Assembly: GCF_036850765.1 (NCBI RefSeq)
Contig: NC_089495.1
Coordinates: 28,736,875-28,800,874 of the forward strand
Source of the DNA: Saccopteryx bilineata
Taxonomy: Eukaryota > Chordata > Mammalia > Chiroptera > Emballonuridae
Direction: 5' to 3'
Length of the DNA: 64,000 bases
In this document: positions 1-64,000 of the stretch, piece after piece
Layout of the letters: the number at the start of each line of letters is the position of its first letter
How positions within the stretch are numbered: position 1 is the stretch's first letter
Position numbers and translations under genes: made by a program
Notes under the pieces: generated by a model
Told to the model about the DNA's origin: nothing
Databases searched by the model: none
What the model saw: only the letters and a program-made list of their open reading frames with translations

Positions 1-2460
1 GAGCAGAGATTCCATTCTGAAGAGAAAATCCTTGCTGGGTCAAGGCCGCTTTTGCATAATTCTATTATCACCAAGAAGAAGAGAAATAATCATATTAGGT
101 GTCTGCTGTACTTCTCACTGTCGTTTGGCTTACCTTACTTTTGAAGTCAGACAGGTTTAAATGTTTGTGTGAGTGGGTTATTCAGAAGGTGCCTGATCAA
201 TAAGGCAGGTGCTGCCAGAGCCAAGCAGGAAAGTTTTTTGATGTTGACAATGACATACATTCTTGTGCAGAAAGGAGTAATCCATTCAGTCACAGTTAAG
301 AAAGAAAAAGTTATATGTATGTTGCTTTGGGGAACAGAGGCAGTGCTATCTGGAAGCATGGCCTCCAGGCAGGCCAGCTTCTGGGTATCAGAGCAATGGT
401 GGGTCACCCAGGAGCAAAGGCAGCCCTTTATTGAGCCTCCCTGGCCTCTGAGTGGGAAAGGGTGTATTTGCATGCACAGCCACAAAGGGCTGCTTTCAGT
501 GTTGACTCCACCTCACCTTGCTTACAGATCCTGGGCATCATCACATCAACCAATATCCAGTTAATGCCTGCCATTGCCTCTCCCTGAAGGCCAGCACAGT
601 CTATAGCAAAGCCCGTGCTCATTCAGGGCTCTGCTGATTCCAGGTCAGGCTTATAAGAAACCTTACCCACACTGAAACACAAGTGGCCAAAGAAATACTT
701 TTTTTTTTACCTGTCTCCCACCATAGAGATATATCCAGTATAAAGAACGATAGCAAGAGCTGTGGTCTTGTGAGAGTCAGCTATGAGCATTTCTTCCCAA
801 CTCCAGTGGTCTTACTAGCTTTAAATGGACTATAATTTTTATTTGCACCATGGAAACCAGTAAACTCCACAAATAATGTTTTTGGTGGTTTGTTATATTT
901 TAATTTTTGAGAATTTATTAAACATTTACTAGCACAACATTGGGTGAGGTGCAGGGGAAAGATAGAGAGGTTCTGGAATTCAAAGTCCCTAATTACCCTC
1001 TCTATCCTCTTCTCTGGTGACTGCTTAGATAGCTCAGCTGAACCTTTTCCCTATAGTCTGACAACCACTGCAGGCCATAGCCAGCCACAGGTTTTGTGTG
1101 TGCTTTTGTTTTTAAGCAGATTTGTATTTTAGAAAGATAAATCAGGCCACAATGTGTTGGATAGACTGAAAGGGTATAAAATCAGAGATAATATTAAAGG
1201 CATAGAAATCAGATGGTAATCTAACTGCCTTTGTCCAAATAAAAGACAACGAGGCTTGAACTTAGGCAAGAGCAGTAGGAATGGAGAAGAGAAAAGAGAT
1301 ATAGTACATGTTAGAGAAATAGAGATCACAGGACATACTGATTGACTGGGTGTCAGGGTGAGAGAAAGAAAAGACTAGATGATTATACTCAAGTTTCACA
1401 TGACATTGCCATTCACCAAGACAGAAGGATTTGTATATTTAGGTGGAAATTTTACAACTTACATTTAGAGCAAGTTGAGATGCCTGTGGGGCAGGTAGAT
1501 GGGGCACTGAAGGTCACAGGAGCAGAGTTGACCAGAATGCATTTTGAAAGACAGCAGATGGCAGTAAATGACAGCAGGTGATAAGCAGGGATCATTTGGG
1601 GATGGCATAAAGTGAGAAGTGGACTAAGGAAGAAACATGCATGGAAAATATGATATATAAGGCACATGCAGATAAATTAGGGTCAGCAGAGGACAAGGGA
1701 AGGGTTGGTCAGTTAAGTACCAGAGAAGTAGGAGAGAAGCAGTGGAATAGTAGGGGAGAAACAGAAAAGAGTTAGAGAATTGGATAGCCATTAATGTAAA
1801 ATATGAGTCAAGACCAAGAAAGAAGAAATCAAACAAATAACGCATTAGGTTTAGCTGAAGATATGTAGGACCTTTTACCAGATCAGTTTCTGATAGCTCA
1901 GGGGAAGAAAGAGCTGAACTGAAGGTGTCTGAAGATCAGTGAACAGAAGGTGGAAATAATAGAAAACAAGTGAAGAAACACAAATTCAAAGTTTAGAAGG
2001 TAAGAAAAGGTGCAAGGCGATGCAGGGTCAAAGGAGGACTTTATTTTTGAAATGGACATCAGACTTGATCAAATTTTATGCTATGTGGAAAGGACCAATC
2101 AAGGTGAAGTTGCCAATTTGGGAAGAAGAAAGCGAATCAGAGATGTGATAAGGTCATAGACGAAACAGGAGGATCAGTCAAGAGCACAAGTGAAAGGAAT
2201 GGCCTTAAGAACAGAAATAATAGTTCCTCCTACAAGACCAGAAGGATGGGGATAAGAATAATTGCAAATATGGATTTTTAATTGCTGGAAATTGAGAAAG
2301 CTTAAACCTTATGTTCTCAGTTTTGTTTTGTTTTTCTTGAAATTCTGAAAAGTTTAAGGAGAGTGGTAGAAGTCTGAAATAAGAAACATGGGGAATGGGA
2401 GAGGGCATAACACTCATTTTAAGCCAATATAACTTATTTTTATTCAATGTCTAAAATAAA
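1..2460. other. Non-genic stretch, no recognisable feature
   Basis: No ORF here looks coding: all are short and lack any domain. The purine-rich part at about 1,180-2,200 reads like decayed interspersed repeat on the plus strand, but I cannot name it. Nothing else stands out. Confidence 0.5.
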
Positions 2461-2462
2461 TG

Positions 2463-2808
2463 TGAGAGGAGGGGAGGCAGAGACAGATTTCCACATGCAC
2501 CCCAACTGGGATCCACCTGGCAACCCCACAAGGAGGCAATGTTCTTCCCATCTGGGACATTGCTCTGTTGCTTAACAACCAAACTCCTCTTAGCACCTGA
2601 GGCAAAGGCCATGGAGCCATCCTTAGTGCCCAGGACCAACTTGCTCCAATAGAGCCATGGCTGTAGGAGGGGAAGAGAGAGAGAGAAGAGGGGGGGAGGG
2701 ATGGAGAAGCAGATGGGCACTTCTCCTGTGTTCTCTGACCAGGAATAGAACCCAGGACATCCTAACACCAGGCCAATGCTCTACCACTAAGCCAACCAGC
2801 CAGAGCCC
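2463..2808 (-). repeat. tRNA-derived bat SINE (long type), minus strand
   Basis: The reverse complement begins with a tRNA-like head (GCTCTGGCTGG..., A box and B box both recognisable, ending about 2,710) followed by the C/T-rich 'ttctctctctctcttcccc' body and the 'gccatggctctattggagca' block shared with the copies at 3,273, 31,173, 37,775 and 58,800. It is more diverged than those copies, and no clear target duplication was found. Confidence 0.8.
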
Positions 2809-2810
2809 AA

Positions 2811-3258
2811 TATTACATTCTAATGCTTTTATACACAGACATAATTTGATTGATGTGTTTTGTTGTTGTTTATTTTATGCCCCTCCCCCATGGCATCGGT
2901 ACTATCACAGACATAATAGCACATCACATCTCACATTGCATACTATTGCTCCTTTGATTACCTGTCTTTTCATCTAGCATGAAACCCAGATAAGGTAGAA
3001 ACACTGCTTCTAACCTAACAGAGTGCCTAAAGTAGAATGGGTGATTAACAAATATTTGTTGACTAGAAGAATGATTGAGTAAATGAGTAGATGTCTGAAT
3101 TCACTCAGTCCTCCCAACGAAACTGTAAACCCCACTATATCTTAAATTTGGTCAAATTACTCAGCATGTTCAGTACATAGGGGCTGCACAATCAGAACAA
3201 AGTAAAACGAATAGATCAAAATGTTGACATGAAAATCAAGAAGTGTATTCCAGTGAAG
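2811..3258. other. Non-genic spacer
   Basis: Unique-looking AT-rich DNA between two SINEs; no gene or repeat recognised. Confidence 0.4.
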
Positions 3259-3270
3259 AAGATGTGATAA

Positions 3271-3650
3271 TGGCCCTGGCTGGTTAGCTCAGCGGTAGAG
3301 CGTCGGCCTGGCGTGCAGAAGTCCCAGGTTCGATCCCCGGCCAGGGCACACAGGAGAGGTGCCCATTTGCTTCTCCACCCCTCCCCCTCTCCTTCTTCTC
3401 TGTCTCTCTCTTCCCCTCCCGCAGCGAGGCTCCATTGGAGCAAAGATGGCCCGGGCGCTGGGGATGGCTCTGTGGCCTCTGCCTCAGGCGCTAGAGTGGC
3501 TCTGGATGCAACAGAGTGATGCCCCAGAGGGGCAAAGCATCGCCCCCTGGTGGGCATGCCAGGTGGATCCCAGTCAGGCGCATGCGGGAGTCTATCTGAC
3601 TGCCTCCCCGTTTCCAGCTTCGGAAAAATGAAAAAAAAAAAAAAAAAAGA
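3271..3650 (+). repeat. tRNA-derived bat SINE (long type) with target duplication
   Basis: The head 'ggccctggctggttagctca' carries intact pol III A-box (tagctcagcggtagagcg) and B-box (ggttcgatccc) motifs. It is followed by the C/T-rich body, the 'tccattggagcaaagatgg' block, and an oligo(A) tail at about 3,628-3,648. A roughly 12-bp direct repeat (aagatgtgataa) flanks it at about 3,259-3,270 and 3,648-3,658, so the insertion boundaries are secure. Little decay suggests a relatively young copy. Confidence 0.92.
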
Positions 3651-3660
3651 TGTGATAAGA

Positions 3661-4790
3661 TGCTAGAGATATGTAATTTTCCTGTATAAGAAAATACACC
3701 TAGCTAAACATGTACAGAAAAATACAGCTATCTTCCTATTCACAATAGCTTCCAGTTATTAATTTTCCCCCTAGTTTTAGGGACAGTATCCTTTGATCAT
3801 CCCAGTGCCTAGTATTTTCCATTTCTTCATGGAATCGACAGGTCGTGCACAACGATTACTGACGTACCTCACCCAGTCTATCCTCTGACTTCTTGAACTG
3901 TGACCCCTGTGGTCTGAAGACTGAGGTTCAGCGAAGGTAACCAGAGAGTGTCAGATGTGTCCCTGCATTGTCATTTCTGTAGCCCTAAAACTGTGTTCCC
4001 AGTTGCCAGCCCTCTGTACTGATAGACAGAGAAACCCTTCAGGCAGGCAATGAAAGGCAGCTCCTCCCTGCCTTGCTCCGAGATGTCCCATAGCAAATGA
4101 GATTGGCAGGGAAATGTCTTAATACAGTGTGTTGTTTAGCATAATTGATGTTCAGATGCAGCGCTGGTAGAAACAAGCCCAGTTAATTGGTCTCTCAACC
4201 TACATTAGCTCTTGAATTGCAGCCAATTAGGCAGGAGCCAGAGGGCCCTTTGCTTGGCCGTTAGAGCCCCCCACACTGGGCCGAGGAAGGTGCTGGCAGC
4301 CAGGCAGCGGACCTGGTATGAATGACTGCAATGGGCTGCGTGTGCAGCTGCACCGCAGCCGGAGACATCTGTCCATTCAGGAATGCGAGACCTTAAGCAA
4401 CCGGTCTTAAGGATGATAAAAGTAAGGGAATGTTCAGGAGAGAGAAATCTGGGGCTTTTCCAAAGGATGACGCGCTAGAGGGATCTTTGAAGATTATATA
4501 GATTTGAAGGTTATACACCTAATATTAGTCCTAGAGCAAGATTCTAATGAACTAAGACCCCGTCACTGCTCCCTGAGACTCTGTTTTTGGAATGCCCTGG
4601 ACGTAGAAAGGAAGGACGTATTTCAAGGAGACACTGCAGGGTTGCTGCTCAAAGCGAGTGGCTCGGAGCAGCAGCACCACCGCCAGCTGGTGAGGAACGC
4701 AGGTCTCAGGCGCGCCTGTGACTCGCTGCACCAGACCCGGCATTGGACAAGATCCCCAGCTGTTCTATCTGCCTGTTGAGTCTGAGAAGC
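3661..4790. other. Non-genic stretch with a possible conserved regulatory block (4,040-4,400)
   Basis: Between about 4,040 and 4,400 the sequence loses repeat character and shows clustered homeodomain-type cores (ttaattgg, gcagccaattagg, cataattgatg) and CAGCTG/CAGCTGC E-box-like sites. Short ORFs at 4,504-4,779 show no domain. Function as an enhancer is inference only. Confidence 0.3.
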
Positions 4791-4800
4791 AACCCCCTAG

Positions 4801-4974
4801 GCCAAAAGTCAGCAAACACATTTCATGAGAACACAGCATGTCCTTTCATTTGCCTCTTGATTATTCTGCTTTCACACTATGGCGGCAGGGTGGAGTAGTT
4901 GCCATGGACCTTGTGACCCACAAGCCTAAAATATCACCCTCTGGCTCTTTGCAGAAAGAGTTGGCCAACCCCTG
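4801..4974 (+). mobile_element. Decayed hAT (Charlie-like) non-autonomous DNA transposon
   Basis: Begins near 'ccaaaagtcagcaaac' and ends 'gagttggccaacccctg', the diverged inverted ends of the Charlie-type family also seen better preserved at 8,377-8,702 (internal 'gcctaaaatat', 'ggtggagtagttgc'). Flanked by similar ctagg-like octamers. Short and internally deleted relative to the 8.4 kb copy. Confidence 0.6.
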
Positions 4975-5769
4975 CTCTAGGCAGACGTCTCAGTAACCGA
5001 CCCGTGTGATTGTGATTAACATTTCCGGTAGTCCTCAGAGGGCAGGTGAGTACCAGGTGTTTAATTGGCTGTTGAAAGGTGGTCGTGGACCTTGTGGACA
5101 GAGAGTGCAAAAATGTCCGAGGATAATGATCTCAATTGTAGGGGCGCAGGAGGGTCTACGTTTATACAGACTCCAGCAAAAGTTGGCAGAAACTTGGAAT
5201 TTTCTGCCACCGTGACGGAGCCAAATGGTCTGGAGGGTCCCTTCCCTCTCTCATTCACTTGGAAAATAAAGAGACAATGATGACCTGGCACCCGCAATAA
5301 AACAACTGCCACATTTCTGTGTTGCATCCTTGGTAGCATATGTATTGTGACTGGAAGTATTAACTTTTTTTCCAAATATACCAAAAGGTTTGACTTTATG
5401 CCAGTGTTTGGGGATCATTTTATATCCAGTGAGTCACCTAAAGACACTACATGCTCTTCCTCCTGTTTCCACCAGGGTGGAATGGTGAAACAGGTGCGAG
5501 CGCTCTGCTTAACATATGGCGAAGGCTTGTTGAGAATCCGCACCTCTGCGTGTGTGCCATAAAGAGAGCTGAGGAGAGAACCCCGTCAAGGACCGTGGTG
5601 ACTGACGGTGAGGAAGGGGCCTGCTACACCGACATTTCTGAAATTGCCGAGATATTTTGATAGGAGTTCCTGGCCTCGAGCTCCTAAACTTGCACTTGCA
5701 TGAGTATTAAAGAAGCACCTCCTTGTATTTTTTAATCCCTTGCTTTTTTTCTAAGCGTGTGCTTCCCAA
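4975..5769. other. Non-genic stretch
   Basis: Holds several overlapping ORFs of 69-107 codons on both strands, none with a recognisable domain. The plus-strand ORF 5,065-5,280 (71 codons) is followed by two AATAAA-like hexamers (about 5,265 and 5,297), but nothing else supports a gene. Confidence 0.35.
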
Positions 5770-5774
5770 GTCTG

Positions 5775-5776
<2 letters not shown>

Positions 5777-5832
<56 letters not shown>
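5777..5832 (+). repeat. Compound microsatellite (TC)n(AC)n
   Basis: A run of TC dinucleotides switches directly into an AC run of about 20 units. The leucine/serine/threonine-histidine ORFs here are products of the repeat and are not genes. Confidence 0.95.
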
Positions 5833-5834
<2 letters not shown>

Positions 5835-5835
5835 C

Positions 5836-8376
5836 AACAAAAGCCAGTCTGCAGCCTCAGACTCCAGACGCACGCATCAATCATAATCGCAGCACTGCCA
5901 GCAGTCATGTAACTGCTTAAAGACCTCAACAGCCTTCTGGCACTTAAAGGGAAAAAAAATCATCTAATTAATCACAGGTGAAACAGCTTGGACTGTCTCT
6001 AAAAGCCCCTGAATTTACTGCCAAGCTTTGATGCTAATTTTCTTCCTAAGTAACCCCCTAAAGAAATTTACGATTAGGTAATTAAAGTGATGAATAAAGA
6101 GATACTTAGGTGGAGGGAAATGAGGAGGGAAAAGTCTATGCTTCCATCCTGCAATCAAGGCATCTGGGCAGGCATCATTTGTGAACCCCAACTTCAAGGT
6201 CCCCAAGTGGCTTTGTCCCAAAGAATATTTTAAAAAATGAACATTTGAAAGACCAAAACAAGGCATATAAATGAAGTTGGGAGCAGGTCACCTGCCAGAG
6301 CCTGTAAGACAGGAAAGGAGATCTACCTTCTGCCTGATCGTCTGGACTTTGTTTATCACGCCACAGTTTGTGTCCTATGGGGAGGTTGGTGGTGGCTCCT
6401 CTCTGGGAGCTGATTGGTCAGCATCACTGGGTTTGATTTAAAGTTCTCACCTTCCTCATCTCCTCCATGTCTCTGCTGGGGATAGATCCTAGATTTCCGG
6501 GTTTAATTGGCTGGAAAGAAGTTGTTCTGATCTTTTATTCAGGAAGTGTTCAGGGGCTTTTGGTTTTATCATCCCAGCCCTGACCCTTGCCTCTGTCTGA
6601 CACTCAGTATTGGAAAACTCCAGGATTGGGAGCTTTAGTTAATTGGCTATTCTAGTTTTCAGCATTAAACAGAAATGCTCTCCATTTCAATGATGAATCA
6701 AACAAGATCCCGCTGAACTCCCAAGTGCCCAGAGCGCCAACCATTACTGAAAAATCTTGCTAGCAACTATTTTTTTGTCTTAATAAATATAGTATAGTAA
6801 GTAGACTGCTTTTTCAAATAATCCAGAATCTTCCATTTTTGGTTGAAAAGCTCTTTGCTCTGATTTATATCTACCTTCAAGATAGTTTATGAGCTTTTTG
6901 AAAGCACAGATCAGAGCAAGCCTCCAGCTTGTTTCTTTACCAATTCTAGCAGAGTGAGTACTAATAATTTGTTATTGCTTGCTTGTATCATAGGTTTATT
7001 TAAAGGATGTATAAGAGATTATACTAAATAAGTACTAAATCAAAGATGCTCCTGGAAAATTTAGTTTTTAGTTTTTTTTTAACTAAGTTACTATATGAAC
7101 TTATTTGCTAGCTTATTTTTTCCCTCCTGAAACAATACAGTGGGGGGAAAAAAGTAGAATCAAAGTTTTGATTTCAAAGCAAGGTCAGAGATTTTAAAGT
7201 CTTAAGCTTCATTTCAGAGCTGAGGGAGGAACTGAGGCTCAGAGAGGTCAACTGATTTGGCAAAGATGCACAGCCACTCGATAGGCAGTTAGATTACAGA
7301 AGCAAGACTTATTTCACTTGTAAACTGCTCTGCTACTTACCAGCCATGAACTGTGATAAACTTCTTGTCTTCTGAGCATCCTTCTTCTGACTTACAAGAT
7401 GAAACCAATACTATTCATGAGTTATAGTAAGTATTCAATGCACTCGTTGGGTAAGATGCTCAGTATTGTACAAACACTAAAAAAAAATACTTAGTTCTTA
7501 TTAGTTTTATTTATTTTCAAGTATTATGTATTCATTATAATTTCATTTTTATTGAATAGATTCTTTCTTATTGTTCACAATTTCTTACTGCCTGCTAAGG
7601 AAGATATAGGGTCATAGTCAGACATGGCCCTTCGCTTGCTCAGGGCCAGAGGGGTGTGAATGCCCCTGTTTGGGGAGCTGGACCAGAGCTCACTTGCTCA
7701 GTATAAGAAATATCCACACATTTGAGAGTCTTCTCTTTCAGATCTCACCTTCTTCCTGGACAACACAGAATGATATGAATTTTGAGTCTCATTCCCCCGG
7801 AGAAGACAATTTCAGGACAGGAGTAAACTTCAGAAGAGAGGTGGAGGGTGGGAACGGGGGTCCTTCAGGGATTCGGGTTCCTTGCGGATTTTCCTGAATC
7901 GGCCAGCAGTGAAGGTCGCTGCCTACTCAGCCCCGTCTCCATGGTCTGCTCCCGAGTCCTAAGAGCCACAGTGCCTTCTTCTTCTCTGAGCCTTTATCTA
8001 AAAGGCCAGGAAAGTTGGAGAATCCTGCCAAATAGGAATTAAAAATGACAAAACAGCTGATTAGATCTGAGGTGACAAGAATGAGAAATAAAAGCCATTA
8101 GAGCCCATTTGCAACGTGCCCTCAACGAGTCAGGTTTCAAGGTGTTCCTGTGCAGATTATTAATGGCATGACAGTGTTTTCCGCACGGGAATCAGGTACA
8201 TGAAATAGTACCAGTGCACACACACTGCTTTCTGGATGGGAAGAGGGCCCTGCCTTCATTCATTTACTTTCACTGATTTGAAGAGACGCCCTAATTTGGC
8301 TGTCAGGGTGAGCACTTGTATAAGCACCCAGTGCTTAGAGGAACAGATTTCCACAGTAAATAGTTTTCTTCTATAG
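5836..8376. other. Non-genic stretch with a MIR-like fragment
   Basis: At about 7,205-7,290 the motif 'aactgaggctcagagaggtc' and the following 'gcacagccactcgatag' match the core of mammal-wide MIR SINEs. About 8,040-8,340 looks unique and might be conserved non-coding sequence (gattattaatggcatgacag). No coding region recognised. Confidence 0.4.
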
Positions 8377-8702
8377 CAGGGGTCAGCCAACTATGGCTTG
8401 TGAGCTAAACCTGGTCAGCTGCCTTAGTTTTGTATGGCCAACAAGCAAAGAATGGTTTTTCTATTTTAAAATGGTTTTCAAAAAAATCAAAAGAAGAATA
8501 TGTTATGACATGTGGACATTTTATGAAGTCCAACTGCCAGTGTCCATAAATAAACTTCTTCACACTCATTTGTTTTCATATACTCCATGATGGCCGCTGT
8601 GCTGCACCAGCAGAACTGAGTGGTTATGACAGAGACTGAGTGGCCCAGGAGCCGAAGCTATTTGCTATCTAGACATTTACAGAGAAGGTTTGCCAGCCCC
8701 TG
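8377..8702 (+). mobile_element. hAT (Charlie-like) non-autonomous transposon with 8-bp target duplication
   Basis: Terminal inverted repeats caggggtcagccaact and aggtttgccagcccctg bound a 326-bp element. Flanking octamers ttctatag (8,369-8,376) and ttttatag (8,703-8,710) match at 7 of 8 positions, the hAT signature. No transposase ORF; internally it resembles an ancient mammal-wide Charlie MITE. Confidence 0.8.
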
Positions 8703-11700
8703 TTTTATAGGATTTCTCAGCCAAAATACTTTCCTTTGCAAAAAAGAAAAGTAGTTACAACTTATTCAAATATCATAATGGGTTTCTATAGAAGAATATC
8801 GCCTCATATTAAAGTCACAGCATGGAAATTCATTTATCCACTGTTCCCAGGGATAACTATCCAACTCCAAGAGCATCAAGTTTTAGGTTTTGTAAAATGT
8901 CATTGAAGTTGAGGTCCATGTGGCCATTGAGACACATGAGAAGGCAGTTGTTACAAAGGCAATGTGTCTTATTTTTTCTGAAGTCACCCTAGGCTATTGA
9001 TCAGAAATCCTTAGAGTTGGTGCCTTCCCATTTTACCTTCACCCATAGAGATAAGTGAAAGCCAAGAGAAGACCTAATTAGTTTTGTATCCGCCTCTGAG
9101 TCATCATGGGTCCCTGTCTCATTCCTATGTTTGGACTCTTTTTCTTTTGCAAAGTTCTATGTAATTTTCTTTCCCCCTTCAGTTTAGTCATGGCCCTCAA
9201 CTGGTACAATCATTTGTGTCCAAGACTCTCATTATCCTGAGTCATAGATTGCTTATAAAGTTCTTTTCCACTCAGCTTTTATAAGTGAGAGCCAATGGGG
9301 TGATGTTGCGATGGAGAACACTGTTGCTGTGTGATGGAGAGAATGAATAAAGACTGCCGGTGGAGAGCTGCAGTGGGACTAGCCTGGGAGCCTCCGTCCC
9401 ACATCATCACAGGGTCAGTCAGGAAGTCAGTCCTTCATTTACAGACATGCTCAGGAGAGCTGCTAGGTGCCAGTGGCCAAGGCTGTATCATCCAGCAGGA
9501 CAGATGCACACACATTCATAACTAAAGCAGGGAAAGACAAAACACATCAAAGAGAAGAGGCAAACAAAACAAAGGGGCACTGGGGACACGCCCTCGGACA
9601 ACTTAACGGAACAGGTGGCATTGGAACTGAGACAAAAAGAACGGTTGGATTGCACTGGTCGGAGAAGGGAATTGGTGGAATGTTCGCGGTGAGAAAATCA
9701 TTAAAAATGGAGTTAATACCTTCAAAATTATGGGTGGCAGAGCCAGTCTCTGGATCACCTAATTGAACCCGCTTTCACAAAAATAAAGAATAGATAGAGC
9801 ACCTTTACAAATGTTCAGTAGCCCGAGGAAGGAAGCTTTATAGTTTAGAGTTTTTAAACCTAAAATGCTTCTTGGGTAGCCCGATGTTTGGTGAGGTGGC
9901 CAAAGGAAAATGAGAGGGACTTTTAATCCTGCTCTTTTATCAGAAGAAATCAACTTTGGGCACACAATCTCCTTCCTGGACTGATGCAATTACAACAGCC
10001 TCGGTTTTAGGGCCCCTTCGCAGGATCAATAATCTCTGGGTAGAGTTAGGGAGTGCTGGTCTAGTGCCACCCACGAGAACCCTGAGCCAAATGCAGGCGC
10101 GGGGTCACTGAGATTACTCTTTTCCCTCTTTAGTTTTTAGAGGTTCTTTCTCGTAGATCTTCACGGTATTTTTCTTCTTTTTTCCATGGTGCAGAATCGC
10201 TCATCTGTGGATACTGTGGTTTCTTTCCGACAAATTTGAAAGGAAAATAAACCCCTCATTTTGTATGGTGACCTCATGAAGTAGATGGTAGGAAAAATGG
10301 GGGGGGGGTTCATTTAAATGACCTCAAAGAGCCTTTTTGTTGTCTCTGAATTTCATTCTTTTAAAAATGCACCCCTGAGTTATAAGCAGTGCCATCAGAT
10401 CCGACTGGACAGAAATTGCGAGACACTCAAGTTAATGATCTTGCAAAAAAAAGTAGGTCATTTTGGAACCTGGCACAAATGGTGTTTGAAAACAGGAAGC
10501 GTGACATAATGGCTGTCTTATGAATAATATCACAGTCCCCTCAGAGTATCGCAAAGAAACAGATGCCCTATGAGCAGAAGGTGCACTGTAGGCAGAGGTC
10601 CCTGTGCCTCCCTCGGGTGGTTGCCAATAGGTAAACTACTGCAGGTGGAAATTTCACCTGACTGGCTCTCTGCAGCTCTGCATATGCCATCCGTGCCCGT
10701 CCTTTGAGAAGTGCGGAGGACTGTTGATGTCAGTGAGTTACATTCAGTTCCTCAGAATAAATTTCCTAATAATTGAGACCTTTGCCAGCGGTCCCACCTG
10801 GTCATCCACTAACAGAAGAGCAGCTTCACAAAGGCGTGGCAGTAAACAGTTCTGCTATTGCCTTCCAAAGGGCCGAAACGAATCTTCCAAGAGGCACAAG
10901 ATCACCTCTAGCCTAGAGAATATCAACAGAGAAAGGCAGACAAGAACAAGCTCTCCATTTATGCACAAATGCATACTTCTATATAGAGAAAGCAGGTACC
11001 CTTCCTCCATCATGTAGCCGGGAATGTATAGTGTTGTGTCATGTAATTATGTTTCAGGAGAAAAAAACCCACTTACTGGCAGTGTACAGTTAAAATGAAA
11101 AGCCTCCTTAACTAAAATAAAGTTTACTCCTGTTGAAACTCAGGAGAGCTCAGAAGCGGAAAAGGTGGCTGCACGTTTCACCAGAGAGACTTCAGGTTTG
11201 AACTCGCCTTTCTCCTCTCCTCCCGACTGCCAGTCATGGGAAGCCTGAAACCCCTTTGACACTCACCGCAGTGATGACAGATCCTCCCCAAAGACTCCAC
11301 AGCCACAAACAAATGCATTGTTCTCCTTGTCAGCCCACTATTGAGAGGTGATCCACAGCAGAGCCGCAATTGGCCTCATTTATTCGTGTTAGCAAGTGCA
11401 ATACTGAAGCTCATTACCCCAAGGAAAGCGAAAGCTGAGAACGAGTTCCTGAAATCAGGCTCCCTGTGGAATCAGAGACCTGTCAGCAAACCTGGGTATG
11501 AATGCACCACCTCCAGCTGGTGACTGAGGGCTGCTTGTTCCACTTCTCAAGTCTGCGCCCACACTTGCCTTGAACAGCCCATTTCTAGAGAGTGCAATTA
11601 TAGAGGTGTTTTAACCCGAGACATGGATATTTGGTTTTCTAATCCAGTTTTCTTTCCATCAGCACAAACTGCCTCCCTATGAAGCAAAAGAACCAAGTGG

Positions 11701-12030
11701 CTATGACTTTTAGGAGCACTTTGACCGTGTGGCCTTCTCAGGCAGAAGTGGCCACTCCAGTGTCTTAATCCCCATTTGGAAGGCATTACCCACTTCAGCA
11801 CTGCAAACAAGATTGCACGCTGCATAAGCACTAGTAGTTCACTGATGTGTCAATCATTCCTTATTCGACTGTGATGTCTTAAAAGACAGAGTCTTCGAGG
11901 ACAAGTATGGGCCAGTGGGGGCATGGGCTTTGGCCTGGCTTCAAAAGCTGACTTTACCGTACGTTCCAATTCAATTCTTAAACCTTCCTAAAACTCAGTT
12001 TTCCTCCCTACACAATAAAGAAAAGAAGTA
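8703..12030. other. Non-genic stretch
   Basis: No gene found. Overlapping ORFs at 9,331-9,525 and 9,467-9,766 and one at 10,724-11,017 lack domains. Around 11,100-11,500 the sequence looks unique and GC-moderate and may include conserved non-coding DNA, but this cannot be tested here. A G9 run lies near 10,302. Confidence 0.35.
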
Positions 12031-12036
12031 AGGAAT

Positions 12037-12766
12037 ATTATGGACTGAATTGTGTCCTACACCTCCCCACACATTCATATGTTGAAGCCCTAACCCCTAG
12101 TACAGCAGAATATGACTATGTTTAAAGATAGACTCTTTAATAGGGTAATTAAAGTTAATCAAGGTCATTACAGTGGGCCCTAATACAATATGACTAGTGT
12201 CCATATAAAAAGAGGAGATTAGGACACAGAGAGGCACAGAAGGAAGCCCATGGAAAAATTCAGGGAAGAAAAGATGGCCATATAAAAGCCAAGGGCACAC
12301 TTCAGAAGAAACATCTCTGCCAACATCTCTCTTAGTCTGTGTGGGCCACTGTAACAAAATTACCATAAACTGGTGACTTAAAAACAACAAAAATTTATTT
12401 CTCATAGCACTGGAGGCTGGAAATTCAAGATCAGGATGCCAATTTGATTGGGTGAGGGCCCTCTTCTGGGTGGCAGACTTCTCCTTGTGTCCTCATATGG
12501 TGGAAGAACTAGGGAGCTCTCTGGAACCTTTCATAAGGGCACTAATCCCATAGGTGAGGGTTTTGTCCTCATGATCTAATCACTTCCCCAAAGCCTACAT
12601 CCTAAGACCGTCACCTTGGGGCTTAAGATTTGAGGATGGAGACACAAATATTCAAACCATACCACATCTTGACCTTGGAATTCTAATCTCCAGAATTGTA
12701 AGAAAATAAATTTCTGTTCTTTAAGCTACCCTGACTGTGCTACTCTGTTATGGCAGCTGCAATATT
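12037..12766 (+). mobile_element. MaLR (MLT1-type) solo LTR, plus strand, interrupted
   Basis: The opening 'tatggactgaattgtgtcc', the middle 'attaggacacagagaggcac' and the closing 'ccagaattgtaagaaaataa', then 'tctgttctttaagctaccc', are the familiar landmarks of MLT1 LTRs (ERVL-MaLR). The element is split at about 12,330 by a second, oppositely oriented LTR and resumes at about 12,666. Its ends are flanked by aatat-like bases. Confidence 0.75.
12331..12665 (-). mobile_element. MaLR (MST/MLT1-type) LTR nested in the MLT1, minus strand
   Basis: Read on the minus strand it carries the standard MaLR blocks ('cttataaaag'-like box degraded, 'gaggacacaaggagaagtc', 'cttgatcttgaatttccagc', 'gagaaataaat'), opposite to the surrounding LTR. 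An acatct-like short repeat flanks it (about 12,323 and 12,664), consistent with integration into the older LTR. Confidence 0.65.
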
Positions 12767-15700
12767 GTGATTTATAAAAAATATATGTATGATCATCAGA
12801 TGAACAAAATATGTATCTCATATATAATTGGCCTTCATCCATTATTCATGGCCTACAACTCCCAAAACTTTGAAATTTCCTGAGTGTTGAGAGCAATGAG
12901 AACATCTTTTGTCATAACATTTGGTCTCCTGTTCTTAGTTCCTAAAATCTTTAAAACCATAAAGATAAAATCGGTGTCTTGTTATTCATAACAAGCCCTC
13001 TCTACCACAACTGGGTTTGTGTCAATGAGGTGACTTTTGGAAAGCACCCAAGGATAGGGGTTGGTTGCCAGGGAAACCAGCTATGGATAAAGGGGTGAAA
13101 CTTTAAGTCCCACCCTTGATTTCTAGAGAGGGAAAATGAGATGAGCCAAAGGTTGAATCAATCACCAATGGCAAATGATTTAATAGTCATGGCTATGCAA
13201 AAACACTTTCATAAAACCCAGAATGAACAAGGTTTAGAATGTTTGGGGGCTGGTAAACGTGTGAAGATTTAGGGAGAGTGGAAAATTCAGAGAGGGCATG
13301 GGAATTCCGCACTTCTTTCTGTATACCTTGTCCGGCACATCTCTTCATCTGACAGTTGATTTGTGTTTTTAAAATATCCTTTGTAATAATCTGTTCTCCA
13401 GTGAGTGAATGGGTTTACTGAGTTCTGAGAAGTGCTCTAGCAAATTGATAGAACACAAGGAGGGGGACACAGAAACTCCTGACTTTTAGCCAGTCAGGTA
13501 ACAAACTGGGTTTTCAACCGACATATGAAATGGAAGGCGGTCTTGTGGGACTGAGCCCTTGACCTGTGGGATCTGATACCATTTCTGGGTAGATAGTGTC
13601 AGGCTCAAGTTGAATTGTAGGACACCCAGCTGGTGTGTCAAGAATTGCTTGGTGATATGTGAAGGGGAACCCTTTCTCCACACTTTGGAATTGGGTCCAA
13701 AACCCAAAATAGAAGGAACTACTATAGCAAACTACTATAATGAGGTCTGAGCTAGAGCTCTTTTAGCCTTAACAATCTAGGCTCATGGATTGTGATCCTC
13801 ATAATTTTGAGGATCACATACCCCTTTGAGGAGGTAATAGAATCTAAGAACTATCTGAGAAAATGTGCAAGCACACAAAAGTTTACAAACCATTCAGGAC
13901 CTCAATGATTTACCTATGGGTTATTAATGTCCTATGGCCTTCTGGAAGATTCACTAATGACTTGATCTTTCATAAGGCAGAAAGAGAAAAGGAATGAAAT
14001 CCTTAAGTGGTAATGAGACATTCTTATGTAGGAAGGACCTTAAAAAGAGTTAAAATCTGGAAAGAAAGGATGTCACTCTCACTTCAATTATCATTCCCTG
14101 AAAGTGATTTCAGTCCCTTGTTTTAGGAGTAGAAAATAGATGCTTTGCAGACATCAGAAGACTCCCTCAGAACATTTCCTCTACTTTCCACCTTTGCATG
14201 AAACACAAAGAAATGATCCAAACTTAATATACTATGATATTCAGGAAATTGACCTTTTCTACTCAGCTCTGAAAGGTAAAGACATTTGGCCATCTCACTT
14301 TATCTAAAGGAAAATGTATGTCATGGGCAAGGAAGGGAGTGGCCTGGGTTCTGGTTCTAAAAGGTCTCACTCTTACCATCACAGAAACTTCATTAACAAC
14401 TAAAGGCTCAGACTTCAGCTAGAAAACTCTAAAATTTAGCATATCAATCCTTCCTATTCCCACCGGTGGTCACCCACTCCGTGGTCTGCAACTTCTCATC
14501 GCCAGCAGTGCTGGAGATCTCTGGTTCTAAGCTCCCCGGCCCCAGGCTCTCCCTCTTCCATCCCCCCTCCACTTCCCCATCATGTAAAATCAGCAGCTTG
14601 AAATGATCTCTATGGTCCCTTTCAACTAAAATAATTCTATGATTTTATGATTCTCTGAATCCCAGTGCTGTGGTAGCTCTAATTTCAGGCTTGTCTTTAG
14701 TTCTTTGCTTTGCTTCACAGAGCAGGAGAATAGCTTATGTTGCAAAATGCATCTCAGAGAGCAGCACCCCAGAGACCAGGTACAGGGTGAATGCAGGCGT
14801 AGCTAATGAGGAGCACAGCAGCCCGGCCAGGTAGAGTAGGAGGGAGGGGCCTGTTTGTGGGTTGTAAAAAGCTTTGCTTGGCAATTTGGCAATGCTGACA
14901 ATGATAGAGCAGGGGAAGCCAGGAGTAAAATGGTGGTGGAGGTTTTTGTTCAGAGAGCTGTTTCAGGGGTTTCTCTCTAAATGGCTGTGTTGGAGAATGG
15001 GAGAATTTGCAGAGAGCTAAGGATACACCTTGAAGAGAATACAGCAACTTCCTTACCACCCTAGTTTTAGGAGATCGTCCGCATGTTCTGTGGACATTGG
15101 TCTTTGGATAATACTGGGGGACAAAGGGGTGGCAAAGGGTCTTTCTTTGCTGTGAGAGGAAATGGCATTTACTTACCCTTACACCTGCTGTAACATGTGT
15201 TCTCAGGTAATCCTATCAGATAGAACCTGGGATAAGTGATTCATGACTTAAAAAACTTCTTTAAGAAGTAAATGAGGTAAAATAGGAGGATGGGAAGTTA
15301 TCATATGATGATCCAGAGAGGCAGGGCTAGAGAGCAAGAAGCACTAGCTCTGTAGATGACAGAACTGGTTAAGATCTAGCTTTGCACTGAGCACTTAATG
15401 AGACCTTAGAGCCAACCCTCCTTAAGTCACACTTCCCCTAACCCTAAAGCAGTGTACACATTTTATAATTGTAATAACAATTACAGGGTAATTTGGGGCT
15501 GGTAATTAGTAATAATAATAATAACAACGATAATTTTCTTTCAAAAGGAAAAGAAAGCATTTTCTAGAAACTTTAGCTTTATCCTTGATACTGAAGGATC
15601 TTCTCCTTGAAGTTCTCTCTCCATGAGGTTGGCTAGGCCAATAAAGTTCTGATTATGATAGTGGCAAGTGACATTTTTAAATTTCAGAGTTCTGAACCAA

Positions 15701-15942
15701 ATCCTATTGCAGCATTTAAAATTGTCCAGTGAGGAATCACTCACCTGGGGCCACCAAGGAAAGATTTAGGTGTTTTAAATGCCTCCAGAGGGCATCGGAA
15801 ATTTGGTGTAACAAACTCATCAATTTATATAATTCTAACTATAAACATAAATGTAACTATTGTCAAGTGTTATGGTCATATATGAATATACATTGTAGAG
15901 ACTCTATGAGTGTCTATGGGTGATAAAATTATTGATGATTTT
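12767..15942. other. Non-genic stretch
   Basis: Low-information sequence with no supported gene. The 101-codon minus-strand ORF at 14,754-15,059 has no domain. A short (AAT)n stretch lies at about 15,509-15,526. Confidence 0.4.
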
Positions 15943-15954
15943 TGGCATTTTTTT

Positions 15955-16350
15955 CTTTTATTTATTTATTTATTTATTGACAGAGACAGAGAGAGAGTCA
16001 GAGAGAGGGACAGATAAGGACAGACAGGAAAGAAGAGAGATGAGAAGCATCAGTTCTCTGTTGCAGCACCTTAGTTGTTTATTGATTGTTTTCTCATATG
16101 TACCCTGACTGGGGGGGCTACAGCAGAGCGAGTGACTCCTTGCTCAAGTCAGCAACCTTGGGCTCGTGCTAGCAACCTTGGGCTTCAAGCCAGTGACCTT
16201 TGGACTCAAGCTAGCAACCATGGGGTCACATCTATGATCCCATGCTCAAGCTAGTGACCCTGCGCTTAAGCCGGCGACCTTGGGGTTTTGAACCTGAGTC
16301 CTCTGCATCTCAGTCTGATGCTCTATCCACAATGCCACCGCCTGGTCAGA
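15955..16350 (-). repeat. tRNA-derived bat SINE (reiterated type), minus strand
   Basis: The minus strand starts with a tRNA-like head (ctgaccaggcggtggcattg, then tcaaaaccccaaggtc). Several copies of a roughly 20-28-bp unit follow (caagctagcaacc / cttggg variants), then the 'atgagaaaacaatcaataaac' block and a C/T-rich tail. Near-identical 11-13-bp flanks (gcattttttct / acattttttct) mark the insertion. Same architecture at 38,146 and 45,081. Confidence 0.85.
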
Positions 16351-16363
16351 CTGACATTTTTTC

Positions 16364-16657
16364 TATATATTTTTTTATTTTCTATTTTCCTTCATGAGCA
16401 TGTATTTTTCTTTCGAATCATAAAAATGACTAGAATTGTTCCTAAAAGTTGTTGAGTTAGCCCAGTATCTTGTCCAGGTACAATCTCATCTCTCAATTAT
16501 AACTATGTCTCTCTCTCTCTTTTTTTTTTTTTACTGATAGGCTCCAGTGACCCTTTATAACAAAGGAGGTTTTTTTCCTGAGGTGTCTATTTCTTTAAAG
16601 ATAACTGGAAGAAGCCAATTAAGACAGTAACTTACTTTTTCCCAAACCTATAATATA
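16364..16657. other. Short non-genic spacer
   Basis: AT-rich, with a (CT)n(T)n stretch at about 16,507-16,532; nothing else recognised. Confidence 0.4.
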
Positions 16658-16979
16658 GGGGTCAGGAACCTTTGGCTCGCGAGCCAGATGTGGCTCTTTT
16701 GATGGCTGCATCTGGCTCGCAGACAAATCTTTAATAATAATAATAATAATAATGTTAAAAATATAAAACATTCTCATGTATTACAATCCATTCATTTCCT
16801 ACTACTCATGTTCATGGTTGCGGGTGCTGGAGCCAATCACAGCTGTCCTCCGGGACAACACCAAATTTTATTGGATAATGCGTAACGTACACAGGTCGTT
16901 GTATGGCTCTCACGGAATTACATTTTAAAATATGTGGCGTTCATTGCTCTCTCAGCCAAAAAGTTTCCCGACTCCTGCC
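16658..16979 (+). mobile_element. hAT non-autonomous transposon
   Basis: Ends ggggtcaggaacctttggct and agccaaaaagtttcccgac(tcctg) are inverted repeats of one another with few mismatches. The internal 'ggctcgcgagccagatgtgg' / 'catctggctcgcagac' block is itself quasi-palindromic, and an (AAT)n run lies inside. No transposase. The flanking octamer is too decayed to call with certainty. Confidence 0.75.
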
Positions 16980-17880
16980 GTAATAGCTTTGAATTTTCCC
17001 TTCTTTTATAAATCCTTACCCAAAAAATATGAGGCCAATTCATGTCAAAAATAAACAAACAAAAAACATCGACAAAATCAGAGGTGCATAGCATAGATAG
17101 AGAGTGGGACTAACTCAGGGTTGGGGTTTTGTCAGGGTCATATTATGAAGGGAGAGAAGGCAAGGGTGTCCAGGGTGTATGGAAAAAAGTGATTTGGGGA
17201 TGCCCCATGGAATCTAGGCTGGGTAAAGAATACTGAGGAAACATTAGAATTGATAAATTGGCAATCCTCGTTATACCAAAGATTTGCTGGAGTTCAGTCA
17301 CTTAGAAGAAACGAGCGGAAATGTTAGGAAGTGGTGATCAAAGTGTGTGATGCTAAAAATCAAAATGGGGAGTCATACCCTCATTATTAATGAGAGAGAC
17401 TTTGCTATGACCGAGGGAATGTGCGGCAACAGTGAGGAAGAAGATGCACTCTGCATTGAGAAGGAGGGGAGGAACTGAGAGGCCAGGGTATGAGAAGGAT
17501 TTTCTCACCTGACCTTGATGTCATGGAGAATTAGAACAAAAATGAGAGAGGGAGGGGAAGGGGAAGACCTGTCAGAGTAGTAAACAAGTGTTCACTATTC
17601 AGTGATTATTAAATGGAAACCCAGGCTGAAAACGGTGTGTGCTTCAAAGAGCAGGTGAAAACAAAAGCCCAGAAGCTGCAAAGATGGGGGAGGTAAGCAG
17701 TGCTCTACCCCAAGCCTCTGCTGAAAGGGAAAGCAGCCCTCACCAGAGAGCACAAGGTCCACTGCAGGCTTCAGCTAGAACAGGACGGTGAAGAAGTCAG
17801 AGAATCTGAGCATACACCATTTTGCAAATGACAAACAGCACTACACTAGGGAAAACTTTGAAGAGATTGGGAAGGGTGAA
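16980..17880. other. Non-genic spacer
   Basis: No gene or named repeat recognised. Confidence 0.4.
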
Positions 17881-17889
17881 AGGCGAAGG

Positions 17890-18214
17890 TGTATTAAAAG
17901 ATAAACTGAGGCGTATCAAAATGTTTCAGAGTTTATTTGAGCAAAAATTAAATTGAATTGAACAGCGCCAAACTGGAAGTGGTTTAGAAGTGCTCCGCAG
18001 CCAGGCCTTATAGGGGAAAGCTGTTATAAGGAAGCAACGCAAGGAAGTTCTTTGAAGCATTTGCCTTATTTGAAAAAAAAAACAAAACAAAACAGCCTAG
18101 TTTGGCTATTTGTGATTGGCTGTTCTCAGGTTTTGATTTTCTTTTTTTTTTTTTAATTTTTATTATTATTTATTCATTTTAGACAGGAGAGAGAAGGAGT
18201 GAGAGAGGGAGAGA

Positions 18215-18258
<44 letters not shown>

Positions 18259-18490
18259 GGAGGAGCTGGAAGCATCAACTCCCATATGTGCCAAGCCCGG
18301 GGTTTCGAACCGGCGACCTCAGCATTTCCAGGTCGATGCTTTATCCACTGCGCCACCACAGGTCAGGCAGGTTTTGATTTTCTAACCTGACGGCATTTCA
18401 GGCTTAAGTTTTGGTTGGCTTACATAGGCTGCTGAAGTATTAGAACCCCTCAGTCTAGTGGCCTTCTTGCTTAACTGAACAGGTGGGTTA
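17890..18490. repeat. Probable old LTR-like interspersed repeat, split by a SINE
   Basis: Blocks such as 'gagtttatttgagcaaaaat', 'gtgctccgcagccaggcc', 'tttgtgattggctgttctca' and 'gcttaagttttggttggctt' read as a continuous repeat when the SINE at 18,142-18,368 is skipped. I recall similar blocks from dispersed LTR-type repeats of laurasiatherian mammals, but I cannot name the family. Confidence 0.4.
18142..18368 (-). repeat. tRNA-derived bat SINE (short 'cctgacctgtggtggcgcag' type), minus strand
   Basis: The minus strand begins 'gcctgacctgtggtggcgca' with intact pol III boxes (gtggataaagcatcgacctg; ggttcgaaac), then 'cacatatgggagttgatgct' and a (CT)n tail. A perfect 14-bp target duplication (aggttttgattttc) lies at 18,128-18,141 and 18,369-18,382. 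The long GA/CT tract (about 18,190-18,252) belongs to its tail. Confidence 0.95.
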
Positions 18491-18499
18491 GTTAAGGTA

Positions 18500-19302
18500 C
18501 GAAACTCTATGGGATGAGAGTCTCAGCATCAAGAAATACCCAGGAAGGCTTAGAAGTTTTGTGGACAATGAAGACCAGAGGAACGTTGAACATGACCGGT
18601 GGTCCCCTATGGTGAGCTAGGTAAATCTTTCTTGGGATTGATTTCTCCAGAAGACTGAAGCAAAGAAATGGGACTGTAACAAGGACTGGGAGGGTGAGTA
18701 GGAAAAGAAGCATTTGGCACTCTCTTTATCATTTCTGCCGATAGTTTCAAGGCCTGAGTGAAGGTGAGGAGGAAGCCTGGTTTCTTTGGAAGGGACCTGC
18801 AATGATGTAAGGGATTCTTCCTCTTGCCCATTAAGAGGAAAATTAAAGAGGCTCAAGAACAAGAAGTTCACGTGTGCACGCACTCACGTGCATGCACACA
18901 CACATTGAAAACAGATATCTGATTCAGGAAACTTGCTGTAAATGCCTACTTTCCTAACCTTCTCACAGTAGGCAGGGGGAAACTAAAAGGCCCACTTCCC
19001 CGGCAGCTAATGGCTTTCTCTTTTATTCCACTCTTTTCTAGAGATTCTGTTATTGTTTGGGTTAAGGAAACAGAAGCAGAAAAAGGAAAAGGCCCACAAC
19101 AATGCCTAGGCCTGCTTCAAGGGGAAGTGGGAGCTTGGACTGTTAGCAGAGGAGGTGCATGTGGATCCAATCCTTCCTGAAAGCCAGCCTGTTCTCTGTT
19201 GCCTCACCAAACACATGAGTGATTTATGGCTTCTAACGTCTTTTAGTTTGTAATAAAGTTTTCAGCAGCTCTTTTTAGCTGCTGCAACCTCTGCCCCTGT
19301 AA

Positions 19303-19343
<41 letters not shown>

Positions 19344-20125
19344 TTTCACTTTGTTCTTTTTTCACATAATGTCGACTCATAAAACTTTCATCAAGTCAAC
19401 CAGGTGGAAAAATCCCCACGCTGAAAAGAAGCATTCATTCAGGAAGGGGGAGGCAAGCCACTGCGCAGAAGAGGGGCGTGGCAGACAAGGTGGGGAAGAG
19501 AAGAAAGTGCACTGATGAGAAAGGTTTTATGCCTGGGGATGTGAGTGTAAGTGTCCCAGGGGTGTGCCCTCTTGACAAAAGGTCTCTTCACCTTGCATAC
19601 CCTGCCTGCCAACATCCATAGCAGCTGACAGCTCTGTCATTACAAGAACAAGGAACAGAATTCATAATATACATATTCAAAGAAGCAGAGCTTTGGGGCT
19701 AATACCTAATGATGATAAGAAGGCTTAAGCAAAGTCAGGCATTTCTCCCAGTGTTAAGCCCAGCATCTTGTGAAGAGTTTGGTTTCTGCTCCTTTCTCTT
19801 GTGATCCTACTTACCCCCTGGTTTCCATCTCCAGCTCGGCTATACCCTGCTGTGGTTGTCCCAACCAGCAGGCCCCACCCAGCCCCTGAGAGCTTTCTCA
19901 GCCCACTCACTTAATGTTTGTCATTACGTGCTCTAGCACCATATGGGGTGGGGTGGAGGGAATAAAGCCACTAGAGGAAAAAATGTTTTTAGAGAAGAAA
20001 GGAACTGAAAAGATCAAGAATACAGAAATGGTAGAGTAAGAAGATTTATATGTCCTTTATTCTCCGGGACTAGTATCACTATATAGGAGTTTAAGATTTG
20101 GGGAACAGTTGAATATGGCCAGAGC
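18500..20125. other. Non-genic stretch with an (AC)n microsatellite
   Basis: (AC)n at about 19,305-19,340. ORFs on the minus strand at 18,507-18,883 overlap one another in different frames and have no domain. Nothing else supported. Confidence 0.4.
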
Positions 20126-20133
20126 CCTTATAT

Positions 20134-20465
20134 CAGGGGTCCCCAAACTATGGCCCGCGGGCCGCATGCAGCCCCCTGAGGCCATTTATCCGGCCCCCAC
20201 CGCACTTCCAGAAGGGGCACCTCTTTCATTGGTGGTCAGTGAGAGGAGCATGGTTCCCATTGAAATACTGGTCAGTTTGTTGATTTAAATTTACTTGTTC
20301 TTTATTTAAAATATTGTATTTGTTCCCATTCTGTTTTTTTTACTTTAAAATAAGATATGTGCACTGTGCATAGGGATTTGTTCATAGTTTTCTTTATAGT
20401 CCGGCCCTCCAATGGTCTGAGGGACAGTGAACTGGCCCCCTGTGTAAAAAGTTTGGGAACCCCTG
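20134..20465 (+). mobile_element. hAT non-autonomous transposon, perfect 8-bp target duplication
   Basis: Terminal inverted repeats caggggtccccaaacta and agtttgggaacccctg bound 332 bp. The octamer CCTTATAT flanks both sides exactly (20,126-20,133 and 20,466-20,473), the hAT signature. Subterminal 'ggcccgcgggcc' and 'ggccccctg' repeats are inverted too. No transposase ORF: a non-autonomous family member mobilised in trans. Confidence 0.93.
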
Positions 20466-20714
20466 CCTTATATCTTAGCGTGTCTCCCAAGAGGTTATAA
20501 TTTGATGGACATCCCCTCAATTTATAGAATGTAAATGAAATCCCATGTTAAACAGTACTTTCAGGGATCTTATGAAACACCTGGATTTTAACCTTGTCTT
20601 TCCAGAGATTAGATGGAAAAGTCTCTGAATTCTTGTTTTTTTTCCCTCACTTATGATACTTGATAAGAACATATGTAAAGCCAGTATACAGGGCCACCAT
20701 CACAGCCACCTGGC

Positions 20715-21239
20715 TGTAAGGCCAGGAGCCGTCATCGTGACCATTCACATGCAGGTTCCCATTGGATTCGGGCAGGCGATAAAGAAATGGCGGAGTCAGA
20801 GGATGGGGGGCCATCCTATTTATTGGTGTCTCACCAAGACAGGCAAACCACAAAAGAAGACAAGGGAAAAGCAGAAAACCAGCTCTTCCCATGAAGGGCA
20901 AGGGATCAGGGGAGCCCCTGCAATTGTGATAGCAGGAACTGTGTGTCTGAGCTCCTGGTCTGTCCCACTTTATAGTGTAGAAAACCAAAATCCCTTAATC
21001 CAATATACAAACAAGGAAGTCTCCGATACAAAGTCACTTATCCAAGGCATAATTGGATTCCTCATGAGAGTGCACCACCCAGATCATACAATCAGTCAAG
21101 GGTGTGGGGAAAAGCTTAGTCCCAAAACCAAACCTCAGGCTACAACAACCTGGCCTGCTTATAGCCTGTCCCCCACACCCATTATAAGTCACAAGCGAGC
21201 AAACATATATATCATGTTTACAAACTTATTTGACCAACA
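20715..21239 (-). repeat. 3' LTR of the young provirus
   Basis: 525 bp, minus strand TGTTGGTC...CCTTACA. Contains a TATA box (tataaag, about 20,969-20,975) and an AATAAA poly(A) signal (20,819-20,824), placing U3 at the right-hand end. In this copy the reading frame from an ATG upstream of the poly(A) signal runs uninterrupted to the LTR end, unlike the 5' LTR, which has one extra G. Confidence 0.95.
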
Positions 21240-21252
21240 TTCCACCCCTTTT
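21240..21252 (-). promoter_or_regulatory. Polypurine tract of the provirus
   Basis: Minus-strand aaaaggggtggaa directly abuts the TG of the 3' LTR, the expected plus-strand primer position for retroviral DNA synthesis. Confidence 0.85.
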
Positions 21253-21370
21253 GCTCGCTTTACAATCTAAACCACAGGCATCTTCCATGATGGTCACTGT
21301 GCAAAGAGTAGGATACATTGCATAAACAGAAATAGTACCAACTACAGCAATAGGATTAACAGATCAAAAA

Positions 21371-22426
21371 CTATGGGCGAAATGAGAGAGCTGTCAGTGG
21401 CACCAAGAGAGGCAAATCTTTTCCCTCTGGCAGAATACAGGCCAGAGTTTTATCTGCAGACAGCACTGTAGCTGGCACCAGAGGCCGCCCTGAGCGGGAG
21501 TACCAAACCTTATTGGCCAATACACCAGCATCTGCTGGTTCTATGTGTAGTAAAATAGGGGAACTCATTATTGGCCATAAAGAGATTACAAAGGTGCCCT
21601 TCAAAATGCTGTCCCCTTGAGCACTCAAGGGATAATACACTTCTACCTTAGGTGGCCAGGTGCTGGTTACCCAAGGAGTTAACTGGAGGTTCACCTCTAA
21701 CCCCTTTCCCCATGGTGCCAACAAGGCCACCCATCTCAGATGGGGGGCCTGTACAGTCCAGGGCCAAGTCCATTGAAGCCGTTGTCCTTTAAGAAGGGCT
21801 GTTGGAGCAGGCAAGAGCACGTTGCCCTGCTGTCCGAAACCTGGCTTGAGTAAAATGTCCTTGGTGCGTATCTGCAACTGAATAGGGGCAGCTGTCCGAT
21901 GCAGGAGGGCCTCTACTGGAGCTGGGCTTCCCCGTCGAGGTCGCTCATTCAAAATCCGAAGTACTGTCCATAAGCGGCGTGTCCATCCAGTAAGAGAGCC
22001 GGTGCCCCCCTCCTGTCGCAGTCCCTGCTTTAAGAGTCCATTATAACGCTCAATGATGCCAGCAGCCTGGGGGTGGTAGGGAACATGGTACTTCCAGTCC
22101 ACCCCCAGCTTTTGAGCCCATTGCCTTACCGTTGAACCAGTGAAGTGGGTACCATTGTCACTTTCAAGGACCAGTGGTCGCCCGTATGCAGCACTCAGGC
22201 GGTCCAGAGCCTGTATGACTGCCCTCTGGTCAGGGTTACGAGCGAGGTAAGCAGCAAGCAGCCCGGTGGCAGTATCTACACAAGTGACTGCATACTGGTA
22301 CCCTTCTGACTTTGGTAAGGGTCCAATGATGTCTATCTGCCATCGTGTCAGTGGACATGACCCCTCTGGATCTGTCCAGGTGACACCAGTGGTCTCCGAG
22401 GGTGTTCCTTGGAACATACTGCACAT
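21371..22426 (-). CDS. pol: Integrase core and C-terminal domains (frame-shifted part of pol)
   Basis: Joins viral DNA to the host genome. The DDE triad is complete: WQIDIIG (Asp 32), ESDNGTHF (Asp 90) and GIIERYNG (Glu 126), with exactly 35 residues between the second Asp and Glu. After the core come about 225 residues ending in a strand-rich, SH3-like-looking segment (VWYSRSGRPLVPATV...). No dUTPase motifs were found here, although HERV-L-type elements often carry one. This ORF overlaps the RT/RNase H ORF by 79 bases (22,348-22,426) in another frame. A 1-base indel in that overlap separates the HHCC finger from the core and would block a normal Pol. The start shown is only the first ATG of the open frame. 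Confidence 0.9.
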   Translation of the reverse strand: MCSMFQGTPSETTGVTWTDPEGSCPLTRWQIDIIGPLPKSEGYQYAVTCVDTATGLLAAYLARNPDQRAVIQALDRLSAAYGRPLVLESDNGTHFTGSTVRQWAQKLGVDWKYHVPYHPQAAGIIERYNGLLKQGLRQEGGTGSLTGWTRRLWTVLRILNERPRRGSPAPVEALLHRTAAPIQLQIRTKDILLKPGFGQQGNVLLPAPTALLKGQRLQWTWPWTVQAPHLRWVALLAPWGKGLEVNLQLTPWVTSTWPPKVEVYYPLSAQGDSILKGTFVISLWPIMSSPILLHIEPADAGVLANKVWYSRSGRPLVPATVLSADKTLACILPEGKDLPLLVPLTALSFRP

Positions 22427-24447
22427 TGCTCACAGGCTGCAAGTACCTCTGCATAGGACACAGGCAAGTTCCAAGCCTTAACTGTAGCCCACATAGTTTT
22501 CTGTCCTGCATGGAGCAGGCGCCGGTGGAGCCACTGTGCCACATCACCTGCAGGTGCAGTCTCCAACCATCGCACCCTTGCCAACGTATCTGCCTCATCA
22601 TTCCCAGGATGGGCTAGAGGGGCATGCCCTGTGACATGATATACTGTCACCTGCTTCTGGTGTCCTATTTCCCATAAGTCCTGCCACATGGCCTGACCCC
22701 ATAATGGACGGTGCATTACCATCCACTGGTTAATGTGCCAAGTAGCAATCCAAAGGGTCAGTCCACGATAGACAGCCCAACTGTCAGTACAGATCACCAG
22801 AGGTGAAGGTTCATTATGGGCAACTAGCCAAATAACTCTTAATTCTGCCCATTGGCTGCTTTGGCCTGTACCCGTGTCCATCCAAATAGTCTCAGTGGCC
22901 GGATGGAAGGCGATAGCCGTCCATTTGGTAGGTTGGCCCCTGCTGGAACCATCAGTATACCAGGCATCTTCGGGGATGGGCACCCGCCCCTCCTGGTAAG
23001 GACTGACCTCAGGTTCTGCCTCCTGAGCCCCAGTTGCACCTGACTCTAAGGTCGCATAGGTGACTGGACCCAAGACCTCCTGCAGTTCTGCCCTCAATGG
23101 GCTGGTGCTAAGAGCACAGCGTTGTTGCAGATAGGCACCCCACTTGGCCAGGGTAGACATTTGGGCCATACCACTACGTGGTTTAGTTGCCCAATCTCTC
23201 ACCCATCCAGCTATAGGGTATGTTTTGACTGTAACTGGTGTTGTGGTTGTAATACTCTCAGTTGCCAGGAGGGCAGCATACACAGCTGCCAGCTGCTTCT
23301 CTACTAATGAGTAACGAACTTCAGCACCTTTCCACAATTGAGACCAAAATCCAATAGGTTGCCGTAGGCGCTCTGTCTGCTGCCACAAGCCCCATCCAAA
23401 CCCCTCCGAGGTTACATGAACATCCAGCTCACAGGGCCTGGCAGGATCAAACACATTCAAGGCCTGTGCCACCTTGACAGCTCTCTTAGCAGCTGAAAAT
23501 GAACCTTGCGCCTGCTCAGTCCAGTCCCAGCGAACCCCCTTTCGAATAAGGTTGTACAAGGGGCGTAGTAACTGAGCCAAATGCGGTATAAATGCTCGCC
23601 AATACCCCAACAAACCTAAGAATTCCTGTAACTGTTTTACCGTAGTGGGCTCGGGGTATGCTTGAATCTTATCTATAACTGCGTCAGGGATAACTTTTGT
23701 CTTACACGACCAGACAACTCCCAAGAATTTAACAGATAACCCAGGTCCTTGTAATTTGTTCTTGTTAACTGCCCAGCCACATGCTTTCAAATGGGATAGC
23801 AGGGTAGGGACTGCTTGCTCCAATTCTGAAAGAGAATCACTAGTTAGCATAATATCATCAATATAATGGTACATGCGGACTACCTCTGGCTGTTTCCATT
23901 TAGCCAGGTCAGCAGCCACCAGCCCATGGCACAAGGTGGGGCTATGCAAATAGCCCTGGGGTAACACTGTAAAGGTCCATTGTCTCCCTTCCCAACTGAA
24001 GGCAAATTGGTCTTGACTCTCTGCGGCTATATCAATAGAGAAAAAAGCATTGGCCAAGTCTGCCACAAAGTGGTATGTCCCCAACTCATGGCTTAGCCAA
24101 TCCATCATGTTAGCTATCGAGGGAACAGCAGCGTGCAAAGGGGGAACAACTTTATTAAGTTCCCTGTAATCTACTGTCATTCTCCAGGTTCCATCCGCTT
24201 TGCGCACGGGCCATACTGGGGAGTTGTAAGGACTGTGTGCTGGCCGGATGATCCCCACCTTTTCTAGTTCAAGGATTGTCCCTGTGACTTCTTCATAACC
24301 ACCTGGCAGGCGGTACTGCTTGGTGTTAGTCACACGCCGAGGGATGGGTAATTGCAAAGGGGAATGTGATGCATGTCCACGCAATACTGCCTTCACAACC
24401 CTGATCCGCAGCCGGAACTCCCCAGCTTTAGTTTCCAACCACAGTCC
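22348..24447 (-). CDS. pol: Reverse transcriptase / RNase H (plus integrase HHCC finger)
   Basis: Copies viral RNA into DNA and degrades the RNA strand. The frame is the same as gag and protease but has no ATG at the front; the first in-frame codons follow the UAA directly, so it could be made only by read-through. Numbering from 24,438: RT palm Asp at about 127 (VADLANAFFSID), the catalytic YIDD box at 192-195, and the thumb/connection to about 480. RNase H follows with YTDGS (Asp 496), WAEL (Glu 532), TDSWA (Asp 552) and NDEAD (Asp 614/617), all four acidic residues present. The integrase zinc finger His-x4-His...Cys-x2-Cys lies at about 637-675. The frame then stops at 22,348, with integrase continuing in a different frame. 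Confidence 0.93.
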   Translation of the reverse strand, partial: GLWLETKAGEFRLRIRVVKAVLRGHASHSPLQLPIPRRVTNTKQYRLPGGYEEVTGTILELEKVGIIRPAHSPYNSPVWPVRKADGTWRMTVDYRELNKVVPPLHAAVPSIANMMDWLSHELGTYHFVADLANAFFSIDIAAESQDQFAFSWEGRQWTFTVLPQGYLHSPTLCHGLVAADLAKWKQPEVVRMYHYIDDIMLTSDSLSELEQAVPTLLSHLKACGWAVNKNKLQGPGLSVKFLGVVWSCKTKVIPDAVIDKIQAYPEPTTVKQLQEFLGLLGYWRAFIPHLAQLLRPLYNLIRKGVRWDWTEQAQGSFSAAKRAVKVAQALNVFDPARPCELDVHVTSEGFGWGLWQQTERLRQPIGFWSQLWKGAEVRYSLVEKQLAAVYAALLATESITTTTPVTVKTYPIAGWVRDWATKPRSGMAQMSTLAKWGAYLQQRCALSTSPLRAELQEVLGPVTYATLESGATGAQEAEPEVSPYQEGRVPIPEDAWYTDGSSRGQPTKWTAIAFHPATETIWMDTGTGQSSQWAELRVIWLVAHNEPSPLVICTDSWAVYRGLTLWIATWHINQWMVMHRPLWGQAMWQDLWEIGHQKQVTVYHVTGHAPLAHPGNDEADTLARVRWLETAPAGDVAQWLHRRLLHAGQKTMWATVKAWNLPVSYAEVLAACEQCAVCSKEHPRRPLVSPGQIQRGHVH

Positions 24448-24762
24448 TTACAAGACATCTACCCCCAAAATATATTCAGGAATAGGAGATACATACACCT
24501 TATATGGCTTAGGAGGCAGTCTCCCTATCCCCAATGGAATAGTTATTGGCTTCACTTGGACAGTTTGGCCCCCATAACCGTCAATGGCCACTGGGGTCCC
24601 AGCAAACCACTCTGGGTTTCCATAGAGAAGGGAACATTCTGCACCTGTATCCACCAAGGCCAACACCTGTTGTACGTTGGAAGGGGACCAGTGGATAGCC
24701 AGTTCCACATGTGGCCTCCGGTCCCCGCCCATCCCCGTTAGACGGGTCCCTCGGCCTTTTAC
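24448..24762 (-). CDS. pro: Retroviral aspartic protease, in frame downstream of the gag UAG
   Basis: Cleaves Gag and Pol precursors during maturation. About 104 codons follow the gag amber codon in the same frame, implying expression as a read-through fusion; an internal ATG exists at 24,732. The active-site loop ALVDTGAECS supplies the catalytic Asp, and the closing ILGVDVL is the conserved C-terminal strand/helix of retropepsins. The flap region is a Gly-rich GYGG segment. It ends in UAA at 24,448-24,450, immediately before RT in the same frame. In related viruses protease and RT are continuous, so this UAA is probably a disabling point mutation of this copy. Confidence 0.88.
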   Translation of the reverse strand, partial: VKGRGTRLTGMGGDRRPHVELAIHWSPSNVQQVLALVDTGAECSLLYGNPEWFAGTPVAIDGYGGQTVQVKPITIPLGIGRLPPKPYKVYVSPIPEYILGVDVL

Positions 24763-26175
24763 CTATTCAAACTGGTACAATGGGTCTTGGGAGTTCCCCT
24801 CTCCCTCGGCTGTCTCTATCATATAATCTTGTAACCGAGCTGTGCGCGCACCAAACGTTTTATTGGTAGCTGCTGGGGCCTTTCGTCTCAGTGGCTGGAA
24901 CTTCTGTTCTGGTTTAAGCTGCCGCCAAAGCTCCAAAAGAATTTTATTAGACTGGCCATCCAATTTCCCCTTATCTGCTCCAGCCGCAATCAAGTCTACC
25001 CACATCTGCGTTCGGGTAACCTTTACAGGCCCGTTTCCCTTGTTAGTTGGGGGGGAAACATAGGCAGCAGCCCTCACTGCTTTATGATCCCGAGCGGCCT
25101 CCAGCTCTCCCAAATCTGCTACCATCTGTGTAACTGCATTGATGGGCTGCCCCACATAGGGGCCCAAGATAGCCACAAGTGACCCAAAAAGGGCTGACGG
25201 GGCGCTAGCAAGGACAAATTCCCTCATTTTGGCCGTAAACACTTCTTCATCTGGCCCACGAGACCCAGGGTTGAAAACAGCATTCTTCATACCTAGTTCT
25301 CGAAGGACCTTTACTAACTCACTGTAGCACTGCCACCGACTCATTGCCCCCGGCAGTTCTCCAGCATTCTGCCAGACCATATGAATGGCAGCCATCACCC
25401 ATTCTAATAGGGTATGGTCTCCTGGGTTGCCATGGCAGTTCTGAAGACGCTGCCTCAAGGAAGAGTGTGTGGTAATGGCGGCCAATTTCTCCATCTCTGT
25501 TCCGGAGAGCATGATGCCATCCACCCCTATATCCCATAATCGTAGTAACCAGGCTACCAGGGATTCAGTAGGTTTCTGCCTAAATTGTGCCCCCAACTCC
25601 ATCAGCTCTGCCTGGGTATAGGGCCAGACCACAGAGTGTTCCATTACCTGGGCAGGAGGCTGTGGCTGCCCCTGAGGGACTCTTTGTTGCTGGGTTTTTA
25701 CCTTCTTGGCGACAACTGGTCGGGCTCTCAGTGTGCGTATGGCAGTTTCAGCCTGAGCCTTCTCATCCTCAGAAGAGGAGTCGCAAGCGCCTGCTCCCGC
25801 TGACTCAAAGCCAATCCACCAGCACGGATGCTGCTGCTCCTTTGGTGACCGTTTAGGCTCCTGTGGCTGCTGGCTTTTGGCCAGAAGCTGAGACTCGAGC
25901 TCTTGAATCCGGAGTTGTTTCTCCAACAACTGCCGGTGAAGACGTTCAGCTTCCAGGGTAAACTGCAACTCTCGAACCCGTAATTCCTTCTCCATTGCTC
26001 GCTCCAGTTCCAGCCTTTTCTGCCGTTCTGTTTGCAATTCATGCTGAAGCTTTTGACCTCGGGCAGTTTCCTCTTGAGTAAAAAACATGTAGCCCATGGC
26101 CCCTAAAAGGACAGCCATGGGGAGCCAGAGCAGCAACCAGTACTCTATCCCACCCATCAAGGGTGGTGGCTCCAT
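24763..26175 (-). CDS. gag: Gag polyprotein of the young ERV-L/S-like provirus
   Basis: A 470-residue structural polyprotein that should assemble the particle core. The first ATG of the frame after the primer site is at 26,175-26,173; the frame is also open upstream across the primer site into the LTR, so a longer product is possible. Residues 12-32 form a hydrophobic, membrane-spanning-type segment. Residues about 35-105 are a Gln/Glu/Arg/Leu-rich coiled coil, and about 110-180 is a low-complexity linker. From about 183 to 395 lies a capsid-like region with the ERV-L/Fv1-type motif 'FRQKPTESLVAWLLRLWD'. No CCHC zinc knuckle is present, and there is no obvious N-myristoylation Gly. It ends in an in-frame UAG (24,763-24,765) followed by protease in the same frame. 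The ORF itself is intact. Confidence 0.92.
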   Translation of the reverse strand: MEPPPLMGGIEYWLLLWLPMAVLLGAMGYMFFTQEETARGQKLQHELQTERQKRLELERAMEKELRVRELQFTLEAERLHRQLLEKQLRIQELESQLLAKSQQPQEPKRSPKEQQHPCWWIGFESAGAGACDSSSEDEKAQAETAIRTLRARPVVAKKVKTQQQRVPQGQPQPPAQVMEHSVVWPYTQAELMELGAQFRQKPTESLVAWLLRLWDIGVDGIMLSGTEMEKLAAITTHSSLRQRLQNCHGNPGDHTLLEWVMAAIHMVWQNAGELPGAMSRWQCYSELVKVLRELGMKNAVFNPGSRGPDEEVFTAKMREFVLASAPSALFGSLVAILGPYVGQPINAVTQMVADLGELEAARDHKAVRAAAYVSPPTNKGNGPVKVTRTQMWVDLIAAGADKGKLDGQSNKILLELWRQLKPEQKFQPLRRKAPAATNKTFGARTARLQDYMIETAEGEGNSQDPLYQFE

Positions 26176-26185
26176 ACCAATCTCT

Positions 26186-26205
26186 GAATCCTGCCGACTA
26201 CGCCA
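26186..26205 (-). promoter_or_regulatory. Primer-binding site, tRNA-Ser(AGA) type
   Basis: Starts two bases after the 5' LTR. The plus-strand text gaatcctgccgactacgcca equals the last 17 bases of a mammalian tRNA-Ser(AGA) acceptor/T-arm side plus CCA, so 20 nt can pair. The tRNA sequence is recalled, not searched. HERV-L uses Leu, whereas the HERV-S (ERV18) group is known for a Ser primer, which supports the ERV-S-like placement. Confidence 0.85.
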
Positions 26206-26207
26206 GT

Positions 26208-26733
26208 TGTAAGGCCAGGAGCCGTCATCGTGACCATTCACATGCAGGTTCCCATTGGATTCGGGCAGGCGATAAAGAAATGGCGGAGTCAGAGGGATGG
26301 GGGGCCATCCTATTTATTGGTGTCTCACCAAGACAGGCAAACCACAAAAGAAGACAAGGGAAAAGCAGAAAACCAGCTCTTCCCATGAAGGGCAAGGGAT
26401 CAGGGGAGCCCCTGCAATTGTGATAGCAGGAACTGTGTGTCTGAGCTCCTGGTCTGTCCCACTTTATAGTGTAGAAAACCAAAATCCCTTAATCCAATAT
26501 ACAAACAAGGAAGTCTCCAATACAAAGTCACTTATCCAAGGCATAATTGGATTCCTCATGAGAGTGCACCACCCAGATCATACAATCAGTCAAGGGTGTG
26601 GGGAAAAGCTTAGTCCCAAAACCAAACCTCAGGCTACAACAACCTGGCCTGCTTATAGCCTGTCCCCCACACTCATTATAAGTCACAAGCGAGCAAACAT
26701 ATATATCATGTTTACAAACTTATTTGACCAACA
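26208..26733 (-). repeat. 5' LTR of the young provirus
   Basis: 526 bp, almost identical to the 3' LTR. TATA box at about 26,463-26,469 and poly(A) hexamer at 26,313-26,318, so transcription should start near 26,435 and run leftwards. Differences from the 3' LTR are one extra G in the run at about 26,295, an A for G near 26,519 (a CpG decay position) and a C/T transition near 26,673. Confidence 0.95.
26463..26469 (-). promoter_or_regulatory. TATA box of the proviral 5' LTR
   Basis: Minus-strand tataaag in the context acactataaagtggg, about 260 bp from the U3 start, conserved in the 3' LTR and in the solo LTR at 49,946 (ctataaagtgggg). This is the expected core promoter for the provirus. Confidence 0.75.
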
Positions 26734-27408
26734 CTGGCCCATGCAGGTTTGCATTGGATTAGGACAGTCAGTAAAGAAACAATGGAGCCAAAAACTGGTG
26801 GGCCATCATCTTTAATCCTAGCTTGCACTCGGTAGGCAAGTAAAAACACACACTGGGCTCCAAAACCCACTCACGTTCAGTGCTCACAAAGCTACTGACT
26901 TATCCAAGTTTCCTAGGATCAAAGGTTTCTAGCTCACCAGACTTATTTACCTCTGTTCCCCATCTCTTTCCTTCTCCCTGCACAAACTCTGCACAAACTG
27001 GCTTCTCACTCAACACTCCAACATCTTGGCTACTTCTCCAGGCCTCCTCCACATAGCCTTTCTCTGCTCTCCTCTCTAATGCTAATCTAAGGAACCAAGA
27101 GAGAGCAAGCTCCCGTTCTGCCCCCATTTTATAGTTAGTGTAGAAATCAAAACCTTTAATCCAATATACAAAATAGGGAAGTCTCTAATACAAAGTCACT
27201 TATCTGGGGCATGATGAGATTGCACCACCCCTCATCAAAAAGGGTGGGAAAGGCTTAGTCCTAAAACCAAGCCCCAGGATACAAGGATCCTGCCTGCCCA
27301 CAGCTTGCCCCCAACACACATTAATATCACCTGGGCAACAGGCTCCCATGTGGGCAGCACCATCTTTAACAAAGTGAGCATAATATATTTTATGTGCCCA
27401 ACAACATA

Positions 27409-28003
27409 AAATATCTACTGCTATGTAGCAAATTAACTTTGTCTCAGAATCATGTTGTAAACTAGAGAAGAAGCAGCAAAAAAAAAAAAAAATGAAAATA
27501 CCAGTAAGACACAGCTGAATTAATGTGCTAAGTAAGTCTGTTCTTCACTCTCTCCTTAACTTCAATAACAAAGATTTGGATTCCCAAAAAATAATGATTA
27601 CTATAGTCAAATAATGTTTCTACTTTTATCAGTATTCTCTCTTTTCCTTTGGTTTTCAGCATTTTGAATATAATATATAATTATATTCGCTCATTTTGTT
27701 TGATATTTATTCTACTTAGAGTTCACTAGCTTCTTGTTCTGTAAAGTTGTGTCTTCCAACCAATTGGACAAGTTTTTGAACATTATTTATTTAAATATTT
27801 ATATTTTCTGCCCGCTTCTCTTTCCTCTCTTCTGGCAGCTTAATTTTAAGAATTTTTGATATGGTATTGATTTATCTATCAGTAAGGTTCTGTTTTTTGG
27901 GTTTTTTTCCCTCTCTTTTCAGATTGGAATTTCTAATTGTTCTGTCTTCAAGTTCACTGATATTTCTGTCATCTTCAGTTTGTTCTTCTTCTTCTTTTTT
28001 TTT
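27409..28003 (-). repeat. Decayed L1-like LINE sequence (first part)
   Basis: AT-rich text such as 'aatttttgatatggtattga' and 'ctaattgttctgtcttcaag' resembles ancient L1 sequence in reverse orientation, continuing beyond the younger inserts at 28,004-28,803. An A14-like run lies near 27,478. No intact ORF. Confidence 0.4.
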
Positions 28004-28348
28004 CAGTGAGAGTAGGGGAGATAGAGAGACAGATTCCCACATGTGCCCCAACTGGGATCCACCCAGCAACCCCGTCTAGGGCTGATTCTCTGCCCATCTG
28101 GGGTGCTGGCAACCAAGCTATTTTTAATGCCTGAGGTGGAGGCTTCAAGAGCCATCCTCAGCACCCAGAGTGATGCACTCAAACCAGTCAAGCTATGGCT
28201 CCAGGCAGGAAAGAGAGAGAGAGAGAGAGAAGTGGGAAGGGGGGAGAAGCAGGTGATCACTTCTCCTGTGTGCCCTGACTGGGAATCGAACCCAGGACAT
28301 CCACATGCCAGGTCGACGTTCCACAGCTGAGCCAACTGGTCAAGGCCT
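28004..28348 (-). repeat. tRNA-derived bat SINE (long type), minus strand
   Basis: The minus strand begins 'ggccttgaccagttggctca' with recognisable A and B boxes, then the (CT)n body, the 'tggagccatagcttgactgg' region and the 'gggatccca' end block. Moderately diverged. Flanked by ttgttctt / ctgttctt-like repeats. Confidence 0.85.
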
Positions 28349-28349
28349 G

Positions 28350-28803
28350 TTCTTTTTATAATTGCATTTTACTGGGGTGGCATTAGTTTACATAATTATA
28401 CAGGTTTCAGGTGCCCAATTCTACAACACATCTCTGTACATCATATTGTATGTTCATCACCCACCCTCAAGTCAAGTCTATTTATCACTGTTTATCCTCC
28501 CATACCATCCTCCACCTCTTCCCTGACCCTGACAATCACCACACTGTTGTCTGTGTTCATGAGTTTTTTCTTGTTTTTATTTTTCTCCTTTTTTGCTCTA
28601 TTCCTCCATTCTTATCAAGGTATCAATAGTATATTTCACAGAACTAGAACAAATATTCCAAAAAATTATATGGCATCACAAAAGACCCCAAGTGGCCACA
28701 ACAATCTTGAGAAAGAAGAACAAAGAGGGATAACGCTACCTGATATCAAACCGTAGTACAAGGCCATGGTTACCAAAACAGCATGGTACTGACATGAAAC
28801 CAG
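28350..28803 (-). mobile_element. 5'-inverted (twin-primed) L1 fragment
   Basis: 28,350-28,630 is an L1 3' end in minus orientation (its reverse complement contains 'acctgaaacctgtataatta' followed by 'ccccagtaaaatgcaatta'). 28,636-28,803 is L1 ORF2-like sequence in plus orientation (translates to a peptide ending 'GITLPDIKP'; 'accaaaacagcatggtactg'). Opposite-strand halves joined in this order are the classical product of twin priming. Truncated; no functional ORF. Confidence 0.7.
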
Positions 28804-29105
28804 ATTCATCTCTTTTCCCCTTGATTTGTTAATCATTCATTAATGTTTGTTTTTTATTTGTCCACTAATTATTAAAAGCATTTATTTTTTACATTCTGGA
28901 GCATATCTGCTTAAAATCTTTTTCACTAGTTCCAAAATCTGGTCATATTGTGGTTGGCCTCTATTGGTTGCTTTTTCTTTTAAATATATGCCATGTTTTC
29001 TTAGCTCAGTCATTTAGGATTGTATCTTGGACATTGTGAATGAAATATTACAAAGATTATAAGTGTTCTTCCCAGTCTTCTAAAATGTTTTGATCCTTGT
29101 GTGCA

Positions 29106-29139
<34 letters not shown>

Positions 29140-29760
29140 CGCGTGCGTGTGTAAGTGGGGAGGGGGCTACTTTTAGCAGTCAGTTAACCTGACAGGACTC
29201 AAGCTCCAAACTGTTTCTCTGTAGTGGACAGCAGCAGCTGGTATCTTCATTTAGTTCTTTTAGAGTTAGTCAAAGTTTTGGAGTCTGCCATGCACATGTG
29301 TAGTTCAGAGAGCAACCAGATATTTAGGCCATTTAAGCACCAAATGGGTTTCTTGCTTTCTGGATATATTCATTCTAGAATATACCCCTATACTTTCCAA
29401 TTTCAGTGGTCACTCTTCTATTTCTTTGATTAGCAAAACTGTAAGTTTCTATCAGTTTTAGCCATTCCACATGGGGCCAAACTAAAGCTAATGGGTCTTT
29501 AAAAACAGGAAATTCACCAATGTCATTCTCTTCAGTCAAGTATATATATCCACTCTAGTTTCTAGTTTCTGTTTTGAGTCATTTGTAAGTGTCTTCGGGT
29601 AGGGATTTTGTTTTTGTTTTTGTACTCTGCCCAGAATTGATAGTTGTTACCAGTGGAATAGTTGGCCTAATAGGAGCTACTCATTATTACTAGAAGCAGA
29701 ACCCTGTTACTGCTTTTTAATAGTAAAAAAAAAAAAAGTCCATTGATTATACTATTGTAA
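28804..29760 (-). repeat. Decayed L1-like LINE sequence (second part) with a (GT)n(CG)n tract
   Basis: Blocks such as 'ccaaaatctggtcatattgt', 'atcttggacattgtgaatga' and 'caagctccaaactgtttctc' resemble an old L1 3' UTR in reverse orientation. A (GT)n run followed by a (GC)n run lies at about 29,104-29,148. No gene. Confidence 0.45.
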
Positions 29761-31172
29761 TATTTTGAGTTGTTTATAAAACAATTTTTTTTAAAAAAAT
29801 TGAAAGCAAAATTTCATACTCTATTTACTTAAGAAAACATGAGATTTCATCAAAGATTTAGTTTCAACATTTATAAATTTAATTGAGAACATATTGTACT
29901 TATGGCATTTAACTGTCTGCCCTCAGGGAAGATACAATCCACTCAGAGAGATAAAACTTAGCCATAACAGATAAGCAGCATTATTCAAAAGCAAAAATAA
30001 ATACTGACCTAGTGATGTGATAATAAATACTGAGCAAGAAGAGGTCTAAGTGAACTGAAACACTCCAGGAAGTCTGCTGGCACTAAAAATTGAGCTGATC
30101 TTGAAGGAAGCAGAAACATTTTAATAAACGGATAGAAAAAATCAAGAATTATTTAAGAGGGGAATAAATATGTGAACTTAAAATTACATTTTGATTTAAG
30201 GATCATAAATAGACCAATTGGGCTAAAACAGAGGGTTTAAGTAGAGAAATTATCAGATATAATGCTGGACCAGATGGTAGAAGACCAGAACTTTATAGCA
30301 AAGTTATTTGGATTTTATTCTGTTATTGTCAATGGAACTAAAATTTATTATACTGGTGATGTGGTGATCCCAGGACAAGATAAAGTAGAAGTAACTGTGT
30401 TTCTATATTTGGCTATGTTATGACATGACAACTATAAAATATGGAGAATAGCCCAGTACCCTTTTGTTGAGGGTGTGGTCTCTTACTGAAGTGAATAGAT
30501 TGTTTTTAAAGTCAATTATCTGTGAAAAAGGTAGGGTTTAGAAAGAAAACTTGATTAGGATAGTGAACACACAATACAATATACAGATGATGTTTTATAC
30601 ACCTGAAACATAATTTTATTATCCAATATCACTCCAATAAATTCAATTAAAAAAATAAAAAAATAGATAGGAAATTTAAACCAGTCTGAAACTACCTAGA
30701 AAGGAAATTTCTCTTCTTGGCTCTTATTTTCCTAAGTTTCTACTTTTATTTTGTTTTTAGAAAGCAGGGGAAAGATGATCCCTCCCAAAGAGGACAAGTT
30801 GGAGATGAGTTAAGGAGATAGACTGTAAGCACCATTAAATCAAAGATTTACATATCCATGTGGTTCAACAGCCAAGGGCTTGCACTGCCTGGCAATTAGT
30901 GGCCACTGAGAAAGTATGAACATTTGTATGAAGATGAATGAGCTCAACCAATACAAGTTATAATTTTTGCTTTTTTCCCCCACTCTTCTTTATTTGTTAT
31001 ACATAGATATTTTAACCTATAAGTTTAAGCTTAAGCATTAATTAAAAGTGAGCAGTGGTGGTAGAAGCAGAAATCAGTGACAAATACTCAAGAATATTAC
31101 AACTTTGTCAAATAAGAGTCTCTGGGTTTGCCTGAATTAAGGAAGTTAAAAAATTCCCCAATGGGTAATTCA
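29761..31172. other. Non-genic AT-rich stretch ending in an L1-like 3' end
   Basis: At about 30,585-30,665 'tatacacctgaaacataatt' followed by 'caataaattcaattaaaaaa' is a typical L1 3' end on the plus strand. Upstream of it no ORF survives. Confidence 0.45.
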
Positions 31173-31541
31173 AAAAAAAATTTTTTTTCTGAAGTTGGAA
31201 ATGGAGAGGCAGTCAGTCAGACTCCCGAATGCGCCCGACCAGGATCCACCAGCACACCCACCAGGGGGTGATGCTTTGCCCATCTGGGGCATCGCTCTGT
31301 TGCAACCAGAGCCATTCTAGCACCTGAGGCAGAGGCCACAGAGCCATCCTCAGCGCCTGGGCCAACTTTGCTCTAATGGAGCCTTGGCTGCAGGAAGGGA
31401 AGAGAGAGACAGAGAGGAGGGAGAGGAGGAGGGGTGGAGAGGCAGATGGGCATTTCTCCTGTGTGCCCTGGCTGGGAATTGAACCCGGGACTCCTGAACG
31501 CCAGGCCGACACTCTACCACTGAGCAAACTGGCCAGGGCCA
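31173..31541 (-). repeat. tRNA-derived bat SINE (long type), minus strand
   Basis: The minus strand starts 'ggccctggccagtttgctca', with an intact B box (ggttcaattcc), the (CT)n body, 'ctccattagagcaaagttgg' and a 'gtctgactgactgcctctcc' end. The A-rich tail abuts aaaaatttttt-type flanks. Several short ORFs here are SINE by-products. Confidence 0.9.
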
Positions 31542-32354
31542 AAAATTTTTTTAAATTGTATATTTCCACCAACCCTGTGAGTGTGGTATTATTATTCACA
31601 CATCAAAGATGAGGAGAATGGGACCCAGGGTGGTTAAAAACTTCCCGGAAAGACACACAGCTAAGAGGTAACAAAGCTAGACTTTAAAACTAGATGCTTC
31701 TCAACTAGACTACCAATTAGGACTAAAGATTTGGGCTCACAAGCTTGCCAAGGTGTCATGTCAATGAAGTCTACAAATGAAGGGAAATTCACCTTCAAGA
31801 GAGATGGTGAAGGAATAAGCTAATGACAGAGCTTCACAATAGGGTAGACTTTGGGTTAAGGATAAGAATAATAACATCAGTTTGCTTCTTCTTGACATAA
31901 TCTGTAATAAATAGTCTGAACAAATAAAATTTAGACCAGATTTCCTTGAATCATCTCAATTACCAGAGCTTTACTATGGGCAAAACTAGAACTGTAAAGA
32001 GATCATCAATTGTTATAATGAGAAAATTATTATATTGCCCTCTTGGAAATTCTGCATTTCCTATTATTTCTTTCTCTCCTTCCCATGTAGTCTAAATTGA
32101 AATTTAATTAAGGCTGAAACTCAGTTCAGAAAATTACTGACAATCATCTCTACTTGATTTTCTCACTAAAATAGATCCATTGAAGGACTAGGCAGCTAAA
32201 TTTGGTCTTAGTTCTTTCTTATTTAATTAACTCATTCAACAAAACTTATTGAAGACTTGCTATGTCTCAAGCATTTGTTGTCTCAAGAATTGGTATACTA
32301 GGCATAAGACACAATCCTTACCTTCAAGGAGCTCACAGTACAATTACATGATCT
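31542..32354. other. Non-genic stretch with MIR-like fragment
   Basis: About 31,590-31,700 (gatgaggagaatgggaccca, gacacacagctaagaggtaa) resembles a MIR-type core. Otherwise AT-rich, nothing recognised. Confidence 0.4.
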
Positions 32355-32368
32355 AAAGAAAGTGACTT

Positions 32369-32524
32369 CTGCTTGACCTGTGATGGCGCAGTAAAGCATT
32401 GACCTGGAATGCTGAGGTTGCTGGTTTGAAACCCTGGGCTTTCCTGGTCAAGCCACATATGGGAGTTGATGCTTTCTAGCCTCCTCCCCTAAAATGAATA
32501 AGTAAAATCTTAAAAAAAAAAAAA
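32369..32524 (+). repeat. tRNA-derived bat SINE (short type), with target duplication
   Basis: 'gcttgacctgtgatggcgca' head, B box 'ggtttgaaacc', 'cacatatgggagttgatgct' and a short A tail. A 14-bp direct repeat aaagaaagtgactt flanks it (about 32,355-32,368 and 32,526-32,539). Confidence 0.93.
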
Positions 32525-32539
32525 AGAAAGAAAGTGACT

Positions 32540-33684
32540 TCAGTGTCCTCAAACTCAATTTGTTCCCCTGTAAAACAGATAGAACAATTTTAACCCTTTG
32601 AGTAGTATGAATGTTCATGTATGTCCTCGTGTCTCCTGACCATCCAGAGTGGGATCAATTTATTTTAAAAATGTGTAAGGCAGCATTAAAAAAAGGCAAA
32701 TGTATGTTGTTCTTGTTTCCATAAATTGGTTATCAAACAAACATGATTTTAAGTTAATAAAACTGGAACTGAAACTAATTTCATTTTTTGAAGAAAAAAA
32801 CCCAAAAAAACTCCTGGGGGTCAGCGAGCATGAAAAACACTCACTACTCAAAGGGTTAATCTCTTTTTTGAGAAACTAAATATTCCCATAGTATCAAGGC
32901 AGCCTGTGCTGCATTGCAGAATGAAAAGTAACTTATGAGAAAATTATTTTTACCTTTTATACACTGCTTCATTTAACAGTCAATAAGCTAAACCTAAACT
33001 ATGTGGATGAATTAGGCAATTTTCTGCCAAATGCTCTGACTTCCTATGAAACGACTTGCCGAGTTATATGAATTCACCTCCTCTTCTTAAGCATTCAAGA
33101 TGTAGAAGTAGAAGAATGAGTCTGATTTTACAGATTCACTAAATATGACATTATTTAGGATTAGGTTTGTCTTTAGGTAACAGGGCCCCAAAAAAGAGTA
33201 ATTCAAATAAGACAAAAGTTTATTTCTCTTCCACATAAGAGAAGCTGGAGGTAAGTAAGTCCAAGACTCATCTACTAGTTCCAAAATTGTCTCGATGAAA
33301 TCAAATTTGATATAGTCTTTGTCCACTTGGTCCAAGAGATTACAGGCATCACATTTATATATTTCCTAGTGGCAGGATGGACAAAGGTAGTTAGAATGGC
33401 ATACCCTTTTTCACATGACCAATGTTCTTGCAACCCATTGGTCAAAACTTAGATACACAGCCACACTTTGCTACAAGGGAGGCCAAGAAATGTAGTTTTT
33501 AGTCAGGAGACAATGTGCCTAGCTAAAGGTCTTATTAGAATAAGTATTTGTAAGGCAACTAGCTGCCACCAGCAGAGGGAACATCAGAAAGACTATTGAT
33601 AAATATTCATTAACCTCTCCCCCAGACTTCCTTCCTTTCTGAGAGCTACCATCTGCTGCTGCCTAGTACAACTCCAACTCTAGC
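32540..33684. repeat. Non-genic stretch; ancient interspersed repeat at about 33,150-33,540
   Basis: The motif 'gtttatttctcttccacata', later 'cattggtcaaaacttagata', and 'gggaggccaagaaatgtagt' form a pattern I know from an ancient mammal-wide repeat, but I cannot give its family name with confidence. The 82-codon ORF inside it is not a gene. Confidence 0.4.
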
Positions 33685-33871
33685 CAGTGGTTTTCAAATG
33701 TTAGCAGGCATCGGAGTCACCTGGAGGACTTATTAAAACACAGATTGTTGAGACGAAGCCCCAGCATTTCTTATTCAGTAGATCTGAAGTGGGGCCAGAC
33801 AATTTGCGTTTTAATAAGTTCCCAGGTGATGCTGGTGCTGCTGGTCTGGGAACCATACTTGAGAATTACTG
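33685..33871 (+). mobile_element. MER5A: MER5A-type hAT MITE
   Basis: Ends 'cagtggttttcaaatgttag' and 'catacttgagaattactg' are imperfect inverted repeats. The internal 'gagtcacctggaggacttat' and 'cccaggtgatgctggtgctg' are hallmark MER5A text. Flanked by ctctag / ctctaa-like octamers. An ancient eutherian-wide insertion. Confidence 0.85.
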
Positions 33872-34655
33872 CTCTAAACAAATGCACAAAACAAGAATGA
33901 AAGGAAAAATGGGGAATGCAAGAGATTACGAGTGTTAATGATAAAGTGGGCAATAAAGAGTAGGACTGGCAAATAATAGTGACATCAAGCCATGAAGATC
34001 AGAACACTGTATATCAGCACCTCTAAGCCATTGACTAAGCCTCAGAAGAGTTCTTCTAGTGTTCCAGGACATTTTGGCACATAAAATAAACCAGACGATG
34101 TTTTTCAAGAGATTCTGGGTGTAACTGTGCCCTGATCTAACTCAACCTGCCTTTTTGGAAATAGCAGAGACCATACTTTATCACTCCAAATTGTTAAAGT
34201 CTGATTTGTTCCTTACTTCTGACACATCATCCACACCCTCACTGGAATTGTTGGTGTATAACCTGCCTGGGATATTTGACTCAAGTTTTCCCTGGGAAGG
34301 TAGAATACCGACCCTGAAATAATCATAAGCAGCTTCCTGTCTCCCACACACTCATGAAATCAGTTACCTGAGAGGCCCCCACTTTCCTTGTCATCTCTCT
34401 GGAACCTCTTAAACATGAGCTCTTCTATTGGTGGAGTTGCCAGGGATGGCAAGGCAGAAACTTCTAGCCACTGGTCAGAAGGAACAACCACATTCTCTGG
34501 TTAGGTGGGGCACCTTACTTTCTGACTATGGGCTTGTTTTTGTATTTATTTTACATGTTTCCCCCAAGAAGATAATTTTACTAATGGCTATATATATATG
34601 GGATGTGGGTTTATAGTTGTAATTACACAAAACAGTTTATTCTTGTATTATTTTT
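33872..34655. other. Non-genic spacer
   Basis: No gene or named repeat recognised. Confidence 0.4.
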
Positions 34656-34660
34656 ATTAT

Positions 34661-35331
34661 TGTATGGCCAATAGCCACAGCCACCATCACAGCCATCTGG
34701 CCTGTGCAGGTTTGCATTTGATTCAGACAGATGGTAATGAAACAACAGAACCAAGAACTGGTGGGCCATTAGCTTTAATCCTAGCTTGCACCCAGTGGGC
34801 AAGAAATACACACAGTGGGAAAACACTTCCCTTTCCATTCAGGGCTCCCAAAGCCACTGATTTATCCAGGTTTCCTAGAATCAAAGGTTTTTAGATAAAA
34901 GTGGCAGAATATAAATTCCTCACCAGCCTTATTCACCTCTGTTCCCCATCTCCTTCTCTCTGCACAAACTCTGCACAAACTGGTTTTTCCTTCAGCACTC
35001 CACCATCTTGGCTGCTTCTCTCCTCCATGTGGCCTTTCTCTGCTTTCCTCCAGCATGGGCTCCTCTGCCCCATTTTATAGTGTAGAAATCAAAATTTTTA
35101 AGCCAATATACAAACAAGGAAGTCTTTGATACAAAGTCACTTATCTGAGGCATAAGTAGGATTCCTCATGAGAGTGCACCACCCCCTATCATGCAACAGT
35201 CAAGGGTGTGGGGAAAAGCTTAGTCTTAAAACTAAGCCTTAGGCTATAAGGACCGTGCCTGCCCCCACACCCAATGCAAACTATAAGCAAGCAAACATAT
35301 ATATCATATTTACAAACTTATCTGACCAACA
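34661..35331 (-). mobile_element. Solo LTR of the ERV-L/S-like lineage (long-form LTR)
   Basis: 671 bp, minus strand tgttggtcagataagtttgt...ccataca. A perfect 5-bp duplication ATTAT flanks it (34,656-34,660 and 35,332-35,336), showing the interior was lost by LTR-LTR recombination. The U3 half matches the young provirus LTR; the R/U5 half differs and instead matches the older LTRs at 20,674/26,739 and 49,946. Confidence 0.93.
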
Positions 35332-35336
35332 ATTAT

Positions 35337-37774
<2,438 letters not shown>

Positions 37775-38140
37775 GGCCCTGGCCGATTGGCTCAGTGGTA
37801 GAGCATTGGCCTGGTGTGCGGGGGACCCAGGTTCGATTCCCAGCCAGGGCACATAGGAGAAGCGCCCATTTGCTTCTCCACCCCCCACCTCCTTCCTCTC
37901 TGTCTCTCTCTTCCCCTCCCACAGCCAAGGCTCCATTGGAGCAAAGATGGCCCGGGCGCTGGGGATGGCTCCTTGGCCTCTGCCCCAGGCGCTAGAGTGG
38001 CTCTGGTCGCGGCAGAGCGACGCCCCGGAGGGGCAGAGCATCACCAAGGCGGCCGGGTGGATCCCGGTCGGACGCATGCGGGAGTCTGTCTGACTGTCTC
38101 TCCCTGTTTCCAGCTTCAGAAAAATACAAAAAAAAAATTA
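37775..38140 (+). repeat. tRNA-derived bat SINE (long type)
   Basis: 'ggccctggccgattggctca' head with intact A and B boxes, full C/T-rich body, 'ctccattggagcaaagatgg', a high-CpG middle (cggcagagcgacgccccg) and an A-rich tail at 38,128-38,138. CpG retention implies a young copy. A second SINE follows immediately. Confidence 0.93.
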
Positions 38141-38145
38141 TAAAT

Positions 38146-38532
38146 AGCCTGACCAAGCAGTGGTGCAGTCAGGCTATGGAATGCTGAGGACCCAGCATTA
38201 GCCTGAGATGCTGAGGACCCAAGTTCAAAACGCCGAGGTTGCCACCTTGAGTATGGGTTCACCAGCTTGAGCACGGGGTCGCGGGCTTGAGCATAGGATC
38301 ATAGACATGACCTCATGCTTGCTGGTTTGAGCCCAAAGGTTGCTGGCTTGAGTCCAAGGTCACTGGCTTGAGCAAGTGGTCACTGGCCCAGCTGCAGCCC
38401 CCCAGTCAAGGCACATATGAGAAAGTAATCAATAAACAACTAAAGTGCTGCAACTATGTGTTGATCCTTATTATCTCTCTTTCTTCCTGTCTATCCCTCC
38501 AACTCTCTCTTTCTCTCAAAAAAAAAAAAAAG
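38146..38532 (+). repeat. tRNA-derived bat SINE (reiterated type), adjacent to the previous SINE
   Basis: Starts 'gcctgaccaagcagtggtgc'. Several 20-28-bp reiterations of 'ttgagc...ggtcgc/ggttgctggc' follow, then 'gcacatatgagaaagtaatc' and 'aataaacaac', a C/T-rich tail and oligo(A). The tail becomes (GAAA)n to about 38,560. It appears to have inserted in the A tail of the preceding element. Confidence 0.85.
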
Positions 38533-38569
38533 AAAAAGAAAGAAAGAAAGAAAAGGAAATGATGAACAG

Positions 38570-41175
38570 GAAAACAAAACAATCAAACATAAGACCTATG
38601 TAAAAATCCTGCAATGATAAATGTATATCTAAAGAATAAAAATGAAAATAAATTATAAATTTTTTAAATTCATTCTCTAGAATAAGATTCAATAAGAAAA
38701 TATAAAAGATTTAGACTGCATCACACTCTTAAGAAACTTTTTAAAAATAAAGTCTCTCAATAAGAAAAGAGGGGGATAATTAGTAAACTCGGTATTTTAC
38801 TAAACTATAGAGAAAAATCACAAAACACTAAAATCAGCAGTATTTATGGAGAATTAGCATAGAACAATCATACATGTGATAAATTGAATTAAAGAATAAA
38901 ATGAAACAACTGGAACAGAAACAACACGACAGAAGAAAATGTTCCTAAAATAATGAAGATTACCAATATTTAGACTGAAAAAATTTGCCATAATTTATCA
39001 ATAAAACTCAAGATATATCCTAAAGAATCTTCTGAATTTCAAAAAAGAAAAAGAAAAAGAAATACTACAAGCAACCTGACAAGTGTAACTAACAAAGAAA
39101 AAAGTCAGACTGACTTCAAAGGAACAGAAAGACAAACTAAGGATTAAAGCATGACACCCATGAAAATACCTGCTTGGTAGAGTCTAAGAAATGAATCAAA
39201 ATAAAAAGGCCATAATAAAGAATATTTGGGAAAAATCAATGTTGAATGTTTATTATATGTAAATGCAGAGTTGGGCTCAAGTAATTTTGCTAATTATATT
39301 GAAGGAAAAGATTATAGTTATCTAATTCTTCAAGGACAAGGTATGTAATATAGAAAATAATAACTAAAATATAATAATAATTTAATTAGATAATAATTTT
39401 ACTAAGAGAGTCATATAGGAATATACCAACAAAACCCAGATAGCAAAGTCTAAATGACCTAATATCTATAACAAAAAAAATAAATTAATGCTATTTAGTT
39501 TCTCAGTTTAAGTAGTAATTATAACTTTTGCCACATTAGTTAAACACATCAAGCAAGCATTTGCAATCAGAGGAAATAGAACACAGTTATCAAAAAACTG
39601 ACCCACAAGGAACATAAACATAAAACAAAAGAAAAGATACAGACAGAAGTAAGCTCATACCATAAAACAACAGGGAAATTATTTTTTAAAAATTAATTAA
39701 TTAATTAATTAATATGAAAACAAATGATGTGTGTGGAATTGTGTACCTGAAGTCTGTATAATGTTAACCAATGTCACTCAATAAATTCAATTAAAAGGAG
39801 AAATAAAGAGGGGGAAAAAACATGTACAAAGCAAAAACATAACAGAATAAATGTTTTGTAAACATAAATTGATAACTTACCTATTCAAAGAAATACTCAA
39901 TTTAGAGTTATAAAAAGACATAAATAACTTCAGTCTTAAAAAAACTAAAGTGGGTATTTATTAAGGCTGAAACTAAAATGATGTGCAAACATATTAGAGA
40001 TATGAAAAGTAAAATAAAACGACAAACAGCTAAACCAGAAGGAATTAGATTTTCAAAAGCTATGTCTTGCAACGTTGCATTCAGAATTAAAGGATTAAAT
40101 AGGACAAAGCAAGTCCTATTTTAATGATGAAGACATAACATTCAATGAATGTATATTTAACCTCTACCTGTATGCGTCAAGTAAAATAAAATTAAATATA
40201 TGAAATAAAAATCTGTTTAAAGTGCAATAAAAATTTTACTGAAATACACTGGGAGTAGGAAACTTAAATGCAGTTAAAAATCAACTATAAAAAGACTTTA
40301 ATGTTTTAAATAAAGCATACCTGTTCTGAATAATATAATAAGAAAACTTATAATACACATTATTCAATTTCAGGTTCTATATATAACACTCCATATATAA
40401 TAAATAAAATATACCAACTTTTTATGTTCCAATGCTATATTTTTTAAACAGTATATCATATAAAATGTGAAGGAAATTTAAATAAATTCCAAAGATAATG
40501 CAACACCTCTTTGGATCACAATGCTGCAAAATAAGAAACAAACAACAGAAGTGCAAATAATTGACAAACTAAAATATTTTAGACTCTAATAAAAATGTGT
40601 GTTGTTTTAAATCATCTGACTCAGGTCAAAGAGAATGGCAAAGTTATAATTAAAACAATAAATAACAGTAAAGAAAACTTTTGCCTTCAAACTTACTGAA
40701 TGTGAACAAAATTGTGCTCAGAGGATGATTCATAGCCTTAAATGATATTATTACTTAGAAGAAACTGGTATCAATTATAGTTTTAATTCATAAAGTTGAA
40801 AAGAATAAATTTTAAAATTTAAGGAAAACATATGAAATAAATTTACATGGATAAAACTACAACTCAAAGACTTCATGTTTTATAACCCTAAACAGCAAAA
40901 CAGATGAATCCACTAACTTATCTTCCAAGAAGTAAAAAAACCAAAACACAAATATACAATACTAGATAAGATAAAGGGAATATATACACATGTTTAATGA
41001 AAATTGGAAGATATTTTTTACAAAAAAATACTCTATTTGATACTATATTAGTTAAATGGAAAAATGGATAATAAAGACTTTATTAAAAAATATAAACTAT
41101 GCAAATTAACTCAAAAAAGTAAAAATATCTAGGTTAATAACCACTGGGAAGAAAAATTAAGAATACTAAAAAAAA
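38570..41175 (+). repeat. A-rich, LINE-like decayed sequence
   Basis: 2.6 kb of strongly A-rich plus strand with no ORF over 60 codons. At 39,735-39,800 'tgtgtacctgaagtctgtat' and 'caataaattcaattaaaagg' form an L1-type 3' end. 40,460-40,900 is reminiscent of L1 ORF2 C-terminal text but is too mutated to translate. (TTAA)n lies at 39,692-39,712 and a C10 run at about 41,209. Confidence 0.45.
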
Positions 41176-41484
41176 CCCAAAAAAACAAACAAACAACAAT
41201 ACCCTTACCCCCCCCCCCAAAAGTAAAGACAGAGCTCAGATGGTTCTAAATGTGATTCAAGGTAGTGCAGTAGTTTTTGAATGAAATACCAAATTCTGAA
41301 AAGATGAGGATTTTTCTAATGTTTTCCTGAGGCTGTAGCCCTGGGAATAGCCTGAACTCATGGCCAGCTAAATCAGAAATAAATTTTAAACCTTATTTTT
41401 TTAGGCAGCATCAGGAGCCAAGAGAAAGTAGACAGTTAAATAAAACATCAGTTCACACCTATTAAAATCAGTAGAGGCAAGGTT

Positions 41485-41830
41485 TCATGCCAAATTGGCT
41501 TGAAGAAATAGTGTGGCAGGTATGCTTTTAATGAAGATCATTTCTCCACCTTCCTGTTTTAATTTGATTTCCCTGGCAGAGTTGTGCTTCTTTGGCTTGG
41601 AGGAAATCTGCTTAACTACCACCATCTCAACTGGGAGCCAGACAGGACTGGATTTCCTCACCACTTCTGCAGTTTGGCTTTTGACTTCCACACGGATAAC
41701 AGCCTTGCCTTCACCAAAGTCCTGGAGATGGTCCAGCAGGAAAGGAGAGACTGTTCTGTTTGGCCGGGACAGGCCACACGATGTCAGTGGCAGAGGCTGT
41801 GCCTACTTTAAGTTAAATTATGAACGATAT
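41485..41830 (-). pseudogene. Unidentified coding-like remnant
   Basis: The minus-strand ORF 41,485-41,691 (68 codons) and the same frame upstream to about 41,720 read as plausible protein (PVWLPVEMVVVKQISSKPKK) with Lys/Glu-rich composition. I do not recognise the family; no splice sites or poly(A) tail were found to call a processed pseudogene. It could equally be part of an old transposon. Confidence 0.2.
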
Positions 41831-42107
41831 CCTCTTCTCAGATTCATGGCCGCTGCCTACTCTCTTTGTAAACAGCTCCAAACTGCAAAGCAGCCCCTCT
41901 AGCTGGGAGCCCAGCTGAGGCCTAAAGCTTCTGTCTAGCTTTAGAGCAGGCTGGTTCTGCATTCACAGTGAGCCTCCAGGGCTCTCCATATATAACCACA
42001 CTTTCCTTATAGATTACATAAAAATTTCATGGCTGTTTCATTGTTTTTCAAATGCAAAATGTCCCATAAGGCCTTAATCCAGACAGACAAGGGTTTGCTG
42101 AGGATGT

Positions 42108-42570
42108 CTGTATTTGTTTCCTACTGCTGCTGTAGCAAACTGCCACAAACATAATGGCTTAAAACAACACCCATTTTAAAATCTTACACGCCAGGAAGTT
42201 AAAAGTACAAAATGAGTGTTATGGCTGAAATTGAAGTGTCAATAGAACCCTCTAGAAGTTCTAGAAAACCCACCCCTTGCCTTTTCCAGCTTCTAAAGGC
42301 CTCCTGTATTCCTTGGCTCATGGCCCTTTCCTCCATCTTTAAAGTTCATTATGCCAGTCTCTATTCCAATTGTCACATCTTCTCTACTGACTGTACCCCC
42401 TTACCTCTCTCTTAGAAAGACCCTGTGATTACATGGGGCCCACACAAATAAACCAGGATAATCTCACCATCCCAAGATTTTTAACATAATCACATCCACA
42501 AAGACCCTTCTGCCATGTAAAGTAACATAACCACAAGCTCCAGAGACTAGGGCCTGGACATCATGGGAAG
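42108..42570 (-). mobile_element. MaLR (MLT1-type) LTR, minus strand
   Basis: Plus-strand text 'ctactgctgctgtagcaaac' followed by 'ataatggcttaaaacaacac', then 'gattacatggggcccacaca' and 'aataaaccaggataatctca', is the reverse of standard MLT1 landmarks. Diverged; its ORF at 42,212-42,415 is spurious. Confidence 0.65.
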
Positions 42571-43261
42571 CCCGCTTTTCTACACACTACAATGTCCTCT
42601 ATGGATAGGTCAGCCTGACCAATATAATTCAACCAGGCAGGAGCTGCAACAAAGTTGTAAGTGATTAAGAGCCGATGAAAGAACAAGAGGTGTAATGAAT
42701 GCTGAGATGTCAAAGGAAAGAGGACATTTTGTTTGAGAGTGGTCAGCTGAACCATCATGGAAGCGGAGGCAGGAAGCAGGACTGCATCATAAAGGATGAG
42801 GGAGAGTTATGTTTCCCTGAGTCCTAGAGGGGGCCTTGATGAGCAGGAGTCAGTTAAGGATATGAAATGCCAGCACTTTCATTGTATTTCTTGTAAAGGC
42901 ATCGCCAGCCCTACGAACACCAAATAAATGGTTCTTGAGAAAGAAGTGAGAGACTTCTGTACGTACAGAAGTGAGAAGTCTTCTTTATCTTTGGAGAGAC
43001 CCCTTTAACTCCCACCTATACACTCCCGCAACTCCCAGAAAAAATCAGTCATTATCCCTCAGAATACATTGGAGGTGACTGGGTCAAGGCTATGACCAAA
43101 AGGAGCCTCTATTCCTTAGAAGAAGTCTTATCAATTTCTCTATTCAACAGGAAGGGGATGCGTCCTAAATTCCTCAGTTAGAACTCAAATCCCTTTCTCC
43201 ATGAAACAATGTTCATAATGAATTTAAAATGTAGTTGGAAAGGACATCAGAGAGCAACTAG

Positions 43262-43469
43262 CCCAGTAGTTTTCAAACTTTTTATACTTGGGGACCAGTG
43301 AAAATAGGAGAATTATTTTTAGGACCACTAAGGCAGAAATCACCCTGAGCATAAGCAAATTCAACTAAGGCATTGGGTTTTTAAGCTACATACAACATCA
43401 GGGTGGTTAACTCTTTCACGGACCAGCATGAAATTTGGCAAACTGGGGACCGGCAGTTGAAAAACATGG
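43262..43469 (+). mobile_element. Decayed hAT MITE
   Basis: 'cagtagttttcaaacttttt' at the left and 'gcagttgaaaaacatg' at the right are imperfect inverted repeats. Internal 'ggggaccagtgaaaatagga' and 'ggggaccggcagttgaa' are also mirrored. Target duplication no longer clear. Confidence 0.55.
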
Positions 43470-45070
43470 ACAACCTTCCTCAAAAAGAAAGCTGGTGGTA
43501 AAAGGCTAAATTCTCCCATCTACAAAAAGATATGTGAAACCTCTGTTCCATTTTTATTTTCCTTGGATTTTTAAAAAGTATTTGTTTTTTGTTTAATTCA
43601 AAGCCATCTGAACTCTACCGTTCTTTAAACAGATACTTATGTAACAGTCATTCACAAATATAAGAGGACATGGCCAAGAGGAATGTATTCCCACCACTAA
43701 CTAATAAATAACTGGCAAACTGAACAGGTCCCTTAGCAAGCTGGCCCAATATAGTCACTGATGTACAATACACTACTCCTCCTAATTTCTGAGGGAGATT
43801 GTCAGTTCCTCCTAAATTATCATCTGACATATTAATTCCATATCCATGGAATTCTCTTTCTGCAGATTTGCTTACCAAGACCCACATCTATTCATTCCTC
43901 AATCCCAGCTCACCCCTTCTAACTTTTCTAACATGTTTTGTATCCATCCTCAGAGTCATAATGTGAGTGGACAAAGAAGAACAATGTACACCTTAACCAC
44001 AGCATTCTTGCTATCAAGGACTAGCATGCCCCTAATAAGATCGGGGATGATGCTACCAGGCTAGACACTGTACGTACAGAAAAGAAAACGTCAAGTATGG
44101 TCTCAGGCTTAGAGCATGCTTCTATGATCTCATGAAGCTTACAGTCCAATGCAGAAGATAAAAATTAAACAACCATCCAAATGAACATATACAGTAATTT
44201 TATGTTTTCATAAGTACTCTGAATAAAATATATGCTATGACTCGTATTTCATGTGTTTTCTCTTTCTCTTCATCCTCCAAATTTGAAGACCAGATATCTG
44301 TTCTATCAAGGCTCTTTGATTATACTTTAGAACTCTCTGTGATGTAGGCAAACGTTCCATATCTCTACCATCAGATATGGTAGCTACTAGCCACATGTAG
44401 TGGTTGAACACTTGAAATATGACTAGTGTGACTGAGGAAGTAAATTTGAAATTTTAATCAATTTAAATGTAAGTGCAAATAGCCACATATGGTGAGTGGT
44501 CAGTGTACTGCGCAGCACAGGTCTCAATATTCAAGCTGTGTAAGAGCCTCAGCCATAATTGTGTCATCCTCCTAGAGCAATGCTAGCCTAGTGCTTGATA
44601 CATATTTTACAGTAAGTAGATATTTCCTATTTGATCGAATGGAGAGGAAAGAAGGATTAAATGTACCTATTGTGCTAACATGGAAAGAGGCAACAATTTC
44701 TTGCTTAAATTCTCTCTCTACGTCTCCTTGCTAGTTGTACAAATTTTGGCAAACTATAGTTTTTAAATTTTTAATAATATAAAAATAATATAATAATTGT
44801 TAGCGTGTATTAAATATTTAGTGCATGAAATCTTTTATGCAAATTTGTTTGATGCATGAGACAAGCCTATATTTCAAGTGAGGAAACTAAGACTAACAAG
44901 TTAAGTAAATGATTTCAAACTGAAGGTCATTACTATAAAATTAATTAAGTTGATTCTACTTGTCTAAATGTACAATTCATATATACTTATATATGTACGT
45001 GTATTATGTGTATATATGGTATGTGCATATATGTGTCTATGCATTTTCCTGAGTGTTTGAAAACCACTAG
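43470..45070. other. Non-genic stretch
   Basis: About 44,870-44,950 (gaggaaactaagactaacaa) resembles a MIR core; an alternating (TA/TG)n tract lies at about 44,980-45,045. No coding sequence recognised. Confidence 0.4.
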
Positions 45071-45080
45071 ATTAAGTAAC

Positions 45081-45415
45081 ATTTTTTTGTTTGAACAGAG
45101 ACAGAGAGAGAGTCAGAGAGAGGGATAGATAGGGACAGACAGACAGGAACGAATAGAGAGGAGAAGCATCAATCATCAGTTTTTCGTTGCAACACCTTAG
45201 TTGTTCATTGATTGTTTTCTCATATGTGCCTTGATTGTGGGCCTTCTGCAGACTGAGTAACTCCTTGCTCGAGCCAGTAACCTTGGGTCCAAGCTGGTGA
45301 GCTTTGCTCAAACCAGATGAGCCCACGCGCAAGCTGGAGACCTCGGGGTCTCAAACCTGGGTCCTCTGCCTCCCAGTCTGACACTCTATCCACTGTACCA
45401 CTGCGTGGTCAGGCA
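45081..45415 (-). repeat. tRNA-derived bat SINE (reiterated type), minus strand, perfect target duplication
   Basis: The minus strand begins 'gcctgaccacgcagtggtac', followed by reiterated 'gtcaccagcttg'-like units and the 'catatgagaaaacaatcaat' block. A perfect 10-bp duplication ATTAAGTAAC lies at 45,071-45,080 and 45,416-45,425. The target itself lies in a MIR-like element (gtaactttgccaagattatt). Confidence 0.93.
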
Positions 45416-45425
45416 ATTAAGTAAC

Positions 45426-47060
45426 TTTGCCAAGATTATTCATCTAGCTAATTGGTGAGTTAGGATTTGCATTCAGGCTATCTGACTCCAAGTCTTATAC
45501 CTTAACTGGTATACTCTACAATATCCTCTGTTTTTTTAGGAAATGTGTTTAGATTTTAGCAACTTACACAAAACCTCACTGTTCCATTAGATATGAAATG
45601 TGCATGTGTCTGTGTGTACTTTCTCTGAGTAATGCCTAATATCTTTTAGATTTAGTCCATTGTCTCTGGCTATGGACCAAGGAAAATTGATTCTAATTTA
45701 AATGTATCTAAATCACCCTAAAGGATTCCACTTTGGCAGGAATTGCTCACAAATATATGAATTTCTTTCCCTTTCATACTGAGTACACCACTGGGCTATA
45801 TTTCCTACTTACCTTAAAGTTAAGCAAGGCCATGTAGTTGAGTTCTGGCCGATAGAATACAGCTAGAAGTAATACACACCATTTCTAGGACTGGCCTCTG
45901 AATCTCCCATATAGTTCTGTAGACTCTCTTTCTGCTTGTCAGAAGGCTGGATACAGAGCATGAATTGGAAGATTCTAAAACCTAGGGAGATGGCAGAATG
46001 CAAAAGGCTTTGGCCCTGAATGACTATGTAGAGCACAGCCCCTGCTCTCTCCCCCAAGCCTGCTTTGCACCGTGACATGAGTGAAAAGCAGGCCTTAGTT
46101 GTAGTATGCCAACTGCAATGTGTTGTTTGTCGCAGCAGTTAGCCTATCTTGACTGATCTATTACTTTAGTTGATGAGATTCACAAAAGAAAACAAATCTG
46201 AGCTGTGTCTTTCTGCTTCTGTTCTATCCTCCACTGTCATATTGAGTGCAGGAGGGCTATGGAACCACCCATGAGCTCCCACAGTCAGGTTGAGTGAGAA
46301 GTCTATATCCAGTTGTTCAGGTATCAGAAAGGACAATGGATATTTAGTCATCTTAATAACATCAAAGAGCTTGTATAGTTCTTTGTAGTTGCAAAAAGAG
46401 CTTTCTCAATACATGATTTCATGTGATTAAACTGAATATGGACAAGAACCCCCATTTTATTGATGAAGAAGTTGAGGTTCCAATATAATAAATTTACCTG
46501 CACTAGGCTTTATACATTAAGAGTAAGGATTTGATTCATATCCATGTCTATAAACTAGATCCAGTGACTTACTAGAAGGTGGAGTGAGAGGCAGCAGGAG
46601 TCCCAAAGCCAAAGTTAAAGTTGCTCAGTATTGGTCTTGTTGCAGAAGCTCACGGTCCTGTCTGCTTGCTAGAAAAAAGACACACATCAAATGTGATGTT
46701 TTAAGCTTTCCAAAATAGTGTTATGTCTATCATATCATTTGAGCCTCATAATAGCCCTGTAAGGCAAGCTAGGCTGATAGACAAGGCCCCTTAGATAAGG
46801 GACCACAGGCTCTGATTTTCCATCTTGGAATTCACCAGCTGATTGACAAGAGGTGTTAAAAAGCAAAAACTAAGATGGTGAAGGGTGGCCATCACTGTCA
46901 GGCCTGCACATGCCTCATTGCTCTTGGGGTTGGAGATTTAGAAAATAATTCTCAGGACAGAAGATCATAAATCATTTCAGTGATGCAGTTCAAGAAAAAA
47001 ACAGACATTCCACACTGTGAGGAGTGATGGCAGAAGGTGTAAATAATGCCAGAGGCAGAG
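45426..47060. other. Non-genic stretch
   Basis: 45,416-45,500 resembles a MIR fragment. The remainder has short ORFs without domains. Confidence 0.4.
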
Positions 47061-47064
47061 ATGT

Positions 47065-47515
47065 AGTGGGCTGAACGGTGGCCACACCACCTCCTCATCT
47101 TCAGAACCAGGGAATAGAATATGACCTTACATGGCAAAAAGGTGATTACACTAAGGATCTTGAAAGAAGAAGCTTTTCCTGGCCTTTCGTGATGGACTCT
47201 AAGCGTAGTCATATGCTTCTTTCTAGGTGAGAGGCAGAGGGAGTTTTGAGACAGATGCACAGAAGAGAAGGTGATGTCCAGATGCAGCACAAGCCAAAGA
47301 ATGCTGACAGCCATCAGAGTCTGAAGGAGGCTAAGAAAAGGTCCTCCTGTCAGAGGTCCTCCATCAGAGTCTGAAAGAGGCTAGGAAAAGTCCTCCTGTT
47401 GAGCCTCCAAAAAGAGTGTGGCCTTGCTGACACCTTGATTTCAGACTCTTGTTTCCAGAACTGAGCAAAAATAAATTTATAGTGTTTCAAATTACCAAGT
47501 TTCTATATAATAATT
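47065..47515 (+). mobile_element. MaLR (MLT1-type) LTR with internal tandem duplication
   Basis: 'tagtgggctgaacggtggcc', 'gatatgacctta'-type text, 'gacaccttgatttcagactc' and 'aaaataaatttatagtgttt' mark an MLT1 LTR. A 40-bp segment (ccatcagagtctgaa...) occurs at about 47,311-47,350 and again at 47,360-47,399. Confidence 0.65.
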
Positions 47516-47753
47516 TGTAAGGCAGTTCTAGGAATTTCATATGGATGGGTTATATTATCATCTGAGGCAAATACAGAAAATCTGCAGAGAGGCTAACCCT
47601 CCCCTATATCCAGAATATGCAGGAAACAAGAGCAAGACCAAAAGGAAGTGAGACTTCAAATAGATGGCTCAGAAAAGAATTCCAAATCGAGTCCACTGTG
47701 AAACTACAATGGAGAGCAGAGAATGAGAACAAAAATTCTGGGTTACTCTAGAA

Positions 47754-47904
47754 CAGCGGTTCTCAACCTGTGGGTCATGACCCCGGCGGGAGTCGAAGGA
47801 CCAAAACACAGGGGTCGCCTAAAGCCATCGGAAAATTAGGCGACTCCTGTGTTTTGGTCGTTCGACCCCTGCCGGGGTCGCGACCCACAGATTAAGAACC
47901 GCTG
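47754..47904 (+). mobile_element. Palindromic SPIN-like hAT MITE, perfect 8-bp target duplication
   Basis: 151 bp bounded by cagcggttctcaacctgtgg and its near-exact inverse ...ttaagaaccgctg. The octamer CTCTAGAA is duplicated exactly (47,746-47,753 and 47,905-47,912). The inverted arms extend to about 65 bp (tgggtc.gacccc.gcggg; acacaggggtcgcctaa vs ttaggcgactcctgtgt), leaving almost no unique centre. The ends match my memory of SPIN hAT elements. Confidence 0.93.
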
Positions 47905-48090
47905 CTCTAGAAGGTCAGACAACTAACAGACCAGTGAGTAATGAACATAAATTATAAACAAAAGGTGGTTATAATCTCTACATCTTTCCCCCAAGGACAC
48001 ACCCCCTTTAATATCCTCTTCTGAAATTAGGGGAGAAATCTAGAAGTTAGAGATAAATCAGATTAACAGAAAAGAATTTTGAAATTAATT

Positions 48091-48091
<1 letters not shown>

Positions 48092-48124
<33 letters not shown>
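48092..48124 (+). repeat. (GT)n microsatellite
   Basis: About 16 GT units. Confidence 0.97.
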
Positions 48125-48126
<2 letters not shown>

Positions 48127-48309
48127 ACATTAGACACGTGCATTCCCTTCGCAGAAGCAGAACTGGGTGGCCAGGGCAGTATCTGGAGCAGAGAGAGCAT
48201 TAGCCCCTCCACGGTCTGTGCGGTGGAAGAGTGAAGGCATACTGCCCACAATGGCCAATCCAGAGGGAGAGACCACAGCATGAACCTTCCAATATAACCT
48301 CCCCAGGAG

Positions 48310-48316
48310 GGAAAAG

Positions 48317-48391
<75 letters not shown>
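48310..48391 (+). repeat. Poly(A) run followed by (TA)n
   Basis: About 40 A residues, one interruption near the start, then about 21 TA units. ORFs made of Lys/Ile/Tyr here are artefacts. The A run could be a retroposon tail, but no element was recognised upstream. Confidence 0.95.
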
Positions 48392-48393
<2 letters not shown>

Positions 48394-48395
<2 letters not shown>

Positions 48396-49940
48396 AAAAG
48401 GGCAGTACACAGTTTACCTAAAAACCAGTATTTCCTAAATCTCTCCACCTTTTCCCATGTGTTTTGGGAGGTATACTAAGCAGGGAACAATCACTGAAAT
48501 CAGACAAATTAAGTCCCAGCTCCAGTGCTTAGCTGTCTTTCATCAAGTTACTAAATTTGAGGCCCTATTTCCTCTTTGATAAGAAAAGCCAACGTCTATT
48601 TCACACAGTTTTAGAACTAAATAAATGATGTATGTAATTCTTTTAATATAGACACACAATCAGCTTTAGATCCTCTTGAATGTGATATTGGCTTCAACAT
48701 CCCGGAGAACCCAACTGGCATCTGAGATGCCGTCTTTAAACAAGGACTCAGAACTGACCCTGTTATTCTTAATCAGCAGCAATTACTTCCTTCGAAGTTT
48801 GTGCTCCTAATGCAAATCTAAAGTGATCCATCCACTTCCTAAAGCAGACCTCATAAACATATTTTCTTACTGACATATCTTGAATTTAAAACCATCTTTT
48901 CATTCGATGTCTTCATTAAATACATTTGCAAAGATCCCGCTAATCATGGCTAACCATTTATTTATTTATTTATATTTTAATCTCAAGGGGTTGCCATTAA
49001 GCAGTGAGAAGCTTCTGTCCAGGGACAATCAGCAAGTCAGGGGCAGAAGAAGTAGGACCACCAAGTCCAGAATTCACTCTGTGGCTGCCTCAGGCCCCTT
49101 CCTCCAAGCTTTCTTGTCACCAAGGGAACAGGCAAAGGCCTCAGCCCTCAGCTCTCTACTGCAAAGAGAAAAACACAACAAAATCACCTGCCTTTGCCTA
49201 CTGTCCCTTTTCATTTCATTAGGCCAGTGAAAAGCAGAACCAGAAAAAAAAAAACACACAATTTTTTTTTTAATTTTAATATTGTCAATTGTAATAAATT
49301 CAACTAAGTTTCACTAGCAAATTGCTCTCTGTTTGTTCAGGGAAATTAAGCTGTAGTCTTCAAATCTTACCTTAACTAGATGTTTGGTTTTGGAATAAGA
49401 CCGCAGTCTCTCGCGGACCTAATGAATTCTGCTGGCCACTAAAGACCTGCAGCCAAGCCAATGTTGCGCTAGGTGGGCTGTTTGATTCATTTATCTCTAG
49501 TGACTCACTTAATACAATATATAAACAAAAGGGGAAATGCCTTCTGAGGCGATGGAAGCATGTAATGGCATCAGACAAGATAGTCATAGCAAGTTTGTTG
49601 ACTCTTTCCCCAACTTAAATGGCAAACCAATTATCTCTGCAGAAACATGCAATTGAGATCGAAGTGTTATGCAAAGAGTTGAGATGAATAAAACTTTATT
49701 AAGTGGAGCGGAGTATTGGGTGACTCCAGATAGCTGAGTGTCAGGTGAAGGCAGCCAAATCTCAAAGGATGGGCTACTGGTCTCCAAGGAGTGCACTGGT
49801 TTCTTCCCAGAAGTTCCTGATCTGGGAGTGCCCTCTGTGCCTGCAGCCTGCAGGGACTGGCAGCCGTGAGTGGGTGTCCTGGTCATGTCTTTCCAGGTCA
49901 TAATGACAGCAGCAACATAATCAGTCCTCTTCACATTTGT
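48394..49940. other. Non-genic stretch
   Basis: ORFs at 48,880-49,230 and 49,584-50,048 have no domains (the latter runs into an LTR). Nothing named. Confidence 0.4.
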
Positions 49941-49945
49941 CGTTT

Positions 49946-50647
49946 TGTTGGTCAAATAAGTTTGTAAATATGATATATATATATATATGTTTGCTGGCTT
50001 ATAGTTTGTATTGGGTGTGGGGGATGGGCTATAATCAAGCCAGGTCATTATAGCCTAAGGCTTAGTTTTAAGACTAAATTTTTCTCCACACCCTTGACTA
50101 TTACATGATGTAGGGTTGTGCACTCTCATAAGGAATCCCATCATGCCTCAGATAAGTGACTTTGTATCGGAGACTTCCTTGTTTGTATATTGGATTAAAG
50201 GTTTTGATTTCTGCACTATAAAGTGGGGCAGACCAAGAGTTTGCTCTCTCTCGGTTCCTGAGATTAATATTAGATAGGAGAGCAGAGAAAGGCCACGTGG
50301 AGGAGGCCAGGAGAAGCAGCCAAGATGGTGGAGTGCTGAGGGAGAAGCCAGTTTGTGCAGAGTTTGTGCAGAGAGAAGGAGATAGGGAACAGAGGTGAAT
50401 AAGTCTGGTGAGCTAGAAACCTTTGATTCTAGGAAACTCGGATAAGTCAGTAGCTTTGTGAGCACTGAATGTGAGTGGGTTTTGGAGCCCAGAGTGTGTT
50501 TTTACTTGCCTGCCAGGTGCAAGTTAGGATTAAAGATGATGGCCCACTAGTTCTTGGCTCCATTGTTTCATTATTGTCTGTCCGAATCTAATGCAAACCT
50601 GCATGGGCCAGGTGGCTGTAATAGTGGCAGCAGCTACAGGCTTTACA
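49946..50647 (+). mobile_element. Solo LTR of the ERV-L/S-like lineage, plus strand (long-form LTR)
   Basis: 702 bp, tgttggtcaaataagtttgt...ggctttaca. A perfect 5-bp duplication CGTTT (49,941-49,945 and 50,648-50,652). TATA box (ctataaagtgggg, about 50,216) and an attaaa poly(A)-type hexamer (about 50,529). Its U3 resembles the young provirus LTR closely, but its R/U5 matches the other older LTRs, and it lies in the opposite orientation to them. Confidence 0.94.
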
Positions 50648-50652
50648 CGTTT

Positions 50653-52582
50653 CCAGGTTGGGAGAATCAAGGAAGTGCAGAAGAATCTAAACTCAAACCA
50701 CAAAGCCACAAGCTTATAAATATCTTCAACCTAAGAGGAAATAGTAGGAACATGTGGGCCAGTAGGACGACATAATTCTTCTCTGAAGTCAATTTCTGAC
50801 CATGCTTCTAGTTAAGAGAGCTTCAAAGGTGTCATCTGAGACAGAGATGTTGATAAACTCCTGAATCCAGCTGTCAGGTTCTGATTAGATTCCCTGCCTG
50901 TTTCTTCACTCCTGCTCTTACTAGTTCCAGTTCTGTTCCAGAACTCCCTGGCAGTCTTGCAGCTGCCTCCACCCACCCCCGCCCCGTTTTCCTCTTCTGA
51001 AGGAGTTTGAATAGCTTATCTTCTCTGCCAGAGAATCCTTCTCCTGAATAAGTCTTATTCATTCTGGCCTAGGGCTTTCTTTACTTACCGTCTTTGCCCT
51101 GCCCATGGCTGAGGGAAGTGCCATTCCATCTGCGTTACATTATTATCTTAAATTCTCTGAGTACTGTAGGTATGGTCCCCCTCCTCCAATCTGAGTCTCA
51201 TGAAAAGGGACACATTGACCATCAACTGCTATAGCTCTGGTACCTTACAAAATTTATGGTACATGTTCATTAAATATTTGTAGTCTGAGTGGGTATCACA
51301 GAAGTTATCTATAAGTATATATGTGTTTCAGCCCAGTGATGAGGGGTAGAGAAAAAATAAAAACCCAAACCACACGGCCGATGGTTTTAGCTCTTGAGCA
51401 CAGGCCATCTCTCCCCTTCTTGGTGGGCATTTGAACCTGTGAACTAGAGAAACCAAAGCAGCTCTCTGGTTGTTTTACTTGACTTAAAAAAAAAAATGAG
51501 AATCAGATCAGTGTACCTCCAAATCCTACAATTTCTAAAATACTTCTGCATTCTCAGTCCATCTGTCTGGGCTCATGGTGTCCCTTGCAACACACCTTTG
51601 CAGCTCTCTCCACACTTGGGTAGTTTTCTCAGTCTTGCTGGCTGGGTTCACTCACTAGGCTCAGCTCCGAAGTCTTGGACCTGGGCATTACTCTTTGGCT
51701 CAAGCTGAACATGCAAGATTTTCCCTTCATCAGGCTAATGAAGTAAAAGTCTTATGTCATCATTAGTGCTGGTGTTTATCCAAGCACAGCTAATATTGGT
51801 GTTGTTCCAGGTAGAATTAACCAAGCCCAGCCCCCAACCAGCCAGATGTTAGGCATTCCTTACTGATGTTAATGAATAATTCCCTTGGGTTTCACAAACA
51901 GCTGAGTCCACCAAATGAACTTCAAGGACCCAGAAGCAAGCTGCCTGCCTAACAAAGATTTGTCTTAGGAAGATACTGAGGCTTAGAATGTCTGGGCTGA
52001 AAGCAAGTAAGAGTGTCCTTTTCTGGGTAACAAACCACCATACTACTCTCAGCTGCCCAAAAAGCAAGAAAGGGTCACTTGGGGGCACGTTTCAAGCCCC
52101 TGGGTTTTGTAGGGAGTGTTCCTGTGCAGATTCCTCTGTCTTTCTGTGCCTGTCCCATAGGGGTTATGCATATGTGTGTTTATTTCCTCCCACTGGACCA
52201 TGAGTGCAAGGACTGTGCCTTTTCATCTCTATGTCTCTGGAATCAGGTAGAGAAATCTCCTAACTGTTGTATGAAAACAAACACTGGCAGATGTCTTCCC
52301 AGAGATGGTTTGCTTTACCTTCTAATTCCACTTGGCTCTTTCCTCACTCTCCATCAAGTAAAATGTATCCTCTCTAGACTCTCCATTTATATTTGATCAC
52401 TACTCTCATAGGAATTTGGTAATAAAGATAGAAACCATTTATAGAAAGGGCCAGACCTTGTGCTAAAAAAAAAAAAATGCATGCATTTTGAACAACCCAA
52501 TGAAAGTAGTGTATCTAGGTTTTAAAATACATGCTCAAGACTTGGGGTCTGGGTGGGGTTAGGGAGGGGAGGGGTTGTTTAA
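50653..52582. other. Non-genic stretch
   Basis: No coding region or named repeat supported; ORFs of 60-105 codons overlap on both strands without domains. Confidence 0.4.
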
Positions 52583-52592
52583 GTGATTTGCT

Positions 52593-52750
52593 GCCCTGGC
52601 TGGGTAGCTCAGTTGATTGGAGCATCAACCCAGCCCACCAAGGTTGTGGGTTTAATCCCTGGTATAATAAATACATAAATATGTGCAAAAACAAATGGAT
52701 GTTTCTTTCCCCCCTTCCACTCTCTCTTTCTAAAATTAATCAATAAAAAA
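52593..52750 (+). repeat. Diverged tRNA-derived SINE, with target duplication
   Basis: 'gccctggctgggtagctcag' head, B box 'tgggtttaatccc', then 'ggtataataaatacataaat' and a short C/T tail. A 10-bp duplication GTGATTTGCT lies at 52,583-52,592 and 52,760-52,769. It lacks the long body of the other SINEs, so it is a separate, older type. Confidence 0.85.
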
Positions 52751-52769
52751 AATGATTTGGTGATTTGCT

Positions 52770-54690
52770 TATAGTCATAGCACTAGACCAGAAAAGAATG
52801 GCTGGTGACACTGTCCATTCCACTAGTAGTTGGGTGACTATGCAACAGAAAATTACCCATCTACCTCACCGGAAAAAAAATGGGGCCAATGTCTGTAGTA
52901 CATACTCCTTGAGGTGTACCATCCCCATAGTAGAAGAATATGTAAATGATAAGCTTAAAATATTACAAGAAAGAATACAAGGGGCAAGGAGGATAAATGA
53001 GAGCCTTTCGGAATATTTTTTGGATTGTTAAAATAATGAAGACATTGAAGGGACTATCAAAACCATTGGCAGATGTTTTGTTATTACTCCTGGCTACTTT
53101 ATAGTTGATTTCCATTTACTCCACCACTCCCCTTACGCTAGCATGTTTTCAGGCTCTCAGTTTCAGTGAGATGCATGTAAATGTTTTTAATTAGTAGCAG
53201 ATAATATGGGTACTAAGAGGATTTTTCCCTCGGTGACTGCTCCTCAATCCAGATGTTCAGAGTCCTGTCAATAATGACTCAGCTATTGACTCCCTCCTCT
53301 TGGAACCCACCAGACCTAGAGATGAAGGGAACTTGGACTCCTGCATGGAAAAAGTGAGGCTCTATCAACTTGCCTCCCGCTATGCTGGAACATTCCTCCA
53401 CCCTGACAACTCCACGCAAGAGCACAGCACAACACCCTGACCCGACTCTGCCCATCCTCTCACTCAAGCCTCAGCTCCCACCTTGGTGTGAGGACAAGTA
53501 TGAGCATCCCAAAGGCCTGCTTCAGATTGTCTCCATTTCCTTTTCCTCTCTTACAGAGGCATGGCAGAAATCTCTATGCTTATTCTTTCTATTATCTCTT
53601 CCGTTTTATTCCCTTTCTCTCTGCCCAGCCTACAGTTTTCTTCTCTCTTTCTCTATTATCCCTGCAAAGAGTGACTAAAACTTTCAGTATACTCAGACTC
53701 AAATATTCAGTTGGAAGAAAAGTACATAGAAGGAAATAAATTTATAGTAGGATTTTCTGAAATAACCCTCATGGTTGGGGACACTTTCTGCATATAGATT
53801 CTTTCCGTGAGTCAAGGTCTTATTCATTTGTGCAAATTTGAGCCAGATAATCACAATAATAATAGACTCACATATTGAACACCCAACCCTGTACTTCAAG
53901 CACTACGTTGGGCTGGGTACTTCCCATGCAATATCTGTAGTTTAATGACCCTCTAAAGAAAATATGATCATCTCTATATAACCAGTGAAGAAACTGAGGC
54001 CCATTATCAATGTTGATTGATTTGCCTTACAGTTACACCTTTGGAGACAAGTTCACTTCTCTTTCCTTTGTCTAGGAAACAACCATTTATACTTGAAAGG
54101 GAAGAGGCGTGTTAGTGCACTTAGAATAGAGAGCTCCACACTTCTCCGGGTAATCTCTCAGGACAGCCTCTCTCCCGGAGACGTATGACTTCAGAGCCCC
54201 CAGGGCAATCAAAAATATACCCTACAGACTGTCACTCTGTGCCCTCCCATGCCAACCCTGCTCTATGTGATCCAACATAGAACATGATCAGATGTTTTCT
54301 GACAGATAAAATGCCATATTTTGAAAGCCTCCCTTTTGTGTTTGGTGTTTATACTTAACAGGCAGTTCTATCTCTTCTCTCAGCCCTTTCAAATCCTTAC
54401 ATTTCTAGTTTCAAATTGAGACATAGTTCATAACATTATATGGCATTTTGTAAGGATAAATGAAAAATCAAGGCATGCTTTCAAAGGAATGGTTTCCCAT
54501 TTGATCATAAGGAATGAAAGACATTAGATCTAAACTCCCTTTAAGACTAAATCTAACCCCAACTTGAAATGATCTACTTCACAGGGTCTTTTCCCTTTCT
54601 TTCCATGCCATCTGTATATTCTCAGGGGCTATAGGTAATCCTTTAACCTCCCTGTGCCCCCCCCCCCAGGGTCAAGGCCTAGAGCTGACA
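52770..54690. other. Non-genic stretch
   Basis: Short ORFs only; about 53,930-54,010 has a MIR-like 'gaagaaactgaggcccatta'. A C11 run lies at about 54,658-54,668. Confidence 0.4.
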
Positions 54691-54826
54691 ATACCTAGGG
54701 AGATTCTGGCAAAAGCAGAGTTGATGAGAAGGATCCCCCTAAACCTCCCTCCAGGAAATGAGAAAGATTCAGGGGTGGGAGAAACAGCTTACAGTTGGGC
54801 TGAGGGCTGAAGGCCAGGCCCACCTG

Positions 54827-54960
54827 AGCTGCCGGCTCCGAGCCTCCATGGCCCATGCACACAACACGGGGCTGGGCCTTGCCGTCCTGCCAGGGAATGT
54901 CGTCAGTGCTGCAGCTGTCCAAGGTGCGGGACCCTCGGGGAGAATGGACGAGGTGCCAGC
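54827..54960 (-). other. Candidate host exon on the minus strand (CpG-rich, donor-like end)
   Basis: The minus strand runs ...LDSCSTDDIPWQDGKAQP... and reaches GCAGCTCAG followed by GTGGGC, a good donor consensus at about 54,827/54,826. A pyrimidine-rich tract (ttctctgtctctatttttgc) precedes the region at about 54,965-54,985, as an acceptor would require. Nine or so CpGs lie within about 150 bp, unlike the flanks. The frame stays open for 98 codons (54,695-54,991). I do not recognise the protein, and a conserved non-coding element is an alternative. Confidence 0.3.
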
Positions 54961-55049
54961 GTGGCAAAAATAGAGACAGAGAACAAGGCAAGGACTGGAA
55001 GTTATTTAAGTTATTAATTTAAAGCAAATGATGTATATATTTTGACTGG

Positions 55050-55375
55050 TAGATTCAAAAGCAGCTGCCTGTGGAACTAGCCCAGTATAAGGCATTCAAG
55101 AGCATAGAGTTATAAAGAAAGGTTTGAAATATGCATTGCTTGCGATTATAGTTAACAATATAGTATTATATACTCGAATGTTGCTAAGATGGTAGATCTT
55201 CAATGTTCTCGCCACACACACAAAATAAAGAAATAATTATGTGACTTGGTGGAGGTGTTATCTATCCCTACGGTGGTAATTCTTTTGCAATATATAACTG
55301 TATCAAATAATCATGTAGTATATGTTAAATTTGTACAATATTATATGTCAATTATATCTCAAGGGAGCTTGGAAA
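55050..55375 (+). repeat. L1-like 3' end
   Basis: 'ttatagttaacaatatagta', 'tttgcaatatataactgtat' and 'atatgtcaattatatctcaa' form an ancient L1 3' UTR terminus on the plus strand. No ORF. Confidence 0.65.
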
Positions 55376-55431
55376 ATAACTAATTGTAATTAAATAGTTA
55401 ATATGTATTTCTGTAATCTCTTAATTAAATA

Positions 55432-55637
55432 CCGTATTTTTTGCTCCATAAGATGCACCTGACTGTAAGACACTCCCAGGGTTTTGAGGAAAATAAGAAA
55501 AAAAATATTCTGAACCAAATGGTGTGTTAAAATATTTAATAAAATACCATACTTTTTGCTCCATGAGACGCACGGGCATTTTCCCCTCCACTTTGAGGGG
55601 AAAAAAGTGCATCTTACGGAATGAAAAAATATGGTAT
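55432..55637 (+). mobile_element. Inverted-repeat DNA element with an internal copy of its own end
   Basis: Left end taccgtattttttgctccat(aagatgcac) is inverted at the right end (gtgcatcttacgg...aaaaatatggta). A third, direct copy of the end (taccatactttttgctccat) lies inside at about 55,546. TA dinucleotides border it. Mariner- or other TIR-type MITE; family not named. Confidence 0.6.
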
Positions 55638-55639
55638 AT

Positions 55640-56150
55640 CTTTTATTCCTTTCCCACCTGTGTCCTACTCTAGGTCATGGGGATGGCACATAGGCTGTGG
55701 GAAATTGTACAGCAGTACTGTTTATCCCCAACCCGTCTCTGTGTCGTTCTCTGCCTCACCCACACTCACACACATATGCACCTTCATAGGCACACCGCGG
55801 CGGCTGGGTCAGCACTATTAATGTGTACTGGATGACAGCGTCCCCGGTGTAGTAAGGGAGTTCCAGTGTCAAGCAGTGCTCTAGTTTGGGAAGTAATCAT
55901 TCAAAGTGTCTCCACCCATCTGAGCAAAAACACATTTCCAAGCACGCAAGTATATTTTTCATTTGCATCTTTTCATAACAAAGGCCCAAACAGTCATCCT
56001 AATAAAATGATGAGCACACGCCGAACGGACGTTCAGAGCCTCAGAGCTCCCTAGCGCTCCCAGCCAAGCTCTCGCACACCTCCACACACACACCCTGCAG
56101 TGTCCTCTGCCCACCTCTGTCCAGCCAATCGCCGGACTCAAATGCCCTCA
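55640..56150. other. Non-genic spacer
   Basis: Short ORFs without domains; nothing named. Confidence 0.35.
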
Positions 56151-56154
56151 GCCC

Positions 56155-57050
56155 CCTCTCTTGACTTTTCAGACTGTCAAGTCGCCAGCCGCCTCTGATC
56201 CCTGCCCTCCTTTTCCTACAAATTAAATTTCAACTTTTTGTAAACCTCCATGAAAATGACAAGCCAGTGCCAGGGCTGTCTTTTAATATACAAAAGCATA
56301 AATAATGCCATCCATCAGGTCTGTCACTCAGAAAGATAGATTGCTGGTTGTCCAGACCCCCAAATGACACCAAAGCCAAAGTTAGAAAGGGTCTCTTTTC
56401 TTTCCCGTAGTGGCTCTCTCACTGCCGAGCTCGCCGGCTCACTCTCTCTTTTATTTGCCGGACTGCTTGATTCTGATTAATGGTCCTGTCAGGGTGGGAT
56501 TCCACTTGCTCGGATAATGAGTCAAGAATGTATTCCCTGTCACAGGCGCAGCAGATGTCAGGGGCAGAAGGGCTCAGGGATGCCAGAAACAATATACAGT
56601 TTCTTCCTAGTCCCCTGACAGGCCAATATGCTGCACAAGGTCTAATTTATGTAGACAAAATGCAGGCGGGGCCACAGCAACCAGAAAACTGCCCCAGAAA
56701 TCCCGGCTACAATGCGGCTCACAAGCGGGGCCGGTGTGTCGGCTGGGCCGGCTGGCAGCGGGCTGGTAATGAACATCAGCCGGAAACTCAATAGTGCCGC
56801 CTCCCAAGGCCTGAACACACCGCGAGGCCCAGGACCCCTTTGACTTCATTAAACTGCACTTTATATCATTATGGGAAGAAATCAAACAGGGCAGAGGGCT
56901 TCTGTTTCCTTTAATGGCTTGATGAGGTTATTCTCCGTTGGGCATGGGCGTTATCATACCGGAGCTGCTGAAGGGTGCCTAGCAGTATCAGCTGAATAGC
57001 CGCTCCAGCCAGACGCTCTCTTTGCTTTGACGGGTCTAATTTGATCTCAG
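56155..57050. promoter_or_regulatory. Probable conserved non-coding block
   Basis: About 0.9 kb without repeats and with CpGs retained. It has several tight homeodomain- or MEIS/PBX-like motifs (ctgattaatggtcctgtcag, tctaatttatgtagac, tttaatggcttgatgagg, gacttcattaaactgc) and paired CTGTCA/TGACAG sites. No ORF looks coding (longest 104 codons, no domain). The pattern is typical of vertebrate developmental enhancers, but conservation cannot be tested here. Confidence 0.4.
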
Positions 57051-57228
57051 GAGTTTGTGTGCACTGACTAGACCTGAATCAGGGCCCCTTGTCATTCCAC
57101 TGGCACTTCAAGAAACAGAGCTGCTCCTTGGCCAAAACCTTGATGCTTGTGCTTGGTCTCAGCCCAAAGGTGGACACACTTGCATACAATCAACCTGTCC
57201 ACACAAATTTTGTGCATATGCATGTATT

Positions 57229-57230
<2 letters not shown>

Positions 57231-57270
<40 letters not shown>
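57231..57270 (+). repeat. (CT)n microsatellite
   Basis: About 19 CT/TC units with one TTTC interruption at the start. Confidence 0.95.
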
Positions 57271-57272
<2 letters not shown>

Positions 57273-57279
57273 AGAAAAA

Positions 57280-58795
57280 CCTCTTGGGCTGTTTCTTGAG
57301 TTATAACATTAAATCAGTATACATTTCCCTTAGAGATGAAAATATGACCACATTCCTTTGACAAAGAACTCAAGCAGTTGAATGTTCAGGACACACTAGA
57401 ATTAGATAAATCAAAATCAGGCAGGGGACAGTCGTGTTACCAAGACTGCAAAGGTGGAATTCATATTTACCAATTTCCATTTGAATTTTAATCATGCCAC
57501 AAACATCTTCCATTTAAAAAAAAAAAAGAACCTTCAAAGAGATGCTAACGCTCCATGTATTGAGTGTTAAGTTCTGCACGGCTTCCAGACTTCATTTCTG
57601 TGGTTTCCGCGGACTCTTCCGGAAGGGTCTCGGCTGCAGGTGCAAGGTTGTGGGTCCTGCTTGTTAACAGGCAGAAGGCCGCATGATTGAGCTTGAAAGC
57701 CAAGTAAAATGTTATAAGCTCAGCTGGCATTTTTTTCTTTCTACTGGTGTTTTTCTTTTTCCCCCTCCCCGTTATTTTATTAACATACTTTTCTCCCTCA
57801 CAGAGACTTTTTTAAATAGGATGTTGTCATGATAGGAGCCAAGGTGATTGTGGCAAAAGAGTGTGGCTTCCAGAGGTGGGTGGGTTGGCATTTGAGCAGG
57901 TTCTCCCTCGTGCAAGTTTCAAGGCCATGGTCAAGCTGCTTAAGCTCTCTGAACCTCATGCTTTTTAACTGTAAAATGTGAGTAATGCCATCTACGTGGT
58001 GTCATTTGAGATCAAGCATACACAGTGTAGAATAGCATTAGGCCTTGTGCAAGCATTTTCTGAAAACCAGGTGGCCAATAAATGGTAGCAATTATTGCTA
58101 TATATTTTGTTCCACTGCCTAACATTATACCATGCAAAAGCTACTACTATGCAGATACGATATGTTCTGTACTATTCAGCGGAGAAAAAAATTAAAATGG
58201 GCCCCTTGTAGTTGTCACCCACTTTGACTGAATTCAGATACACCAATCATTAGTGTGTCAGTACCAGTCTCATCCTTACCCACACCTGCCAAAGCTCATC
58301 ACAGTTCCAGAGACATTTCCCAGCTCTGATCCTTGCCCTATAAGTTTAATCCTGTTCCTTCCAAATTCTGAGTGCTGATTGGGTCTCTCTTAATTCTGTC
58401 CACATAGTTTCCACACTAGTGGCCACCTGAGATTGTCACAGGAGAGAGCAAACAGAAAAGAAAGCAGGAACAAAGTTCGAAAGTAATTTGCCTCCACTAA
58501 GATGAAAAGTCGTACTGTTCAATAGGGGGATAAATCAAGTTGCAGAAGAATTATGTGTAATAAAATTGAATCCGTATTATATGTCTGTGTTTATTTAAAT
58601 TTATTTAAATTTCAGAAGGATACTTAAGAGATTTAACAGTCACCTCAAGGTAGTAAGTAGAAGGTCAAATTTTTTATCATGACTCTGCATTATTTTTATA
58701 TTAAGAATCAATTTTAAAATAAAGAAAAAGAACTGGGAAGGCCAAATGAAGCAAAGCTACTTTTGTTTTGAACTGCTCCCAATTAAAACACGGGT
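57280..58795. other. Non-genic stretch with MIR-like fragment
   Basis: 57,930-58,090 (agctctctgaacctcatgct, actgtaaaatgtgagtaatg) resembles MIR in reverse orientation. No gene recognised. Confidence 0.4.
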
Positions 58796-58799
58796 CTCG

Positions 58800-59170
58800 G
58801 CCCTGGCCGGTTGGCTCAGTGGTAGAGCGTCAGCCTGGCGTGCAGGAGTCCTGGGTTTGATTCCCAGCCAGGGCACACAGGAGAAGCACCCATCTGCTTC
58901 TCCACCCCTCCACCTCTCCTTCCTCTTTGTCTCTCTCTTCCCCTCCCACAGCCAAGGCTCCATTGGAGCAAAGTTGGCCAGGGCACTGAGGATGGCTCTG
59001 TGGCCTCTCCCTCAGGTGCTAGAATGGCTCTGGTTGCAACGAAGCAATGCCCCAGGTGGGCAGAGCATCGCCCCCTGGTGGGCATGCCGTGGATCCTGGT
59101 CGGGTGCATGCAGGAATTTGTCTGCATGCACTGCCTCCCCATTTCCAACTTCAGAAAAATACAAAAAAAA
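58800..59170 (+). repeat. tRNA-derived bat SINE (long type)
   Basis: 'ggccctggccggttggctca' head, intact A and B boxes, full body, A-rich tail to about 59,203. A 14-bp flank with one mismatch (aaaacacgggtctc / aaaaacgcgggtctc) marks the insertion. The 178-codon ORF across it is not a gene. Confidence 0.94.
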
Positions 59171-59209
59171 AAAAACAAAACAAAAAAAACCCAAAAAAGA
59201 AAAAAACGC

Positions 59210-59900
59210 GGGTCTCTCTGATGGTCTAGATTTATGTATTAAGAGAACCATCAGGCCAAAATACATATCACAATATAAATGAGTGCCACTTTGTGAAAAA
59301 TTCAGTGTGAAAAAGCCGAACATCAAGCAGGGCTCCAACAAGAACAAGCTTCAGCGGGGAGCCCGGCTGTGACATAGCAACGAGGGAAGTCAGACGGCAG
59401 GAATGGAGTTGACCATGGGCAAGGGCAGCCGTGGGCAACAGGAGAGAGCACAAAACACAGGGGCTTGTGGGATGTTTTAGAATCATTAGAGGATTTTCAT
59501 GTTACAAATACTTCATTCATGGTAAGCTCATACAATATGTTTATACATTTTTATACATGCATAACTAAGAAATGCAAGGCAGGAAAAATTAACATTTGCA
59601 AGGTTTAAAGACCATAATACCAAATGGTGAAGAATCAAAAAGATAGGTGGGCAGATAGTGGCTGCCTTCCCCCAAAAAATAACCCAGAGAAGCAATATAC
59701 AGGCACCAGTGGGAACGCTTACTGTGTAAAATGAGCCGCATTTGCACCAGCTTGACCTTGAAACATACCTATTTTGATTTATCTGAGTGGAGGTCATTTA
59801 TCACAGAGGAAAAGAATCCCAGAGCTGAGGCACTGAGCAAGGTCACCAGAAAGATGTCAGGGTGAGCACGCTGGAACAAAAACTGAGTGGAACGATGGCA
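59210..59900. other. Non-genic spacer
   Basis: Short ORFs without domains. Confidence 0.35.
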
Positions 59901-59913
59901 TGGAAAATTAATT

Positions 59914-60165
59914 TTAAATCCCAGTTACTGAACTGTTTCCAAGACCTGTCTTTTCCAGGGCACAGGGAAGTGCAGTGTGGAAACTGGCCCTGGCTGATTT
60001 GATGCCCCTGTCTAGGGCCTTGCTAAAGTGTTCTGGGACCAGGGGGTCAGCCCCGTGGTCACCAGTGCAGACAAGCATGGAAACAATGACGTCATTGGCA
60101 GTGGAGAGTGGAGAGTCAGGGCGAGGAAGGGCATGTGTGTTATTAAGCCATTTTCCTCCAGGCAT
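59914..60165 (-). other. Candidate coding-like segment with a Tondu (TDU)-like motif
   Basis: The minus-strand frame contains GADPLVPEHFSKALDRG (about 60,015-60,070), similar to the V-x-x-HF-x-x-AL core by which vestigial-like proteins bind TEAD factors. The rest of the 83-codon frame is not recognisable, and no splice sites were assigned. It may be chance, a decayed exon, or an exon of an unnamed gene. Confidence 0.2.
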
Positions 60166-60269
60166 TCCCTGAAGTGACCCTTCCCAGTCCTAATGAGGGG
60201 ACGAGCTGGAGTTGATAGCTGGTTCATCTCCGGCCACACACAGGACAGTTCCAAGCTGGGCGTCAACAC

Positions 60270-60602
60270 TCAGGTTGTTCCACTTCCCCGAGGTCCTCGA
60301 TTTTCCTTTCCATCTTCATCAATCACCAGTGCTGCCTCTGAGATCAGCCCAGATCCGGTGCTCTCCGCCCTTCTTGGTGTAAGATACCCTGAGTCATTAT
60401 TTGAAAGCTGACTTTCAGGCGTGAAATATAAACTCCTTTCAAGAGCCTTCCTTTGCGGCCCCTCGGAATATGCACTCTGGCGACACACTGTGGAAGGGGA
60501 AGTTGGGAGGACTGACCTTGAGCTTTCTCCAGGCAGGGAAGCACCGGCCCTCTTTGACAGGTGCCACAGTGCCCGGTGAGGCTGCTGCCCACTGGGTGAC
60601 AA
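60270..60602 (-). other. Candidate coding-like segment (110 open codons)
   Basis: An open minus-strand frame with protein-like composition (e.g. SLYFTPESQLSNNDSGYLTP, then ALVIDEDGKENR), rich in Ser/Glu/Asp with few rare residues. A pyrimidine-rich ttccccttccacag (about 60,487-60,500) could be an acceptor inside it. Neighbouring frames are open too, which weakens the case. Family not recognised. Confidence 0.22.
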
Positions 60603-61287
60603 GTTATTCAGTGGGAGGGAAAGATAATTAACCCAACTGTGAAAGTTGTTCTCACAATTATCTCCTCTAAGCCAAAAGCACAGGGCATCGATGACAGTTT
60701 AAGCAGGTCTTCCCCGAAGAGGTTAATATAATAATTATTCCAGTTCACTTATCATCTCTTTAGGAATGACTCACTAGTTAGAGTAGTTTCCTTCTAATTC
60801 CTACTCACTGTATTTTTTTGTTTCATCAAGCTTATCTTAAATTCTGGGATTCCTCGAAAGCAGAACCCAAGCTGATGACTTGGGTGTAGGTTGTTTATTT
60901 GGCAGATGACCCCAGGAAGCAGAAGTAAAGACAAGGAAAAGCCCATGGACAGGTGTGTTATCATGAGTTCTTCATACCCCAAAGAAGATGAGAAGAGCCC
61001 AGCATCATCCACCTCAAACACTGGAAGGACTCGCCCACCAATTTCTAGTGTCCCCTATTAATTGATGATCGTCCCTGGAAGCATGACTTCCCCTCACTGG
61101 TCAGATGCTGACCAAGGGGCTCCTGAGAGATATCTGAGAAGACTGTGGGCAGAAGGCAGGAGACACAGGATGCCAGCTGAAACTGGGCAGTCCAGAAAAG
61201 TCTGAGCTCACATAGAATTGTCCACCAGTAGTACTCCTTGAAATCAGAGGTGGGCCAAAGGGACATGGCATGGACACCAGTGGCACG
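60603..61287. other. Non-genic spacer
   Basis: No gene recognised; an overlapping pair of minus-strand ORFs at 61,045-61,308 has no domain. Confidence 0.35.
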
Positions 61288-61295
61288 TCCTACAG

Positions 61296-61647
61296 CAGGG
61301 GTAGTCAACCTTTTTATACCTACCGCCCACTTTTGTATCTCTGTTAGTAGTAAAATTTTCTAACCACCCACTGGTTCCATAGTAATGGTGATTTATAAAG
61401 TAGGGAAGTAACTTTACTTTATAAAGTTTATAAAGCAGAGTTACAGCAAGTTAAAGCATATAATAATAATAACTTACCAAGCAATTTATGTTGGATTTTT
61501 GCTAAGTTTGGCAGAATAAATCTTTATAAAACAACTTACTATAGTTAAATCTATCTTTTTATTTATACTTTGGTTGCTCCGTTACTGCCCACCATGAAAG
61601 CTGGAACACCCACTAGTGGGCGGTAGGGACCAGGTTGACTACCACTG
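61296..61647 (+). mobile_element. hAT non-autonomous transposon, perfect 8-bp target duplication
   Basis: 352 bp between caggggtagtcaacctt and aggttgactaccactg. The octamer TCCTACAG is duplicated exactly (61,288-61,295 and 61,648-61,655). Subterminal 'ctaccgcccac' / 'gtgggcggtag' are inverted copies. No transposase. It resembles the OposCharlie-type family in my memory. Confidence 0.93.
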
Positions 61648-61655
61648 TCCTACAG

Positions 61656-63107
61656 CATTTATTATGAAATTCTCTTATTTTATATAAGTTATCTACCTAC
61701 TTAATGTCTCCCACATCACACCTTGACCCATCCATGAGAGCAAAAACCACCTTCCAAGGGCCCATAATAAACCTTTGTGAGAATTAGAAAATGACACTGT
61801 CCCCACCCTCACTCAGGTGGTCACAGCTTCTCAGCTATAGGACTCGACCATAAGACCTCACCTTCAATGCAACTGCTCGCTCTGTCCCTCAGTGGAGTGC
61901 TCCTTGCAAGGCGAGCCCTGCACATCTACAGAGGAGCCCTGAATATTTCTTCTGTCCTGCTGACTGGCTATCCATAGTACCTGGAATAGTAACTGCCTCA
62001 TAGTAGGTGCTCAACACGTTCTGCTGGATAAAAGAATTCAAGTCACCATAGCCGCCTCCTTTATATGCATTGTAAGTTTGATAACTTTTGCATCTTTTAA
62101 ACATAAGAAGCAGTTCTCTTCTCTGGATGTCTGGTGGTCACAGGGAAAGGAACCATGTTTTCCGACCTCAGGGTCCACTGGCTCCTCCAGGAAGGACTCA
62201 AAGGATGAGGGCTTCTACAGATTGTCCTGGAGTCCATAGTCCTCCACGCCATGCTGCAGTGGGTTGCTGTCTAAATAACCTGAGTCTAAACATACTTTCA
62301 AAATTCCCAGTTCAGTATACACACTTCTGGTTCTATTTTAGAAATACGCACCCCCTCCACATTCCTCTAAGTTTGATCATATTTCTTGCAAAATCCTAGC
62401 TCTGTCTTTATGATTTAGGTGTCCTGAGGGTCTGAGTTGTTTTATCGCAGTAACTTATATTAACATCCAACTCAGCTGCTTTAAAAAAAAAATTAGACTT
62501 TTTTTCTGAACATAGGTCAGAGACCAAAGGATGATTCTATGATAAGGGTAAAGGTTGGATTTCATCCACCACAAAAACAAACAAAAGACTCCAGATTTTA
62601 TGTCCTTATTTGTGGCTTTTCCTTGAATTCTCTTAAACCTACAAAGTTGACAAGAGGAGTAGATACTATCCTAGCACCTCCAAGAGTCAAGGGATCTAGT
62701 TACCAACGCACAGGGCACCACCAGGGCTCTCGGATGCACCCAGGTATCTGGAGCTCACATATGCATCTGCACACACATAACCGCACAAAGAAATAATCAG
62801 GAGTCAAGAGTATTTGATTACATTTTATGAGATGAACCTAGTCACAATTACAGGTAGAACTCTAGGCCTGTGGCACTGACCCTAATTGTTCATATGAGAA
62901 CTAGAACCAAACCTTACAGATAAATGTATTTGAACAGATGTGAAAGACTATTTTTAGTTTCATAGGACTTCTATGTCAATTATTCACCCTGTCCCCCTAC
63001 CTCAGTCAAGTGTTAGCAGATAGTCGCTTATGGAATGAGAGCAGCTAAGTTTATAATGGCTTACTGAATTCTGGCCTTCTCAGAGAAAGTATAACGGGTA
63101 ATAGGGA
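61656..63107. other. Non-genic stretch
   Basis: Short ORFs without domains; no named repeats. Confidence 0.4.
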
Positions 63108-63545
63108 ATGCAATAGCTTGAACTGCCTTCCCTCAAAAGATATAATTAAGCCCTATCCCCTAGTACATCAGAATGTGACCTTATTTTGAAACAGAGTCAC
63201 TGCTGATGTAATTAATATGAGGTCATATTGGAATATGGTAGGCTTTTAATTCAATAGGACTGTCATGCTTATAAGAAAGAAGAGCACCATATAAAGACAT
63301 AGAGACACACAGGGAAAAGGTGACCATGTGACAACAGAGGTAAATATTGGAGTGATACATGTCCAAGTCAAGTATTGCCAAGAACTGCCAGATTCTAAGA
63401 AGAAGCAAGGGAAGATTCTTCCAGAAAGTCACCGGAGAGAGTGTATAGCCCTGCCAACATGTTGATTTCAGGCACTGGATTCCAGAACTGTGAGACAATA
63501 ACTTTCTGTTGTCTTAAGCCACCCAGTTTGTGGTCCTTTATTACA
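63108..63545 (+). mobile_element. MaLR (MLT1-type) LTR, plus strand
   Basis: 'ccccctagtacatcagaatg'-like text, then 'gaccttattttgaaacagag', 'aatatgaggtcatattggaa' and 'ccagaactgtgagacaataa' with 'gtcttaagccacccagtttg' are MLT1 landmarks in order. Confidence 0.75.
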
Positions 63546-64000
63546 ATCCCAGAAAACAAATCCCAAGAGCTAACTAGTACACCATAGGAAACAGATCCCT
63601 TTAGAGCTCTGTAAGTATACACATTACCACCCCCTACTGCCCACAGGTGTACGTGCACTGGGCCTCTGGGTATGCTGGACATGCTGCAGTGAGCAAAGAG
63701 GTCCCGCAGGGAAATTCTGCTCAGTGGCCAGAACACTGTGGCTACATCACCAGGCATCATGCAGAGGAAGAGTATGGTTCTTTAGTTATAAAGTAGGTTC
63801 CTGTGGAACTGGGAAATGCAGCCCTCCTTGCCCTGAGCGTTTTTAGATCTCTAAGGAAAGTGAAATGTAGATTAGATGTTCCTGGAACTTGGATAAGGTT
63901 GAAAATCAATGTTTCTTCAAGAACATAGCTCACTTTCTCAGGGAAACTTGGGGGATTACTGTAGAAGAACAACAAACAGAGAGAAGAAAAAGAAAGAGGA
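63546..64000. other. Non-genic end of window
   Basis: No gene; overlapping minus-strand ORFs at 63,395-63,975 lack domains. Confidence 0.35.

What the first reader, a model, noticed from the sequence alone, without database searches (positions are those of the whole stretch)
20715..26733. Very recently integrated, nearly intact class III (ERV-L/ERV-S-like) retrovirus in a bat-like genome
ERV-L-type elements are ancient and dead in most mammals, with mouse MERV-L the known exception. Here the LTR pair differs by two transitions and one single-base indel over 525 bp. Gag, protease, RT, RNase H and integrase all keep their catalytic residues, and the 5-bp target duplication is perfect. This implies the lineage was mobile within roughly the last million years (rate-based inference) and may still be polymorphic.
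Basis: partly seen in the sequence, partly recalled or inferred. Interest (0 to 1): 0.78.

Follow-up and report, generated by a model that had tools for sequence, protein, structure and literature searches.

The report
Young env-less bat endogenous retrovirus
A retrovirus-like element related to the ancient ERV-L/ERV-S group jumped into this bat's DNA roughly a million years ago as part of a burst of many near-identical copies; this copy has a broken polymerase gene, but other copies in the genome keep open gene frames.

Summary
A minus-strand provirus at 20715-26733 has LTRs differing by two transitions and one indel, with perfect CTGGC target duplications, inside an older related LTR. The host is a bat nearest Saccopteryx. 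'Nearly intact' is too generous: pol is broken by a stop between protease and RT and a frame change before the integrase core. That stop is in 0 of 20 siblings; the gag UAG is in 20 of 20, suggesting readthrough. It belongs to a young family: 39 other LTRs differ from its 3' LTR at no more than two positions (40 of 1954 candidates scored), there are 129 exact LTR-PBS junctions, a stop-free 1131-aa frame in 21 of 64 RT copies scored, and an open gag in 5 of 17. Mean LTR divergence in 23 target-matched pairs is 3.1/525, about 0.65-2 My at recalled rates, fitting one burst; present mobility is neither shown nor excluded. Serine PBS, no recognisable dUTPase and no env make it an env-less ERV-S-like class III element; nearest pol is from a mole.

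The parts
20710..20714 (.). target site duplication CTGGC (left)
20715..21239 (-). 3' LTR, 525 bp
   Evidence: exact pairwise alignment
21240..21252 (-). polypurine tract next to 3' LTR
   Evidence: sequence seen; name by position and purine run
21371..22429 (-). integrase core and C-terminal part, 352-aa open frame, frame differs from the RT frame; ends 131 bp from the 3' LTR, so no room for env
   Evidence: AF2 model best match foamy virus integrase
22348..24447 (-). RT, RNase H and integrase zinc-finger part, 699-aa open frame
   Evidence: zinc-finger part recognised by eye only
24448..24762 (-). protease, 104-aa open frame, ends in TAA absent from 20 of 20 siblings
24763..26175 (-). gag, 470 aa, ends in UAG that is kept in 20 of 20 siblings, in frame with protease
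26188..26205 (-). primer binding site, complement of the 3' end of tRNA-Ser (tRNA recalled)
26208..26733 (-). 5' LTR, 526 bp
26734..26738 (.). target site duplication CTGGC (right)
20674..20714 (-). left piece of the older related LTR that was the target
   Evidence: empty-site comparison
26739..27221 (-). right piece of the older related LTR that was the target
   Evidence: empty-site comparison, 88% over 524 columns to the LTR near 50 kb

Best explanation
A young, env-less, class III (ERV-S-like) provirus. It is one defective copy of a family that burst in the germ line of an emballonurid bat about a million years ago. Shown: LTR structure, target duplications, clean split of an older LTR, serine-type PBS, gag UAG followed by protease in the same frame in siblings, no env in this copy, many near-identical relatives, some with an open gag or pol frame. 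Inferred: transcription from the LTR; Gag anchored by its N-terminal hydrophobic helix and long coiled coil; UAG readthrough to make Gag-Pol; priming by tRNA-Ser; an intracellular retrotransposition cycle without an envelope; integration with a 5-bp stagger. This copy probably moved with proteins supplied by relatives, or lost pol after landing.
For: LTR pair and TSD. Domains. Integrase core model closest to foamy virus integrase: ranks 1-8, core-only matches at 27-35% identity with target-normalised TM up to 0.83. Gag UAG in 20 of 20 siblings, protease open after it in 18 of 20. Family: 40 of 1954 LTR candidates scored, each differing from the window 3' LTR at no more than two positions. 64 of 8091 RT candidates scored, all 97-100% identical over at least 697 of 699 residues. 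112 + 17 exact LTR-PBS junctions. 21 of 64 with a stop-free 1131-aa frame. 5 of 17 gags open to the UAG. 23 target-matched LTR pairs with mean 3.09/525 and dispersion 1.23, near Poisson, as one burst would give. Empty site inside an older LTR. Host by a cytochrome b nuclear copy, 95% to Saccopteryx bilineata.
Against: The sampled copies are those most like the window, so counts of intact frames and ages are biased to young, intact copies. No expression or mobility data. Substitution rates are recalled, not measured for this bat. 12 of 17 gags and 43 of 64 pol frames are not open throughout. The window RT has 12 changes at sites where 20 siblings agree and differs from them by 23.2 on average, against 15.9 among themselves. 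That is more than its LTR pair predicts, so part of its divergence predates the insertion or the LTR age is too low.
Confidence: 0.86

Rival explanations
1. The LTRs look young because they were homogenised by gene conversion or recombination; the insertion itself is much older.
For: Recombination among copies is likely: 4 of 17 full LTR pairs have mismatched target duplications and carry 2, 11, 17 and 22 substitutions against a mean of 3.1 in the 13 matched ones (Mann-Whitney p 0.051). One locus shows swapped target duplications as after an inversion between inverted LTRs (L034, L035, L049). The window RT is more diverged than its LTR pair suggests.
Against: The window has matched target duplications. 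The sampled family is shallow in LTR and RT alike: 20 RT copies differ by 15.9/2097 on average.
Confidence: 0.07
2. The lineage is a recent invader from outside (for example from another mammal order) rather than a long resident that burst.
For: Nearest pol is in the mole Talpa, 78% identical over 82% of the query, with a Hipposideros bat protein at 56% over 52%. Window and Talpa are sisters with support 98/97.
Against: The window holds three older related LTRs, 72.6-83.2% identical to the young one over the aligned parts. An older ordinary-PBS clade sits beside the young clade in the same genome. The Hipposideros row is partial and on a very long branch. The mole similarity does not need a recent transfer.
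Confidence: 0.15
3. It is a true ERV-L (leucine or other PBS, dUTPase) that has degenerated, not an ERV-S-like element.
For: A stretch of roughly 120 aa lies between integrase core and its C-terminal part, where relatives P0006 and P0009 carry dUTPase. No env. PBS use is called relatively unstable, and 2 of 87 canonical HERVL chains use serine (PMC4724089, passages), so the PBS is weak evidence.
Against: No Pfam dUTPase at E up to 5 in the window integrase frame or in P0002. The profile comparison with three dUTPase inserts gave probability 0.45%. It groups with mole and gamefowl relatives apart from the dUTPase-bearing rows.
Confidence: 0.12

Closest known systems
Uncharacterised pol protein LOC129144682, Talpa occidentalis (P0001)
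   Same: 78% identical over 82% of the RT-RNase H frame; sister in the tree, 98/97
   Different: Another mammal order; its LTRs, PBS and copy number were not examined
Bird pol proteins P0003 (Phasianus) and P0004 (Tympanuchus), with P0002 of unnamed source
   Same: 58-64% identical; P0002 has protease, RT, RNase H and integrase in one frame and no dUTPase match
   Different: P0003 and P0004 are from birds; the three form a separate clade, 100/99
HERVS and the ERV-S group
   Same: Class III; no dUTPase in HERVS pol (PMC4724089, passages; ERV-S likewise, PMC8278194, passages); serine PBS implied by the name (recalled)
   Different: HERVS has a class I env and class III HERV LTR divergence is 13-42%; here no env and 0.4%. 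No direct sequence comparison was made
XtERV-S of Xenopus tropicalis (PMC8278194, passages)
   Same: Class III, serine PBS, gag and pol in one frame split by a stop, recent (identical LTRs)
   Different: Has env and an extra frame in pol; frog; its stop is TGA. A Xenopus pol in the database (P0005), not shown to be the same element, is 42% identical
MuERV-L / MERVL of mouse (PMC5930517, passages)
   Same: No env, recent burst (about 2 My in that paper), many copies with open gag and pol, 5-bp duplication
   Different: Leucine PBS in that paper; dUTPase (recalled); rodent

Membership tests
Class III (spuma-like) endogenous retrovirus | pol closest to spuma/ERV-L/ERV-S lineages | tested here: met
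   Integrase model: Foldseek ranks 1-8 are foamy virus integrase, RSV integrase appears from rank 9. RT frame: best PDB entries 7ksf and 7kse are named only by enzyme, one as Peptidase A9, the foamy virus protease family (recalled); murine-type RT entries follow. The tree has no class I or II reference rows, so this rests mainly
Class III (spuma-like) endogenous retrovirus | 5-bp target duplication and TG...CA LTR ends | tested here: met
   window; 17 of 23 solo LTRs exact; 13 of 17 full pairs. Not specific to class III
ERV-S | serine tRNA PBS | tested here: met
   18-nt match to the recalled tRNA-Ser 3' end in the window; siblings mostly carry 3 extra nt inside it. The host tRNA-Ser genes were not confirmed. 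PBS type is an unstable marker
ERV-S | no recognisable dUTPase in pol | tested here: met
   inconclusive on a degenerate remnant
ERV-S | env sequences | tested here: not met
   131 bp between integrase stop and 3' LTR
ERV-S | pol clusters with named ERV-S | not tested
   no named ERV-S pol was in the hits
ERV-L | dUTPase after integrase core | tested here: not met
ERV-L | absence of env | tested here: met
MuERV-L-like retrotransposon life style | expression in early embryo and intracellular particles | not testable with these tools
   needs RNA and microscopy

The most novel reading that the evidence does not exclude
A still-live, env-less ERV-S lineage in a non-rodent mammal. Its burst copies carry a primer binding site with three extra nucleotides inside the tRNA-Ser match (112 exact junctions against 17), which copying of the primer tRNA should have erased, so priming or second-strand transfer may work in an unusual way or use an unusual primer.
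Probability: 0.2. Interest if true: 0.75.

Novelty: new member of a known kind. Interest (0 to 1): 0.52.

Why it matters
Class III elements in humans are old (LTR divergence 13-42%, PMC4724089 passages), and the mouse MuERV-L burst is the usual young mammalian example (PMC5930517 passages; 'usual' is my recall). A second young, high-copy, env-less class III family in a bat would give an independent system to ask what lets such elements burst, how gag UAG readthrough and env-less particles serve an intracellular cycle, and how bat restriction factors met it. Its age also makes insertion polymorphism in living bats directly testable.

Tried and rejected
Viral contig scan with the RT frame: 3 stretches matched a pattern, none confirmed. 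Env: no room for one. CCHC zinc finger in Gag: none by a simple pattern. dUTPase remnant in the integrase frame: Pfam negative, profile comparison at 0.45% in a partly co-linear register, left open. Gag structure: low confidence outside the first 101 residues (mean pLDDT 52.2), so no fold search was made. PBS type as a marker of one clade: the tree needs at least 6 changes (bootstrap 5-7; 0 of 500 shuffles as low, mean 13), so the types are clustered, but well-supported branches force only 1 change, so repeated reversion and retention cannot be told apart. A host tRNA gene with the longer 3' end: 0 matches, but the positive control with the ordinary tRNA-Ser end did not complete, so this negative is uncontrolled. 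Selection on RT: shared variants 8 synonymous to 3 nonsynonymous, private 33 to 46 with 3 stops; Fisher p 0.10 between them, 0.002-0.004 for shared against neutral, and private variants also fall below neutral (0.004-0.017). The copies were picked by protein similarity, which favours this result, so it is not used as proof. A first version of that count, without alignment, was wrong because the window copy is one codon shorter, and was replaced. Host gene frames in the window: 7 of the 18 open frames of 130 aa or more were scanned, 0 Pfam hits. The paper searches showed no title or abstract start reporting a young class III ERV in bats. They were, in one open-licence library, with only the listed part of each result seen; a report elsewhere is not excluded. 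A review of bat retroviruses (PMC8546640, passages) had 0 uses of 'class III', 'ERV-L' or 'ERVL', but it cites recent integration by spumaviruses in three vesper bats, so young spuma-related insertions in bats as such are not new.

Full report
Anatomy. The element lies on the minus strand. Its LTRs (20715-21239 and 26208-26733) differ by two transitions and one indel, and CTGGC flanks both ends. Joining the flanks with one target copy gives a continuous 88% match (524 columns) to an older LTR near 50 kb in the window, so the provirus landed inside a pre-existing related LTR. The young LTR itself matches three older stretches over parts of its length: 83.2% near 50 kb, 81.6% near 35 kb and 72.6% near 27.1 kb, the last being the target.

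Coding content. Open frames on the minus strand are gag (470 aa from the first ATG, 32 nt after the LTR), protease (104 aa), RT-RNase H (699 aa) and integrase core (352 aa). Gag, protease and RT share one frame, separated by UAG and UAA; integrase is in another frame with an 82-nt overlap. Pfam finds RT, RNase H, integrase core and, just over its cut-off, protease; gag has no Pfam match. Gag has two relatives at E <= 0.001 among 7999 candidates scored, both Rhinolophus ferrumequinum proteins, at 45% over 69% and 49% over 49%. Its N-terminus is a hydrophobic stretch (hydropathy 1.96 at residue 14) running into a predicted helix to residue 101; a second stretch at residue 320 scores almost as high (1.90), so a membrane anchor is an inference. 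There is no Gly at position 2 and no CCHC motif by pattern. After integrase, 131 bp remain to the 3' LTR, so there is no env.

What is broken and what is not. Twenty siblings (the first 20 by RT score of 63) were read across the gag-protease-RT boundaries. All 20 keep the gag UAG, none has the window's stop between protease and RT, and 18 have protease open after the UAG. These copies are about 98% alike, so shared descent alone could keep the UAG; readthrough is the inference that fits the joined frame. Among the 64 RT copies scored of 8091 first-look candidates (the window included), 50 have no stop in the RT stretch and 21 have a stop-free 1131-aa frame, long enough for protease to integrase. 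Of 17 gag pieces from other siblings (mean identity to the window gag 96.7%, lowest 78.3%), 5 are open to the UAG and 12 are interrupted or shifted. Open single frames therefore exist in the genome; whether any one copy is intact throughout was not asked.

Family size and age. The LTR search scored 40 of 1954 candidates, the window's 3' LTR among them. Each of the 40 differs from that LTR at no more than two positions, and 13 of the other 39 differ from it at one and the same position only, so they are identical to each other over 525 bp. By flanks, 23 are solo LTRs (17 with exact 5-bp duplications), 12 are 3' LTRs (the window's among them) and 5 are 5' LTRs. Exact LTR-PBS junctions number 112 with a PBS three nucleotides longer and 17 with the ordinary serine PBS, the window's among them. 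Partner LTRs were found for 15 of 16 other proviruses, 13 of them full or nearly full length. For 20 proviruses from the RT list, 17 pairs are full length and 3 are cut: 13 with matched target duplications carry 1-9 substitutions, and 4 with mismatched ones carry 2, 11, 17 and 22, as recombinants would (Mann-Whitney p 0.051). Over 23 distinct target-matched pairs (13 and 10, entered by hand, window not included; one of them, L005, counted as matched after allowing for a lost LTR end) the mean is 3.09 per 525, dispersion is 1.23 and no pair is identical. At recalled rates of 1.5-4.5e-9 per site per year this is 0.65-1.96 My. The window pair gives 0.87 My (0.10-3.13) at 2.2e-9. The near-Poisson spread suits one burst. 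About 1.05 identical pairs would be expected by chance, so their absence does not show that activity has ended.

Relation within the family. A tree of 43 5' LTRs has an older clade of 8 ordinary-PBS copies and a young, star-like clade of 35 (27 long-PBS with small variants, 8 ordinary, the window among them), supports 99/95; one divergent row (L128) and two truncated rows (L080, L091) were dropped first, and three duplicates were not counted. RT copies differ by 15.9 of 2097 on average. The window differs from them by 23.2, has 12 changes at sites where the other 20 agree, and is one codon shorter. Scaling its two LTR changes predicts fewer, so some probably predate insertion, as for a side branch or a defective template copied in trans (inference).

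Host. A nuclear copy of cytochrome b, read with the vertebrate mitochondrial code, is 95% identical to Saccopteryx bilineata, then 90-91% to Centronycteris and Diclidurus, emballonurid bats (family recalled), with other bats such as Glossophaga at 89% (best 120 of 7999 listed). Because it is a nuclear copy, the species is not settled. The assembly has 2.61 Gb in 256 contigs.

Relatives. Best protein hits to the RT frame: Talpa occidentalis 78%, an unnamed-source pol 64%, pheasant 61%, prairie chicken 58%; Hipposideros is 56% over half (66 hits among 7995 scored). The tree joins window and Talpa (98/97), then the weakly placed Hipposideros row (93/90, very long branch), then the bird rows. The dUTPase-bearing rows fall outside this group. 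In print, XtERV-S of a frog shares the serine PBS and the in-frame gag stop (PMC8278194, passages), MuERV-L shares the env-less recent burst (PMC5930517, passages), and HERVS shares the missing dUTPase (PMC4724089, passages).

How it works, with steps marked. Shown by sequence: the primer site, polypurine tract, LTR ends, 5-bp duplication, and gag UAG followed in frame by protease in siblings. Inferred from known retroviruses: LTR transcription, readthrough, tRNA-Ser priming, and an intracellular cycle. The longer PBS is not explained. Copying the primer tRNA should restore the ordinary site in about half of new copies (standard reverse transcription, recalled), yet the longer one prevails 112 to 17 among exact junctions, and at least 8 of the ordinary ones belong to the older clade. 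No host tRNA gene with that end was found, without an answered positive control.

Verdict. The copy is more damaged than stated, and ongoing mobility remains to be tested.

Noticed in passing
G000:C1:288026179-288034220 (L035, L049, L034): Two LTRs of the family in opposite orientation have swapped flanking 5-mers (ATGAC and ATTGT), as after an inversion by recombination between them, or an assembly join.
   Followed up: partly
PBS next to 5' LTRs, genome-wide; window 26188-26205: Young copies mostly carry a PBS three nucleotides longer than the ordinary serine PBS that the window and older copies have.
   Followed up: partly
L081, L082, L085, L086 with L101, L102, L105, L106 (proviruses 5, 6, 9 and 10): Four of 17 full LTR pairs have mismatched target duplications, three of them with high divergence, so provirus recombination is common enough to spoil naive LTR dating.
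   Followed up: yes
window 3272-3425, 58799-59087 and others: tRNA-derived short repeats up to about 290 bp occur several times; two places reach the Rfam tRNA threshold. They look like bat SINEs (recalled).
   Followed up: no
G000, 31 listed matches: 31 cytochrome b matches on large contigs, most with TGA codons inside and some of them pieces of one copy: several nuclear mitochondrial copies.
   Followed up: no
window 21374-22429, between integrase core and C-terminal part: A stretch of about 120 aa sits where relatives have dUTPase but is not recognised as one.
   Followed up: partly
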